64,000 nt of DNA from an uncultured Pelagibacteraceae bacterium (GCA_902591535.1 CACJBA010000001.1:62001-126000); one strand, 5' to 3'. Shown: positions 1 through 64,000, numbered from the stretch's first letter. Numbers and translations: made by a program. Notes: a model not told the origin generated them from the sequence alone.

Positions 1-1018
1 CAATCTCATCTGAAACACCAATAGCTTCATCTTTACCATTTTTGAAACAATTTAATTGTACTAAATCACCTTCATCCATTGTTGTTATTAAAGTTTTCCC
101 TACTCTATTTTCATTATTTGCGATTAAATTTGAAGCAACAGATAAAATGTTTTGAGAAGATCTATAATTTTGTTCAAGTCTTATAATTTTGGTATTTTTA
201 TAAACTTTATCAAATTCTAAAAAATTTTTAATTTCAGCTCCTCGCCAACTGTAGATTGACTGATCATCATCTCCTACACAACAAATATTTTCATTTTTAC
301 CAGATAAAAGATTTAACCATTTGCTTTGAATAAAATTTGTATCCTGGTATTCATCTACAAGAATATACTTAAAATTTTTTGAGTAAATTTCTTTAATATC
401 GGGATTTTGCTCTAAAATTTTTACTGTATGTAAAATTAAATCTCCAAAATCACATGAGTTTAAGTCGGTTAATTTTTCTTGATAAATCTTATAAAGGGGA
501 AGTACAGTTTTTTCATAAATATCTTTTTTATTTATAATTACTTCATTTGGATAATAACCTTTATTTTTCCATCTATCTATTATTGCGAGTATAAATCTTG
601 GTGATAATTGCTTGATATCTATGTTTTCAGCTTTACAAATATTTTTTATAAGCCTCATTTGGTCATCTGTATCAACTATAGTAAAATTTGAGTTTAATTT
701 AACGGCTGAAGCATGTTTTCTTAACAATTTTGAGCATATTGAGTGAAATGTGCCAAGCCAAGAGAGACCCACGGCTGTAGAGCCTAATATTCCACTTACT
801 CTATTTTGCATTTCTTTTGCAGCTTTGTTGGTAAAAGTAACTGCCAAAATTTGATTTGGAAAAGCCTTCTTTTCTTTAATTATATTAGCTATTCTTGATG
901 TTAAAACTTTTGTTTTACCAGAGCCTGCTCCAGCAACAATTAAAAGAGGTCCATCTAAATGTAAAACAGCCTCTTTTTGAGCCTCATTTAAATTTTTTAA
1001 ATAATCTCTGTTTATCAT
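1..1018 (-). CDS. uvrD: UvrD/PcrA-type superfamily 1 DNA helicase, N-terminal part (truncated by window edge)
   Basis: Reverse-strand translation from ATG at 1018: MINRDYLKNLNEAQKEAVLHLDGPLLIVAGAGSGKTKVLTSRI...; Walker A AGAGSGKT, VDEYQDTN, GDDDQSIYSWRGA motifs. Absent from the supplied ORF track because it is partial. Confidence 0.93.
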   Translation of the reverse strand, partial: MINRDYLKNLNEAQKEAVLHLDGPLLIVAGAGSGKTKVLTSRIANIIKEKKAFPNQILAVTFTNKAAKEMQNRVSGILGSTAVGLSWLGTFHSICSKLLRKHASAVKLNSNFTIVDTDDQMRLIKNICKAENIDIKQLSPRFILAIIDRWKNKGYYPNEVIINKKDIYEKTVLPLYKIYQEKLTDLNSCDFGDLILHTVKILEQNPDIKEIYSKNFKYILVDEYQDTNFIQSKWLNLLSGKNENICCVGDDDQSIYSWRGAEIKNFLEFDKVYKNTKIIRLEQNYRSSQNILSVASNLIANNENRVGKTLITTMDEGDLVQLNCFKNGKDEAIGVSDEI

Positions 1019-1052
1019 TTAAAATAATACTTTATAAGCATTTCTGATTATT

Positions 1053-2543
1053 ATGAGTAAATCAAATTTAATTGCGAATTTTTTTAAAAACATAAATCTA
1101 TTTATTAATAAACTTTTAGAGAAAAATTTAAACAAGTTAAACAGTAAAAATTTAACAAGCATTATTAAGAGTAATAAAATATTTGTCGCATCAGTTGCTT
1201 TAATTATTTTGTTTTTATCCTATTTGTCCATACCAAATATTTACAATCAAAAGGATTTAGTAAGAGAATTAAAAAGCGAATTGTTAACTAAATTTAAAAT
1301 TAACATAGGTTTCTCTAAAAAATTGCATTATAATTTTTTTCCAAGGCCACATTTTTCAACAGATGAAACACTAATATTTTACAATGAGAACGAAATATCA
1401 AAAAATAATAATTTGAAAATTTATATATCTCCTAAAAATCTATTTTCATTAAATAGTATAAATGTCACTGATGTAATTTTTAAGGGAGCGAGTTTTAATT
1501 TAAACAAAGATAATTATAATTTTTTTATTAATATCTTAGATAACAACTTTTTAAATACCAATTTAAAATTTATTAATAGTAATATTTTTTATAGAACTAT
1601 TGATAGTGAGGTTTTATTAGTTAATAAAATTTCTGAGATGAAATATTATTTTGACGAAAAAAATTTTAATAACATTCTTTATTCAAATAATGAAATATTT
1701 AATATACCTTATTCTGTAGAAATATTTAATGACGATGAAAAAAAAATAATACATACACAATTAGACATCAATTTATTAAGACTAGAAATAGAAAATCAAT
1801 ATTTTTATAAAAATGAAACCAAGTCTGGTTTTTCAAATTTATCAATTAATAATTTTAAAAGTATAATTAATTATAAAAAGAGTAAAAATTTATTTGAGTT
1901 TAATTACTTCGATAAAAAAGATGATCAAAAATTTTTATATAGTGGGGAATTATTTTTTAATCCTTTTTACTCAAATTTAAAAGGAAATACTGATGAACTA
2001 AATATATTTTATTTATTAAATTCTAATAGCATCATTCCACAACTGTTAAAAACAGAAATATTAAATAATAAAAATATAAGTTTTAATTTAAATTTAAATG
2101 CCAAAAAAATTTTAAATTATAGCAACTTTGTAAACGTTTTGTTGAATTCAAAAATTCAAGAAGGTCTGATAGATATTGATGATACTGAATTTAATTGGAA
2201 AAACCATGCAAAATTTAGATTGACTGATAGCTTAATTTATATCAAAGACGGTGAATTAATATTAGATGCAAATAGCCATATAGACATAATAAATAACATT
2301 GAGATATATAAGTTTTTACAAAGTCCAAAAAACTTAAGAAAAAAAATTAAAAAAATAGATTTAAATTTTAATTTTAATTTTGATCAAAAAGTAATTAATG
2401 TAAATGATGTTAGAATTGACGGTAAATCAAATCAAAAACTAACTGAAGTATTGACAAATATATCGATAAAGAGTGATGATTTGCAAAATAAAATTTACTT
2501 CAAAAATTTATTAAATGAAGCTTTAAAAAATCATGCAGGGTAA
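1053..2543 (+). CDS. Hypothetical membrane-anchored protein, possibly AsmA-like
   Basis: 496-aa ORF with N-terminal hydrophobic anchor ([18 protein letters not shown]) and Asn/Lys/Ile-rich body; AsmA-like assignment is tentative. Confidence 0.6.
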
Positions 2544-3919
2544 ATCATTTTTTTTGGGTTAACGATTTTTTTATATTCACCCTCACTTATTAAACCTGTT
2601 TTTAAAGTTTCATGTTTAAGTGTTGTATTATTTTTTAGTGCTGTCTTTGCAATTTTAGCAGCATTATCATATCCTATATGTGGTGCTAGCGCGGTTACTA
2701 ACATTAATGAGTTGTCTAAGTGCTCTTGGATCTTTTTCTTATTAGCTTTAATACCTTGGACACAATATAAGGTAAAATTTTTTGTACTATCGGCAATTAA
2801 ATCAATTGATTGTAGAATATTATGAGCAATTAATGGCTTGAACACATTTAATTCAAAATGACCGTGGGAACCAGCCATTGTTATACCGTTGTGATTACCT
2901 ATAACTTTTACACAAACCATTGTAACAGCCTCACATTGAGTAGGATTTACTTTACCGGGCATTATTGATGAGCCCGGTTCATTTTCTGGTAAAATTAATT
3001 CACCATAACCAGCTCTAGGACCTGAACCCAAAAATCGGATATCATTAGATATTTTCATTAAAGCGACAGCACAAGTATTTAAAGTTCCGGAAAAGTTGAC
3101 TATAGAGTCGTGTGCAGCTAGCTCTGCAAATTTGTTTGGAGCTGGTTTGAATTTTATTTTTGTAAATTTAGCAATTTCTTTTACAATTTTTTTGTCAAAA
3201 TTTTTCTTTGAATTTATTCCAGTACCAACTGCCGTACCTCCTTGAGCGAGAAACAATATTTCCTTTAAAGCATATTCTATTCTTTCAATACTTTTCTTTA
3301 TTTGAAAATGATATCCAGAAAATTCTTGCCCAAGTGAAATAGGAGTCGCATCTTGAAGATGAGTTCTTCCAATTTTAACAATATTTTTAAATTCATTTGA
3401 TTTCTTTTTTAGTGCTTTTTCCAAAATTTTTAAATTTGGCAACAATTTGGTTATAGTTTCTTGAGCGATTGATATGTGCATAGCAGTAGGAAAAACATCA
3501 TTGGTAGATTGCGATTTATTTACGTGGTCATTTGGATGAACAGGCTTTTTTGTTCCTTTTTTTCCACCTAAAATTTCTATTGCTCTGTTAGCGATAACCT
3601 CATTCACATTCATATTTGTCTGTGTCCCAGAACCTGTTTGCCAGACTTTTAAAGGAAAATTTTCATCTAATTTACCCTTGATTACTTCATCAGATGCTTT
3701 GATTATTGCTTTAGAAATTTTACCATCAATTAATTTATCTTTAGCATGTACAATCGCAGCTGATCTTTTAATAATTGCTGTTGATTTAATGATTGAAATA
3801 TTTACTAAAATTTTACCTATATTAAAAAATTTATTGGATCTTTGAGTAGATGCGCCCCAATATCTATCATTAGGAACCCTTATAATTCCAATGCTGTCAA
3901 ATTCTTTTCTTAATTTCAT
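2531..3919 (-). CDS. fumC: Class II fumarate hydratase
   Basis: Motifs [18 protein letters not shown] and [16 protein letters not shown]; full length 462 aa. Confidence 0.96.
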
Positions 3920-3986
3920 TGATTAATTTTTAAGTAACAAATAATTATTAACATACAATAAATTTTTAAAAACATACAGGAGCATT

Positions 3987-4358
3987 ATGTCGAATTTTAG
4001 TAAAGTAGGCACTTTCATGAAAACTTTTGGTCAAGAAGTTAAAACTAAACCATCATTTAGTACTGATAAAATAAATAAATTAAGAATAGATCTTATTAAA
4101 GAGGAATTAGAGGAATTTACTGAAGCCATGAATAAAAAGGATTTATTGGAAGTGGCTGATGCACTTACAGATATATTATATGTAACTTATGGAGCAGGGC
4201 ATGCTTTTGGAATTGATCTAGATAAATGTTTTGATGAAGTTCAAAATTCAAATATGAGCAAATTAGATGAAAATGGCAAACCTATTTACAATGACTCTGG
4301 AAAAGTTATGAAAGGTCCAAACTATTTTAAACCTGATCTTTCTAAATTCGTAAATTAG
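3987..4358 (+). CDS. MazG/HisE-like nucleotide pyrophosphohydrolase
   Basis: EELEEFTEAMNKKDLLEVADALTDILYVTYGAG: EExxE...ExxD pattern of all-alpha NTP pyrophosphohydrolases. Confidence 0.8.
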   Translation: MSNFSKVGTFMKTFGQEVKTKPSFSTDKINKLRIDLIKEELEEFTEAMNKKDLLEVADALTDILYVTYGAGHAFGIDLDKCFDEVQNSNMSKLDENGKPIYNDSGKVMKGPNYFKPDLSKFVN

Positions 4359-5203
4359 ATTTCTAACTTAAAGTCAACAGCAGGAGCACTATGAGTTATG
4401 CTGCCAACAGAAATTCTATTAACTCCAGTAGACGCAATAGCTTTGACAGTTTTTAAATTAACATTACCAGAAGCTTCGGTTTGGTAATACTTTTTTGCAA
4501 TTTTTACACTATTTTTTAAATTTTTAATACTCATGTTGTCTAGTAGAACAGTATTAAATTTTAGACCTAAAATTGATTTAAGCTGCTTAATTGTATCAAC
4601 TTCAACAGTAATTTTTTTTCCTTTTTTATTTTTAATAGCTTTTAAAACCAAACTCTTTAAATCTGAACTAGCGATATGGTTATCCTTTATTAAATATTCG
4701 TCACTTAAATTAAATCTATGATTAGTACCACCTCCCAATTTAACGGCATATTTTTGTACAACTCTTAAATTTGGAATTGTTTTTCTTGTGCAGCAAATTT
4801 TACTTTTTTTTCCAACTAATTTAACAAACTCATCTGTTTTAGTTGCAATTCCAGAAATGTGAGATAAAAAATTTAAAGCAACTCTTTCTGCAATCAAAAT
4901 ATTTTTTGCTTTTCCTTTAATTGAGGCAATTAAAGAACCCTTCCTTACTCTTGAACCATCCTTTTTTTTAATAATGAACTTTATTTTACTATCAATTAAT
5001 GAAAAGGCCTCTTTAGCGAATAATAATCCTCCAACAATTGCATTTTGATTTGATATTAATTTAACTGCTATTACGTTATCATTATTAATCAGACCTGAAG
5101 TAATATCTCCTGAAGGATAAAGATCTTCATTCAATGCTAGCTTAACAGTGCTTTTGATAAATTCTTTGCTTAGTTTTATTTTCGACACTTGTTTATCTGC
5201 CAA
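4355..5203 (-). CDS. nadC: Nicotinate-nucleotide diphosphorylase (carboxylating)
   Basis: ALNEDLYPSGDITS, ERVALNFLSHISGIAT, TRKTIPNLRVVQKYAVKLGGGTNHRFNL. Confidence 0.95.
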   Translation of the reverse strand: MADKQVSKIKLSKEFIKSTVKLALNEDLYPSGDITSGLINNDNVIAVKLISNQNAIVGGLLFAKEAFSLIDSKIKFIIKKKDGSRVRKGSLIASIKGKAKNILIAERVALNFLSHISGIATKTDEFVKLVGKKSKICCTRKTIPNLRVVQKYAVKLGGGTNHRFNLSDEYLIKDNHIASSDLKSLVLKAIKNKKGKKITVEVDTIKQLKSILGLKFNTVLLDNMSIKNLKNSVKIAKKYYQTEASGNVNLKTVKAIASTGVNRISVGSITHSAPAVDFKLEI

Positions 5204-6197
5204 TAGCTGCCATTCTTTCTACAGATATTCTGGCTTTATCAATTGTTTCTTTGTCCATAATTATTTCACCAGTTTCATTCTCTAAACAATCTAATATCTT
5301 TGGAAGCGTTATTTTTTTCATGTGAGGGCACATATTACATGGTTTAACAAAGTCTACATTTGGATTTTCTATCTGGATGTTGTCACTCATTGAGCACTCA
5401 GTAACCATCATTACTTTTTTTGGTTGATTATCTTTTACATATTTTATCATTCCAGATGTTGATCCGGCAAAATCACTTGCTTCAATTACATCAGGAGGAC
5501 ATTCTGGATGCGCAATAATTTTAATTCCTGGATTATTTTTTCTTATATCCTCTATTTCTTTTTTATTAAATTGGTCATGAACAATGCAAATTCCTTTCCA
5601 AGAAATAATTTCAACATCAGTTTGAGAAGCAACATATTTAGCCAAGTAATCATCAGGTAAAAATATTACTCTTTTTACCCCGAGTGATTTAACTATTTTA
5701 ACTGCATTAGCTGAAGTACAACAAACGTCCGTTTCTGCCTTAACTTCTGCTGACGTATTGACATAAGATACAACAGGAACGCCTGGGTATTTTTCTTTTA
5801 ACAACCTAACATCTTTACCTGTGATAGATGATGATAAAGAACAACCAGCATCCATATCAGGAAGAATAACTTTTTTATCAGGGCTCATTAATTTTGCAGT
5901 TTCTGCCATGAAATGTACCCCAGCCATTAAAATAATATCAGCTGAAGTTTTTGAGGCTTCTATTGCTAATGCAAGAGAGTCAGCAGAAAAATCGGCAACA
6001 CCATGATAAATTTCTGGAGTTTGATAATTGTGGGCTAAAATTACAGCATTTTTTTCTTTTTTTAATTTATTAATTTTATGAATATACGGAGCATGCACTG
6101 ACCATTCAATTTCAGGCATAACCTTAGAAATTTTTTGATAAATAGGATCTGTTGCTTTACGCACTTCTTGTGTAAATTCCATGGGGATTTTTACCAA
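5193..6197 (-). CDS. nadA: Quinolinate synthase A
   Basis: LAHNYQTPEIYHGVADFSADSL, VCCTSANAVKIV, CNMCPHMKKITL; adjacent to nadC. Confidence 0.95.
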   Translation of the reverse strand: MVKIPMEFTQEVRKATDPIYQKISKVMPEIEWSVHAPYIHKINKLKKEKNAVILAHNYQTPEIYHGVADFSADSLALAIEASKTSADIILMAGVHFMAETAKLMSPDKKVILPDMDAGCSLSSSITGKDVRLLKEKYPGVPVVSYVNTSAEVKAETDVCCTSANAVKIVKSLGVKRVIFLPDDYLAKYVASQTDVEIISWKGICIVHDQFNKKEIEDIRKNNPGIKIIAHPECPPDVIEASDFAGSTSGMIKYVKDNQPKKVMMVTECSMSDNIQIENPNVDFVKPCNMCPHMKKITLPKILDCLENETGEIIMDKETIDKARISVERMAAIGR

Positions 6198-6237
6198 TTT
6201 GAATCATGATTGTCATTCATTTATTATGAGACATATC

Positions 6238-6323
6238 GCGGTCGTGCTGAAATTGGTAGACAGGCACGGTTGAGGGCCGTGTGGACCTAGTCCATGAGAG
6301 TTCGAGTCTCTCCGACCGCACCA
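6238..6323 (+). tRNA. tRNA-Leu (anticodon GAG)
   Basis: Acceptor GCGGTCG / CGACCGC, anticodon stem-loop CACGG-TTGAGGG-CCGTG, variable arm, T-arm GTTCGAGTC, encoded CCA end. Confidence 0.95.
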
Positions 6324-6349
6324 AAGTTAATTTTATATAGGAGTTTTTG

Positions 6350-6511
6350 ATGGATAAATTACTTTCTGTAATATTTATGGTCGGGGTTTTGCTTTTAGTT
6401 CTACCAAGTTTTTTAAAATCAAATTCTCAATTAAAGCAATTTCTTAAAAATCTCAGTATTTGGATTATTGTAGTTTTTATAATTTTAATTATTGTTTATT
6501 TATTTAAATAA
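6350..6511 (+). CDS. Small membrane protein (53 aa)
   Basis: ATG with upstream GGAG: MDKLLSVIFMVGVLLLVLPSFLKSNSQLKQFLKNLSIWIIVVFIILIIVYLFK*; two hydrophobic helices. Not in the supplied track. Confidence 0.6.
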   Translation: MDKLLSVIFMVGVLLLVLPSFLKSNSQLKQFLKNLSIWIIVVFIILIIVYLFK

Positions 6512-6516
6512 GAAAA

Positions 6517-7407
6517 TTAGTTTTTTATCCAATCAGGTTTATTGATGTTTATTGAAGCTTCTTTAGTTTTAAAATTTGCTTTTTCATCAAAGTTTTCGTT
6601 TAAGTATTTAATTAAAGCAAAAGGGTAGTCGCTATCAATTAAAACCTTGCCTATTTCAATTTCATTATTATAAATACTTTCGCCTTCGTATAGTTTTCCA
6701 TTAATTAAATTTATTGGAAACAATCTTTTTGAAAGTTTGTTTTTTAATTTAATTCGTGCTGTATTTTCTTGGCCAACATAACAGCCCTTTTTGAAATCGA
6801 TTCCATTTAATTCTTCAAAATTACATTCAATACCAAACAATTTGTTTTTCAATTTATTTAAATCTTTTGGAACAATTCCAAGGCTATGACTTAATGAATA
6901 ATATTCTTTCAGATTTGCATCGTGAAGATCTAGTTTTTTTAAAGATAAATAAAGTTTTTCTAGATTAATAATTAATCTAGCACCCAATTCTTTATTTCTT
7001 GGATCTAAAAATATTGGATCTTCTCTATATATAATTGTGTATCCAGGTTGATCTTTTGCTTCATCAAAAGTTAAGAATTTTTCATAAGAAAATGCTGCTA
7101 CAACAAATTCATTACTTAAATTGAGAATTTCAACTTTTGATCTTAGCTTATATAGGGATAATTGTTTGAATAACTCCTCTGCCTGAGGTTTTTCACAATC
7201 CAAAAGATATCCAGACTTATGTTTTACAATTATAAATTCATATAAAAATTTACCCTGGGGTGTAAGTAATGAGCTAAAACAACTATTTACATAGCTTACT
7301 TTGTTAATGTCGTTACTAATGAGATTTTGAAGAAATTCTTTTGCATCTTCTCCATTAATATAAAGAATTGCTCTGTCATCTAAAATATAAACATTTTTTA
7401 TATTCAT
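6517..7407 (-). CDS. ygfZ: YgfZ/GcvT-like folate-binding protein
   Basis: LINGEDAKEFLQNLISNDI..., KGCYVGQENTARI signature. Track start 7488 is probably too far upstream; MNIKNVYILDD at 7407 is preferred. Confidence 0.85.
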   Translation of the reverse strand: MNIKNVYILDDRAILYINGEDAKEFLQNLISNDINKVSYVNSCFSSLLTPQGKFLYEFIIVKHKSGYLLDCEKPQAEELFKQLSLYKLRSKVEILNLSNEFVVAAFSYEKFLTFDEAKDQPGYTIIYREDPIFLDPRNKELGARLIINLEKLYLSLKKLDLHDANLKEYYSLSHSLGIVPKDLNKLKNKLFGIECNFEELNGIDFKKGCYVGQENTARIKLKNKLSKRLFPINLINGKLYEGESIYNNEIEIGKVLIDSDYPFALIKYLNENFDEKANFKTKEASININKPDWIKN

Positions 7408-7450
7408 AATTGATAAATTATAAATTGTAATATAATAACAATTTTTCAAA

Positions 7451-8758
7451 ATGTTAGATCTTATAATTAAAAACGGACATTGTTTCATCGATGGTGAATT
7501 AAAAGATGCAGATGTTGCTATAAAAGATGGAAAAATTCAACAGATTGGACAAATTTCAGAAGAAGCAAAAGAGACAATTAATGCAGATGGCCATACAGTA
7601 TTACCTGGTTGCATAGATACCCAAACACATTTTAGAGAACCAGGATCAACAGATACCGAGGATCTTCATTCAGGGAGTAGAGCAGCAATAGCAGGAGGTA
7701 TTACAAGTGTATTTGAAATGCCAAACACTAATCCACCAACTTCTAACATGAAGGAATTTCAAAGAAAACTAGATCTTGCTAAAAACAGAATGTATTGCAA
7801 TTATGCTTTTTATTTTGGAGCAACAGCAGACAATGCGGATGATTTAGCAAGTCTAGAGGGTTTAGAAGGTTGTTGTGGTATTAAACTTTTTGCAGGATCT
7901 TCAACTGGTAATTTATTGGTTGCTGAAGAAGACGATATAGATAAGGTTTTTCAAAATGCTTCAAAAGTAGTTGCGGTTCATTCTGAAGATGAAGCAATTT
8001 TAAATGTAAACAAGAAATTAATAAAAGAGGGCGATGTTCATACGCATCCTATATGGAGAAGTGTAGAATGTGCAATAGCATCTACAAGAAGAATTGTTCG
8101 AATTGCAGAAAAGCACAATAAAAAAGCTCATGTACTTCATATTACTACTAAAGAAGAAATAGATTTCTTATCTCAGCACAAAGGAAATATTACATTTGAA
8201 ATTACTCCTCAGCATTTAACTCTTTATGCTCCAGATTGTTATGATAATCTTGGAACGTACGCTCAGATGAATCCACCATTAAGAGATAAATCTCATTATG
8301 ACAGATTGTGGTATGGAGTGAGAAATAATTTTAATGATACCATTGGATCTGATCACGCTCCTCATTTAAAAGAAAATAAAGATAAGGTATATCCAAATAC
8401 TCCTTCTGGAATGCCAGGAGTTCAAACTTTAATGCCTGTAATGTTAAATCATATTAATGATGGAAAATTAACTCTTAATCAATTGATGAACTTTGTTTGT
8501 GAAAATCCGGTTAAGATCTTTGGAATTAAAAACAAAGGATTTATTAAAAAAGGTTATGATGCAGACTTTACAATTGTTGATATGAACAAAACTATCGAGA
8601 TTAAAAATGAAAATATAGAAAGTAAATGTAAATGGTCACCATTTAATGGATTTAAATTTAAAGGAACACCAACACATACAATTATTGCAGGAAAAATTAA
8701 AATGCAGGATGGAAAGATTTTAGGTGATCCTGATGGAACCCCTTTACAGTTTAGCTAA
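7451..8758 (+). CDS. pyrC: Dihydroorotase (type I)
   Basis: LPGCIDTQTHFREPGSTDTEDLHSGSRAAIAGGITSVFEMPNTNPPT; IGSDHAPH. Confidence 0.9.
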   Translation: MLDLIIKNGHCFIDGELKDADVAIKDGKIQQIGQISEEAKETINADGHTVLPGCIDTQTHFREPGSTDTEDLHSGSRAAIAGGITSVFEMPNTNPPTSNMKEFQRKLDLAKNRMYCNYAFYFGATADNADDLASLEGLEGCCGIKLFAGSSTGNLLVAEEDDIDKVFQNASKVVAVHSEDEAILNVNKKLIKEGDVHTHPIWRSVECAIASTRRIVRIAEKHNKKAHVLHITTKEEIDFLSQHKGNITFEITPQHLTLYAPDCYDNLGTYAQMNPPLRDKSHYDRLWYGVRNNFNDTIGSDHAPHLKENKDKVYPNTPSGMPGVQTLMPVMLNHINDGKLTLNQLMNFVCENPVKIFGIKNKGFIKKGYDADFTIVDMNKTIEIKNENIESKCKWSPFNGFKFKGTPTHTIIAGKIKMQDGKILGDPDGTPLQFS

Positions 8759-9083
8759 GCTTTCCAGAAAAACTATTTACCAAAATTACACCAATTACAA
8801 TTAAAAATAATCCTAAAACTGCTTGCCATGCTAAAGTTTGTTTAAAGAATATATAGCCAAGGATTGCGATTGTAAAAATTCCAAGACCACTCCATGTTGC
8901 ATACATAATCGCAATAGGGATTTTATCTGCTACAAAAGTTAAAAGGTAGAATGCACAAAGATAAAAGAATGCAAGAGCAGCTGTTGGGATTAGTTTTGTG
9001 AAATTTTGAGTTACAGGTAATAACATTGTACCAGCAACTTCAAAAAATACTGCACCTGCAAGAAATAAATATGTTTTAACCAT
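8751..9083 (-). CDS. Small multidrug resistance (SMR/EmrE) family transporter
   Basis: 110 aa, four hydrophobic segments; FLAGAVFFEVAGTMLLP...AIMYATWSGLGIFTIAILG. Confidence 0.85.
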   Translation of the reverse strand: MVKTYLFLAGAVFFEVAGTMLLPVTQNFTKLIPTAALAFFYLCAFYLLTFVADKIPIAIMYATWSGLGIFTIAILGYIFFKQTLAWQAVLGLFLIVIGVILVNSFSGKLS

Positions 9084-10977
9084 TGTTTAAAATTTTATGT
9101 TGAATTAAATCTTCCTTAATCTCAGTTAAAATTGCTGGATCATCTATTGTTGGTGGCACTTTGTATTCAACATTGTCAGCAATTTTTCTTATTGTTCCTC
9201 TTAAAATTTTACCTGACCTTGTTTTTGGTAATCTTTTAATTACAATTACTACTTTAAATGCAGCAACTGGACCTATTTTATCCCTAACCATTTTCACACA
9301 CTCTTTTGAAATTGAATTATTATCTTTATCAACACCTGACTTGAGAACTACTAATCCAATAGGTATTTGACCTTTTAATTTATCCGCAATACCAAGCACA
9401 GCACATTCAGCAACAGATTGATGTTCAGATAATACTTCTTCAATAGCTCCTGTTGATAATCTATGACCTGCAACATTTATAATGTCATCAGTTCTAGACA
9501 TAATCCAAATATAACCATCATCATCAATGTGGCCCGCATCATAAGTTTGATAATAGCCATCATAGTTAGACATGTAGTTTTCTTTGTATCTTTGGTCTGC
9601 ATTCCATAATGTTGGAAATGTCCCAGGAGGTAATGGAAGTTTTACGACAATATCTCCCATTTCATTTGGTTTGGCTAATGATTGATCTGGCTTAATTATT
9701 TTAACATCATATCCAGGTACAGCCTTACACGCTGAACCATATTTCGTTTCCATCATTTCAATACCAGTGCAATTTGAGCTAATAGCCCAACTAGTCTCTG
9801 TCTGCCACCAATGATCAATAACTGGTACTTTAAGTAAATTCTCCGCCCATTTAATTGTATCTGGGTCAGCTCTCTCTCCAGCAAGGAATAAGCTTTCAAA
9901 ATTACTTAAGTCATATTTAGAAAAAAATTTACCTTCAGGATCTTCTTTTTTTATAGCTCTAAAAGCTGTTGGGGCGGTGAAGAGAGATTTAACTTTATAG
10001 TCAGAGATTATTTTCCAAAAAGCACCAGCATCAGGTGTCCCAACAGGCTTACCTTCAAACAAAACTGTTGTACATCCTTTGAACAACGGAGCATAGACTA
10101 TATATGAGTGCCCAACAATCCAACCAATATCACTTGCTGACCACCAAATATCATCGGTATCAATGTTATAAATATTTTTCATAGTCCATTTGAGAGCCAC
10201 AATATGACCTCCAATGTCCCTTACAATACCTTTTGGGGTTCCAGTTGTACCTGATGTATATAAAATATAAGCAAACTCATTTGAGTTCATCTCAATACAA
10301 TCAGTATCTTTAGCATTAGAGACAACTTCTTCCCAGTTTACCTCGTTTGGACCATTTAATTTAACCTCATGACCAGGTCTTTGGAATAAAATCATCTTTT
10401 CAATTTTATGATTAGCTATTTTTATAGCCTCATCGACAAGAGGTTTGTACTCAACTGTTCTTCCTGGCTCAAATCCACAAGAAGCAGTCACCAATATCTT
10501 TGCTTTGCTGTCATCTATTCTGCTTGCAAGTTCATTAGAGGCAAATCCTCCAAATACAACCGAATGAATTGCACCAATTCTAGCACAAGCAAGCATGGCA
10601 ACTACTGCTTCTGGGATCATTGGCATGTAAATTATTACCCTGTCACCTTTGTTTGCACCTTGAGCCTTTAATGCTCCAGCAAATTTAGAAACTTTTGACC
10701 TTAATTCCTCATAAGTAAATTGATCTTTGTTACCAGTAATAGGACTATCATAAATTAAAGCAGTTTTTTCACCTCTACCCTGATCAATATGAATGTCTAG
10801 GGCGTTGTAACAAGTGTTTGTAACACCATCTTCGAACCATTTATAGAAAGGAGGATTAGATTTATTTAAAATTTTTGTTGGTTTTTTAAACCAGAAGATA
10901 TCTTTAGAAGCCTCCTTCCAAAATTTTTCAGGATTATTTATAGAATTTTGATAAATTTCTTTAAACTTAGAAGACAT
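9076..10977 (-). CDS. prpE: Propionate/acetate-CoA ligase (PrpE-like)
   Basis: YTSGTTGTPKGIVRD AMP-binding motif, C-terminal TRSGKILRGTIRKIA; N-terminal PrpE-like region. Confidence 0.9.
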   Translation of the reverse strand: MSSKFKEIYQNSINNPEKFWKEASKDIFWFKKPTKILNKSNPPFYKWFEDGVTNTCYNALDIHIDQGRGEKTALIYDSPITGNKDQFTYEELRSKVSKFAGALKAQGANKGDRVIIYMPMIPEAVVAMLACARIGAIHSVVFGGFASNELASRIDDSKAKILVTASCGFEPGRTVEYKPLVDEAIKIANHKIEKMILFQRPGHEVKLNGPNEVNWEEVVSNAKDTDCIEMNSNEFAYILYTSGTTGTPKGIVRDIGGHIVALKWTMKNIYNIDTDDIWWSASDIGWIVGHSYIVYAPLFKGCTTVLFEGKPVGTPDAGAFWKIISDYKVKSLFTAPTAFRAIKKEDPEGKFFSKYDLSNFESLFLAGERADPDTIKWAENLLKVPVIDHWWQTETSWAISSNCTGIEMMETKYGSACKAVPGYDVKIIKPDQSLAKPNEMGDIVVKLPLPPGTFPTLWNADQRYKENYMSNYDGYYQTYDAGHIDDDGYIWIMSRTDDIINVAGHRLSTGAIEEVLSEHQSVAECAVLGIADKLKGQIPIGLVVLKSGVDKDNNSISKECVKMVRDKIGPVAAFKVVIVIKRLPKTRSGKILRGTIRKIADNVEYKVPPTIDDPAILTEIKEDLIQHKILNNG

Positions 10978-11118
10978 AAAGATTTGATTCGAATTCCTTA
11001 TTTTTTTTGATTTTTAACTTATAAATTGTATTTAATTTTAAAAATTAAGTAAAATCAATGAGAATAAGTCGCAATTAAGTCTTCATTTATCCAAATTAAT
11101 TTGCTATTAACCGCGACA

Positions 11119-11147
11119 TTGGCTTAGGAAACTGAGTCTAGTTTATA
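11119..11147 (+). promoter_or_regulatory. Candidate sigma70-type promoter for proteorhodopsin
   Basis: TTGGCT (11119-11124), 17-nt spacer, TTTATA (11142-11147), about 36 nt upstream of the ATG. Confidence 0.5.
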
Positions 11148-11183
11148 TAAACTAAATAAAAACTAACGAAGAGGGAGTTTTTT

Positions 11184-11957
11184 ATGAAAAAACTTAAACT
11201 GTTTGCTTTAGCAGCTATGGCTCTGATTGGATTTTCAGGTATAGCTATTGCAGCAGACGCAACGATGTTGATGCAAGATGACTTCGTAGGAATTTCATTC
11301 TGGGTTATCTCTATGGGAATGTTAGCAGCTACTGCTTTCTTTTTCATGGAAGCGGGCAACGTCGCATCAGGCTGGAGAACATCAGTTATTGTTGCTGGTC
11401 TAGTAACTGGTATAGCATTCATACACTACATGTACATGAGAGAAGTATGGGTATCTACTGGAGACTCACCAACTGTTTACAGATACATTGACTGGTTAAT
11501 TACTGTGCCTTTACAGATGGTAGAATTTTACTTAATTCTAGCAGCTATCGGTAAAGCAAACTCTGGAATGTTCTGGAGATTGTTAATCGGTTCATTAGTA
11601 ATGCTTATCGGTGGATACTTAGGTGAAGCAGGATATATTAATTCTACACTAGGTTTCATTATTGGAATGGCAGGTTGGATATACATTCTATATGAAATAT
11701 TCTCTGGTGAAGCTGGTAAAGCTGCAGCTAAAAGTGGTAACAAAGCTTTAGTAACTGCTTTTGGTGCTATGAGAATGATCGTTACAGTAGGTTGGGCAAT
11801 TTACCCATTAGGTTATGTATTTGGTTACTTAACTGGTGGTGTAGACGCTAACTCACTTAACGTCGTTTACAACTTAGCTGACTTCATTAACAAAATTGCA
11901 TTTGGTCTAGTAATTTGGGCTGCTGCAACTAGTTCAAGCGGAAAAAGAGCTAAGTAA
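11184..11957 (+). CDS. Proteorhodopsin, predicted blue-absorbing proton pump
   Basis: DWLITVPLQMVEFYLILAA (acceptor D, tuning residue Q, donor E), ADFINKIAFGL (retinal Lys), AFIHYMYMREVW (His), seven hydrophobic segments. Confidence 0.97.
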   Translation: MKKLKLFALAAMALIGFSGIAIAADATMLMQDDFVGISFWVISMGMLAATAFFFMEAGNVASGWRTSVIVAGLVTGIAFIHYMYMREVWVSTGDSPTVYRYIDWLITVPLQMVEFYLILAAIGKANSGMFWRLLIGSLVMLIGGYLGEAGYINSTLGFIIGMAGWIYILYEIFSGEAGKAAAKSGNKALVTAFGAMRMIVTVGWAIYPLGYVFGYLTGGVDANSLNVVYNLADFINKIAFGLVIWAAATSSSGKRAK

Positions 11958-11975
11958 TTAGTTAAAATTTAAATT

Positions 11976-12010
11976 AAGGGCAAGTACATTTTTGTACTTG
12001 CCCTTTTTTT
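11976..12010 (+). terminator. Strong Rho-independent terminator downstream of proteorhodopsin
   Basis: AAGGGCAAGTACA-TTTT-TGTACTTGCCCTT followed by a T run. Confidence 0.93.
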
Positions 12011-12057
12011 TACCTTTATTAAAATTATATATAATAACTATACATAATTTTTTATTC

Positions 12058-13059
12058 ATGGATGTTAAATTAGAAAAATGGCACAAATGCCATATTGATA
12101 AAGAAGTCCTTAAAGAACTCTCAAAGAAATCTAATTTAAAAGGACTTCAGCATGTTTCTATTTTTTTTGGCCTATTGCTGGTAACAGGAATTTTTGCATA
12201 CATTACCTGGGGAACTTGGTGGTCTGTATTTTGGTTTTTAGTTTATGGAAATATTTATTCGTTCTCTAATCCATTATGGCATGAGACAGGTCATAAAACT
12301 GCTTTTAAATCAAAATACTTAAACGAACTTTTTTATTATATCTCTTCTTACATGGCCAACTTTGAGCCCACAAGATGGAGATACACACACTTTATTCATC
12401 ATGGAAATACATATTCAACCGAGAATCCTTTTGATCATGAAATTGAATATGGAAATGATTTAAAAGAAACACCTAAAAGATTGATTATAAATGTTGTTCC
12501 TTTTCTAGATTTAATTTTTTTTAAAAAACATATTTCCTTTGAAATTATTCAGCATGCACTTGGAATAAAAACAAAAGTCATGAAAGATAGTATTCCAGAA
12601 AATGTACAACTGAAAGCAATTTTTAATTCAAGAATTTATGTTTTGATTTGGTTAACAATTATTTTATGGTCAATAATGGTTTCTTCTTGGATGCCAATGC
12701 TATTCTTTTTGTTACCACAATATTATGGAAAAACTTTGCATAAACTTGTAGCTTTTACGCAGCATGCAGGTCTTGCAAGAAACATTAAAGATCACAGACT
12801 TACATCTCGTGAAATGTATTTAAATCCAATACTAAGCTTTTTATATTGGAAAATGGAATATCATTTAACTCACCATATGTTTCCGACAGTTCCGTCTTAT
12901 AATTTAGATAAGCTACACCATCATATTAAAGATCAGTTACCACGAACTAATGATGGATTAATTGATGCTTATCAAGAAATTATTCCAGCGTTGTTGAGAC
13001 AAAAAGAGGATGAGACTTATTTTATAAAAAAAGAGCTTCCTCAGCCTCAAAATATTTAA
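12058..13059 (+). CDS. Membrane fatty acid desaturase family protein
   Basis: Histidine boxes HETGHKT, HFIHHGNT, HLTHHMFP between hydrophobic segments. Track start (11992) lies in the terminator; ATG at 12058 preferred. Confidence 0.88.
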   Translation: MDVKLEKWHKCHIDKEVLKELSKKSNLKGLQHVSIFFGLLLVTGIFAYITWGTWWSVFWFLVYGNIYSFSNPLWHETGHKTAFKSKYLNELFYYISSYMANFEPTRWRYTHFIHHGNTYSTENPFDHEIEYGNDLKETPKRLIINVVPFLDLIFFKKHISFEIIQHALGIKTKVMKDSIPENVQLKAIFNSRIYVLIWLTIILWSIMVSSWMPMLFFLLPQYYGKTLHKLVAFTQHAGLARNIKDHRLTSREMYLNPILSFLYWKMEYHLTHHMFPTVPSYNLDKLHHHIKDQLPRTNDGLIDAYQEIIPALLRQKEDETYFIKKELPQPQNI

Positions 13060-13120
13060 AATTGTATTAAGTATGATTTTACATACTTGCTCAATTTAGA
13101 TATGAACCTATATATAACGC

Positions 13121-13441
13121 ATGGCAAAAATTACTTATAATACTTACGATAATAAAACACACACAATTGACGTTCAAAACGGATTAAGTGTTATGGAAGG
13201 TGCTGTTCAAAATGATATTCCAGGTATTGATGCAGATTGTGGAGGTGGTATGGCTTGTGCAACTTGCCACGTTTACGTCAAAGAAGAATGGTTAGGTAAG
13301 CTTCCAGCAAAAGAGGATGGAGAGGAAGATATGCTTGATATGGCATTTGAGCCAAAAAGTAACAGTCGACTAAGTTGCCAATTAATTGTTTCAGATGAAT
13401 TAGATGGATTAGAAATAAATATTCCATCAAAGCAAGCTTAA
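13121..13441 (+). CDS. [2Fe-2S] ferredoxin
   Basis: [17 protein letters not shown] ... LSCQL: Cys ligand pattern of adrenodoxin/ISC-type ferredoxins. Confidence 0.95.
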
Positions 13442-14458
13442 ATGAATAAAACAGATGTATTAATTATTGGAGCAGGTCCCACAGGTTTGTTTTGTGCTCA
13501 CCAACTTGGAATTATAGGATTAACTTGCGAGATTGTAGATAATCTTGATAAGGCTGGAGGACAATGTATTGAACTTTATCCAGATAAACCAATTTATGAT
13601 ATTCCAGCAGTTCCTGAGTGCACTGGTGAAGAGTTAACAAATAATCTTTTACAACAAATAAAACCTTTTAATGTGAAATTTCATTTAAATGAAAGAGTAG
13701 AGGAACTTAAAAAAGTTGAAAAACGATGGAATGTTAAAACTTCAGGTGGTTTAGAGTTTGATGTTGCAGCTATCGTTATAGCTGGTGGTGTTGGTTCTTT
13801 TGAACCAAGAAAATTCTCAGTTAAAGAATGTGAAAAGTTTGAGGGGAGCTCTTTATTGTATTCAATTAAAGATAAAACAATATTTAAAGATAAAACTATC
13901 TCGATATTTGGTGGAGGAGATTCAGCTTTAGATTGGGCAATAGAACTGTCAAATGTATCAAATGTAAATTTAATTCACAGAAGAGACGGTTTTAGTGGAG
14001 CAGAATCTAGCGTTCAAAAAGTAAAACAACTGCATGAGCAAGGAAAATTAAATTTATTTACAAAGTATCAGATGGAGTCTGTTGTTGGTGATAATAAAAT
14101 TGACTTAATAAAAATAAAACATGACGAAGGTGAGATTAAAGAACTTAAGTCCGATTATGTTTTAGGTTTTTTTGGTTTAATTATGCAACTTGGTCCAATT
14201 TTAAATTGGGGTCTAAATATAAATAAAAAAACAGTCGAAGTTAATACTAAAAGTTTTGAGACCAATATAAGCGGTATATTTGCAATTGGAGATATTTGTT
14301 CTTACCCAGGTAAATTAAAATTAATTCTGTCAGGCTTTCATGAAGGAGCATTAGCTGCAAGAGGTTGTTTTAAATATGCTAAACCAGATGAAAAATTAAG
14401 GTTTGAATTTACAACAACATCTAAAGCTGCTCAAGAAAGACTTGGAATTAAAAAATGA
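13442..14458 (+). CDS. Thioredoxin-reductase-like ferredoxin-NADP(+) reductase
   Basis: IGAGPTGLFCAHQLG FAD motif, FGGGDSALDWA NADPH motif, no CxxC redox pair; immediately follows ferredoxin. Confidence 0.9.
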   Translation: MNKTDVLIIGAGPTGLFCAHQLGIIGLTCEIVDNLDKAGGQCIELYPDKPIYDIPAVPECTGEELTNNLLQQIKPFNVKFHLNERVEELKKVEKRWNVKTSGGLEFDVAAIVIAGGVGSFEPRKFSVKECEKFEGSSLLYSIKDKTIFKDKTISIFGGGDSALDWAIELSNVSNVNLIHRRDGFSGAESSVQKVKQLHEQGKLNLFTKYQMESVVGDNKIDLIKIKHDEGEIKELKSDYVLGFFGLIMQLGPILNWGLNINKKTVEVNTKSFETNISGIFAIGDICSYPGKLKLILSGFHEGALAARGCFKYAKPDEKLRFEFTTTSKAAQERLGIKK

Positions 14459-15081
14459 TTGAATTATTTTCTGCCAACACTCCTAATGGATGGAAAATTG
14501 GTATTATGTTAGAGGAGATTGGTTACAAGTATAAAGTAACTAAAGTTGATTTAAGTAAAGACGAACAATTTAATCCAGAATTTGTAAAAATCAGTCCTTT
14601 TGGAAAAATTCCAGTAATTATTGATCATGAAGACAACAATACAGTTTTTGAATCTGGTGCTATTTTAATGTACTTGGCTGATAAAAGTGGAAAGTTTTAT
14701 GATCAAAAAGATAGACTGGTTATCAACCAATGGTTAATGGCTCAGATGGGAACCATCGGTCCTATGATTGGACAGCATCATCAGTTTCATCATTATAATT
14801 CTGGAAAGAGTGAGTTCGGAGAGGAAAGGTATTTCAAAATTGCCAGAAGAATATATGGAGAGTTAGACGCAAGATTAAAAGAATCAAAATTTCTTGCAGG
14901 ATCTGATTATACTATTGCTGATATTGCTACATGGCCGTGGATGGCAAGACATGAGTGGCACGATATTGGACTAAAGAAATATAAAAATTTATCTAGATGG
15001 TATTTAGAAATTGCTGAACGAGAAGGGACTGTTAAAGGTTTTAGTTTTATGGATAAGAACGCTAAAATACCTAAGCCTTAA
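14455..15081 (+). CDS. Glutathione S-transferase family protein
   Basis: SPFGKIPVIIDHEDNNTVFESGAILMYLADK, DYTIADIATWPW. Confidence 0.9.
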   Translation: MIELFSANTPNGWKIGIMLEEIGYKYKVTKVDLSKDEQFNPEFVKISPFGKIPVIIDHEDNNTVFESGAILMYLADKSGKFYDQKDRLVINQWLMAQMGTIGPMIGQHHQFHHYNSGKSEFGEERYFKIARRIYGELDARLKESKFLAGSDYTIADIATWPWMARHEWHDIGLKKYKNLSRWYLEIAEREGTVKGFSFMDKNAKIPKP

Positions 15082-15087
15082 AGAACT

Positions 15088-15183
15088 TTATCCAAACAAT
15101 CTATAGAGGGTACTTAGTATTCCATAACCTGAAAATTCAATAGCTACTATGACGATGACAATTAATATTAATTTTTTATTCAT
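15088..15183 (-). CDS. Possible 31-aa single-span membrane peptide
   Basis: Reverse strand: MNKKLILIVIVIVAIEFSGYGILSTLYRLFG*. Not in the ORF track. Confidence 0.35.
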   Translation of the reverse strand: MNKKLILIVIVIVAIEFSGYGILSTLYRLFG

Positions 15184-15298
15184 TTCAGAAACAAATATAA
15201 CAATAGCAAGATCCAGAAAAAAGGGTAATAAAAATAAATATATTTCTTAGCAAAAAGAAATGAGATTGAATTTTGTTTAGAAGATTTTTTTCTCATTT

Positions 15299-15814
15299 TT
15301 AGTCGTCTGCATGAACTTTTTCATCTTTTTCATGTTTTTCTTGTGCTGCAATAGTATATTTCGCAACAGGTCTTGCCATTAATCTTTTTAGTCCAATTGG
15401 TTCTGCTGTATCTAAGCAGTAACCGTAAGTGTCTTCTCTAATTCTCATCAAAGCCTTATCAATTTCTGAGATTAGTTTAATTTGTCTATTGATTGCTTTC
15501 ATTTCTACATTTTTATCAATGTATGAGCTAGCTTGATCAACAATATCTGCTGAAATATTATTATCATCCATGCTTCCATTATAGAGCGCCTCGTTATTTG
15601 CTTTTATTAATTCTTTTTTCCACTCTGTTAATCGAATTCTGAAAAATACTTTATGTTTTTCACACATATATTTTTCTGTATCTTTAGGGATATAATTTTT
15701 TGAAATTTTAACTGGTCCTTTTGAAATAACTTTAGGTTCAGCTTTTTTGGATTTGCTTACAATTTTAGTTTTTGGCTTTGTTGCTTTTTTTTTCGCTTTA
15801 GCAGTCTTAGGCAT
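15299..15814 (-). CDS. dksA: DksA/TraR family RNA polymerase-binding protein
   Basis: YGYCLDTAEPIGLKRLMARPVAKYTIAAQEKHE; three of the four canonical zinc Cys are absent. Confidence 0.88.
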   Translation of the reverse strand: MPKTAKAKKKATKPKTKIVSKSKKAEPKVISKGPVKISKNYIPKDTEKYMCEKHKVFFRIRLTEWKKELIKANNEALYNGSMDDNNISADIVDQASSYIDKNVEMKAINRQIKLISEIDKALMRIREDTYGYCLDTAEPIGLKRLMARPVAKYTIAAQEKHEKDEKVHADD

Positions 15815-15891
15815 ATGTAAATTTTGAGTTCCGGAGTATATTCAGCAAAATAGGGGTGTCAAGCAGGCTGAATTGTTATAAATAATTATAA

Positions 15892-17214
15892 ATGACCAAT
15901 AATACCAAAAATATCAATAATGTTTTTTTTATTTTTATTATATCACATCTTATTTTCTGGACTTTGATTCCTTCACTTACAAATCATAATTTACCATTGG
16001 ACACAATTGAAGCTCTAGCTTGGGGGAGTAATTTGGATTGGGGATTCAATAAGCATCCTCCCATGAGTGCTTTCTTTACAGAAATTTTTTTTCAAATCTT
16101 TGGTTCTCAAGATTGGGTTTATTATTTATTAAGTCAAATTTTTGTAATCACGTCTTTTTATTATGTTTTTAAATTTTCTAAAGAAATTTTTAATAACGAC
16201 TTGTTAGGTTTAATTTCGGTTCTTTTAATAGAATCTATATATTTTTATAATTTTACTACACCAGAATTTAACGTAAATGTATGTCAATTACCATTCTGGT
16301 CATTAACAGTTTATTATTCTTGGAAAATATTTAGTGGAAAAGAAATAAAGTTTTTAGATTGTTTTTTAGTAGGTCTTTTTGCTGCATTTGGTTTTTTATC
16401 AAAATATTTATTTATATATCTGTTATTCTCCATTGATCTTTTATTTATTTATTTAATATTTATTAAAAAAGAGAGAAAATTTGATTTTAAATATTTAATA
16501 ACAATAGAGATTTTTTTAGTTGTATTAGTTCCCCATTTGATTTGGCTTTATAATAATGATTTTATTACCATTACCTATGGCCTTGCAAGAACCGGCTTAG
16601 AGCAATCTACTTTAATTGAACATATTTTATTTCCGTTAACTTTTTTACTTAAGCAATTAGGAATAATAATTCCATTTTTAATTTTAATTTGGTTATTAGT
16701 GAGAAATGTAAAATTTAAATTAAATTTTAAAGATAAAAAGTTACTTTTTTTATTAGCTGTAAATCTATTACCAATTTTTTTAATGTTTTTAACTTCATTA
16801 GTTACTGGTTCAAAAATAAGAACGATGTGGATGACACCTTTTTATTTATTTTTTGGTACATTCGCTGTTTATTTATTAAAAGAACAAATAAATCTTAAAA
16901 AATTAAAACCTTTTATGATTGGTATTGGTTTCTTTTTCTTTTTGTCTCCAATACTTTATGCTTACATTTCAATTTCAAAAGATGATAAGAGAACTGATTA
17001 TCAAGGAAAAGAGATTGCAATAAAAACTCAATATGCATGGGATCAGCAATTTAGTTCAACTATTAATGTAGTTTTGGGAAATGAGTGGAATGCAGGTAAT
17101 TTATCATATCATTTAAAATCACGACCAGTTTGGGAAGGAATTGTTGAAAAAGAAAAACTTGATCAATTGAAAGATTTTATGTGCCTTGATAATATTTGCA
17201 TAGGATCAAGATAG
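15892..17214 (+). CDS. Glycosyltransferase family 39 (ArnT-like) membrane protein
   Basis: GSNLDWGFNKHPPMSAFFTEIFFQIFGSQDWVYYLLSQIF and many transmembrane segments. Confidence 0.8.
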   Translation: MTNNTKNINNVFFIFIISHLIFWTLIPSLTNHNLPLDTIEALAWGSNLDWGFNKHPPMSAFFTEIFFQIFGSQDWVYYLLSQIFVITSFYYVFKFSKEIFNNDLLGLISVLLIESIYFYNFTTPEFNVNVCQLPFWSLTVYYSWKIFSGKEIKFLDCFLVGLFAAFGFLSKYLFIYLLFSIDLLFIYLIFIKKERKFDFKYLITIEIFLVVLVPHLIWLYNNDFITITYGLARTGLEQSTLIEHILFPLTFLLKQLGIIIPFLILIWLLVRNVKFKLNFKDKKLLFLLAVNLLPIFLMFLTSLVTGSKIRTMWMTPFYLFFGTFAVYLLKEQINLKKLKPFMIGIGFFFFLSPILYAYISISKDDKRTDYQGKEIAIKTQYAWDQQFSSTINVVLGNEWNAGNLSYHLKSRPVWEGIVEKEKLDQLKDFMCLDNICIGSR

Positions 17215-18084
17215 ATGAAATATGTAATTTTAATTCCAATTTATAATGACAGGGAGTCATTGAAATTACTTATTGAGAATATCAATTATGAAGCAAAAGA
17301 TTTAAAGTCTGAAATTTCCATAATTGTTATAAATGATGCCTCTTCTCAACAGATAATAGATACTTATCCAAACATTGAAAATATTCATTCTATTGAGATT
17401 ATAAATATGAAAGAAAATAGAGGTCATGCAAGATGCATTGCTTCTGGTTTAAAATATATCTTTGAAAAAAAAGAATTTGATTATGTAATTCCAATGGATG
17501 GAGATGGAGAAGATAGACCAGAGGAAATTAAAAAATTTATAGAAATGGCAGATAACTCTGCGGGAAAATCAATTATTGGTGAGAGGGTAAAAAGATCAGA
17601 AGGTCTTTTCTTTAAGCTATGCTATCAGTTTCATAAGTTTTTAACTTTAGCATTTACGGGAAAATCAATTAAGTTTGGAAACTTTACCTGTTTATCTAAG
17701 ATAACAATTAAAAAAATGCTTGAAGAGAAGGCTACCTGGAATAGTTTTTCTGGCTCACTTAAAAAAATTGAAAATGATCTTGTTTCCATGCCGTCAATAA
17801 GAGGATCAAGATACTTTGGTCCATCAAAAATGAGTTTTTTTAATTTGTTAAAACATTCACTTTCTATAATTAGTGTATTTAGAAAAACCGTTTTAATAAG
17901 ATCAGCTTTATTTATAGTTTTTTATATTTTACTTATTAAAAGTTTTGCATCAGTAATTACCTCATTACCATTAGTCTTTTTACTGTTTATGATTTACTCA
18001 ATTTCTAGTTTAGCTTTAAGAGAAAATATTGAAGAATTTAATAATTCTTTAAACAATATACATGATGTTGATAAAATTAAATAA
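17215..18084 (+). CDS. Glycosyltransferase family 2
   Basis: VILIPIYNDRESLKLLI..., MDGDGEDRPEEI, C-terminal transmembrane helices. Confidence 0.88.
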   Translation: MKYVILIPIYNDRESLKLLIENINYEAKDLKSEISIIVINDASSQQIIDTYPNIENIHSIEIINMKENRGHARCIASGLKYIFEKKEFDYVIPMDGDGEDRPEEIKKFIEMADNSAGKSIIGERVKRSEGLFFKLCYQFHKFLTLAFTGKSIKFGNFTCLSKITIKKMLEEKATWNSFSGSLKKIENDLVSMPSIRGSRYFGPSKMSFFNLLKHSLSIISVFRKTVLIRSALFIVFYILLIKSFASVITSLPLVFLLFMIYSISSLALRENIEEFNNSLNNIHDVDKIK

Positions 18085-18094
18085 ATTTTAAGAA

Positions 18095-18123
18095 TTGACA
18101 TGAATTTTATTTTTATTTATCAT
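18095..18123 (+). promoter_or_regulatory. Sigma70-type promoter (copy A)
   Basis: Exact TTGACA (18095-18100), 17-nt spacer, TATCAT (18118-18123); predicted start lies just before the pseudoknot. Confidence 0.7.
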
Positions 18124-18131
18124 TAATTATT

Positions 18132-18170
18132 CAAGTCTGGTTGTGCTGACTTGTAAATCAAGGGACAACA
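18132..18170 (+). ncRNA. Candidate 5'-leader RNA element, copy A: H-type pseudoknot
   Basis: CAAGTC-TGGTTGTGCT-GACTTG hairpin; loop GTTGT (18140-18144) pairs with downstream ACAAC (18165-18169). Near-identical copy at 25118-25156. Confidence 0.7.
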
Positions 18171-18179
18171 TACATTTTT

Positions 18180-19622
18180 ATGAAAAATTTTTATAGAAAA
18201 GTTGCTTTTGGTTTGAAACCTGATGAAAAAATTCCATCAGACCCATTGGTTTGGGCTACTTCGCAGATAACAGATAAAATTCCAGAGTTTTCATTTAAAG
18301 GTAAAATTTATTCTGAAGAAGAGTTAAGAAAGCATTATAGAGAGTATGTTTATCAAGACAGAAAAGTATTAAGAAAAAAGTTTAAAAAAGATAAAATGGG
18401 CTATAAAGCTGCTAAGAACTTATTAAAAGACAGTACAGGTCAAAAGTTCTGGAAAAATTTAGAAATAGCCATCAGACATAAAGAGGCAACTCAAGGAAAT
18501 CATCCTGTACTTGCAAAATTTTGGTACTTTTGGACAAATCATTTCACGATAAGTGATAAAGATTTTCTAGCAGATTATTCAACTGGTGGTTATCAAAGAG
18601 AGACAATTAGAGCTAATTTAAATAAATCGTTCGAGGAGCTAGCATATGAAGCAACTATAGCTTGGGCAATGATTCATCATTTAGATAATGCAGAAAATGT
18701 TGGCCCTAAATCTGAAGATGCAAGAGCTGAGTGGAGGAGAAGAAAAAAAAGACCAGCAACAATAAATGAAAATCATGCAAGAGAATTATTAGAGCTACAT
18801 ACTGTTTCACCTAATTCAGGATATACTCAAGAAAATATTACAGAGTTAGCTTTAATTATGACGGGTTGGGCACCGGATGACAAATACTGGAAAACAAAAC
18901 TCGAAACTGCAGATGTAAGATTTCAAAGCAAATATCACGAACCAGGAAAAAAAATATTTTGGGGAAAAGAGTTTCCCAAAGGAAAAAAAGGCCTACGAGC
19001 TGCAGTTAATTTTTTAGTAAATCATCCCTCTTGTAGAGAGTTTATTGCTTATAAACTTTGTAGATATTTGATTACAGATTATCCAACCAAAGAAATGACT
19101 GATCCAATTATAAAGGCATGGCAAAAGAGCGATGGTTTTTTACCTGAGGTGCATAAAGCAGCAATTGAAGTTGCTTTTAAATTTAATGACAAATATTCGA
19201 AATTTCAAAATCCAGAAAATTGGTGGCTGCAGATGAGCAGAATGACGGATGCAAAGTGGCCACCTAAAGATGAAAGATTTGATACATATAGACTCGGTGG
19301 GGGACCAGATCCTTATCAAGCAAAACCAAGTTGGTTCATGGAGGATATAGGTCATCATCCATATTTATCAAAGCAACCAAATGGTTATTCTGATTTAGCA
19401 GAAGACTGGATGTCACCAGAACTAATTATCAGAAGACTTATATATGCTAGACAAGGCTATATTAATTTAAAATCTGATAACAAAAACAATGAATTTTTCC
19501 AAAAGGTAGTGGATAAAAATTTTGATAATCCAGATAAAATAATGAAACTTTTAAATCAAAATGAGAAACCAATTGATAGACATATACTGTTATTTAACCT
19601 ACCGGAGGTATTTAGAGCATGA
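18180..19622 (+). CDS. DUF1800 family protein
   Basis: LAKFWYFWTNHFTIS, NENHARELLELHTV, GYTQENITELALIMTGW: typical DUF1800; followed by DUF1501 partner. Confidence 0.88.
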   Translation: MKNFYRKVAFGLKPDEKIPSDPLVWATSQITDKIPEFSFKGKIYSEEELRKHYREYVYQDRKVLRKKFKKDKMGYKAAKNLLKDSTGQKFWKNLEIAIRHKEATQGNHPVLAKFWYFWTNHFTISDKDFLADYSTGGYQRETIRANLNKSFEELAYEATIAWAMIHHLDNAENVGPKSEDARAEWRRRKKRPATINENHARELLELHTVSPNSGYTQENITELALIMTGWAPDDKYWKTKLETADVRFQSKYHEPGKKIFWGKEFPKGKKGLRAAVNFLVNHPSCREFIAYKLCRYLITDYPTKEMTDPIIKAWQKSDGFLPEVHKAAIEVAFKFNDKYSKFQNPENWWLQMSRMTDAKWPPKDERFDTYRLGGGPDPYQAKPSWFMEDIGHHPYLSKQPNGYSDLAEDWMSPELIIRRLIYARQGYINLKSDNKNNEFFQKVVDKNFDNPDKIMKLLNQNEKPIDRHILLFNLPEVFRA

Positions 19623-20770
19623 AGATAACCAGAAGAAATTTTTTAAAAGGTTCTTTGGCGACTTTATTTTTAGCTGGATCGGGAATTCCCGTATATTCCT
19701 CTAATAAAGTTAAAAAAAACCTTGTTGTAATTATGCTTAGAGGTGGAATGGATGCCCTATGTGCTGTCCCTGTGATTGGTGATAAAAATTTTGAAAAGCG
19801 TAGAAAACAATTAATTTTAGATAATACTATAAAGTTAAATTCTGATTTTGCACTTCATCCAATTTTAGAAGGTTTTCATGAGCTATGGAAAGAAAAAAAA
19901 GGTGCCATTGTTCATGCAACAAACATTCCCTATACAGGCAGATCTCATTTTGATGGTCAAAATTTAATGGAGTCTGGAGGTAAAGTTCCCTATCAAGTCA
20001 AGACTGGATGGCTGGGCAGAGGAATGAAAATTGCTGGCCTAAAACAAGAGGGTTTAGCATTAGCTTTACCAATGCCATTAATTTTAAGAGGGGTTCCAAA
20101 AAATAACAATTATTTTCCAACGAAAGGTAAACTTCCTACAGATAAAGTCCTTGCTTTACTTAAAGATGTTTACAATGAAAAATCTGAAGATGAACTGATT
20201 GGTATGCTTGAGATAATAAAATCAAGACCTAAAGAGAGATCTTATGCAGCAGATGATTTATATTCTTTAGCAAATGAAGCGGGTACCTTAATGAAAGAAC
20301 CAGATGGACCAAGAGTAGCAGTTTTTGAAGTTGGAGGATTTGATACACATGCGGCGCAAGGAGGAGTTCATGGTACACATTCTGATTGTTTGAAAGATAT
20401 GGATCTTATATTTGCAACATTAAAGAAGAGACTTAAAGAAGAATTTGATAATACACTTATAGTTACTCTTACTGAGTTTGGTAGAACAATAAAACAAAAT
20501 AGCGGTTTGGGAACTGAGCATGGGTATGGCTCAGCTATATTTATGGGCGGAGGTCTTTTAAAGAAAAATCAAGTTTTTGCTGATTGGCCAGGCTTAAAGA
20601 AGAAAGAATTATTTGAGGGAAGAGATTTAAATTCTACAATTGATTCAAGATCAATCTATGCATCTGCTATGTCAACGGTATTTGATGTCGATTTTACAAG
20701 AATACAAAATGATGTTTTCTTCGGAGATCAATTACAAAACTATTCAGATAAATTATTTAAAACGATATGA
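19619..20770 (+). CDS. DUF1501 family Tat-exported protein
   Basis: Tat-type signal KITRRNFLKGSLATLFLAGSG; VVIMLRGGMDALCAVPVIGD, TEFGRTIKQNSGLGTEHGYGSAIFMGG. Confidence 0.9.
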   Translation: MKITRRNFLKGSLATLFLAGSGIPVYSSNKVKKNLVVIMLRGGMDALCAVPVIGDKNFEKRRKQLILDNTIKLNSDFALHPILEGFHELWKEKKGAIVHATNIPYTGRSHFDGQNLMESGGKVPYQVKTGWLGRGMKIAGLKQEGLALALPMPLILRGVPKNNNYFPTKGKLPTDKVLALLKDVYNEKSEDELIGMLEIIKSRPKERSYAADDLYSLANEAGTLMKEPDGPRVAVFEVGGFDTHAAQGGVHGTHSDCLKDMDLIFATLKKRLKEEFDNTLIVTLTEFGRTIKQNSGLGTEHGYGSAIFMGGGLLKKNQVFADWPGLKKKELFEGRDLNSTIDSRSIYASAMSTVFDVDFTRIQNDVFFGDQLQNYSDKLFKTI

Positions 20771-20892
20771 TAGATACTCGTTTTAATTGAAATAAAATTT
20801 AAAACTAATCTTTTGCTCGTTTATTAAAGCTTTTTATTCGTCAAAATAAGATATAGGATTTAACCATGAAAGGTTTAGCCAGGTGAAGCATT

Positions 20893-20909
20893 TGGCAGAA
20901 GATCTGCCA
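20893..20909 (+). other. Perfect 7-bp hairpin near the 5' end of the Lys-rich gene
   Basis: TGGCAGA-AGA-TCTGCCA. Confidence 0.5.
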
Positions 20910-20914
20910 CAACA

Positions 20915-21571
20915 ATAGTAAAATTAATAATTGTTTTTTTTCTACTAATTTTTTTTACATCTAATTTAGAAGCAGCAAAGGAAGAAAAAGAAAAAGATTG
21001 TACTTATTGTAAGAAGTACGAAAAGTTAAAGGATTGGCCTTTGAGTGAAAGGCCAGAAGCGTTTATATACGAAGAAATTGTATACCCAGAGGGAATGTTT
21101 CATGAAAGCTTAATTAAAAGCAAACAAAAGCAAGGTGAAGCAGGTAGAAAAGTATATCAAAGATTTGTGAAAGGAAAAGGTGAGTTAAACAAATACCAAC
21201 ATCATATGATTAGAGACATGGCCTATTTCGAGGCTTTGTTTAATGAAATGCTTAATGACAAAAATGCAAGTGTTGAAACATTAGAGGGCATTAAAAAAGG
21301 CAGAGAAGCCATGAGGATGAGCTTAAATATTTCACCAAAAGCTAAATCATCAGAGGCAGTTCTTAAATTTTGGGCAACAGGTAAAATGCTTTATGCAGCA
21401 CATAAAAAAAATAAAAAGAAAAAGAAAAAGAAAGCAAAAAAATTAACTCCAGAAATAGCTGAGCGTGCTGCAGTATTAGCTAATCTGAAAAAACAAATTG
21501 CAACAGCAAAAGTAAATGCTCAAAGAGCTGCTACTATTACAGCTCAAGAAAAAATAGAGGAAGGAAATTAA
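20915..21571 (+). CDS. Lys-rich secreted protein; true start uncertain
   Basis: Track begins at TTG 21041, but the frame continues upstream as (I/M)VKLIIVFFLLIFFTSNLEAAKEEKEKDCTYCKKYEKLKDWPLSERPEA, a convincing signal peptide with no ATG/GTG/TTG start. Confidence 0.55.
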   Translation: MVKLIIVFFLLIFFTSNLEAAKEEKEKDCTYCKKYEKLKDWPLSERPEAFIYEEIVYPEGMFHESLIKSKQKQGEAGRKVYQRFVKGKGELNKYQHHMIRDMAYFEALFNEMLNDKNASVETLEGIKKGREAMRMSLNISPKAKSSEAVLKFWATGKMLYAAHKKNKKKKKKKAKKLTPEIAERAAVLANLKKQIATAKVNAQRAATITAQEKIEEGN

Positions 21572-21576
21572 TTACT

Positions 21577-24036
21577 TTGAAGATTATAATTAAAACTTTT
21601 TTAATATTTTTATTATTTCTAAACTTAACTGTTAAAGCAAATGATATAGCTGCTATGTCTGGAATTTCAGAAGCAGCAGGAAACTCAGCTCAAGCTGCAG
21701 CAGATCAATTAGCTGCAGATGCAGGTAAAGTTGCAGAAAATATTTCAGGCGCAACAGAAGCTTTAGGACAAGCAAAAAGTGATATAGGTAAAGCCTTGGA
21801 TGTATCCATTGCTCAGGCTGAAACTGCAATGCAATTTGCTACAGAAAGTTTAGCAAAAGGCGATATCACTTCTGCAGTACAGGCAATGTCATTAGTTGAA
21901 GGTGTTACTGATATGGCCTTAGGCGCTATTCCAGATCCTACAGCTTTGGATATGACTGGAATTGATTTTGCAAATGATTTTTCTCCAGAAGAGATGGCAG
22001 CCTTGTCTAGTATAGCTGGCCAAATGGGTGCTGGAAAAGTTGTATCGTTACAAAAAATGGCTGGGCAGATGAATGCTTTAGGTGCTGTTGGATTTGATGC
22101 TAAAGGAATGATGGGAACTTTAGATGCTCAAGGAATAGGTATGGGTTCTGCCATGGAAGGATTATCAAAATCAGGTTTAGTAGATATGGAGGCCATAACT
22201 GGTTCAGCTAATTTCGATATGGCAAATTTTAATCCAGGAAATTTTGCTTCTATGAATGTTGCAGAGATGGGAATGAATCCAGTAATGATGGCAGGAGCTT
22301 TGAATGCATTGCCAGTTGGTGCCGCAACTGCTGCTCTAGAAACGTTAGCAGCTAATCCTGATACGATGGGTCAAATGAGTCAATCTATGACTGGTGCAAT
22401 AGTAGCTACCATGAGTGCCAAAGGCATGGGTGAAGAAATGATGAAGAGCATGGAGACAAGTATTGGAATGGAAGGCATGACAGATATGGCTAAAGGTATG
22501 GGTGGTATAGAGGGAATGCAGGAAATTGGAAAAGCAATGCAAGAGATGGGAATGGATCAAATGGCTCAAACATTGCAAACAGCATTCGCCAATCCAGAAG
22601 TTGGAATTACCTCAGCTATGTCAGGAACAGTTGGAATGATAAGCCAAGCAATTTCAGGAAAAGCACCAAAAGAACAGAATGCCATTCAAAAAGGAATGGG
22701 GATGAAAGATTCTTTTGCAAACAATATGTCAGCGCCTGAAGCTATAGAGATGCCAGAAAATGTAAGTGAGTCTGGAATGATGATGGGTGCAATGATCATG
22801 GCCAAACCATCTTTAGCAGGAGGATTGCCTGGTGCAATGGCGCCCCCTGAAGGAATGACAGCTTTAGGTATGGGACAAGTTTTAGATCCTACTAATCCGT
22901 CAGGTGGTATGATGATGGGAGGAGTTATGGAAAACATGTCAAAAGCTGATATGGGTGAAGCAATGGCAAACATGACTGGAATGGAAGTTGGAGAAATGGA
23001 TAAATTAGGAATGGCTGATATGGCAATGCAAACAGGTTTAACTCCAGGAATGGTAGCAAGCATGGGTGCAGCAGGAATTGCAGGAATGGATGTATCGACA
23101 ATTATGTCAACTAACGTTGCTGGACTTGGCAGTAAAGCTATTAAAGGAGTTGCAGAAATGGCTAAGTCTGGAAATTTATCTGCTGGTCAAATGGGAGATA
23201 TGATGGAAGTTGGATTAGTCAACCAAGGAACAATGGCTGCTATGGGAGCTGAGGGAATGAAAGGATTAAGCGGCGCTATGGGAATGGAAGGTGGAGACAT
23301 GGGCCTTGCAGCGATGAGTGGTGGAATGGTTGGTATGGGAGAAATGAATTTAGATGCACAAATGAATCCAGAAATGGCAGCGAGTATGGGTTTAGTAGGA
23401 AGTCCTGAGGGTGCAAAATTAGGAGATATAATGGGTGGAGCACCTGAAGGGTTAGAAGGTGGTATGAAAGGTGGAATGAATTTAGGACAAGTCTCTGCTG
23501 CAATGGGAACAGGAGTTGACCCAGGAGCAGCAATTGGAAACGTAGCAGGTGCTGCAATGGCAGCTGATGGAGCAGGAGGATTAGCAGGTGCTGCAATGGG
23601 ATCAGCTATGGCTGCTCAAGGAGCAGCAGCGTCAGCTATGGGTTCTCATGCAATGGGAGCAGCAATGGGAATGGAAGGCATGGGCGAAGGTGCAATGGGT
23701 AAAGCCATGGGCGGCGCTATGCAAGAAGGAATGTCAGGAACAATGGGTGGCGCTATGGCAGGTGCAATGGCTGGAGGTCCAGCTGGCCCAGGCGATATGG
23801 GTCCAATGGGTGATATGGGTCCAATGGGCGGTCCAGATGGTGGTCCAATGGGTGATATGGGTCCAATGGGCGGCGACATGGGCGGCATGGGTGGTGCTAT
23901 GGGAGATATTGGTGGTGCTGTTGAAGGAGCAATGGGAGGTCCAGGTGCTCCGGGTGATCCAGGTCCAGGCCAACCAGGAGCTCCTCCTCCAGGTGACCCA
24001 GGTCCAAATCCAGGTGGTCCAGGAGATCCTAAGTAA
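21577..24036 (+). CDS. Large secreted Met/Gly/Ala-rich low-complexity protein with Gly-Pro-rich C-terminus
   Basis: TTG start, signal peptide (IIIKTFLIFLLFLNLTVKA), long MxxMG-type body, C-terminal GDMGPMG repeats and PGDPGPGQPGAPPPGDPGPNPGGPGDPK. Confidence 0.85.
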   Translation: MKIIIKTFLIFLLFLNLTVKANDIAAMSGISEAAGNSAQAAADQLAADAGKVAENISGATEALGQAKSDIGKALDVSIAQAETAMQFATESLAKGDITSAVQAMSLVEGVTDMALGAIPDPTALDMTGIDFANDFSPEEMAALSSIAGQMGAGKVVSLQKMAGQMNALGAVGFDAKGMMGTLDAQGIGMGSAMEGLSKSGLVDMEAITGSANFDMANFNPGNFASMNVAEMGMNPVMMAGALNALPVGAATAALETLAANPDTMGQMSQSMTGAIVATMSAKGMGEEMMKSMETSIGMEGMTDMAKGMGGIEGMQEIGKAMQEMGMDQMAQTLQTAFANPEVGITSAMSGTVGMISQAISGKAPKEQNAIQKGMGMKDSFANNMSAPEAIEMPENVSESGMMMGAMIMAKPSLAGGLPGAMAPPEGMTALGMGQVLDPTNPSGGMMMGGVMENMSKADMGEAMANMTGMEVGEMDKLGMADMAMQTGLTPGMVASMGAAGIAGMDVSTIMSTNVAGLGSKAIKGVAEMAKSGNLSAGQMGDMMEVGLVNQGTMAAMGAEGMKGLSGAMGMEGGDMGLAAMSGGMVGMGEMNLDAQMNPEMAASMGLVGSPEGAKLGDIMGGAPEGLEGGMKGGMNLGQVSAAMGTGVDPGAAIGNVAGAAMAADGAGGLAGAAMGSAMAAQGAAASAMGSHAMGAAMGMEGMGEGAMGKAMGGAMQEGMSGTMGGAMAGAMAGGPAGPGDMGPMGDMGPMGGPDGGPMGDMGPMGGDMGGMGGAMGDIGGAVEGAMGGPGAPGDPGPGQPGAPPPGDPGPNPGGPGDPK
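23800..23873 (+). repeat. Internal direct repeat of 32 bp with 42-bp offset
   Basis: GGTCCAATGGGTGATATGGGTCCAATGGGCGG at 23800-23831 and 23842-23873. Confidence 0.85.
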
Positions 24037-24050
24037 AAATAAAAATAAAA

Positions 24051-25061
24051 ATGTTTATTAGATTTATTTTATTCATTGTTTTTTTTAATCTGGTTTCAAA
24101 TTCATCTTTTGCAAACTCTAGATTTGGAGAGTTAACTGAAATGCGAGATAAAAAAATGAGAGGTAAAGATAATCAATGGGTTAGACCTCATCCAGGACCT
24201 TTTATATGGAACCACATTGAAAAAGAAAAAGGAAAGTTTACTTGGGAAGAGGCAGACAAATATGTTGTTTATGCTCAAGAACACAATCAAACAATTTTAG
24301 CTACTATCTGGCCTCACGCTAATTGGGAGCAAAAATCTTGTAAAAGAAAAAAAGCAAGAAGTCCCTTTGGAAAAAAATTTACCAAATATCTTAGCAAACC
24401 CTGTTCAATGGATGACTATAAAAACTTTCTTTTACAATTAGTTGATCGTTATGACGGAGATGGTTCAAATGATATGCCCGGCCTAACTAAACCAATTATA
24501 TACTGGGATATAATGAACGAGCCTGAGTTTAAAATGTTTTTCAAAGGAAGTGAGGAAGACTTTGTAGAAATATTTAATTTTTCATCTAAGGTAATTAAGG
24601 AAAAACAGCCAGATGCAGTCATTGTTATGGCTGGTGCTGCAGGAATGTTTCCAGAAAGTAAAAAATTTTGGAAGTCTGCTTTGCCAAAAATCAAAGATCA
24701 TTTTGATATCGCAAATATTCACCATATAAGTGGTCCTGATGGTCAGTGTGATAGAGAACTATGGGTGGATGAATTTGCTGCCTTATTAAAAAGTGTAGAT
24801 GTAAATAAACCTATTTGGTTAACTGAAGCTATGACTTGTGGTGCTCCTGTAAAAGCTTGGGTAAAAGCTTTTTTAAATGGAGCTGAGCTGATTATCGATG
24901 TTGGTGTAAATGCTCCAGGAAAAAAAATGAGCAAAAAAGGTAGAAAGAAATTAAATGAATTCATTGCTGAATATGATGGATTTACATCAATAAAAAGTAT
25001 TTCAAAAAAACAAGTAGAATTTACTTACAGCGATGGATCTAAAAAAATATTAGATTTTTAA
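24051..25061 (+). CDS. Secreted clan GH-A-like glycoside hydrolase
   Basis: Signal peptide; IIYWDIMNEPEF (NEP acid/base motif) and KPIWLTEAM (candidate nucleophile Glu). Confidence 0.75.
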   Translation: MFIRFILFIVFFNLVSNSSFANSRFGELTEMRDKKMRGKDNQWVRPHPGPFIWNHIEKEKGKFTWEEADKYVVYAQEHNQTILATIWPHANWEQKSCKRKKARSPFGKKFTKYLSKPCSMDDYKNFLLQLVDRYDGDGSNDMPGLTKPIIYWDIMNEPEFKMFFKGSEEDFVEIFNFSSKVIKEKQPDAVIVMAGAAGMFPESKKFWKSALPKIKDHFDIANIHHISGPDGQCDRELWVDEFAALLKSVDVNKPIWLTEAMTCGAPVKAWVKAFLNGAELIIDVGVNAPGKKMSKKGRKKLNEFIAEYDGFTSIKSISKKQVEFTYSDGSKKILDF

Positions 25062-25081
25062 ATTACCATCAATTCTTACAA

Positions 25082-25109
25082 TTGACATCACAATCACAAT
25101 AGTTAATAT
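25082..25109 (+). promoter_or_regulatory. Sigma70-type promoter (copy B)
   Basis: TTGACA (25082-25087), 16-nt spacer, TAATAT (25104-25109), just upstream of pseudoknot copy B. Confidence 0.7.
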
Positions 25110-25117
25110 TAATTTTC

Positions 25118-25156
25118 AAAGTCTGGTTGTGCTGACTTTTAAATCAAGGGACAACA
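25118..25156 (+). ncRNA. Candidate 5'-leader RNA element, copy B: H-type pseudoknot
   Basis: AAAGTC-TGGTTGTGCT-GACTTT hairpin with loop GTTGT pairing to ACAAC (25151-25155); differs from copy A at the outer pair (C-G versus A-T). Confidence 0.7.
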
Positions 25157-25178
25157 AACGTTTTAAAAAATTTAAAAT

Positions 25179-25226
25179 ATGAAAAAATTGTTTGTTGTAA
25201 TTTCATTAATTTTTCTTCTAATATAA
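25179..25226 (+). CDS. 15-aa micro-ORF resembling a bare signal peptide
   Basis: MKKLFVVISLIFLLI* between pseudoknot copy B and the serine hydrolase gene. Confidence 0.35.
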   Translation: MKKLFVVISLIFLLI

Positions 25227-25236
25227 AAAAAGGTAA

Positions 25237-26679
25237 ATGAAAAAAATTTTAATAATTATATTTTTATTTTTATTTTCAAATACATCTTACGCAAATGATT
25301 CAAGAATTGACGAGTTTAACAATTGGTTATTAGACAACGGTCATACACAGTATTTAAATATTGAACAAAAAGCAGGATGCAAAAAATTAATTCAAAAACA
25401 TGGTTTAAAAGTACCAAAGGTTGGTCTTATTGATGAACCAAAGGTTAAAACTAACGAGTGGTTCTGGCTTGAATGTCATAAAGTTCAAGCCACAAATAAT
25501 CTAAAAATAAAATTTTTTAAATCACCAGAAATTCCTTGGGGCACTAATCCAAATAAAGATACTTTGCTGTATTATTTATTTAGATACATTGTTACAGAAG
25601 ATGGATTTGACCGTGCTGGCTCTAAAGGATCAAAAAATCCTTATAAATTTAAAACCGAATTAAGAGATGACAAAATTTCCAAATACATCAAAAAACATAT
25701 GCAGAAAACAGCATTACTTAGTTACTTACTTTACGAAGATGGTAAAATTACTATAGATGAGATATCGCCAAAAAATCGTTTTGGAATTTTGTTTGATAAT
25801 AATACTCAGTTCACCAGCATGTCTGTTGGAAAAAGCATTGTATCCTATGTGACAGGTCATGCAATTTGTAAAGGATATATAAATGGTGTTGACCATAGAT
25901 TAAATGATTGGCCTCTATTAGAAAATACACTTTTTTATGATCAAAAATTAATAAATCTTCTAAATATGGCTGCTGGTCATCAAAAATATGCAGATAAGGA
26001 TTTAAAAACAAATAAATACAGAAAAAATGCGAACGCAAATACTGTTGAATTTCACTTGCAGAAGGGAGTTTTTAAAGACTCAAAAAAGGTAAAAAGCAAA
26101 TATCAATACACTAATTTTATAACCAATATTTTAATAAACTATGTTTGGTTCAAATCTGAAGGTCAATTTCAAAATCTTTTAGATGAAATATTTATAGACA
26201 AAGCAAAAGTTAAAAATGATGTGTGGTTTTTAAAAATGAATGACAGAACTATTAAATCCAATAATAGAAATAATAAAATTTTAAAAGAGTATAAAGTAAG
26301 AGATGAAGATGGTCCTTTAAGATATTCATTCAATGCTACAAGGTATGATTATCTGAGAATAGCTAAAGCAATGCTAGATGATTGGCAAAATGATACTTGT
26401 GTTGGAAAGTATTTAAAAAATATTCATGAAAGAAGAATTCCAAAAAATGATAAGTGGAAAGATGACAAAAGTCCAGGTTTAAATCCTAAATCATATGCTG
26501 GGCAGTTCTACGCAGACTATTCAGGAATGCGTGGAAGGAATATAATGGGAATGGTTGGTAAAGGTGGACAAAGTATTATGATTGATTTTGATAAAGGTAG
26601 AATAAACGTAATTAATACTATTCACATAGATTATAATTGGAAAAAAATAGCTCATGCAGTTATTAAAAAAGGTAAATGA
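25237..26679 (+). CDS. Secreted serine hydrolase, beta-lactamase/DD-peptidase-like fold
   Basis: Signal peptide MKKILIIIFLFLFSNTSYA; SVGK (SxxK) and YTN (YxN) motifs. Confidence 0.75.
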   Translation: MKKILIIIFLFLFSNTSYANDSRIDEFNNWLLDNGHTQYLNIEQKAGCKKLIQKHGLKVPKVGLIDEPKVKTNEWFWLECHKVQATNNLKIKFFKSPEIPWGTNPNKDTLLYYLFRYIVTEDGFDRAGSKGSKNPYKFKTELRDDKISKYIKKHMQKTALLSYLLYEDGKITIDEISPKNRFGILFDNNTQFTSMSVGKSIVSYVTGHAICKGYINGVDHRLNDWPLLENTLFYDQKLINLLNMAAGHQKYADKDLKTNKYRKNANANTVEFHLQKGVFKDSKKVKSKYQYTNFITNILINYVWFKSEGQFQNLLDEIFIDKAKVKNDVWFLKMNDRTIKSNNRNNKILKEYKVRDEDGPLRYSFNATRYDYLRIAKAMLDDWQNDTCVGKYLKNIHERRIPKNDKWKDDKSPGLNPKSYAGQFYADYSGMRGRNIMGMVGKGGQSIMIDFDKGRINVINTIHIDYNWKKIAHAVIKKGK

Positions 26680-27605
26680 AAAAAGTACTATTAGTAATTT
26701 TATCCTTTTTCTTATTTTTTTCTGTTCAAGCCAAAGAATGGAAAAATAAAAATAAGTGGAAAATTTCTTGCGGCGTAGTTAATGATGAGTCTCTCATTGT
26801 AAATGGAAAAAGTAAAAAATATTCAAAAAACGAATTCAAATTAGTAGATGTGGTTTTCAAGCTTGATAAAGGAGATATAGGTAGTTGTCCTACAGACAAG
26901 AAACCAGCAGGTGGGTACCCTTATTCTGGTAGACAAGAAATAACTCATAAACTTCCAATAGGACATACTATTTTTGAAACTGATATTACAATTGATGGTG
27001 CTCCATCAGCTAGATCAACTATATTTCAAATACACGATGGTAGAAATAAAGGTGCTCCTCCCTCGTGGATAGGTATAGATGGTGGCTGGAAAATTATTCA
27101 AAAATTTCCCAAAGGAGAATGTTCTTCAGAAAATTGTAAAATGTTAGAATTCATTACTTTAGAAACTGGTAAAACTTATAGATTTAAGGCAGAGGTAGAT
27201 TATAAAAAAAAAGCCAAATTTTTATCTGTTAAATATTATCTTGATGATAAATTTATTCTTCATCATTATGACGTCCCACTATTAACTAAAAAGACCGATG
27301 GACCTTACGGACCAACCAAACCTTATATTAAAATTGGTATCTATAGAATTGGAGATACTGGTACAACAACTTATGCATATAAGAATTTAGTTATAAAAAA
27401 TAAAAAAAAATCTTCATTTGAAAAAGTTGATAGTTCAAAAGGCGCAACTAAATTTTTTGTTGTTGTTTCAAGAAAATCAGATCCTTCCGTTCAATTTCGA
27501 TATGAAGATGAGCTTAAAGGAAAAGCTAGAACACAAGCTTTAAAAAAATGTTTTACTGCAGGACATGACGATTGTGAAGTTTCTTTGATTGGTGTCACGA
27601 AATAA
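26676..27605 (+). CDS. Exported ConA-like (jelly-roll) polysaccharide-lyase-like protein 1
   Basis: Signal peptide; GRQE, FQIHDG, YIKIGIYRIG motifs reminiscent of PL7/heparinase-like lyases. Confidence 0.65.
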   Translation: MKKVLLVILSFFLFFSVQAKEWKNKNKWKISCGVVNDESLIVNGKSKKYSKNEFKLVDVVFKLDKGDIGSCPTDKKPAGGYPYSGRQEITHKLPIGHTIFETDITIDGAPSARSTIFQIHDGRNKGAPPSWIGIDGGWKIIQKFPKGECSSENCKMLEFITLETGKTYRFKAEVDYKKKAKFLSVKYYLDDKFILHHYDVPLLTKKTDGPYGPTKPYIKIGIYRIGDTGTTTYAYKNLVIKNKKKSSFEKVDSSKGATKFFVVVSRKSDPSVQFRYEDELKGKARTQALKKCFTAGHDDCEVSLIGVTK

Positions 27606-27609
27606 TTAA

Positions 27610-28536
27610 ATGAGAAAAATTGTAATTTTATTTACTATTTTTATTCTATTTATTTTTAACAATGTTTTTGCTGAAAAGATAAATGTTAAAAATGGAGTAA
27701 AGTTACCAAAAGACGTTGCTAGAGGATATGAAAATCCCTGGGAATTATTCTGTACATGGACCGAAGATGGAAAATGTATGACACCTAAATACGCTTTACA
27801 AATTGTAAATAAAAAAGACAACCATCCAGTAAGGCTTGGGAAAAAATCTATTAGAATGGAATTAAGAAAAGGAGATTGTCATCAAAAAAGAAAAGGTTCT
27901 TATAATGATTGTAAAGCTACTCCTCCCGCAGAAAGACATGAGCTTACAAACAGAAATGATATTTTGGGAAAGAAATGGCATACATATTCAATTTATTTAC
28001 CAAAAGAAAATCCAAAAGTAATCTCTGAATGGATTACTATGGGTCAATTTCATTCATTAAATGTATCTTACCCACCTGTAAATTTGGATCTTGAGCATGA
28101 TCAATTTCTTTTAGTGACAAGGTTTTTATGTATTCATCCAAAAAAAATTGGAAAATCATGTTCTTCTGATGATCCTGAAAATAGAAGAATAAAAATTCTA
28201 AACAGTGATGAATTATTTGGAAAATGGAATGACTTTATTTTTAGTGCTAATTGGACCAATAATGAAAAAAAGGGATATTTTAAATTTTGGTTAAATGGAA
28301 AACTAATTTATCATTTTAATGGAAGAACTATTGGACCTGAAGCAGATGATGCAGCAATTCATCAGTTAGGAATATATAGAGGTGCGGCTAAAAATTCTGG
28401 AGACGCAAATCATGTTGTTTATTATGATGAAATTAAAACGGCTTCGTCTTGTAAAAAAATTAACTTAAAAAAACTTGGCTATTCTTGTAAAGATATAGAA
28501 AATCAAAAACTTGAAACAATACATAAAATTAAATGA
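27610..28536 (+). CDS. Exported polysaccharide-lyase-like protein 2 (heparin lyase I-like)
   Basis: Signal peptide; RMELRKGD, AERHEL, GQFHSLN, LGIYRG motifs, multiple Cys. Confidence 0.7.
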   Translation: MRKIVILFTIFILFIFNNVFAEKINVKNGVKLPKDVARGYENPWELFCTWTEDGKCMTPKYALQIVNKKDNHPVRLGKKSIRMELRKGDCHQKRKGSYNDCKATPPAERHELTNRNDILGKKWHTYSIYLPKENPKVISEWITMGQFHSLNVSYPPVNLDLEHDQFLLVTRFLCIHPKKIGKSCSSDDPENRRIKILNSDELFGKWNDFIFSANWTNNEKKGYFKFWLNGKLIYHFNGRTIGPEADDAAIHQLGIYRGAAKNSGDANHVVYYDEIKTASSCKKINLKKLGYSCKDIENQKLETIHKIK

Positions 28537-28546
28537 ATAAAATTCA

Positions 28547-29554
28547 ATGAAAAAAATTTTAGTAATACTGATTATGAGCTTATTATTAAGCTCCAATGCT
28601 TTTGCCAATAAGTGGCATATTAAAATGAAGAAAAAAGAAAAAAAAGATTTTGCCCATTATGTTCTTAAAGCACAGTCAGATAATAAAATGGTATTTAACC
28701 TTAGAAACATCAAAAATTCTAAAATGTATAAGTTTTTTGATAAGTTTGAGGATCGTATGGGAGTTGCTGAAAAAGGAGTTGAGTTTAATTTAAAATATTC
28801 ATTTGAAGGCCATAAACAAGATTGGTCTAGATGGGGAAAACCCGGACATGCACAAAGATTCCAGATAATGGAGCCCTATAAGGAAACTACCAAAAAAAAT
28901 AAAACGAAATGGTATAGGGTTGGTTATTTTTTTCCAGAAGATGTGAGAATTGATAAACATACAATATCTTTATTTGATTTTAAAAAATTATATGGAAAAG
29001 GTGAGAAAACTCATGATGCAGCTCTCAATATTATAAATAATAGATTTAATTGGGTATTTAATTCACCAAATTACACTGCTCATAAAAATGAGACGGGTGA
29101 GGAATATTTATATTTCGATACCTATTTTGTAAATCTTGATCACTATTTTTCGCCATTGAAAGGTAAATGGGTCAATGTCTTAGTAAACGCAAAATGGGCT
29201 GAAAACGGATTTTTACACTTGTGGATAGATGGAAAACTTAGATCAAGCTACTATGGTGATACTTTAGGTGGTGCGTCAAGTGTAAGATTTAAATTTGGAC
29301 CTTATAGACACCACATGAATCAGGCAACGGAAGCTGGTATTGAAATTCCTGATGTTAAAATTAAATATTCTAATGTTGGTAAAGCTGATAATTGTGATGA
29401 TTTGTGGAGTGGTTGTTCTGAAATAGTAAGTCAATTAAATGGAAAATCCCAGCTTAATGGAGTAAGGATGGTTGCATTTTGTAAAACAGCTCCTCAATCA
29501 GACGGATCTTCTTGTAAAAATTTAGGCTATCCATCTAATCAAAGACCTTTTTGA
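28547..29554 (+). CDS. Exported polysaccharide-lyase-like protein 3
   Basis: Signal peptide MKKILVILIMSLLLSSNAFA; LHLWIDGKLRSSYYGD, VRFKFGPYRHH motifs parallel the two upstream genes. Confidence 0.65.
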   Translation: MKKILVILIMSLLLSSNAFANKWHIKMKKKEKKDFAHYVLKAQSDNKMVFNLRNIKNSKMYKFFDKFEDRMGVAEKGVEFNLKYSFEGHKQDWSRWGKPGHAQRFQIMEPYKETTKKNKTKWYRVGYFFPEDVRIDKHTISLFDFKKLYGKGEKTHDAALNIINNRFNWVFNSPNYTAHKNETGEEYLYFDTYFVNLDHYFSPLKGKWVNVLVNAKWAENGFLHLWIDGKLRSSYYGDTLGGASSVRFKFGPYRHHMNQATEAGIEIPDVKIKYSNVGKADNCDDLWSGCSEIVSQLNGKSQLNGVRMVAFCKTAPQSDGSSCKNLGYPSNQRPF

Positions 29555-29590
29555 TTAGATTTAGATTTTATTAAGTATTATTATTTTTAT

Positions 29591-31174
29591 ATGGGAAAAG
29601 TAAAAAACATACTTTTTATAATGGCTGATCAATTGAGATGGGATTATCTATCTTGTTATGGTCATCCTCATTTAAAAACTCCTAATATTGACAGTTTAGC
29701 AAAAAAAGGAGTACAGTTCGATTCTGCTTTTGTCCAATCACCAGTGTGTGGCCCTTCAAGAGCATCTTATTACACTGGTAGAACAGTTTTTAGTCATGGC
29801 TCTACATGGAACCAAGTTCCGCTTCCAATTGGAGAATTAACTATTGGAGACTATTTACGACAATCAGGAATAAGAACTGGTGTAGTTGGTAAAACACACA
29901 TGAGACCAGATTTAGATGGTATGAGCAGACTTGGTATTACTAAAGATACTGAAATTGGATTGATAGTTAGCGAACCCGGGTTTGATCCTTATGAAAGAGA
30001 TGATGGCCTTCATCCAAATAATCAAATTAAAAATTCTAAAAAAACTTTATCTTACAATGAATGGTTAAATAAACTTGGATATGATGGGCCTAATCCATGG
30101 AATGATTGGGCAAATTCTGCTGAAGGTGAAAATGGTGAAATACTAAGTGGTTGGCGACTAAGAAATTCGAATAAACCTGCAAGAATTCCTGAAGAGCATT
30201 CCGAAACAGCTTTCATGACCAATCGAGCAATGGAATTTATAGAAGAAAGTAAACATAAACCATGGTTTTTACATTTATCTTATATCAAACCACATTGGCC
30301 TTATATGGCACCAGCCCCTTATCATAATATGTATTCTGCTAATGAATTTTATCCAGTTCATAGAAATGATGCTGAACGAAATAATGATCACCCAGTTTAT
30401 AAAGCATTTATGGAAAATAGTATTTCCAAAACTTTTTCAAAAGATGAAGTAAGAAATACAGTTCTTGCTGGATATATGGGTTTGATAAAACAAATTGATG
30501 ACAATTTAGGAAGGTTATTTAAATTCTTAGAAAGTTCAGGTCATATGGATGATACGATGATTATATTTACTTCAGATCATGGAGACTACCAAGGTGATCA
30601 TTGGTTAGGCGAAAAAGAATTATTTCATGAGCAGTCAGTTAGAGTTCCAATGATTATTTATGATCCAAGTGATTATGCAAATAAAACTCGAGGCACAAAA
30701 GAACAAAGATTTATAGAAGCCATCGATTTACTACCAACTTTTTTGGATGCAGTAGAAAGTCCGGCAAGCAAACATAGATTAGAAGGTAATTCATTAATGC
30801 CATTATTAAAAGGGGAGAGTACTAAAAATTGGAAAGAATTTGTTTTTAGTGAAATAGATTATGCATTTAATGAAGCTAGAAAAATTTTGAACATAGGAGC
30901 CTCAGATGCAAGAGCCTTTATGATAAGAAATAATAATTGGAAGTATATTTATTACAAAGGATTTGAACCACAGTTGTTTGATTTAAAAAATGATCCAGAC
31001 GAATTTAATGATTTAGGAAAATCTGAAAAACATTCAAAGATTAGAGAAGAAATGAAAGAATTACTTCTGAAAAGAATTATAGATAGAAAAAATAGAGTTG
31101 CAGCTACTGATGAGTTTGTAACTAAAGAAAGAGACTATACCAAAGATGATGGTATTATGATTGGTGTTTGGTAA
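29591..31174 (+). CDS. Sulfatase (alkaline phosphatase superfamily), cytoplasmic
   Basis: FIMADQLRWDYLSCYG, CGPSRAS (C-x-P-S-R formylglycine site), FTSDHGDYQGDH; no signal peptide. Confidence 0.9.
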   Translation: MGKVKNILFIMADQLRWDYLSCYGHPHLKTPNIDSLAKKGVQFDSAFVQSPVCGPSRASYYTGRTVFSHGSTWNQVPLPIGELTIGDYLRQSGIRTGVVGKTHMRPDLDGMSRLGITKDTEIGLIVSEPGFDPYERDDGLHPNNQIKNSKKTLSYNEWLNKLGYDGPNPWNDWANSAEGENGEILSGWRLRNSNKPARIPEEHSETAFMTNRAMEFIEESKHKPWFLHLSYIKPHWPYMAPAPYHNMYSANEFYPVHRNDAERNNDHPVYKAFMENSISKTFSKDEVRNTVLAGYMGLIKQIDDNLGRLFKFLESSGHMDDTMIIFTSDHGDYQGDHWLGEKELFHEQSVRVPMIIYDPSDYANKTRGTKEQRFIEAIDLLPTFLDAVESPASKHRLEGNSLMPLLKGESTKNWKEFVFSEIDYAFNEARKILNIGASDARAFMIRNNNWKYIYYKGFEPQLFDLKNDPDEFNDLGKSEKHSKIREEMKELLLKRIIDRKNRVAATDEFVTKERDYTKDDGIMIGVW

Positions 31175-32491
31175 TCAGGAAGACGCCATTAAACTTGGTA
31201 AGTATAAACATATCGCAGGAAAAGCAATAATAAGCGCAACTCTAATTACATCTGTTAGCAAAAAAGGAATTGTTCCAAACCAAATAGTTTGAAGAGGCGT
31301 ATTTTGCATCACACCTTTAATTACAAATAAATTCATCCCAACAGGTGGAGAGACCAATCCAAACTCAACAACTATTACAGCAAATATCCCAAACCAAACA
31401 GGATCTATACCCGCATCAACGATAACGGGAAAAAAAACTGGAATTGTTAAAAATAACATTGCTAAAGAGTCCATTACAGTTCCAAGGACTAGATAAATTA
31501 CACATATAACTAAAATAATTCCCAATGGTGTTAGTTCTAAATAATTTATATAATCAACAACTGCAAAAGGAAGCTGTGTAACTGTAATTAAGTAATTGAA
31601 TATACTTGCACCAATTACAATTAAATATAAAGAACCAACAGTTTTAATTGTTGTCCATAAGGCTTCTTTCAATAAGTTTAATGTAAGTTGCCCTCTAGCA
31701 AAAATGAATATCAAAACCAAGATTACTCCAACAGCAGCACTTTCTGTAGCAGTAAAGAAACCTAAATAAAGACCACCCATTATAATTGCAAAGATTAAAA
31801 AAATTGGGAATACTTTTGAAATTGCTGAAATTCTCTCTTTAAGAGGCATCTTATTTCCGTAACCTCCATGAGACGGATAAATTAAAAGATAAACTCTTAT
31901 TGCAATCATATATAAAATTACTGCTATTAGACCTGGAATTAATGCTGCAAAGAAAAGTTCTTGAACTGATTGTTCTGTTAAATATGCATAAATTACCAAT
32001 ATAACACTTGGTGGAATTATAATTCCAAGGGTTCCTCCAGATGCAATTGAACCACTTATTAAAGCATCACTATAACCATGTCTTTTCATTTCTGGTCCTG
32101 CCATTTGGGACATGGTTGCAGCAGTTGCAATAGAAGATCCGCAAATCATTCCAAATCCAGCACACGCCCCAACAGTAGACATTGCTAAACCACCTTTGTA
32201 ATGACCAACAACTGCGTAAGCAGCGTCATATAAATTTCTTGATAAATTTGCGCTATTAGCAAGATTTCCCATCAAAACAAAAAGAGGGAGTACAGATAAA
32301 GTATACTTAGAGACCGCATCAAATGGTGCTGTTCCTAAAACAAAAATAGCAGGATCAAAACCTGATATTAATGCAAATCCAGTGAACCCCACAAGCAACA
32401 TAGCAATTCCAATTGGAATATTTAAAACCATAAGTATTAAGACTGCAGCAAATGCTATTCCACCGTTAATAATTGGACCCATTTCCATCAA
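31175..32491 (-). CDS. dctM: TRAP transporter large permease (DctM)
   Basis: MGNLANSANLSRNLYDAAYAVVGHYKGGLAMSTVGACAGFGMICGSSIATAATMS. Confidence 0.93.
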   Translation of the reverse strand: MMEMGPIINGGIAFAAVLILMVLNIPIGIAMLLVGFTGFALISGFDPAIFVLGTAPFDAVSKYTLSVLPLFVLMGNLANSANLSRNLYDAAYAVVGHYKGGLAMSTVGACAGFGMICGSSIATAATMSQMAGPEMKRHGYSDALISGSIASGGTLGIIIPPSVILVIYAYLTEQSVQELFFAALIPGLIAVILYMIAIRVYLLIYPSHGGYGNKMPLKERISAISKVFPIFLIFAIIMGGLYLGFFTATESAAVGVILVLIFIFARGQLTLNLLKEALWTTIKTVGSLYLIVIGASIFNYLITVTQLPFAVVDYINYLELTPLGIILVICVIYLVLGTVMDSLAMLFLTIPVFFPVIVDAGIDPVWFGIFAVIVVEFGLVSPPVGMNLFVIKGVMQNTPLQTIWFGTIPFLLTDVIRVALIIAFPAICLYLPSLMASS

Positions 32492-32967
32492 ATTTCTTTC
32501 GTATTAGAATTCGTTTGAGATAATGCTTTTATAAACCAAAATATAATAGCCAATACACTTAGCCACATCCCAAGAGCTGAAATAAAATAAAATGGATAAA
32601 AATATAACTCTAGATCAATTGTAACTCTTTCGTTCGACATAAATTTTAAAGAAGTTTTTGTAGTCGCATAAGCCATCAAAGACATAATGATGATCATTAA
32701 GAAAAATTTAAGAATTATTAACCAAGTTTTAAATATTCCTAAATTTAAATTATTAATAAAATCAGCAGATACATTTGCGTTTAAAAAAAAGGCTCTTGGC
32801 ATTGCTAAAAAAGCAACCAAAGCCATCCCAATTTCAACTAATTCTATTGTTCCGGTAACTGGTGAGTTTAAAAATCTTCGACCAAACACGTCACAGAAAG
32901 TTAATACTGATAAAAGCAAAAGTATTAAACCAGAGGCAATTGCAGAGTAATCAAATATTTTATTCAT
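32488..32967 (-). CDS. dctQ: TRAP transporter small permease (DctQ)
   Basis: 159 aa, four hydrophobic helices, overlaps dctM; VFGRRFLNSPVTGTIELVEIGMA. Confidence 0.88.
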   Translation of the reverse strand: MNKIFDYSAIASGLILLLLSVLTFCDVFGRRFLNSPVTGTIELVEIGMALVAFLAMPRAFFLNANVSADFINNLNLGIFKTWLIILKFFLMIIIMSLMAYATTKTSLKFMSNERVTIDLELYFYPFYFISALGMWLSVLAIIFWFIKALSQTNSNTKEI

Positions 32968-33039
32968 ATTTTAAAAATCTATCTTCAAATATAAGAAACA
33001 TTAGCATATAAGGTTGTTTTAAAACAGAAAGTATTATTT

Positions 33040-33891
33040 ATGAAATTTATTTCTTATTCGCATGAGGGTGAACACAAATTTGGTATTTTAGATAGTGATT
33101 TAATAACTGATCTTACAGGTAAAATATCAGGAGCAACTTCTTTAAAAGAATTAATTTTTAAAAAAGGTATTTCCGAAGCTAAAAAATATGCTAGTGCAAA
33201 TCCTGGTAATTTAAATGTTAATGATATTGAGTACTTACCATTAATACCAAATCCTGGAAAAATTATTTGTGTAGGCTTAAATTATAGTGAGCATGTTAAG
33301 GAAACTAATCGAACAGTAGAAGAAAACCCTGTAATTTTTCACCGTTTCCCTGAAAGTCAAACTGCACATTTGCAATCAATACAAAGACCAATTGCTTCTG
33401 ACAATTTGGATTTTGAGGGAGAGATGGCTGTTATAATGGGTGAAGCTGGTAAACATATAGAACCAGAAGATGCTTTAAAACATATAGTTGGTTATTCTTG
33501 TTACAATGAAAGTACGATAAGAGATTGGCAGAGACATACTAGACAATTTGGTATGGGAAAAAATTTTGAAAAGACAGGAAGCTTTGGACCGCACATGGTT
33601 CTTGCCGAAGATATCAAGGATTATAAAGAACTAACTCTAGAAACAAGATTGAATGGTAAAGTTATGCAAAATGCTAAATTAAGCCAACTTATTTTTGATA
33701 TACCTATTTTAATTTCCTATGTATCGAAAGCTATGGCATGGAGAGCAGGAGATGTTTTGGTTACAGGAACACCAGGCGGTGTAGGTTTCAAAAGAAATCC
33801 GCCTGTTTTTATGAAGCCTGGTGATAAAGTCGAGGTAGAAGTGACGCAAATTGGTGTTTTATCTAACACAATTAAAGATGAAATAATTTAG
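33040..33891 (+). CDS. Fumarylacetoacetate hydrolase (FAH) family protein
   Basis: KIICVGLNYSEHVKE, DFEGEMAVIMG, VTGTPGGVGFKRNPP. Confidence 0.9.
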   Translation: MKFISYSHEGEHKFGILDSDLITDLTGKISGATSLKELIFKKGISEAKKYASANPGNLNVNDIEYLPLIPNPGKIICVGLNYSEHVKETNRTVEENPVIFHRFPESQTAHLQSIQRPIASDNLDFEGEMAVIMGEAGKHIEPEDALKHIVGYSCYNESTIRDWQRHTRQFGMGKNFEKTGSFGPHMVLAEDIKDYKELTLETRLNGKVMQNAKLSQLIFDIPILISYVSKAMAWRAGDVLVTGTPGGVGFKRNPPVFMKPGDKVEVEVTQIGVLSNTIKDEII

Positions 33892-33940
33892 ATTTCAAGT
33901 TACTATTTTAGAATAATTTTAAACAATAAGGGGATAATTT

Positions 33941-34951
33941 ATGAAAAAATTAATTGGATTAATAATTGGAATTTTTTCTTTCAGCATTGTTAGTGCGTCT
34001 TCTGCAACAGAACTTAAGTTAGCAACTTTTGAACCACCAAAAGCATTTATCGCAAGTAAAATTCTTGCTGGTTGGGCAAAGAAAGTTAACCAATGTTCAG
34101 CTGGGGAATTAAATGTAAAAATGTATGCTGGGGGAGTATTGGGAAGTCCACCAAAACAGTATGACATTGTAACGTCAGGAGTTGCTGATATTTCTTGGAC
34201 TGTACTAGGGTATATCGGAGGACAGTTTCCTTTGAGCTCAGTAATTGAATTACCGTTTCTTACAAAATCTTCAAAAGCTGGAACAACTGCTTTGAATACT
34301 TTGTTTAACGAAGGATATTTGGATAAAGAGATGGCAGGAATTAAAGTAATAGGACTTCATTCTAATCCTGGATACCAAATACACATGAAAGAAACAAAAG
34401 TAGTAAGACCTGCAGATTTTAAAGGTAAGAAAATGAGAGTGCCAAGTAAAATTGCTGGTACAATTTTAAAAACTTTAGGAGCAACAGGAGTTAAAGTGCC
34501 TGCTCCAGGAACATCTGAAGCATTAAGCAAGGGTGTGGTTGATGGAACTCCATTTCCATATACTGCTGTTGGATCATTTAGATTATTTGACGTAACAAAA
34601 TATCATACGGAAGTTAATCTAACGAATGCAACGTTTGGTTTAATTATGAATGAAGATAAGTTCAATAGTCTATCATCAGGAGCACAAGCATGTATAAATA
34701 AATTTAGTGGACATGATTTTGGTGATTGGGCATCAGGCTTAATCGACAATCAAAATGCTAAGATGAAAACTGAAATCTCAAAAAGAGATGGTCATGAAAT
34801 CATTATTGCATCAGATGATGTTATTGCTGAATATAAACAAATATTAGCACCAATTGAATCTGATTGGTTAAAAGAAATGAGTGGCAAAGGTCTTAATGGT
34901 GATGCTGTTCTTAATAGAGCAAGAGAAATTATCACTGCAATTGAAGGCTAG
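33941..34951 (+). CDS. dctP: TRAP transporter substrate-binding protein (DctP)
   Basis: Signal peptide; YDIVTSGVADISWTVLGYIGGQFPLSSVIELPF, GKKMRVPS. Confidence 0.9.
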   Translation: MKKLIGLIIGIFSFSIVSASSATELKLATFEPPKAFIASKILAGWAKKVNQCSAGELNVKMYAGGVLGSPPKQYDIVTSGVADISWTVLGYIGGQFPLSSVIELPFLTKSSKAGTTALNTLFNEGYLDKEMAGIKVIGLHSNPGYQIHMKETKVVRPADFKGKKMRVPSKIAGTILKTLGATGVKVPAPGTSEALSKGVVDGTPFPYTAVGSFRLFDVTKYHTEVNLTNATFGLIMNEDKFNSLSSGAQACINKFSGHDFGDWASGLIDNQNAKMKTEISKRDGHEIIIASDDVIAEYKQILAPIESDWLKEMSGKGLNGDAVLNRAREIITAIEG

Positions 34952-34969
34952 AAAACTACATACAGTTTA

Positions 34970-34991
34970 TGAGCCCACATTAATGTGGGCT
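34970..34991 (+). terminator. Perfect 22-nt palindromic hairpin downstream of dctP
   Basis: GAGCCCACATTAATGTGGGCTC without a strong T-tract; probably mRNA-stabilising hairpin or partial terminator. Confidence 0.6.
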
Positions 34992-35014
34992 CATTTAATC
35001 TAAGGAATTTTTAA

Positions 35015-35989
35015 ATGGCTATTACAGCTCTAAGTTACATTGGAGTAAACTCAGATAAATTTGAAGACTGGTCAGACTACAGTCAAAAAAAATTAGGAAT
35101 GCAACTAGTTGATAGAGGTAAAGACATTCTCTCTTTTAGAATGGATGATCAAAAACAGCGTCTAACAATTACTGGAGAAAAAGGTGACAATCTTGGATTT
35201 ATGGGTTGGGAAGTTGAAAATAAAGAAGATTTACAATTTTTTGCCACAAAACTAGAAAAAAATAAAATTGATGTACATCAAGGAAAAAATTCATTTGCTG
35301 ACAAGAGATTTGTTGAAGATTTAATTTATTTTAATGACCCACAAGGTAATAGAGTTGAATTAGTCTATAAACCAATGAATGATACTGATCCATTCAAACC
35401 AGGTCGTCCAATTTCAGGATTTAAAACTGGTGCATTAGGAATGGGTCATGCAGTTATTCATGTTAAAAAAATTGATGATTTAATACCATTTTATACAGAA
35501 GTTTTAGGTTTTAAAATTAGTGATTACAGTCATACACCTATTTCCCTATGTTTTTTTCATGTGAATGGTCGACATCATAGTTTAGCGTTATTTGGATCTG
35601 GAAGAACAGGCTTCCATCATTTTATGGTCGAGTACAACAGTCTTGATGATGTTGGTCAAGGATATGACTTGTTACAATATGAGGAAAATAAAATTGCTTA
35701 TACTTTAGGAAGACACACCAATGATTATATGACGTCATTTTATTCAATAACACCATCTGGTTTTTTTATTGAAAATGGATGGGGTGGAAGAATTATTGAT
35801 CCTAAAACATGGAAACCTATTGAAACTTTTGAAGGACCAAGTTTTTGGGGTCATGAAAGATTGTATTTACCAGATGAAGAAAGAATGAAATTTAGAAATA
35901 AAAGATTAGAAACCGCTTCTGAAGGAAAACAAGCGCCACTTTTTATTGATTGCCCTTGGTTATATTCAAATACTATAAACAAAAAATAA
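35015..35989 (+). CDS. VOC-superfamily extradiol ring-cleavage dioxygenase
   Basis: Two VOC modules; candidate ligands in GMGHAVIHV, FHHFMVEY, FFIENGWGG. Confidence 0.8.
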   Translation: MAITALSYIGVNSDKFEDWSDYSQKKLGMQLVDRGKDILSFRMDDQKQRLTITGEKGDNLGFMGWEVENKEDLQFFATKLEKNKIDVHQGKNSFADKRFVEDLIYFNDPQGNRVELVYKPMNDTDPFKPGRPISGFKTGALGMGHAVIHVKKIDDLIPFYTEVLGFKISDYSHTPISLCFFHVNGRHHSLALFGSGRTGFHHFMVEYNSLDDVGQGYDLLQYEENKIAYTLGRHTNDYMTSFYSITPSGFFIENGWGGRIIDPKTWKPIETFEGPSFWGHERLYLPDEERMKFRNKRLETASEGKQAPLFIDCPWLYSNTINKK

Positions 35990-36008
35990 CAGGATTATTA
36001 TTTTGTAA

Positions 36009-37469
36009 ATGAAAAAGTATGATGTTGTAATTGTAGGTTTTGGTCCAACAGGGGGCACTTTAGCAAATTTATTAGCTCTGCATGGTTTTTCAATTTTAGT
36101 TTTAGAAAAGGAAAAAAGTTTTTATCCATTACCAAGAGCAGTACACTTTGATGACGAAGTAATGAGAGTGTTTGAAACTATTGGTATAACTGATACTTTT
36201 TTAAAACATACAATCATAAATAAAGGAACAAAATTTGTTGATAAAAAAAATAGAGTAATTTTAGATTGGCCAAGACCAAGAGAAATCACAGACAATGGAT
36301 GGTATCCTAGTTATAGGTTTAATCAACCTGATTTAGAGAGAGAACTTAGAAAGAAACTAAAGTCTTACAAAAAAGTTGAAATTAGACAAAACTCTAATGT
36401 TAAAAAAATCATAAATAAAAAAAATAAGGTAAATATTATATTTGAAGATATTAATTCAAAAAAAATACTTAACATACAATCAAAATATTTAATTGGTTGT
36501 GATGGTGCAAATTCAATAACAAGATCACAAATGAAAACAAAAATGAAAAATCTTGGTTTTACTCAAAAATGGGCGGTTATAGATTTAATATTAACCAAAA
36601 GTAAAAAAGATTTACCAGATAGGACCATTCAATACTCAAATCCTACAAGACCCGCTACTTATTGTAGAAATGTAGGTAAAAGAAGAAGATGGGAGTTTGC
36701 AATTAAAAAAACTGAGAATATAGAGACTATTCTTTCTGATAAGTATATTTGGAATTTTTTAAAACCTTGGCTTAAGAAAAAAGAAGCTAAAATGGAGAGA
36801 AAAACAATATACACATTCCAATCTGCATTAGCTAAAAGTTGGCAAAAAGGCAGAATTTTTTTAGCTGGAGATGCTGCACATTTGATGCCACCATTTATGG
36901 GTCAAGGAATGTGTGCTGGTATTAGAGATGTTTCAAATCTTGCATGGAAGATTTCGCTTTGTTTAAAGAACAAACATGATGATAAGCTTTTAAATACTTA
37001 TCAATCCGAAAGATCTTCAAACGTTAAGGAATATATAGAAACCACAATGCGTATGGGAGAGTTTGTCAATGCAGTAGGAAAATCACCAATAACCAATAAT
37101 ATTTCTGCAGATAGCAAAGGCAGAAAAAGTATGAAATCAATAAAACCTAGACTTGGAAGAGGTTTAGGTGATTTAAAAGATAAGTTTCGAGGAAAAGTTT
37201 TTCCACAATATATAATTAAGAACAATAAAAAATTAGATGAAAAATTTTCTTTAAAGCCTGCTTTAGTTATATCAGATGAAATAAAAAAAAATATACCCTC
37301 AAAAATTAAATTAATAAGATCTAAAAATATTAAAAATTTAGAACTCTTTTTTAAGGAACATAATTGTAAGGCAGTTATAGTTAGACCAGATAGATTTATT
37401 CTTTCGTCATGTAAATCAGTTAAAGATTTTAACTCTTATTTATCTAAAAATTTATATTATCTAGTTTAA
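36009..37469 (+). CDS. FAD-dependent aromatic monooxygenase (MhpA/phenol hydroxylase-like)
   Basis: VGFGPTGGTLANLLALHGF, FLAGDAAHLMPPFMGQGMCAGIRDVSNLAWK. Confidence 0.88.
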   Translation: MKKYDVVIVGFGPTGGTLANLLALHGFSILVLEKEKSFYPLPRAVHFDDEVMRVFETIGITDTFLKHTIINKGTKFVDKKNRVILDWPRPREITDNGWYPSYRFNQPDLERELRKKLKSYKKVEIRQNSNVKKIINKKNKVNIIFEDINSKKILNIQSKYLIGCDGANSITRSQMKTKMKNLGFTQKWAVIDLILTKSKKDLPDRTIQYSNPTRPATYCRNVGKRRRWEFAIKKTENIETILSDKYIWNFLKPWLKKKEAKMERKTIYTFQSALAKSWQKGRIFLAGDAAHLMPPFMGQGMCAGIRDVSNLAWKISLCLKNKHDDKLLNTYQSERSSNVKEYIETTMRMGEFVNAVGKSPITNNISADSKGRKSMKSIKPRLGRGLGDLKDKFRGKVFPQYIIKNNKKLDEKFSLKPALVISDEIKKNIPSKIKLIRSKNIKNLELFFKEHNCKAVIVRPDRFILSSCKSVKDFNSYLSKNLYYLV

Positions 37470-38246
37470 TTTAAATAATTTATTGATTGCATCAACTTTC
37501 ATATGATTATCTGATGCAATTTCACCATTAGGCATAAATAATGAATTTTCAAATCCAACTCTAATTTTACCTCCAAGACTTACAGCTTTTTCTAAGCAAC
37601 TCATTTCTTCTTTCCCAAAAGCACATATCGACCAATCAAGTTTTATTTTTTTTTCTTCCATTTTTTTTATAAATAATGAAATATTATCTGGATAACTTAT
37701 TCTTCCACTATAGTGCCCAATTACAAATAAACACCAAGCATCATTAATTTGAACCTCTGCTTTATTAAGTAAATTGATTAATAAATCAATATCTTCAGGC
37801 TGATAAAGTATATGTTGAATTTTAGTACCTGCTTCAGTTAGATATTTATAAAGTTTAATATCTTCATTTTCTGGATTTCTTGAAGGGATTAATTCAGATG
37901 TTCCAATTGATGCTCCTGGTGGTGTTACATCGTATGCAAGTTTTCTCATATCAGCTGGAGAGTATTTTCCAACTGCTTCAGTAGTAACTTGGATATGCAT
38001 ATTGGGTACCTGATGCTCTAATTCATTTAAGGCCTCTTTATATAGTCCAGCATCCAAAACATGTTGTCCTTCCTTATCTCTAACATGTAAATGGATTGCA
38101 CCTGCACCTGCTTTATAACAAGATTTTGCTGTTTCTACTGTTTCACTTATTGTTAATGGAACAGCTGGGTGATCTTTTTTTACTTTTCTAGCCCCATTCG
38201 GAGCTACCATTAATTTAGGTAACTTTTCTGGTTTATAAAAACTCAT
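37461..38246 (-). CDS. BKACE family (DUF849) beta-keto acid cleavage enzyme
   Basis: MVAPNGARKVKKDHPAVPLTISETVETAKSCYKAGAGAIHLHVRD. Confidence 0.88.
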   Translation of the reverse strand: MSFYKPEKLPKLMVAPNGARKVKKDHPAVPLTISETVETAKSCYKAGAGAIHLHVRDKEGQHVLDAGLYKEALNELEHQVPNMHIQVTTEAVGKYSPADMRKLAYDVTPPGASIGTSELIPSRNPENEDIKLYKYLTEAGTKIQHILYQPEDIDLLINLLNKAEVQINDAWCLFVIGHYSGRISYPDNISLFIKKMEEKKIKLDWSICAFGKEEMSCLEKAVSLGGKIRVGFENSLFMPNGEIASDNHMKVDAINKLFKLN

Positions 38247-38250
38247 TCAT

Positions 38251-38472
38251 TTAACAACAACTACAGCTTTTTTTATTAGCTTTCGGTTGCTCATCAGCTT
38301 CTGAACTTTCTAATTCTTTTTTCTCATCTTCAATAGCTTTTTGCTTTTTTGAAATTTTGTCTTCAAAGTAATCATATAAAGAAGCAAAGCCTAATTTAGA
38401 TGCTCTTTTTTCCTCATAGCTTCTTCGACCCTTAAGATTTTCTATTATTTTGACTATTTCTTGGTTTTGCAT
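38251..38472 (-). CDS. Small protein with C-terminal CSCC
   Basis: 73 aa, ends KANKKSCSCC. Confidence 0.6.
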   Translation of the reverse strand: MQNQEIVKIIENLKGRRSYEEKRASKLGFASLYDYFEDKISKKQKAIEDEKKELESSEADEQPKANKKSCSCC

Positions 38473-38558
38473 GCCTCTTTTTTATTAAAAAAGCTAAATA
38501 ATTCAAGCTCTAATAATTGACAAATAATAAAAAATTTTTTTTGTGCTAGGATAATGGA

Positions 38559-39368
38559 ATGAATATAAGTCAAAAAATACTCGAAAAATCTAAAGGCAGA
38601 TTAGAAATCAAAATAAAAGATCAAAATTTACAAAAACTTTATCAACAAGGATCTTTAAAAGCTTTGATGCCGGATTTTCATGAAAATTTAAAACAATTAA
38701 TGCTTATAAATACTGCTGGTGGAATTACCAGTGGAGATGAATACAATTGCGATATAGAGATTGATAAATCGAATCTTTGTATTTCAACCCAGGCGGCAGA
38801 AAAAATTTACAGTGGGTTTGGCAATCCAGCAAATTTAGAAATTAATTTAAATTTGTTAAATAATTCAAGTTTATTTTGGTTACCTAAAGAATTAATTTTA
38901 TTTAATAATTGTAATTTAAAAAGAAAAATAAATTTTAATTTATCTAAAGATTCAAATTTACTAATTTGTGAAAATATTATTTTTGGACGTACTTCAATGA
39001 AGGAGGTATTTGAAAAAGGATATTTTTCAGATTTTTGGAATATTAATATAGAAAATAAATTAATTCATACAGAGGCAATAAATACAAATTTTTTTGAGAA
39101 AAAATATTTGAATAGTTTTTCTACATTAAATAATAATTCTGCAATTGCGACAATTATTATTGTAGGAAAAAAATTTTTGAATAATCTGAATAATTTACCT
39201 GAAACTCTAACAAATAATGAAAATACAACTTCAAATTATTCTCACTGGGACAATAAATTGATCGTAAGATTTTTATCTAAGGATAGTTATAATCTTAAAT
39301 TTGCAATTGATAAAATTTTGTCTTATTTTTCTGAAGGTTCAAAAATACCAAGAATATGGAATATCTAA
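38559..39368 (+). CDS. ureD: Urease accessory protein UreD
   Basis: LMLINTAGGITSGDEYNCDIEI, ISTQAAEKIY; first gene of urease operon. Confidence 0.9.
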   Translation: MNISQKILEKSKGRLEIKIKDQNLQKLYQQGSLKALMPDFHENLKQLMLINTAGGITSGDEYNCDIEIDKSNLCISTQAAEKIYSGFGNPANLEINLNLLNNSSLFWLPKELILFNNCNLKRKINFNLSKDSNLLICENIIFGRTSMKEVFEKGYFSDFWNINIENKLIHTEAINTNFFEKKYLNSFSTLNNNSAIATIIIVGKKFLNNLNNLPETLTNNENTTSNYSHWDNKLIVRFLSKDSYNLKFAIDKILSYFSEGSKIPRIWNI

Positions 39369-39671
39369 ATGAAATTGACTCCTAGAGAAAAAGATAAACT
39401 TTTAATAAGTCTTGCAGCAATTGTTGCTAAAAATCGGTTATCAAAAGGTATAAAATTAAATTATCCAGAAGCTATAGCTTTAATAACAGATTTTGTAATT
39501 GAGGGAGCCAGAGAAGGCAAAAGTGTTGCAGAATTGATGGAGGCAGGAGCTCATGTTATAAAAAAAAAAGATTGCATGGAAGGCATTCCAGATATGGTGA
39601 AAGAAGTTCAGGTAGAAGCTACTTTTCCTGATGGAACTAAATTAGTAACAGTGCACAAACCTATTAGGTGA
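39369..39671 (+). CDS. ureA: Urease gamma subunit
   Basis: [39 protein letters not shown]. Confidence 0.96.
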
Positions 39672-39678
39672 TAATATT

Positions 39679-39984
39679 ATGAAGCCAGGTGAAGTAATTA
39701 CAAAAAACGAGGAAATAGAATTAAATAAAGACTCTAAAGTTACTAAGATAAAAATTTCTAATTCTGGAGATAGACCTGTACAAGTTGGAAGCCATTATCA
39801 TTTTTTTGAAACAAATGAGTATTTAGTTTTTGACAGGGAATTATCATATGGAAAAAGATTAAATATACCTTCAGGAACTGCTGTAAGATTTGAGCCAGGT
39901 CAATCTAAAGATGTTGAGCTTATAGAAATAAATGGATCAAAAAAAATATACGGGTTCAATAAGAAAGTTATGGGGAAATTATAA
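39679..39984 (+). CDS. ureB: Urease beta subunit
   Basis: [31 protein letters not shown]. Confidence 0.96.
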
Positions 39985-41690
39985 TGGCCAAAATTTCTAG
40001 AGCAGCTTATGCGGATATGTATGGGCCTACAACAGGAGACAAAGTAAGGCTCGCAGATACTGACTTATATATTGAGGTTGAAAACGATCTAACAACTTAT
40101 GGTGAAGAGGTAAAGTTTGGTGGTGGAAAAGTAATTAGAGATGGGATGGGTCAATCTCAAATTAGTAGAAAAAAAGGAGCTGCAGATACAGTTATAACTA
40201 ATGCTTTAATTGTTGATGTAAATGGAATTTATAAAGCTGATGTTGGTTTAAAGGATGGAAAAATAATTGAAATTGGTAAAGCTGGAAATCCAGACACTCA
40301 ATCTGAAGTAAATATTATTATTGGTCCAGGAACAGAGATAATTGCAGGTGAAGGAAAAATTTTAACAGCAGGGGGTTTTGATAGTCATATTCATTATATA
40401 TGCCCCCAACAAATTGATGATGCTTTACATTCAGGTATCACGACTATGCTCGGAGGAGGTACTGGACCTGCTCATGGTACACTTGCAACAACTTGTACGC
40501 CGGGACCATGGCATATACAAAGAATGATCCAATCTGCTGATGGTTTTTCTATGAATTTAGCTTTTGCTGGGAAAGGAAATTCTTCATTACCAGAAGGTCT
40601 TGAGGAACAAATTCTAGCCGGAGCCTCAGCACTTAAACTACATGAGGATTGGGGAACCACTCCTGGAGCAATTGATAATTGTTTAAATATTGCTGACAAA
40701 AATGATGTACAAGTAATGATTCACACAGACACTTTAAATGAAAGTGGTTTTGTAGAAAATACCATCAAAGCAATTAACAAACGAACTATTCATGCTTTTC
40801 ATACAGAGGGTGCTGGCGGTGGACATGCACCAGATATAATTAAAGTTTGTGGAGAAGAGTATGTTATTCCTTCTTCAACAAATCCAACCAGACCATATAC
40901 AGTCAATACAATAGAAGAACATTTAGATATGTTAATGGTGTGTCACCATCTTGATAAATCAATTCCGGAGGATGTAGCATTTGCTGAAAGTAGAATAAGA
41001 AGAGAAACTATTGCAGCAGAAGATATCCTTCATGATATGGGTGCCTTTTCAATTATTGCATCAGATAGTCAGGCAATGGGAAGAGTAGGAGAAGTTATCA
41101 TTAGAACTTGGCAAACCGCACATAAAATGAAAGTTCAAAGAGGAAGTTTGCCAGAGGAAAAAGGGGATAATGATAATTTTAGAGTTAAGAGATATTTAGC
41201 AAAATACACAATTAATCCTGCAATTGCTCATGGAATTTCAAAACATATTGGTAGTATTGAAAAAAATAAACGTGCAGATTTAGTTCTGTGGGATCCAGCA
41301 TTCTTTGGTGCTAAACCAGAAATGATTTTAATAGGAGGAAGTATAGCTTGTGCGCAGATGGGAGACCCAAATGCATCAATTCCAACTCCACAGCCAGTAT
41401 ACACTAGACCAATGTTTTCATCATTTGGAACTTCTTTAGAGAAATCTTCAGTAATTTTCACAAGTAAACTAGCTCTTGAAAAGAATTCTTTAAAAGATGC
41501 AGGTATTAGAAAAGACTTATTACCTGTAGAAAACACAAGAGCCATTTCTAAAAAAGATATGATTTTAAACAACAAGTGTCCAAAAATTGAGGTAAATCCT
41601 GAGACATACGAGGTGAAAGCTGATGGTGAGATAATTACCTGTGAACCAGCTAAAGAACTTCCTTTGGCACAAAGATATTTTATGTTTTAG
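39984..41690 (+). CDS. ureC: Urease alpha subunit
   Basis: [40 protein letters not shown] (carbamylated Lys region). Confidence 0.98.
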
Positions 41691-41693
41691 CTT

Positions 41694-42137
41694 ATGGATA
41701 ATTGTTTTTTAATAGTTAATAAAATTGCCAAAAATAAAGCAAAAGATCACATATCTTTATCTTATGATGAGAGATTTTTAAGAAGAAAAAAACTTGTTTC
41801 AGATAATGGTTTTGAATTTTTAGTCAATTTACCAGAGACAAAATCACTTTCAGAAAATCAAGCGTTTAGGCTTCAAAGCGGAAATTTAATTTTAATTAAA
41901 AACAAAAAAGAAAATTTATTAGAAATAAAAGGAAAAAATTTAATGCAATTGATTTGGCATATTGGAAATAGGCACATGCCATGCCAAATTGAAAAAGACA
42001 AAATTTTTATTCAGTATGATGAAGTAATAAAAAAAATGATATTAAAATTAGGTGGAAAGGTAAAGAAAGTTTCAAGACCTTTTAAACCAGAGGGAGGAGC
42101 ATATGGAATTGGTAGAACCCATAGCCATAGACACTAA
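41694..42137 (+). CDS. ureE: Urease accessory protein UreE
   Basis: IWHIGNRHMPCQIE, C-terminal [11 protein letters not shown]. Confidence 0.92.
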   Translation: MDNCFLIVNKIAKNKAKDHISLSYDERFLRRKKLVSDNGFEFLVNLPETKSLSENQAFRLQSGNLILIKNKKENLLEIKGKNLMQLIWHIGNRHMPCQIEKDKIFIQYDEVIKKMILKLGGKVKKVSRPFKPEGGAYGIGRTHSHRH

Positions 42138-42783
42138 AATAAAAAGTAAAAAAGATTTAAAAGAGTCTTTACAAATTCTTCAAACTTGGTTTTCACCATC
42201 ATTTCCCGTTGGAAGTTTTTCATACTCTCATGGTTTGGAGGCAATGATTAATGATAATTTAATTAAGTCAAAAGAGGATATTTTGGATTATTTAAAATGT
42301 ATTTTAAAATATGGAACTGGTAAAAATGACGTAATTTTAATGAAATATACTTATCATGGAGAAGAGTTAAATGAATTAGCTCTATCTCTTTGTCCATCTA
42401 AAGAAAGAAAAATAGAGTCTACTGAGATGGGTAATGCATTTAGAAAAGTTTTAGCTGATAGTTGGGATTTTGAAATTAAAGAAAACACCGCTTATCCAAT
42501 TGCAGTTGCTAAAGCAGCCAAACATTTTGATATACCCTTAAATTTAACGATTGTATCTTATCTGCAATCTTTTGTTTCAAATCTAATAAATGTCTGTATC
42601 AAACATATACCGATTGGACAAAAAATGGGACAGGACTGTATTATAAAAACTTATGACTTAATAAGAGAAATAGAAAAACAAAGTGATAATTTAAATTTAG
42701 AGGACTTAGGTGGAATTTGTTTTAATAGTGATATTTATAGTATTAAGCATGAAAATTTGAAAACACGAATTTATAAAACATGA
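42103..42783 (+). CDS. ureF: Urease accessory protein UreF
   Basis: [24 protein letters not shown]; overlaps ureE by 35 nt. Confidence 0.92.
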
Positions 42784-43391
42784 AAAATATAAATGGACCT
42801 TTAAAAGTTGGAATAGGAGGACCTGTTGGTGCAGGAAAGACAAGTTTGACCGCTGAACTCTGTAAGTTTTTATCAAAGAAAATTTCTATGGCTGTAATAT
42901 CAAACGATATTTATACAAAAGAGGATGCAGAATTTTTAATGAAAGTTCAGGCTTTACCTCTTGAGAGAATCAAAGGAGTTGAAACAGGAGGGTGTCCACA
43001 TACTGCAATACGTGAAGATGCTTCAATTAATATGCTTGCTGTAGAAAACATGAAAAAAAAATTTCCTGATCTTGATTTAATTTTAATTGAGTCTGGTGGA
43101 GATAATTTAGCAGCAACTTTTAGTCCAGAATTAGTTGATCTATCTATTTATGTTATTGATGTTGGAATGGGTGGCGATATTCCAAGAAAAGGTGGTCCTG
43201 CTATTCAAAAGTCAGACTTGTTAATTATTAACAAAACAGATTTAGCTCCTCATGTAGAAGTTAATCTGGAAACCATGAAAGAAGACGTAAAAAAGGCCCG
43301 AAATGGCTTACCTTATGTTTTTTGCCAAATGAAAAAGCAAATTGGCGTTGAAGATGTTGCTAAATTCTTATTTTCATCAGGTGGACTATAG
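42780..43391 (+). CDS. ureG: Urease accessory GTPase UreG
   Basis: [32 protein letters not shown]. Confidence 0.97.
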
Positions 43392-43400
43392 AGTTTTTTA

Positions 43401-44687
43401 TTATGCTCTAATTGTTGGTAGACAATAGAAATCAGCTGTATCAATTTTAGAAGAATACTGTCTTCGCATATTCCACTTCTTATGAACCCCAGCACTTGCA
43501 ACACTCAAAGTCGATCTTCCGTATCGATGATTAGTGTTATCAATTGATCGCATCAAGCTATTAATTTTTTCATCTTTTTCAGATGTAAATAAATTTGTTT
43601 TATCACTAGCATTCGATAATCCTGTTAGCATCACACCTGCTTTTTGATAACGGTAACCATTTTTAAAAATACTCTCAAGTATTGAAACTGCTGTCTTAAC
43701 TGTTTCAATACTATTGTTTGTTGCAATTGGAAAATCAACTGTCTTTGCATTTGAGTAATAACCAAAGTTTCTTTGGAAAGGACTGGTTCTAACAAAAACT
43801 GTAATTGCTTTTGCAACTAAAGATTCTGATCTAATTTTTTCAGATGCGTTTAGACAATAGTTAGCAACTGCTTCTTTTAATTCTTGGAAAGTTTCAATTC
43901 TTTTTCCAAATGATCTTGAAACTACACAGCTCTTTCTTTTAGTGGTGGTCGTCTCTAATCCAATACAAGAAATTCCTCTAAGCTCCATTGCAGTTCTTGA
44001 ACTTAGAACATTTGAACTTTTCTTGATCCATGTATTAGATTTATTCTTAAGTTGTTTAGCATTATAAATTCCATGCTTTTGATAAAATTTAGTTAATTGT
44101 CTTCCAACACCCCAGACATCGTTAATTTCAACTTTTTCTAAAATAGGATCTAAATTTTCAATACCAATTAAACTTGTCACCCCTGATTGTTTTTTCTTTG
44201 CAATATGATTTGCAACTTTACTTAAAGTTTTTGTGTTGGCTATTCCAATACTGGTTGGAATACCAGTCCACTGTAAAACTGTTTCTCTAATTTCTTTTCC
44301 AACTTTTTCTACTTCACTGTCAGGAAAGTTTGATAAATCTAAAAATGCTTCATCAATTGAATAAACTTCTATTTCTGAATTAAATCTTTTGAGTGTTCGC
44401 ATTACTCTTCTCGATAAATCTCCGTATAAAGAATAGTTTGAAGAAAATACTTCAACTTTATTTTTAAGAATAATATCTTTTGCTTTAAAGTAGGGCTCTC
44501 CCATTTTAATTCCTAAAGCTTTTGCTTCATTCGATCTTGAAATAATACAGCCATCATTATTGGATAAAACTACAACAGGTTTTCTTCTTATTTTAGGATT
44601 GAATAATCTTTCACAAGAAACATAAAAAGAATTACAATCAATTAATGCTATTTTTTTAGTACGTAGAATGGATGACATAAGTAACAA
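43401..44687 (-). CDS. umuC: DNA polymerase V catalytic subunit UmuC
   Basis: [59 protein letters not shown]. Confidence 0.95.
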
Positions 44688-45051
44688 CCCCCCAAATAAA
44701 AATATCTTGTTCTTCGTTAATTAAAATTCTGTCAGAAAATTCTTTAGAACCAGAAGTTAAAAATTTTTTATCTCTTTCTTGAACTAAAGTTTTAACCACA
44801 AGCTCATCATGAACATTCGCAATCACAGTTGAAAAGTTTTTTGGTTTTAAACTTTTATCAACCACTAATAAGTCACCATCATTAATCCCAACATCGACCA
44901 TAGATTTACCTTGAACTCTGATGATGAAAGTTGCTGGAACATTTTTTATTAAATGCATGTTTAGATCAATATCTTCTTCGATATAATCAGTAGCAGGGGA
45001 AGGAAAACCAGCGCCTGCTTTATGCAGATAATAAGGGATTGTTAGTTTCAT
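44656..45051 (-). CDS. umuD: UmuD-like S24 autoprotease
   Basis: [22 protein letters not shown] catalytic Ser region. Start set at 45051 (MKLTIPYY) because the track start 45081 lies upstream of the -10 hexamer. Confidence 0.9.
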
Positions 45052-45066
45052 GTTCTTGTTTTGTTC
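45052..45066 (-). promoter_or_regulatory. Alphaproteobacterial-type LexA/SOS box of umuDC
   Basis: GAAC-AAAACAA-GAAC on the minus strand (GTTC-N7-GTTC on plus), exact match. Confidence 0.85.
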
Positions 45067-45069
45067 TAA

Positions 45070-45098
45070 TTTATAGACCATTTATACATTACACTCAA
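45070..45098 (-). promoter_or_regulatory. umuDC promoter
   Basis: Minus strand TTGAGT (45098-45093), 17-nt spacer, TATAAA (45075-45070). Confidence 0.7.
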
Positions 45099-45122
45099 GA
45101 GGTTGTATTTTGAGTCCGTAAT

Positions 45123-45159
45123 TGAATCAAAAGTGAATCAAAACGTGAACATCAAAAAC
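45123..45159 (+). repeat. Three imperfect tandem TGAATCAAAA-type repeats
   Basis: TGAATCAAAAG / TGAATCAAAACG / TGAACATCAAAAAC. Confidence 0.5.
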
Positions 45160-45226
45160 AACATTTGGTGGACATGTGGATAACTTTTACAATAAGTAGT
45201 CTTAAAGTGATTTAAAAAGGAAAATT

Positions 45227-45421
45227 ATGATTTGTATTAAAGCAGATATTCCAGAAGAGTTAAACGAAATAGATGATGAATTAAAAGCAGTTTACCATAG
45301 CAAAGATACTGTTTGTTTTTTCATATTAAAAACAAGAGAATTAAGAAATAAGTTTATAGAAGAAACCAAGGGAATGAACAAAAATGAAAGAGAAAAAGTT
45401 TACGAGGTATATAATAAATAA
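45227..45421 (+). CDS. Small hypothetical protein (64 aa)
   Basis: ORF with upstream AAGGA. Confidence 0.55.
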   Translation: MICIKADIPEELNEIDDELKAVYHSKDTVCFFILKTRELRNKFIEETKGMNKNEREKVYEVYNK

Positions 45422-45433
45422 ATTAAATAAATT

Positions 45434-45817
45434 ATGAATATTTTAGATTTTGTGATGGTTGGTTCTAATGATTATAAAAAATCAAGCGAGTTCTATGATG
45501 CTGTTTTAGAACCTTTAAAATTAAAAAAAAGTGTAACAACAGAAAAATATATTGGTTATGCTAATCCAAGTGAACCTGAAAAAGCACTATTTTATGTAAC
45601 AACTCCTGTAAACGGTGAACCAGCAACATTTGGAAATGGAACGCAAATAACACTATTAGCAGAATCTAAACAGGCAGTAGAAAAATTTTATGAAATTGCA
45701 ATGTCCAAGGGAGCAGTTGATGAAGGTGCACCAGGAGTAAGAAGTGATGGTAATTATTATGCTTATATAAGAGATATGGATGGAAATAAGATTGCAGCAA
45801 AAAAAAATTTAAAATAA
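45434..45817 (+). CDS. VOC (glyoxalase/bleomycin resistance) family protein
   Basis: DFVMVGSNDYKKSSEFYDAVLEPL...YAYIRDMDGNKIAA. Confidence 0.85.
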   Translation: MNILDFVMVGSNDYKKSSEFYDAVLEPLKLKKSVTTEKYIGYANPSEPEKALFYVTTPVNGEPATFGNGTQITLLAESKQAVEKFYEIAMSKGAVDEGAPGVRSDGNYYAYIRDMDGNKIAAKKNLK

Positions 45818-45830
45818 ATTAGAGGGAATT

Positions 45831-46196
45831 ATGAAATTAAATTGTCATTGTGGTGCCGTTGAAGCTGAAATCAATTCTACAGTTAATGAATTAGCAAAAA
45901 TTGTAAGATGCAACTGTTCTATTTGTAAAAGAAAAAATGCAACAATGGGCATGGTTAAAAATGAAGATTTTAAAGTTACTAAAGGAGAAGATAAATTAAA
46001 ACTTTATCAGTATCATACCAAAGTAGCTAACCATTATTTTTGCACTGAATGTGGAATATATACTCATCACAATCCAAGAAGTGCTCCTACGATGACAGGA
46101 ATTAACTTAGGTTGCGTGGATGAAATTAAGGTAGAAGATTTAGATAATATAATTTCCTTTGATGGCCTAAATCATCCAATGGATCAGAAAAAATAA
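45831..46196 (+). CDS. GFA/CENP-V family zinc-binding protein
   Basis: CHCGAVEAEI, RCNCSICKRKNA, YFCTECGIYTHH. Confidence 0.9.
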   Translation: MKLNCHCGAVEAEINSTVNELAKIVRCNCSICKRKNATMGMVKNEDFKVTKGEDKLKLYQYHTKVANHYFCTECGIYTHHNPRSAPTMTGINLGCVDEIKVEDLDNIISFDGLNHPMDQKK

Positions 46197-46203
46197 AAAT
46201 TTA

Positions 46204-47130
46204 ATGAGATTAGCTGCTGAGTGTTTTAAAAAAGTTAAAAAAGATTGTATAAAATTTATTAAATCGCAAGAAACCTCAAAGGAAAAATTTATAAATAAAG
46301 AAGGGATGCTTAAAGCATTCTTAATCCCAATATGTTTTTGGATTGCAAAAAAAGCTAATAATAAACAAACATACTTTGTTGGATTGGCAGGCGGACAAGG
46401 GACAGGAAAAACAACTATTAGTTCAATTCTAAAAATAATATTAGAAAAATATTTTAAACTTAAAGTTTTTAAAGTTTCTATTGATGATTTTTATAAAACA
46501 AGAAAAGAAAGGTATAGACTATCAAAAAAAATACATCAAATGTTGATGACCAGAGGAGTTCCAGGAACACATGATATTAAAATTATGTTAGATTTTTTTA
46601 AACAAGCAAAAAGTAAAAATTTTAAAAAAATTAAAATTCCTAATTTTAATAAAGCTATTGATGACCGATTTCCTAAAAAAAATTGGTATAATATTAAACA
46701 AAGACCTGATGTAATTATTTTTGAAGGTTGGTGCGTAGGAGCAAGGGCAGAGTCTAACAAAACATTGAAAAGAGCAATCAATTCTCTTGAAAAAGTTAAT
46801 GATCAAAAACTTATTTGGAGAAAATATGTTAATAATCAATTAAAAAATTCATATAAAAAGTTATATTCACAATTAAATTGTTTAATTTATTTAAAAGCAA
46901 AAAACTTTAGTTTATTACAAAAATGGAGAATGAAGCAGGAAAATAAATTATGGTTAAAAACAAAGAAGAAGTCTAATCATAAAATCATGAGTAAAGGAGA
47001 TGTAATTAATTTTATGCAAACTTACCAAAGAATTACACAGAACATGTTTAAATTTGCTCCAAAATATTCTACAATTATCTTAAATTTAAATAGCAACCAT
47101 CAAATAAAGACAATAAAATATAATAGATGA
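46204..47130 (+). CDS. P-loop kinase, D-glycerate 3-kinase-like
   Basis: GLAGGQGTGKTTIS Walker A, SIDDFYKTRKER, FEGWCVGA. Confidence 0.8.
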   Translation: MRLAAECFKKVKKDCIKFIKSQETSKEKFINKEGMLKAFLIPICFWIAKKANNKQTYFVGLAGGQGTGKTTISSILKIILEKYFKLKVFKVSIDDFYKTRKERYRLSKKIHQMLMTRGVPGTHDIKIMLDFFKQAKSKNFKKIKIPNFNKAIDDRFPKKNWYNIKQRPDVIIFEGWCVGARAESNKTLKRAINSLEKVNDQKLIWRKYVNNQLKNSYKKLYSQLNCLIYLKAKNFSLLQKWRMKQENKLWLKTKKKSNHKIMSKGDVINFMQTYQRITQNMFKFAPKYSTIILNLNSNHQIKTIKYNR

Positions 47131-48425
47131 AAAAATTTTTATTAATTATCTTTTGTACAATTATTTTTCCACTAAGTGCTTTTTCAGCAACTTTAAAAGA
47201 AGCACTAAAACAAACATTTGATAATAATCTAGAACTTCAAGCAGAAAGAAAAAATTTAGAAATTCAACAAGAAGTAATAAATATGTCTAGAAGTGATTTA
47301 TTGCCTACTTTAACGCTTACTGGTAAAAAAAATTTTGAAGAAACAAATGAAATTACCACACAGTCTGGTGCAGATGCATCAGTTACAGATGTAGACACTT
47401 CATCAGCTTCAATTAAACTTGAACAAACATTGCTTGATGGAAGTGGAAGAAAAAGTGAATATGAAAAAAGTAAGTTAGGATTGAATTTAACAGAAGCAAA
47501 ATTAATACAAAAAGAACAAGAAATTTTCTTAAGAGCTATTGAAGCATACACAGGATTAATTCTGGCTTATGAAAAATTAAATATTAATGAAGAAAACGTA
47601 AACTTACTTCAAAGACAATTTGAATTAGATAATGCAAGACTTAGTAGAGGACAAATCACAGCATCAGATCTAGCACAGTCACAATCATCCCTTGCAGGAG
47701 CTCAAGCAAGATATATTGAAGCTCAAAACAACATAGTTACCAGTAAGCTTAATTATGAAAATGTAATTGGAGTTATAGCTGCAAAAGAAAACTTAAAAAA
47801 AATATATAATGCACAAGTATCAATCCCTAAAAATTTAAATGAAGCTAAAAAAATATCTTTGGAGAAAAGTCCTGAATTAATTATTGCAGAAATAGAATAT
47901 GGACAATCAGAATTAGATGTTAAAATTGCAAGATCTGATCTTTCTCCAACAGCAAAGATTTCATTAGAGAGAACTTATACAGATGATTTAAGTGCAACTT
48001 ATGATGAAAGAGAAAAAGATGTTTTACAAGCAACTGTTTCTTGGCCTTTTCAATTTGGTGGAAAAAATAAATCTAATGTAACTAAAAATCTTCAAGCTAA
48101 GGGTATGAAAAGATTGTTATTAGAGAACGCTCAAAAAAATAATACACAATCAGTAACTTCATCTTGGTCAACTTTACAATCCTCAAGAAGCTTTTTACAA
48201 GCTGTGCAATCTCAAGTTAAAGCAGCAGAAATTGCAACCGAAGGTATTAGTTTTGAGTATGAAAGCGGATCTGGAAGATCTACTTTTGACGTTCTTCAAT
48301 CAAGATCAAGTTTGATAAATGCAAAAATAAATCTTGCTGAAGCAGAAAGAAGCTATTTGTTAGCCCAATATAAAGTGTTAAAATCTGTTGGCTTGCTTAA
48401 TAGCGATTATCTAAATCTTAAGTAA
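47127..48425 (+). CDS. tolC: TolC-family outer membrane efflux protein
   Basis: Signal peptide; NLELQAERKNLEIQQE..., FEYESGSGRSTFDVLQSRSSLINA. Confidence 0.9.
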   Translation: MKKFLLIIFCTIIFPLSAFSATLKEALKQTFDNNLELQAERKNLEIQQEVINMSRSDLLPTLTLTGKKNFEETNEITTQSGADASVTDVDTSSASIKLEQTLLDGSGRKSEYEKSKLGLNLTEAKLIQKEQEIFLRAIEAYTGLILAYEKLNINEENVNLLQRQFELDNARLSRGQITASDLAQSQSSLAGAQARYIEAQNNIVTSKLNYENVIGVIAAKENLKKIYNAQVSIPKNLNEAKKISLEKSPELIIAEIEYGQSELDVKIARSDLSPTAKISLERTYTDDLSATYDEREKDVLQATVSWPFQFGGKNKSNVTKNLQAKGMKRLLLENAQKNNTQSVTSSWSTLQSSRSFLQAVQSQVKAAEIATEGISFEYESGSGRSTFDVLQSRSSLINAKINLAEAERSYLLAQYKVLKSVGLLNSDYLNLK

Positions 48426-48468
48426 TTCGTTCTTTTTTTATTAAATTTAATAAATATATTGCTAATGA

Positions 48469-48483
48469 GAACAAAATGTGTAC
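48469..48483 (+). promoter_or_regulatory. Near-consensus LexA box upstream of recA
   Basis: GAAC-AAAATGT-GTAC, one mismatch from GAAC-N7-GAAC, 50 nt before the recA ATG. Confidence 0.5.
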
Positions 48484-48532
48484 ATTTATTTTATGATTCG
48501 ACTGTTAAAAATTACAAAAAAAGAGGCAAAAA

Positions 48533-49687
48533 ATGACGAAAAGTAACCTAAAAGTAGTTAAATCTACTAAAGATCAAGAAATGGATGTTAAAGAAAAAAA
48601 TAAAGCACTTGATGCTGCAATAGCTCAAATCACAGATAATTTTGGAAAAGGCTCTGTAATGAAACTTGGTGAAAAAAGAGCTATGGATATCGAGTCTGTT
48701 TCAACAGGTTCTTTAAGTCTTGATTTAGCTTTAGGTATAGGTGGATTACCAAAAGGAAGAATTATCGAAGTTTATGGACCAGAGTCATCAGGTAAAACTA
48801 CTTTAGCATTACAAGTTGTTGCTGAAGCTCAAAAAGCTGGAGGCATTTGTGCGTTTGTTGATGCAGAGCATGCTTTAGATCCGGTTTATGCAAAAAAATT
48901 AGGTGTAAATACAGAAGAACTTTTAATTTCACAGCCAGATACTGGTGAACAAGCGTTAGAAATCGCTGATACACTAGTAAAATCAGGCTCTATTTCAGTA
49001 ATCGTAATCGACTCTGTTGCAGCTTTAACTCCTAAAGCTGAAATTGAAGGAGAAATGGGAGATCATCACGTTGGTCTTCAATCAAGATTAATGAGTCAGG
49101 CATTAAGAAAATTAACAGGCTCAATATCAAACACAAATACAATGATGATTTTCATTAACCAAATTAGAATGAAAATTGGAGTTATGTTTGGAAGTCCAGA
49201 AACAACATCAGGCGGTAATGCACTTAAGTTTTACTCATCTGTAAGAATGGACATTAGAAGAATTGGTGCCATTAAAGATAAAGATGAAATTATTGGTAAT
49301 TCTACAAGAGTGAAAGTAGTTAAGAATAAAGTAGCACCACCATTTAAAGTTGTTGAATTTGACTTGATGTATGGAAGAGGAATAAGCAAGATGGGTGAAC
49401 TAGTCGATCTTGGTTCCAAAGCAGATATAATTGAAAAATCAGGTGCTTGGTATGCTTATAAAGGTGAGAAGATTGGTCAAGGTAGAGAGAATGCTAAGAC
49501 TTATCTAGCTCAAAATCCTAATGTTGCTGCAGAAATTGAAATGGCAATTAGAGAAAAAGCAGGTGTGATTTCTAAGAAAATAGAAGGAAATCCAATCGAT
49601 CCAGAAAAATTGGAAAAAGAAAAGAAAGTAGCTGAAAAAGAAGAAGCTGATAAAGCAGAAGCTACTCCTCCATCTAAAAAGAATTAA
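48533..49687 (+). CDS. recA: Recombinase A
   Basis: [46 protein letters not shown]. Confidence 0.99.
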
Positions 49688-49707
49688 TAGGTCATCTTTA
49701 TTAATAA

Positions 49708-49734
49708 AAGGCGCTTAAATTAAGCGCCTTTTTT
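49708..49734 (+). terminator. Rho-independent terminator downstream of recA
   Basis: AAGGCGCTTA-AAT-TAAGCGCCTT plus T run. Confidence 0.92.
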
Positions 49735-49780
49735 CCCTTCGATATCTAGACATAGAATAAAAAAGCTGTATTTTAAAAAT

Positions 49781-52447
49781 ATGGCAGACAAAACACTTAA
49801 TGAAATAAGAAATACTTTCCTAAAGTATTTTGAAAAGAATGATCATAAGATTGTGGAATCTAGTAATTTAGTTCCAAACAATGATCCTACTTTAATGTTT
49901 GCCAATTCTGGAATGGTCCAGTTTAAAAATGTATTCACAGGATTAGAAAAAAGAGACTACGTCAGAGCTACTACTTCTCAAAAATGCGTAAGAGCAGGTG
50001 GAAAACATAATGATCTAGAAAATGTTGGCTATACACCAAGACACCACACATTCTTTGAGATGTTAGGAAATTTTTCTTTTGGTGATTATTTCAAAGAGCA
50101 AGCCATACATTACGCATGGGATTTAATAACAAAAGATTTTGGAATAGATAAAAATAGACTTTATGTAACCGTATTTCATGAAGATGATGAGGCCTTCAAT
50201 TTTTGGAAGAAAATAGCGGGTTTTAGCGATGATAGAATTATAAGGATAGCAACTTCAGATAATTTTTGGTCAATGGGAGAAACAGGTCCTTGTGGACCTT
50301 GCTCTGAAATATTTTTTGATCATGGTGATCATCTACCCGGAGGGTTACCTGGAACTAAAGATGAAGATGGGGATAGATTTATAGAAATTTGGAACTTGGT
50401 CTTTATGCAGTTTGAACAAGTTACAAAAGATAAAAGAATTAATCTTCCAAAACCATCTGTTGATACTGGAATGGGATTAGAAAGAATTGCAGCTTTATTG
50501 CAAGGGTCACATGACAACTATGAAACAGATCATTTTAAAAAAATAATTAATTCTGCATCTGAAATTGTAAAAGTTAAATCAGACAAATCTAATCTTGCAA
50601 GCTTTAGAGTTATAGCTGATCACTTAAGAGCAAGCTCATTTTTAATTGCCGAAGGTGTTTTGCCATCTAACGAAGGTAGAGGATATGTTCTTAGAAGAAT
50701 AATGAGAAGAGGGATGAGACATTCTCATTTATTAGGATCAAAAGAACCAGTTTTTTATAATTTGTTTGATACTCTTAAAAATGAAATGTCTGGAAACTAT
50801 CCAGAACTTGTAAGAGCTGAGTCTCTAATTAAAGAAACTTTAAAAATGGAGGAAGAAAAATTCTTAGTTTTATTAGATAGAGGAATTAAAATTTTAAACG
50901 ATGAAATATCAAAAATAGATAAAGTTTTGCCAGGAGAAGTGGCTTTTAAATTGTATGACACATATGGGTTTCCTTTAGATCTTACAGAAGATATTTTAAG
51001 AAATAAATCAATGTCAATTGACACTGAAAAGTTTCAATCTTTAATGAAAGAAAGTAGAGAGCTTGCTAAAAAAAATTGGAAAGGATCTGGTGATGCAGCT
51101 GTTGAAGATATTTGGTTTGGTATAAAAGATAAGCTAGAAGCAACTGAATTTTTAGGTTATGAAACTAATCAGGCTGAGGGTGTTGTCTTATCGTTGCTTA
51201 AAGACAATAAAGAAGTTAAAGAATTGAAAGAAAATGATGAGGGAATGATTATAGTAAATCAAACCCCTTTTTATGGCGAGTCTGGAGGTCAAGTTGGAGA
51301 TACAGGTAAGATTGCTTCAAATAAATTTAAATTTGAAGTAACAGATGTTCAAAAAAAACTTGGTGATTTATTTGTTCATTATGGAAGAGTAATTAGTGGT
51401 TCGGTTACATTAAAAGATAGTGTCGAATTAAAAATCAATGTTGAAAGAAGAGATGACACTCGTGCTTACCACTCTGCAACACACTTATTACACGAGTCGT
51501 TAAGAAGAGTTTTAGGAAATCATGTAACTCAGAAAGGTTCGTTGGTTGAGCCTAGTAGATTGAGATTTGATTTTAGCCACATGAAACCAATATTAAGTGA
51601 AGAGATAGATAAAATAGAGGAATTTGTTAATTCAATGGTATCTAAAAAATCTGATGTTAAAACTAGATTAATGACACCAGATGAGGCAGTTGAGAATGGT
51701 GCTTTAGCACTATTTGGTGAAAAATATGGTGATGAAGTAAGAGTTCTTTCTATGGGTGATGAGAATGGAAAGTATTTTTCAACTGAATTATGTGGTGGAA
51801 CACATGTAAAAAATACTGGTGATATTGGTAAATTTAAAATTATCAGCCAATCATCAATTGCTGCAGGAGTTAGAAGAATTGAGGCTTTGAGAGACAAACA
51901 GCTAGAGGAATATCTAAAAAATAAAGAAAAATTATCAAATTTATCTTCCGAAAAAAATGAGGAAACTATTAAAGATTTAAGTCAGCAAATTGTAAAATTG
52001 GGAGGAAAACCAAATCTAGATGAATCTGATCAAAAAACTTTAATTAAAAATTTAACTAAACAATTAGAAACTATTTCAGTTAATGCAATTCTAAATGATA
52101 AATCGAAGAACATAATTAAAGACGAAGAAATAAATGGAGTTAAATTAAGACTTCAAAAAATAGATGGACTACCTCCAAAAGAACTAAGAAAACTTGTAGA
52201 CAAAGGTAAAAAAGATTTGAGCGAAGGTATTGTTGTTGTGTTTGCAAATAAAGATGACAAGGTTGGGTTGGCTGTTGGTGTAACGGAAAGTTTAACAAGT
52301 AAGTTTGATGCAGTTCAATTTGTTAAAGTTGGATCTGAAATTATAGGTGGCAAAGGTGGTGGGGGAAGAAAAGATTTTGCCCAAGCAGGTGGACAACATC
52401 AATCGAAAATTGACGAAGCTTTTGAAAAGCTTAAGAGTTTAGTTTAA
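49781..52447 (+). CDS. alaS: Alanyl-tRNA synthetase
   Basis: [50 protein letters not shown]. Confidence 0.99.
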
Positions 52448-53653
52448 TTTTTTTTTCAAATTACTATCAATTTCATCCAAGAATTGATTTGTCGTAAGGT
52501 ATTTGCTCTCAGGACCAACTAAGATGGCTAAGTCTTTTGTCATAGAACCATTTTCAACACATTCTATACAAACTTTTTCAAGTGTTTGAGCAAAATTAAT
52601 TAATTCTTGGTTGTTGTCTAGCTTCCCTCTATGTGCAAGTCCTCTCGTCCATGCAAAAATTGATGCAATAGGGTTAGTTGAAGTTTCTTTACCTTGTTGA
52701 TGCATTCTATAATGTCTAGTTACAGTTCCATGAGCCGCTTCTGCTTCCATTACTTTTCCATCAGGAGTTAAAAGAGTACTTGTCATCAGACCAAGTGAAC
52801 CATAACCTTGAGCCATAGTATCAGACTGGACATCTCCATCATAATTTTTACATGCCCAAATATATTTACCACTCCACTTCATTGCACAAGCAACCATATC
52901 ATCAATTAATCTATGTTCGTAAGTTAAATTATTTTTTTCGAATTCTTTTTTATATTCATTTTCAAATACTTCTTGGAATATATCTTTAAATCTTCCATCA
53001 TATTGTTTTAAAATTGTATTTTTAGTAGACATATAGACAGGCCATTTTTTTATTAATCCATAACTGAAACAAGATCGTGCAAAATCCTCAATAGATTTGT
53101 CTAAATTATACATTGAAAGAGCAACACCCGGACCTGTGAAATTAAATACTTCATATTTAATTTCATCTTTTCCATCCTCTGATGTCCATCTAACTTCCAT
53201 TTTACCTTTACCGGGTACTTTAAAATCCGTAGCTCGATATTGGTCTCCAAAAGCATGTCTTCCAATAATTACAGGATCAGTCCATGATGGAACCAGTTTT
53301 GGAATATTTTTGCAGATAATAGGTTCTCTAAAAACTGTCCCTCCAATAATATTTCTTATGGTACCATTTGGAGATCTCCACATTTTTTTTAAATCAAATT
53401 CCTCAACTCTTGCTTCATCAGGAGTTATAGTTGCGCATTTAATTCCAACACCAATTTTTTTTATAGCTTTTGCTGAATCAATAGTGATTTGATCATCAGT
53501 TTTATCCCTACTTTTCATTCCTAAATCGTAATATTCAATTCCAAGATCGATATAAGGGAGAATAAGCTTGTTCTTAATGAACTCCCAAATAATTCGTGTC
53601 ATTTCATCACCATCCAGCTCTACTACCGGGTTTTTTACGTTGATTTTGCTCAT
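52439..53653 (-). CDS. icd: NADP-dependent isocitrate dehydrogenase
   Basis: [40 protein letters not shown]. Confidence 0.97.
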
Positions 53654-53730
53654 TAATTAAAAAACTATCTTATTAATTGAATTTGATCATTTTATATACA
53701 TATTAATCGAAAATTAGCAAATAGAAGAAT

Positions 53731-54378
53731 ATGTTTAGTAAAATATTTCCAAAAATTCATACAGAAGGTTACAAGTTTATAGTTATAGCAGCATTTATAA
53801 CAATCATATTTTTAATCATAAATAATTTTCTTGGACTAATTGGTTTATTGCTAACTATATGGGTCTATTATTTTTTCAGAGATCCAGAAAGAATAATTAT
53901 AGGAGACGACAGTTATTTAGTTAGTCCAGCAGATGGAGAAGTAATTAAAGTAGAGGAAGTAGATGGGCCTAAAGAACTTAATTTAGAAAATAAAAAATTC
54001 AAAAAAATAAGTATCTTTATGAACGTTTTTGATTGTCATGTTAATAGAACCCCTTGTTCGGGTACAGTCGAGGAAATTTTATATAAGCCTGGAAAATTTT
54101 TGAATGCTTCATTAGATAAAGCAAGTGAAGATAATGAAAGAAATTATTATAAGATAAAAGATAAACATGGAAATGATATTATTGTAGTTCAAATAGCTGG
54201 ATTAGTTGCAAGAAGAATTGTTTGTGAAACAAATCAAAATCAAGAGTTAACCCAAGGTGAAAGAATTGGAATGATTAGGTTTGGTAGTAGAGCCGATGTT
54301 TATTATGAAAATTATGAGCCACTTGTAAAAGTTGGTCAAACAGCAATTTCTGGAGAGACTTTGTTGGCTAAAAATTAA
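53731..54378 (+). CDS. psd: Phosphatidylserine decarboxylase
   Basis: VSPADGEVIKVEE, FDCHVNRTPCSGTVEEI, GMIRFGSRADVY. Confidence 0.93.
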   Translation: MFSKIFPKIHTEGYKFIVIAAFITIIFLIINNFLGLIGLLLTIWVYYFFRDPERIIIGDDSYLVSPADGEVIKVEEVDGPKELNLENKKFKKISIFMNVFDCHVNRTPCSGTVEEILYKPGKFLNASLDKASEDNERNYYKIKDKHGNDIIVVQIAGLVARRIVCETNQNQELTQGERIGMIRFGSRADVYYENYEPLVKVGQTAISGETLLAKN

Positions 54379-54380
54379 TT

Positions 54381-55190
54381 ATGGAACAACCAAAAAACAA
54401 TATAAAAATTGTTACTGACAAAAAAAATAAAGCAAGAGTAATTTTGCCTAATATGCTTACTTTGATTGGAGTATGTATAGGGTTAACGTCAATAAGATTT
54501 GCTCTAGATGGAAGATTTGAATTTGCAGTCATAGCAATTATTCTTGCTGCATTGATAGACGGATTAGATGGAAGAATTGCTAGATTAATTAACGCAACCT
54601 CAAAAGTAGGAAAAGAGCTAGACTCATTAACTGACATGATTAGTTTTGGAGTAGCTCCTGCATTTATAATGTATTTTTGGAAATTAAATACACTTGGAAG
54701 ATTTGGATGGTTGTTGTGCCTTATATATGTGATTTGTGTAGCATTAAGATTAGCTAGATTTAATGTAAATACAGGTCAAGCTCCATCATGGAGAGACAAT
54801 TTTTTTGAGGGCGTCCCATCACCAGCGGGAGGTATTTTAGTTTTAACCCCACTAATTTTAAGTTTGGCAAGTTTTGATTTTTTTCAAATTAATTACGATG
54901 TATTAGTGCCAATTTTTTTCGTTACAACTTCATTGCTCTTGATAAGTAAATTTCCAAGTTATTCATTTAAAAAAATTGTAATTCAGAGAAAAGCAACTAT
55001 TTTTTTATTGTTTGGAATAGTTTTGTTTTTTGGTTTATTACTGATTTATCCATTTAATGTTATTTTTATAAGTGCAATAATTTATTTAAGTATGCTTCCA
55101 ATTAGTTTCTTTCATTATCAAAAATTAAAGAAACAAAATGAAGATCAAAATTATAATGACGATGAAGATGATCTTGAAGATGTATTGTAA
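54381..55190 (+). CDS. pssA: CDP-diacylglycerol-serine O-phosphatidyltransferase
   Basis: DGLDGRIARLINATSKVGKELDSLTDMISFGVAPA. Confidence 0.95.
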   Translation: MEQPKNNIKIVTDKKNKARVILPNMLTLIGVCIGLTSIRFALDGRFEFAVIAIILAALIDGLDGRIARLINATSKVGKELDSLTDMISFGVAPAFIMYFWKLNTLGRFGWLLCLIYVICVALRLARFNVNTGQAPSWRDNFFEGVPSPAGGILVLTPLILSLASFDFFQINYDVLVPIFFVTTSLLLISKFPSYSFKKIVIQRKATIFLLFGIVLFFGLLLIYPFNVIFISAIIYLSMLPISFFHYQKLKKQNEDQNYNDDEDDLEDVL

Positions 55191-56101
55191 TGAAAAAAAA
55201 TGTAATTGTATCTTTAGCTGACTCTAATTATTACCCATTATTATGTGAATTAATTGATTCAATTAAAAGATTTAGTGAGAGCATCAACACAGCAATTTGC
55301 ATATTGGATGCTGGTTTATCAGATAATCAAAAAAAGGAATTATCATCAAAAGTAGATGAAATTAAATCAGCTGAATGGGATATAAAAGTTCCGGATAACA
55401 AAATTAAAGGTCGTGAATGGTTAAAGAGTCAAGTATCTAGAGCATTTTTGCCTAAGTATTTCCCAAATTATGAAAAATACTTATGGATTGATTGTGATGC
55501 CTGGGTCAATGATTGGAAAACTGTCGAGATTTATTTTAAAGCTTGTGATAACGGTAAACTTGGAATTACTCAAACAATAGGACCTGGCTACAAAATAACT
55601 TCAAGGGTAGATTGGGTGTTTGGAAGACTAGCAGTTATTAAATCCCAAAATTTTAAACACGCTATAAAATCAAATATCAGTTATGAAAAAGCAAGAAAGC
55701 TAGCATTTGCACCGCATATTAATATTGGTGTTTTCTCATTAGAAAAAAATTCAATCTGTTGGAATTCTTGGCAAGAAAATTTAAGACATACATTAAAAGG
55801 TGGAGAAATATTTGGTTCAGAACAATTAGCAATGAATATGTCTGTATATATTGATAACATTGAGTCTGAATTTCTTCCACTAAATTGTAATTGGATTACT
55901 AGTAATCTTTTACCTAAATTTGATGAAGAAAATAAAACCTTCGTAGAACCTTATTTACCAAATTATAAAATAGGAATTATGCACTTAGCTGCAGGTATTT
56001 GGAAAGATAATAAAGATATGAGATTAGATAAGGACATTAAAATAGATATTAAAACTCTTACAGGTAAAATTTTAAATAAAAGTTTAAGATTTAATAATTA
56101 A
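55190..56101 (+). CDS. GT8-like glycosyltransferase
   Basis: YLWIDCDAWVND (DxD-like motif), GSEQLAMN. Confidence 0.65.
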   Translation: MKKNVIVSLADSNYYPLLCELIDSIKRFSESINTAICILDAGLSDNQKKELSSKVDEIKSAEWDIKVPDNKIKGREWLKSQVSRAFLPKYFPNYEKYLWIDCDAWVNDWKTVEIYFKACDNGKLGITQTIGPGYKITSRVDWVFGRLAVIKSQNFKHAIKSNISYEKARKLAFAPHINIGVFSLEKNSICWNSWQENLRHTLKGGEIFGSEQLAMNMSVYIDNIESEFLPLNCNWITSNLLPKFDEENKTFVEPYLPNYKIGIMHLAAGIWKDNKDMRLDKDIKIDIKTLTGKILNKSLRFNN

Positions 56102-56713
56102 TTGAAAAAAAATAAAATCTCTAAGAATTGGGTAAACAAACAACGTAGAGATATCTATGTAAGACAATCAAAAGTAGATGGTTACAGAGCTAGATCGGCT
56201 TATAAATTAATTGAAATTGATGAAAAATTTAAAATTTTTAAAGGTGGTTTATCAATAATTGATATTGGTGCGGCTCCTGGTAGTTGGTCACAATATGCTC
56301 TTAAAGCCTCAAAAAATAGTAAGTTAATATCTGTAGATCTAAAAAAAATGCAACCAATAGGTAATAGCGTCCAAATTCAAGGGGATTTCACAGAAGAGAA
56401 AATTCAAGAAGAAATAAAAAAAAATATAAATACTAAAGTTGACGTTGTGATGTCTGATATGGCTGTAGACACAACTGGTATTAAAAATATCGACTCAATT
56501 CAAACTGGAGAACTTTGTAAAGAGGCAATGAACTTTGCAAAAGATTTAATGAAAGAAAATGCTTACTTTATTTCAAAGATTTTTATGGGTGGGACATTTA
56601 ACGAAATCGTCGCAGAGGGAAAAAAATATTTTAAAGAAGTTAAGGTTTTTAAACCAAAATCTAGCAGAAAAGATTCAAAAGAAAGTTTTATAGTTTGTAG
56701 AAAAATTCGATAG
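56102..56713 (+). CDS. rlmE: 23S rRNA (uridine-2'-O) methyltransferase RlmE/FtsJ
   Basis: TTG start; RARSAYKLIEIDEKF, IIDIGAAPGSWSQYAL, VMSDMAVDTTG. Confidence 0.94.
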   Translation: MKKNKISKNWVNKQRRDIYVRQSKVDGYRARSAYKLIEIDEKFKIFKGGLSIIDIGAAPGSWSQYALKASKNSKLISVDLKKMQPIGNSVQIQGDFTEEKIQEEIKKNINTKVDVVMSDMAVDTTGIKNIDSIQTGELCKEAMNFAKDLMKENAYFISKIFMGGTFNEIVAEGKKYFKEVKVFKPKSSRKDSKESFIVCRKIR

Positions 56714-56750
56714 AGACTTTTAATTTAAAAGGAATCGTATATAAAAGATT

Positions 56751-57827
56751 ATGGTTCCTATAAAAGAAGCACTTACCTTTGACGATGTTACATTAGCTCC
56801 AAAGTATTCTGAAATATTGCCTTCTGAAACAGATACCGGTGTATCTTTAACTAAGTATTTAAAACTTAAAATTCCACTTCTATCATCTGCAATGGATACA
56901 GTTACTGAAAGCAGAATGGCTATAGCTATGGCAAAAGCTGGAGGTATAGGAGTTATTCATCGAAATCTAGATATTGAAAAACAGTTATCAGAAATAAAAA
57001 AGGTTAAAAAACAAAAATTAGTAGTTGGAGCAGCTGTAGGTGCAGCACCAAATGAATTTGTTAGAGCTAAAGAAATAATTAAAGAGGGCGTAGATTTAAT
57101 TGTAGTGGATACAGCGCATGCCCATACAAAGAAAGTTGCTGAAATAATTAAATATATAAAAAAAATTAAGACTAACAAAATCGCATTGTGTGCAGGGAAT
57201 ATTGCAACACCAGAAGCTGCAAAATTCCTTATAAATCTAGGAGTAGACGTAATTAAGGTTGGTATAGGGCCGGGCTCTATTTGTACAACAAGATTAGTTG
57301 CTGGTATTGGAGTTCCTCAGCTAAGTGCAATTTTAGCTGTAAGAGGTGGTTTAAAGAATAAAAATGTTAAAATAATTTCAGATGGTGGAATAAAATATTC
57401 TGGTGATTTGGCAAAAGCTTTTGCTGCAGGTGCTGATGCGGTAATGATAGGTTCATTATTTGCAGGAACAAATGAAACCCCGGGAAAATTAATCAAAAAA
57501 AAAGGTCAACTCTTTAAGAGCTTTAGAGGAATGGGGTCTGTTGGAGCTATGAACAAAGGATCAGCTGACAGATATTTTCAAAAAAAACAAAAAGATTCCT
57601 CAAAATATGTGCCAGAGGGTGTTGAAGGTTTTGTTAAATATAAAGGAGAAGTTGGGACCATTATTTATAAATTAATTGGTGGATTGAAATCTTCTATGGG
57701 TTATCTTGGATCAAAAACTATTATTAAATTAAGAAATAAACCACAGTTTGTAAAAATTACAAAAGCTGGATTTTACGAAAGTATGGTTCATAATGTGGAT
57801 GTGGTAAAAAACGATAGTAAATATTAA
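56751..57827 (+). CDS. guaB: IMP dehydrogenase lacking the CBS (Bateman) domain
   Basis: [40 protein letters not shown]; only 358 aa, with the region between [13 protein letters not shown] and KLVVGAAVG contracted. Confidence 0.95.
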
Positions 57828-58267
57828 TGAGCAATTTTTTTAAGATAATTGGACTATTACTGTTAACAATTTCTTTTAATAGCACATCTTATAGTAAAGA
57901 AAATTTTTTTAATGAAGCTCTAGAATTATTCAAAAAAGAAAAATATGAGGATGCACGTTTTTTATTTGAAAGAAATATAGTTTTTAATCCAAAGGATGCA
58001 AATTCATATTTATATTTGGCTAAAATTTATAACCAAGAAGAAAATCAAAGAAAAGAAGAATATAATTTAGAAACAACACTTTTAATCCAGCCTGATAACG
58101 AAGAAGCCTTATTAATGTTGATAAAAATTGCTCTAGAAAAATCTAATTATGAAAAAGTCAAAAATCTTTCTGACAAGTTTGTGAAAGTTTGCAAAAATTT
58201 ATGTGGTGAAAATAAAGATATTCAAGATTCATTAAAAAATATAGAACCAGAAAATAATGAGTCTTGA
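57827..58267 (+). CDS. TPR-containing exported protein
   Basis: [39 protein letters not shown]. Confidence 0.75.
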
Positions 58268-59819
58268 TCAAAATTTGGATAAAATCTTAATCATAGATTT
58301 TGGATCACAATTTACTCAATTAATTGCAAGAAGAGTAAGAGAATTAGGCATTTTTTCTGAGATAATTAGTCATAAAAAAATTAAACTAAAAGACATAAAT
58401 AATGCTGTTAAGGGAATAGTATTATCTGGTGGCCCATTAAATGTTTATCAAATAAAAAAATACTCATTTGATAAAAAAATTTTGCAACTTAATGTACCAG
58501 TGCTTGGAATATGTTTTGGTCATCAAATATTATCAAAAATTAATGGTGGAAAAGTAAAACAGTCGAAACATCGAGAATTTGGGCTAGCTAATGTTTATAA
58601 AAAAAATAAAAGTCTCTTAACATCAAATTTTTTTGGAAATAAAAAATCCAAACAAGTTTGGATGAGTCATGCTGATCAAGTTTCAAAACTTCCAAAAAAC
58701 TTTAAAGTCGTAGCTTCAAGCACCAATTCAAAATTTGCAATTGTTGAAGATAAAATAAAAAAATATTATGGAGTACAATTTCATCCAGAGGTTACACATA
58801 CTGAAAATGGAAAAAAAATAATAAGTAATTTTATTTTTTTAATTTGTAAAATTAAAAAAAATTGGTCTTCAAAGGATCAAAAAAACCAATTAATTAAAGA
58901 TGTTAGAAAACAAGTTGGAACACATAAGGTAATTTGTGCTTTATCAGGAGGAGTAGATAGTAGTGTAGTTGCTCAATTACTGAATAAAGCTATTGGTAAA
59001 AAACTTTATTGTATTTTTGTAAACACAGGTCTTTTAAGGAAAAATGAGGAAGCTCAAGTAGTTCAAACTTTTAAAAAGCGTTTAAAAATGAATTTAATTT
59101 ATGTAAATGCTGAAAAAGAATTTTTGAAGAAGTTAAAAAATGTTTCTGATCCAGAAAGAAAGAGAAAAATAATAGGTAATTTATTTATTAAAATATTTGA
59201 AAGATATTCAAAGAAAATTAAAAATGTTAAATTCTTAGCTCAAGGAACTCTTTATCCAGATTTAATTGAGAGTAAATCTGTTACCGGTAGTCAAACCTCC
59301 AAAATCAAATCTCATCATAATGTTGGTGGTTTACCAAAAAAAATGAATTTAAAATTAGTAGAACCATTAAAATTTTTATTTAAAGATGAAGTAAGAAAAT
59401 TAGGATTAGAGTTAAAATTAAGTAAAGAAATTATCTCAAGACATCCATTTCCAGGACCAGGTCTAGCTATTCGAATGCCAGGTATAATTACGAATGAAAA
59501 AATAAAAATTTTAAAAGAAGCCGATTATTATTTTATCCAAGCTTTAAAAGACTACGGTCTTTATCACAAAATTTGGCAGGCATATGCAGCATTGCTTCCA
59601 GTAAAAACGGTAGGAGTCATGGGTGACAATCGAACGTATGAATATTTATGTTTATTGAGAGCTATTACCTCTGAAGATGGGATGACTGCAGACTATTATG
59701 AATTTAAAAAGTCTTTTATGCAAAATATATCAAACAAAATAGTTAACAGTATAAGGGGTATAAATAGGGTAGTGTACGACGTTACATCTAAACCACCTAG
59801 CACTATTGAATTAGAGTAG
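58257..59819 (+). CDS. guaA: GMP synthase (glutamine-hydrolysing)
   Basis: [45 protein letters not shown]. Confidence 0.98.
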
Positions 59820-59841
59820 TTTTCAAATATAAGTAAAGCTT

Positions 59842-60261
59842 ATGAAATATTTACATACAATGATTAGAATTAAAAACGTAGATGAGTCTCTCAGGTTTTT
59901 CTGTGAAGGGCTTGGTTTACAAGAAACAAGAAGAATGGAAAATGAAAAAGGTAGATTTACTCTAATTTTTCTAGCAGCTCCTAATGATGAAAAAGCAGAG
60001 ATAGAATTAACTTATAATTGGGATGGTGATGAACTTGGTGAAGGTTCAAGAAATTTTGGCCATCTTGCATATAGAGTAGATAATATTTATGAAACCTGCC
60101 AAAGATTAATGGATATGGGCTACACTATTAATAGACCACCAAGAGATGGTCATATGGCTTTTGTTAGATCGCCAGACAAAATATCAATTGAAATACTTCA
60201 AGAAGGAAATTTAGAACCCAAAGAACCTTGGGCTTCAATGGAAAATACCGGCTCTTGGTAG
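59842..60261 (+). CDS. gloA: Lactoylglutathione lyase
   Basis: MIRIKNVDESLRFFCEGLGLQETRR, IELTYNW, GHLAYRVDNIYETCQRL. Confidence 0.92.
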   Translation: MKYLHTMIRIKNVDESLRFFCEGLGLQETRRMENEKGRFTLIFLAAPNDEKAEIELTYNWDGDELGEGSRNFGHLAYRVDNIYETCQRLMDMGYTINRPPRDGHMAFVRSPDKISIEILQEGNLEPKEPWASMENTGSW

Positions 60262-60265
60262 GTCG

Positions 60266-61039
60266 ATGAAAAAAAAAATTACAGATTTAATTAAAAAAAA
60301 AAATAAAAAAAAAATTGTAAGTTTAACTGCTTACTCAAAAAACATAGCTTCAATTTTAGACAACTATTGTGATATTGTTCTTGTAGGAGATTCTCTCGGT
60401 TCAGTTTTATATAATTATAAATCTACTAGAGAAGTATCTCTAAGTATGATGATAGAACATTCAAAGAGTGTCAGAATGGGAATTAAAAAAGCTTTAATGG
60501 TTGTTGATATGCCACATAATACCTATCGAAATTCAAAAGAAGCTTTAAAAAATGCAAAAAAAATAATGTTAAAAACCAAGTGTGACGCTGTGAAATTGGA
60601 GGGTGGAAAAAAAATTTATGAAACAGTTAAAACTTTAGTTAAAAATAAAATTCCGGTTATGGGTCATTTAGGTTTGCTTCCTCAGTCAGATAAAACATTT
60701 AAATTTAAAGGTAAAAAAAAGTTAGAGAGACAAAACATTATAAAGGACTCGCAATTATTAGAAAAAGCTGGAGTATTTTCAGTCGTTTTAGAATGCGTTG
60801 AAACTTCTTTAGCAAAACTTTTGACACAAAATTTAAAGGTACCAACAATTGGAATTGGAGCTTCCAAATATTGCGATGGTCAAATACTAGTTTTTGATGA
60901 TTTGATTGGATTAAATCCAATGAATTATAGGTTTGTAAAAAAATATGCAAATATTAGAAATGAAATTTCTAAAGCCGTTTCAAATTATTCAAAAGAAGTA
61001 AGAAAAATTAAATTTCCAAATAAAAATAACTCTTATTAA
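60266..61039 (+). CDS. panB: 3-methyl-2-oxobutanoate hydroxymethyltransferase
   Basis: VLVGDSLGSVLYNYKSTREVSLSMMIEHSKSVRMG, VKLEGG, VPVMGHLGLLPQS-like. Confidence 0.94.
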   Translation: MKKKITDLIKKKNKKKIVSLTAYSKNIASILDNYCDIVLVGDSLGSVLYNYKSTREVSLSMMIEHSKSVRMGIKKALMVVDMPHNTYRNSKEALKNAKKIMLKTKCDAVKLEGGKKIYETVKTLVKNKIPVMGHLGLLPQSDKTFKFKGKKKLERQNIIKDSQLLEKAGVFSVVLECVETSLAKLLTQNLKVPTIGIGASKYCDGQILVFDDLIGLNPMNYRFVKKYANIRNEISKAVSNYSKEVRKIKFPNKNNSY

Positions 61040-61651
61040 TTAAAAGTATTTTTTAAATTCTTCATTAATATTTAATATTTCAAGGTCCACTAATCCACCA
61101 ATTACTAGTTGAAGACCAACAATTAAGATAAACACCAAACCAACATAAGCTATCCAAATATGTCTTTGTATATAATTAGCCATATATGTTGCTAGAGCAC
61201 CAGTTAAAACAACTGATAACATAAGACCAAATATCATAAATCCAAAATATCCTTTTGCTGCCGCAACTACACCAATTACATTATCGAAACTAATCATGAT
61301 ATCTGCAAATAAAACTTTTCCAATACTGCTTATGTACGAAGGTTCCTTCCCTTTTTTTGTAGTAGGTTTAACTTTTTTAATGTCTAATAAATCTTTCCTT
61401 AAATCATTTACAATCCAAATTAATAACAAACCACCTAAAATCTTTATAAAATAAAATTCAAATAAAAAAGTTGCGAAAATTGCAAAAAAGATTTTAAAAA
61501 CGAAAGCTCCAATTACACCCCAAAGAATTATTTGTTTTCTATTTTTTGGAACAAAATTTGAAGCAATTGATCCAACAATTACTGCATTATCAGCAGTTAA
61601 TATAATGGTGATAAAAATTATATTGGTTAAAATTATGAGTTCTTCAATCAA
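61040..61651 (-). CDS. TerC/YjbE family integral membrane protein
   Basis: TADNAVIVGSIASNFVPKNRKQIILWGVIGAFVFKIFFAI, DIMISFDNVIGVVAAAKG. Confidence 0.88.
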   Translation of the reverse strand: MIEELIILTNIIFITIILTADNAVIVGSIASNFVPKNRKQIILWGVIGAFVFKIFFAIFATFLFEFYFIKILGGLLLIWIVNDLRKDLLDIKKVKPTTKKGKEPSYISSIGKVLFADIMISFDNVIGVVAAAKGYFGFMIFGLMLSVVLTGALATYMANYIQRHIWIAYVGLVFILIVGLQLVIGGLVDLEILNINEEFKKYF

Positions 61652-61702
61652 GATGGATTAATAATGTTTAAATTTTTTTAGTTTTTCAATAAATACCATT
61701 TT

Positions 61703-61735
61703 CATAAAAAAGGCGGTCAAGTTTATGACCGCCTT
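61703..61735 (-). terminator. Rho-independent terminator downstream of livK-like gene
   Basis: Minus strand AAGGCGGTCA-TAAACT-TGACCGCCTT plus T run. Confidence 0.9.
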
Positions 61736-61754
61736 ATTAATATTTTATAATATT

Positions 61755-63011
61755 TTATCTTTCAGACCAAGTAGGCATTGGATATTTTAGTTTACAAGCT
61801 GCTAACTCAAATGGATATACTGTACAATATTTTCCATTTTGAACCTGCATCAAAATACCTCTAGTCTTTTCGTTTTGACCATCTGCACCAAATTTAATTC
61901 CTCTGTATGGAACTATTAGTGACTCTGATGACATATCTAAATTAACTAGAGCTTGTCTTATTTTCTCAGGATCAGTAGATCCTGCATTGTTGATTGCATT
62001 TGCTAAAGCCATAAATCCAGTAAAAGCTCTTGCAGGCACATCTGATAAATCTCTTCCACCAGAATGTGTTTTAAAAAGATCATTTACAGTTCCGATCATA
62101 GGAATAGTTTTAGCTAAGTCGGTGTTAAAAGGTGATCTTGTGATCACACCTTCGGCTTTACTTCCCATCGTATCTATAAACTTAGGATCTGTGTAACCAG
62201 CATTTTGAGCTACTAAAAGCTTAGGATTGTAATCAAGCTCTTTAGCAGTATTTAAAAACAAATAAGCATCTGCTGTATAAGAAGAAGGCAATAAAACATC
62301 AGGGTTTTTTGCTTTTAATCTTTGAACTTCAGAACTTAAAGTTGTTGTTTTTGCTTTGTAGCTAATTTTTTCTATAACTTTATAACCTTGCTCCTTAGCC
62401 ATTTTATCTTGAGTTCCACCACTGTCTGATCCCCAAAGAGTATCTTCATGAATAATACCAACAGTATTTAATTTGTTGCTATTTTTTTTATTGAAGTCAT
62501 TCATGAATTCAAACATTAATTGAGTGAACTCGCCATCGTGTGGAGTAACTCTAAAGAAATATTTAAATCCTCTTGTTGTAAGTTTTGGAGATGTAGATTC
62601 ACCATTAACCCATGGTATTCCAGCTCTTTCAGAAACTTGGCTTGCTGCACCTGTTACAGATGAATAGTAAGCTCCAAACATTGCATGAACCTTATCAGAA
62701 TTTAACATTTTTTCTGTTTCACCAACACCCACATCAGGTTTTCCACCATGGTCACCGACAACGATAGATATTTTTCCACCACCTAAGCCTTTTAAACCAG
62801 CATCTTTAGCTAAAGGCATTCCAGGAATGTTATGACTGTTGTTAATTATATCTAAAGCAGTTTTTACAGCAGCAACTGCATCTTTACCAACTTGTGCCAC
62901 AGGGCCAGTTAGCGGATATAGTACTCCGATTTTAACATCTTGTGCGTAACTGATTGCAGGTGCACAAACTAATGATAAAAAAGCGAATACTGTAAGAATA
63001 GATTTTCTCAT
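61755..63011 (-). CDS. Branched-chain amino acid-type ABC transporter substrate-binding protein
   Basis: Signal peptide; DVKIGVLYPLTGPVAQVGKDAV, GAYYSSVTGAASQVSERAGIPWVNG. Confidence 0.93.
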   Translation of the reverse strand: MRKSILTVFAFLSLVCAPAISYAQDVKIGVLYPLTGPVAQVGKDAVAAVKTALDIINNSHNIPGMPLAKDAGLKGLGGGKISIVVGDHGGKPDVGVGETEKMLNSDKVHAMFGAYYSSVTGAASQVSERAGIPWVNGESTSPKLTTRGFKYFFRVTPHDGEFTQLMFEFMNDFNKKNSNKLNTVGIIHEDTLWGSDSGGTQDKMAKEQGYKVIEKISYKAKTTTLSSEVQRLKAKNPDVLLPSSYTADAYLFLNTAKELDYNPKLLVAQNAGYTDPKFIDTMGSKAEGVITRSPFNTDLAKTIPMIGTVNDLFKTHSGGRDLSDVPARAFTGFMALANAINNAGSTDPEKIRQALVNLDMSSESLIVPYRGIKFGADGQNEKTRGILMQVQNGKYCTVYPFELAACKLKYPMPTWSER

Positions 63012-63127
63012 TTATTTCCCCTCGTATTTGTTTTTTAAAACAACATTTTAATACCAAATGAGAAACCAATTCAATGATTTACTTTTATATATATAATTGT
63101 CTATATATAGATAATTAATTTATTTAA

Positions 63128-63994
63128 ATGACATCTGAAATAATTCTTCAAGCACTAGTTACTGGATTAATGATGGGTTTGATTTATGCATTAATTGCAG
63201 CTGGCTTAAGTTTAATTTTTGGATTAATGGAAATAGTAAATTTTGCACATGGAGAACACTTGATGCTTTCTATGTTTTCTTCCTTTTGGCTTTGGTCTCT
63301 TTTTGGTTTAGATCCACTTTTTTCTATACCAATAACAATATTGCTTTTAGCTTTTTGTGGAATACTCACCCATTATTTTTTAATACGATATATTTTAAAA
63401 GCTAAAATGTTAATCCAAATATGTGCTACATTTGGATTATCAATTTTTATAAGATCTATCGCTCAATTATTATGGACACCAGATTTCAGAAATGTAGACA
63501 AACCTATATTAGAAGGTCGAATAGAGGTCGGATCAGTATTTATTGGACAACCACAACTTTATGCAAGTCTTGTGTGTTTGCTAGCCTTTATTGGTTTGTA
63601 CTTATTTGTTACTAAAACTGAAACTGGACTAGCTTTACAAGCTACAGCTCAAGATAGACACGCTGCAGAAGTTCTAGGAATACCATCAAATAAAATGTTT
63701 GCAATAGGTTGGGCAATAGGGCTTGGATGTGTAGGTGTTGCAGGTGGAATGATGGCAAATTATTTTTTCATTTTTACTGACGTAGGTATTAATTTTGCTC
63801 TATTTGCTTTTGTAGCTGTAGCGTTAGGTGGATTTGGAAGTATCATTGGATGTCTGTATGCTGGAATAATAATAGGATTAGTGGAGTCTTTAGGTGGACT
63901 TCTTATAGATCCTTCATTTAAACTTTTATATGTTTTTGTGATTTATTTACTAGTTGTAATTTATAAACCTCAAGGATTGTTTGGTAGGTATTGA
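63128..63994 (+). CDS. Branched-chain amino acid-type ABC transporter permease (LivH-like)
   Basis: GLMMGLIYALIAAGLSLIFGLMEIVNFAHGEHLML; next ORF starts at ATGA overlap (63994) and is cut by the window edge. Confidence 0.93.
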   Translation: MTSEIILQALVTGLMMGLIYALIAAGLSLIFGLMEIVNFAHGEHLMLSMFSSFWLWSLFGLDPLFSIPITILLLAFCGILTHYFLIRYILKAKMLIQICATFGLSIFIRSIAQLLWTPDFRNVDKPILEGRIEVGSVFIGQPQLYASLVCLLAFIGLYLFVTKTETGLALQATAQDRHAAEVLGIPSNKMFAIGWAIGLGCVGVAGGMMANYFFIFTDVGINFALFAFVAVALGGFGSIIGCLYAGIIIGLVESLGGLLIDPSFKLLYVFVIYLLVVIYKPQGLFGRY

Positions 63995-64000
63995 TGGAAA

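Follow-up and report, generated by a model that had tools for sequence, protein, structure and literature searches.

The question raised by this locus is why two almost identical sequences of 39 nt stand ahead of two different sets of genes within one window (here the whole analysed stretch of 64,000 nt). Copy A (18132-18170, plus strand, CAAGTCTGGTTGTGCTGACTTGTAAATCAAGGGACAACA) and copy B (25118-25156, plus strand, AAAGTCTGGTTGTGCTGACTTTTAAATCAAGGGACAACA), both supported by the covariance model and by covariation, lie exactly where the original prediction had placed them. They differ only in columns 1 and 22, which form the outer pair of the first helix (P1) and read C-G in copy A and A-T in copy B, as expected from the compensatory change that had been claimed for two otherwise near-identical copies. 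The promoters proposed just 5' of them are represented by the promoter-like motifs TTGACA-N17-TATCAT (18095-18123, plus strand) and TTGACA-N16-TAATAT (25082-25109, plus strand), recognised by sequence, both of which end 8 nt 5' of the element. In the genome of origin (1.15 Mb, 79% complete) a search for the 20-nt hairpin that allowed up to three mismatches found these two sites and no others (reversed control 0), and the covariance model scores them at 70-71 bits, the next match having 14 bits or less. The evidence presented below indicates that the element is very probably a real, previously undescribed gene-control RNA.

The comparison of variants strongly supports an H-type pseudoknot with two crossing helices, because compensatory changes are found across both of them in host and phage variants. 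The fold consists of P1 (6-8 bp), a loop L1 with the sequence UG, a second helix P2 of up to 8 bp that follows P1 without a spacer, and an A-rich loop L3. In copy A these are P1 18132-18137/18148-18153, L1 18138-18139, P2 18140-18147/18162-18169 and L3 18154-18161; in copy B P1 25118-25123/25134-25139, L1 25124-25125, P2 25126-25133/25148-25155 and L3 25140-25147. Across leaders the element is 38-41 nt long, and among 33 distinct sequences L1 has 2 nt (3 in two phages) and L3 has 7-10 nt. The pseudoknot that had been predicted thus holds, whereas the restriction of P2 to GTTGT/ACAAC does not: the next three loop bases of the window copies stand opposite GGG and give a G.G mismatch, a C-G pair and a U.G pair. 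Pair 7 of P2 is C-G in hosts, U-A or C-G in phages and never unpaired, therefore P2 extends through the apparent loop. At pair 6 hosts have the G.G mismatch and many phages a C-G pair, which shows that a single mismatch is tolerated in the helix. The last pair is U.G in 30 of the 33 sequences.

Compensatory changes affect 8 of the 14 pairs and both helices, with 62 doubly changed cells against a mean of 17.5 and a maximum of 34 in shuffles. Pairs 1, 2, 5 and 6 of P1 and pairs 1, 2, 3 and 7 of P2 are clearly changed on both sides in the 33-sequence set, to which divergent phages were added by hand in an alignment made to fit the structure and biased in its favour. Pair 2 of P1, for example, occurs as A-U, C-G, U-A and G-C, and GUUGU/ACAAC of P2 is replaced by GUAGU/ACUAC in L071, AUUGU/ACAAU in phage HTVC131P and GUCGU/ACGAC in phage HTVC105P. 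Among the 32 aligned distinct sequences 92% of the cells are paired, and this value falls to 33-52% when the partner is slid by 1-3 columns. The covariation score of the same 32 sequences was reached by none of 500 shuffles, but the alignment rows are related and shuffles overstate the significance; the case is therefore carried by the sliding control and by the spread over the host and several phage groups.

In 20 of 49 leaders TTGAC is found 36-46 nt 5' of the element, against an expectation of about 1.5 (the 49 include orthologues and are not independent cases), which would put the element at about +1 to +11 relative to the predicted start. Its orientation is always that of the gene and it lies 5-81 nt 5' of the ATG. 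The leader sequences thus strongly suggest that the element is located between promoter and start codon, and the claim of a covarying pseudoknot at the mRNA start, common to several operons, is supported: both helices covary, and promoter and gene orientation agree with it at the level of sequence.

How far does the element reach beyond this genome? The search of SAR11 genomes that had been suggested with the original prediction was performed in 399 same-genus genomes with a first covariance model built from eight sequences, and gave 30 matches at 48-71 bits followed by a drop to 25 bits; the readable matches at that level were unrelated sequence. Given 30 strong copies and such a clear gap below them, the element is not a chance resemblance. 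A model with more variants detected it in 25 of 398 genomes sampled from the order, all of this genus, while in the genomes sampled from the class (296) and the phylum (160) it was found in the genome of origin alone, and 54 genomes of the sister family yielded no element. Pattern matches outside SAR11 (L011, L012, L019, L024, L027, L030) kept no P1 and were taken as chance. The carriers are Pelagibacteraceae, mostly single-cell genomes, and in an AlaRS tree of 60 genomes (a chosen sample, so the share of carriers there is not a frequency) the trait is distributed patchily: well supported branches require at least 7 changes, out of 11 in total. AlaRS identity between carriers and the genome of the window goes down to 77%, and the 39-nt element is still nearly unchanged. 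As for copies that break both P1 and the GTTGT/ACAAC pairing, the other copies keep both helices, and across loci the element is either intact or absent. The only clearly decayed copy (L090, at about 5000) lies behind a promoter-like sequence and has no intact gene 3' of it. At L076 (5001-5079, the same contig as L031 6771-6849) two identical tandem copies, one base apart, lie 5' of a gene for a TRAP substrate-binding protein.

The genes behind the two window copies are all on the plus strand. Copy A is followed by a DUF1800 gene (18180-19622, PF08811) and a DUF1501 gene (19619-20770, PF07394), copy B by the gene of a secreted protein of family F0 (25237-26679, family assigned by clustering), three polysaccharide-lyase-like genes (26676-29554, PF14099) and a sulfatase gene (29591-31174, PF00884 and PF16347). 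Profile matches thus bear out the predicted DUF1800-DUF1501 pair, lyase-like genes and sulfatase, whereas the predicted 'serine hydrolase', the F0 protein, has no Pfam, NCBIfam or PDB match, and the sole basis of its beta-lactamase-like label is an SxxK-like motif (SVGKS). Between copy B and the F0 gene there is a 15-codon ORF (25179-25226, plus strand, MKKLFVVISLIFLLI), read from the sequence, which may be either a leader peptide or the remnant of a signal peptide; it is also kept in L021 and L022, ahead of different genes.

Across host loci the F0 gene is the commonest first gene (17 of 35 clustered loci), followed by DUF1800 (8). Other first genes encode polysaccharide-lyase-like proteins, a trypsin-like lipoprotein (L082), a helix-turn-helix-like protein (L071) and an amino-acid ABC transporter (L087), and in L076 and L079 a TRAP substrate-binding protein is followed by a DapA-family protein and a fused oxidoreductase, which resembles hydroxyproline catabolism; several of these names come from reading the sequence and not from a profile match. 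The polysaccharide regulon that had been proposed is therefore too narrow. A polysaccharide-only regulon is contradicted by the transporter and catabolic operons, and the trypsin-like lipoprotein, the helix-turn-helix-like gene and a MarR-integrase operon of phages do not fit it either. We also rejected the notion that the element is intrinsic to the F0 gene, as F0 homologues in other genomes lack it and their upstream DNA is unrelated, and a plasmid origin, for which no match was found. Most host sites sit in one variable island that is flanked by two glycosyltransferase genes on one side and a umuCD-like pair on the other. In the window this accessory island spans about 18 kb to 43 kb between the same flanks, and its content of lyases, sulfatase, TRAP transporter and urease genes seems unusual for SAR11.

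The element is not confined to hosts. Three of 50,697 phage records, all of them pelagiphages, were matched by blastn, and tracing of the MarR-like gene together with further searches gave copies in HTVC022P, 304P, 201P, 131P, 105P, Jormungand, Ran, S35C6 and 134P as well as in 18 IMG/VR contigs. Where it was read, the gene 3' of the phage copy is MarR-like, usually at a spacing of 15-24 nt (in two contigs it encodes a 121-aa protein whose resemblance to the MarR-like proteins was judged by eye only), and in annotated phages the integrase gene comes after it. Seventeen leaders of pelagiphage-type MarR-integrase operons were read, and eight of them hold a clear and two a plausible copy directly 5' of the MarR-like gene. 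A search of these 17 leaders by geometry also found the knot, with different stem sequences, in HTVC120P, 309P and S46C10. The geometry score exceeded all 60 shuffles in HTVC022P, 201P, 105P, Jormungand, S35C6, 120P and 309P; that of HTVC131P was reached by one of 60, and here the covariance model, which matches the copy at E 6e-7, makes it certain, while the copies of HTVC134P (1/60) and S46C10 (2/60) are plausible only. No knot was found by this search in HTVC019P, 048P, 109P, 119P, 200P, Bylgja and S42C7; HTVC019P (L217) has a plain long hairpin (CATAGTGCATTCGAATGTACTGTG) in place of the pseudoknot 5' of its MarR gene. MarR and integrase have been proposed to form a lysis-lysogeny module of T7-like temperate phages (PMC10134795). 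The same knot, with stems rewritten by matching mutations, precedes phage genes thought to decide between lysis and lysogeny. Both genes are expressed early when HTVC022P infects HTCC1062, and this pair offers a cultured system for testing the element (PMC12753301).

One could argue that the element is no RNA but a DNA operator at +1 to +40, whose paired arms are the half-sites of a repressor such as a MarR-type regulator in phages. This is where operators typically lie, a MarR-like gene follows the phage copies that were read, and inverted repeats too change symmetrically. However, bases in P2 and in the outer part of P1 vary while pairing is kept, G-U pairs are used, the two repeats are interlocked in the geometry of a knot and L3 varies between 7 and 10 nt, all of which favours RNA over DNA. 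Additionally, none of 76 host genomes, of which 42 carry the element, yielded a homologue of the phage MarR (a search run without a positive control), and the helix-turn-helix-like gene that follows the element in L071 was not found in 150 of the 151 genomes searched; both were accordingly rejected as dedicated regulators. Thus we hold a DNA operator to be highly improbable.

As an RNA, the element could act as follows. The first 38-41 nt of the leader fold into the compact pseudoknot, which begins the mRNA or lies close to its 5' end and is followed directly by the ribosome-binding region of the first gene. How easily ribosomes start on this gene would most likely depend on whether the knot is folded; mRNA stability may be affected secondarily, and folding would answer to a cell state that is read directly or via a core host factor. 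The rather probable reading, in our view, is a leader RNA that regulates in cis, through translation initiation. We infer such control from two features of the leaders. In DUF1800 leaders AAGGGA inside the element is the only Shine-Dalgarno-like stretch, with long spacing to the ATG (in copy A it is at 18160-18165, plus strand, on the L3/P2 border), and in four divergent phages (HTVC120P, HTVC134P, HTVC309P and S46C10) P2 ends 0-2 nt 5' of AGGAG. Other leaders have a separate Shine-Dalgarno sequence 3' of the element. In many host leaders it lies well 3', with 18-38 nt between the element and the start codon, so direct occlusion cannot be the mechanism everywhere. A search 3' of the element revealed no alternative-pairing strand common to the leaders. 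The candidates were GTTTGTTGT (behind copy B), GTTGTC (L026) and, close to the ribosome-binding site, GAGCA or CAGCA; they were mostly no better than shuffles, and the best ones belong to single lineages.

The distance of the element from the promoter is near-constant and that from the start codon is variable, the genes behind it are heterogeneous with no common pathway, and many of them encode exported proteins. This would also fit a constitutive 5' stabiliser or ribosome-loading element, a knot that guards the mRNA end from decay and senses nothing. Yet the UG of L1, the adenines of L3 and the junctional U.G pair are conserved more tightly than stabilisation by itself would require, and a phage copy may sit inside a multi-gene transcript, just 3' of a small gene; we consider this explanation possible but doubtful. 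The same invariant UG and conserved L3 bases could be gripped by an RNA-binding protein or paired with a small RNA of the host, and a trans-acting factor of this kind would serve several operons through their copies at once. However, the observed stem changes are incompatible with stems that have to pair with a small RNA, and searches of the genome of origin revealed no second related site on either strand. A target site for a trans-acting factor is thus quite unlikely, although a grip by a protein is conceivable. Control of translation initiation by the leader itself remains our preferred reading, and what the knot would sense can be proposed tentatively at best: a new class of metabolite-sensing riboswitch, among the smallest known, might tie SAR11 accessory nutrient operons and the MarR-integrase lysogeny operon of temperate phages to the metabolic state of the host. 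The absence of a common pathway behind the element would be unusual for a riboswitch class.

Comparison with Rfam, likewise suggested at the outset, matched no family. The element has no match in Rfam 15 at the gathering score. With the threshold relaxed to E=10, only chance matches appeared for the two window copies, a divergent host variant and two copies from phages (among them Hatchet, E 0.63; manA-II, E 0.49; preQ1, E 2.6). PreQ1-I riboswitches are H-type pseudoknots of very small size whose A-rich tail lies 5' of the ribosome-binding site. The best score for preQ1-I (RF00522), 11.9 bits (E=2.6) in the one divergent host variant, is far below its gathering score of 39; P2 of the element reaches 8 bp, and no queuosine genes were seen. 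The leader pseudoknot of gene 32 in phages T2 and T4 is compact and stacked, lies at the mRNA start, has a very short L1, and regulates translation through binding of the gene's own protein. The element differs from this description, as no such own-protein binder is known for it. SAM-V (RF01826) and SAM-II (RF00521), also small H-type pseudoknots (PMC2704228, PMC6061858), are without Rfam match to the element even at E=10. SAM-V occupies Pelagibacter leaders near the start codon, its adenines face the minor groove of P1 and it acts on translation (PMC2704228, PMC6061858). Its P2 includes a third strand of 7 nt (G5-G11), and its connecting loop contains a P3 stem (PMC6061858); with an L1 of 2 nt and an L3 of 7-10 nt the element shows neither, and no methionine genes were seen behind it, unlike in the SAM-V context. 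Structured leader RNAs of P. ubique and HIMB5 are largely confined to SAR11 and marine metagenomes, and among the P. ubique motifs covered by the comparison SAM-V is the only one called a pseudoknot (PMC2704228, PMC6429828). A literature search of freely readable main texts turned up no such element, and an earlier description is possible.

Few groups of marine bacteria are as abundant as SAR11, which is often described as poor in gene regulation. A small leader RNA common to its accessory nutrient operons and to the lysogeny operon of widespread pelagiphages offers a concrete means of studying how both respond to conditions, and the strength of the covariation justifies the proposal of a new RNA family. 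The window also contains two other RNAs: the SAR11_0636 sRNA (RF01827) at 45101-45191 on the plus strand (90.4 bits), and the 5_ureB sRNA (RF02514) at 40141-40414 on the minus strand, antisense to the urease alpha gene (39984-41690).
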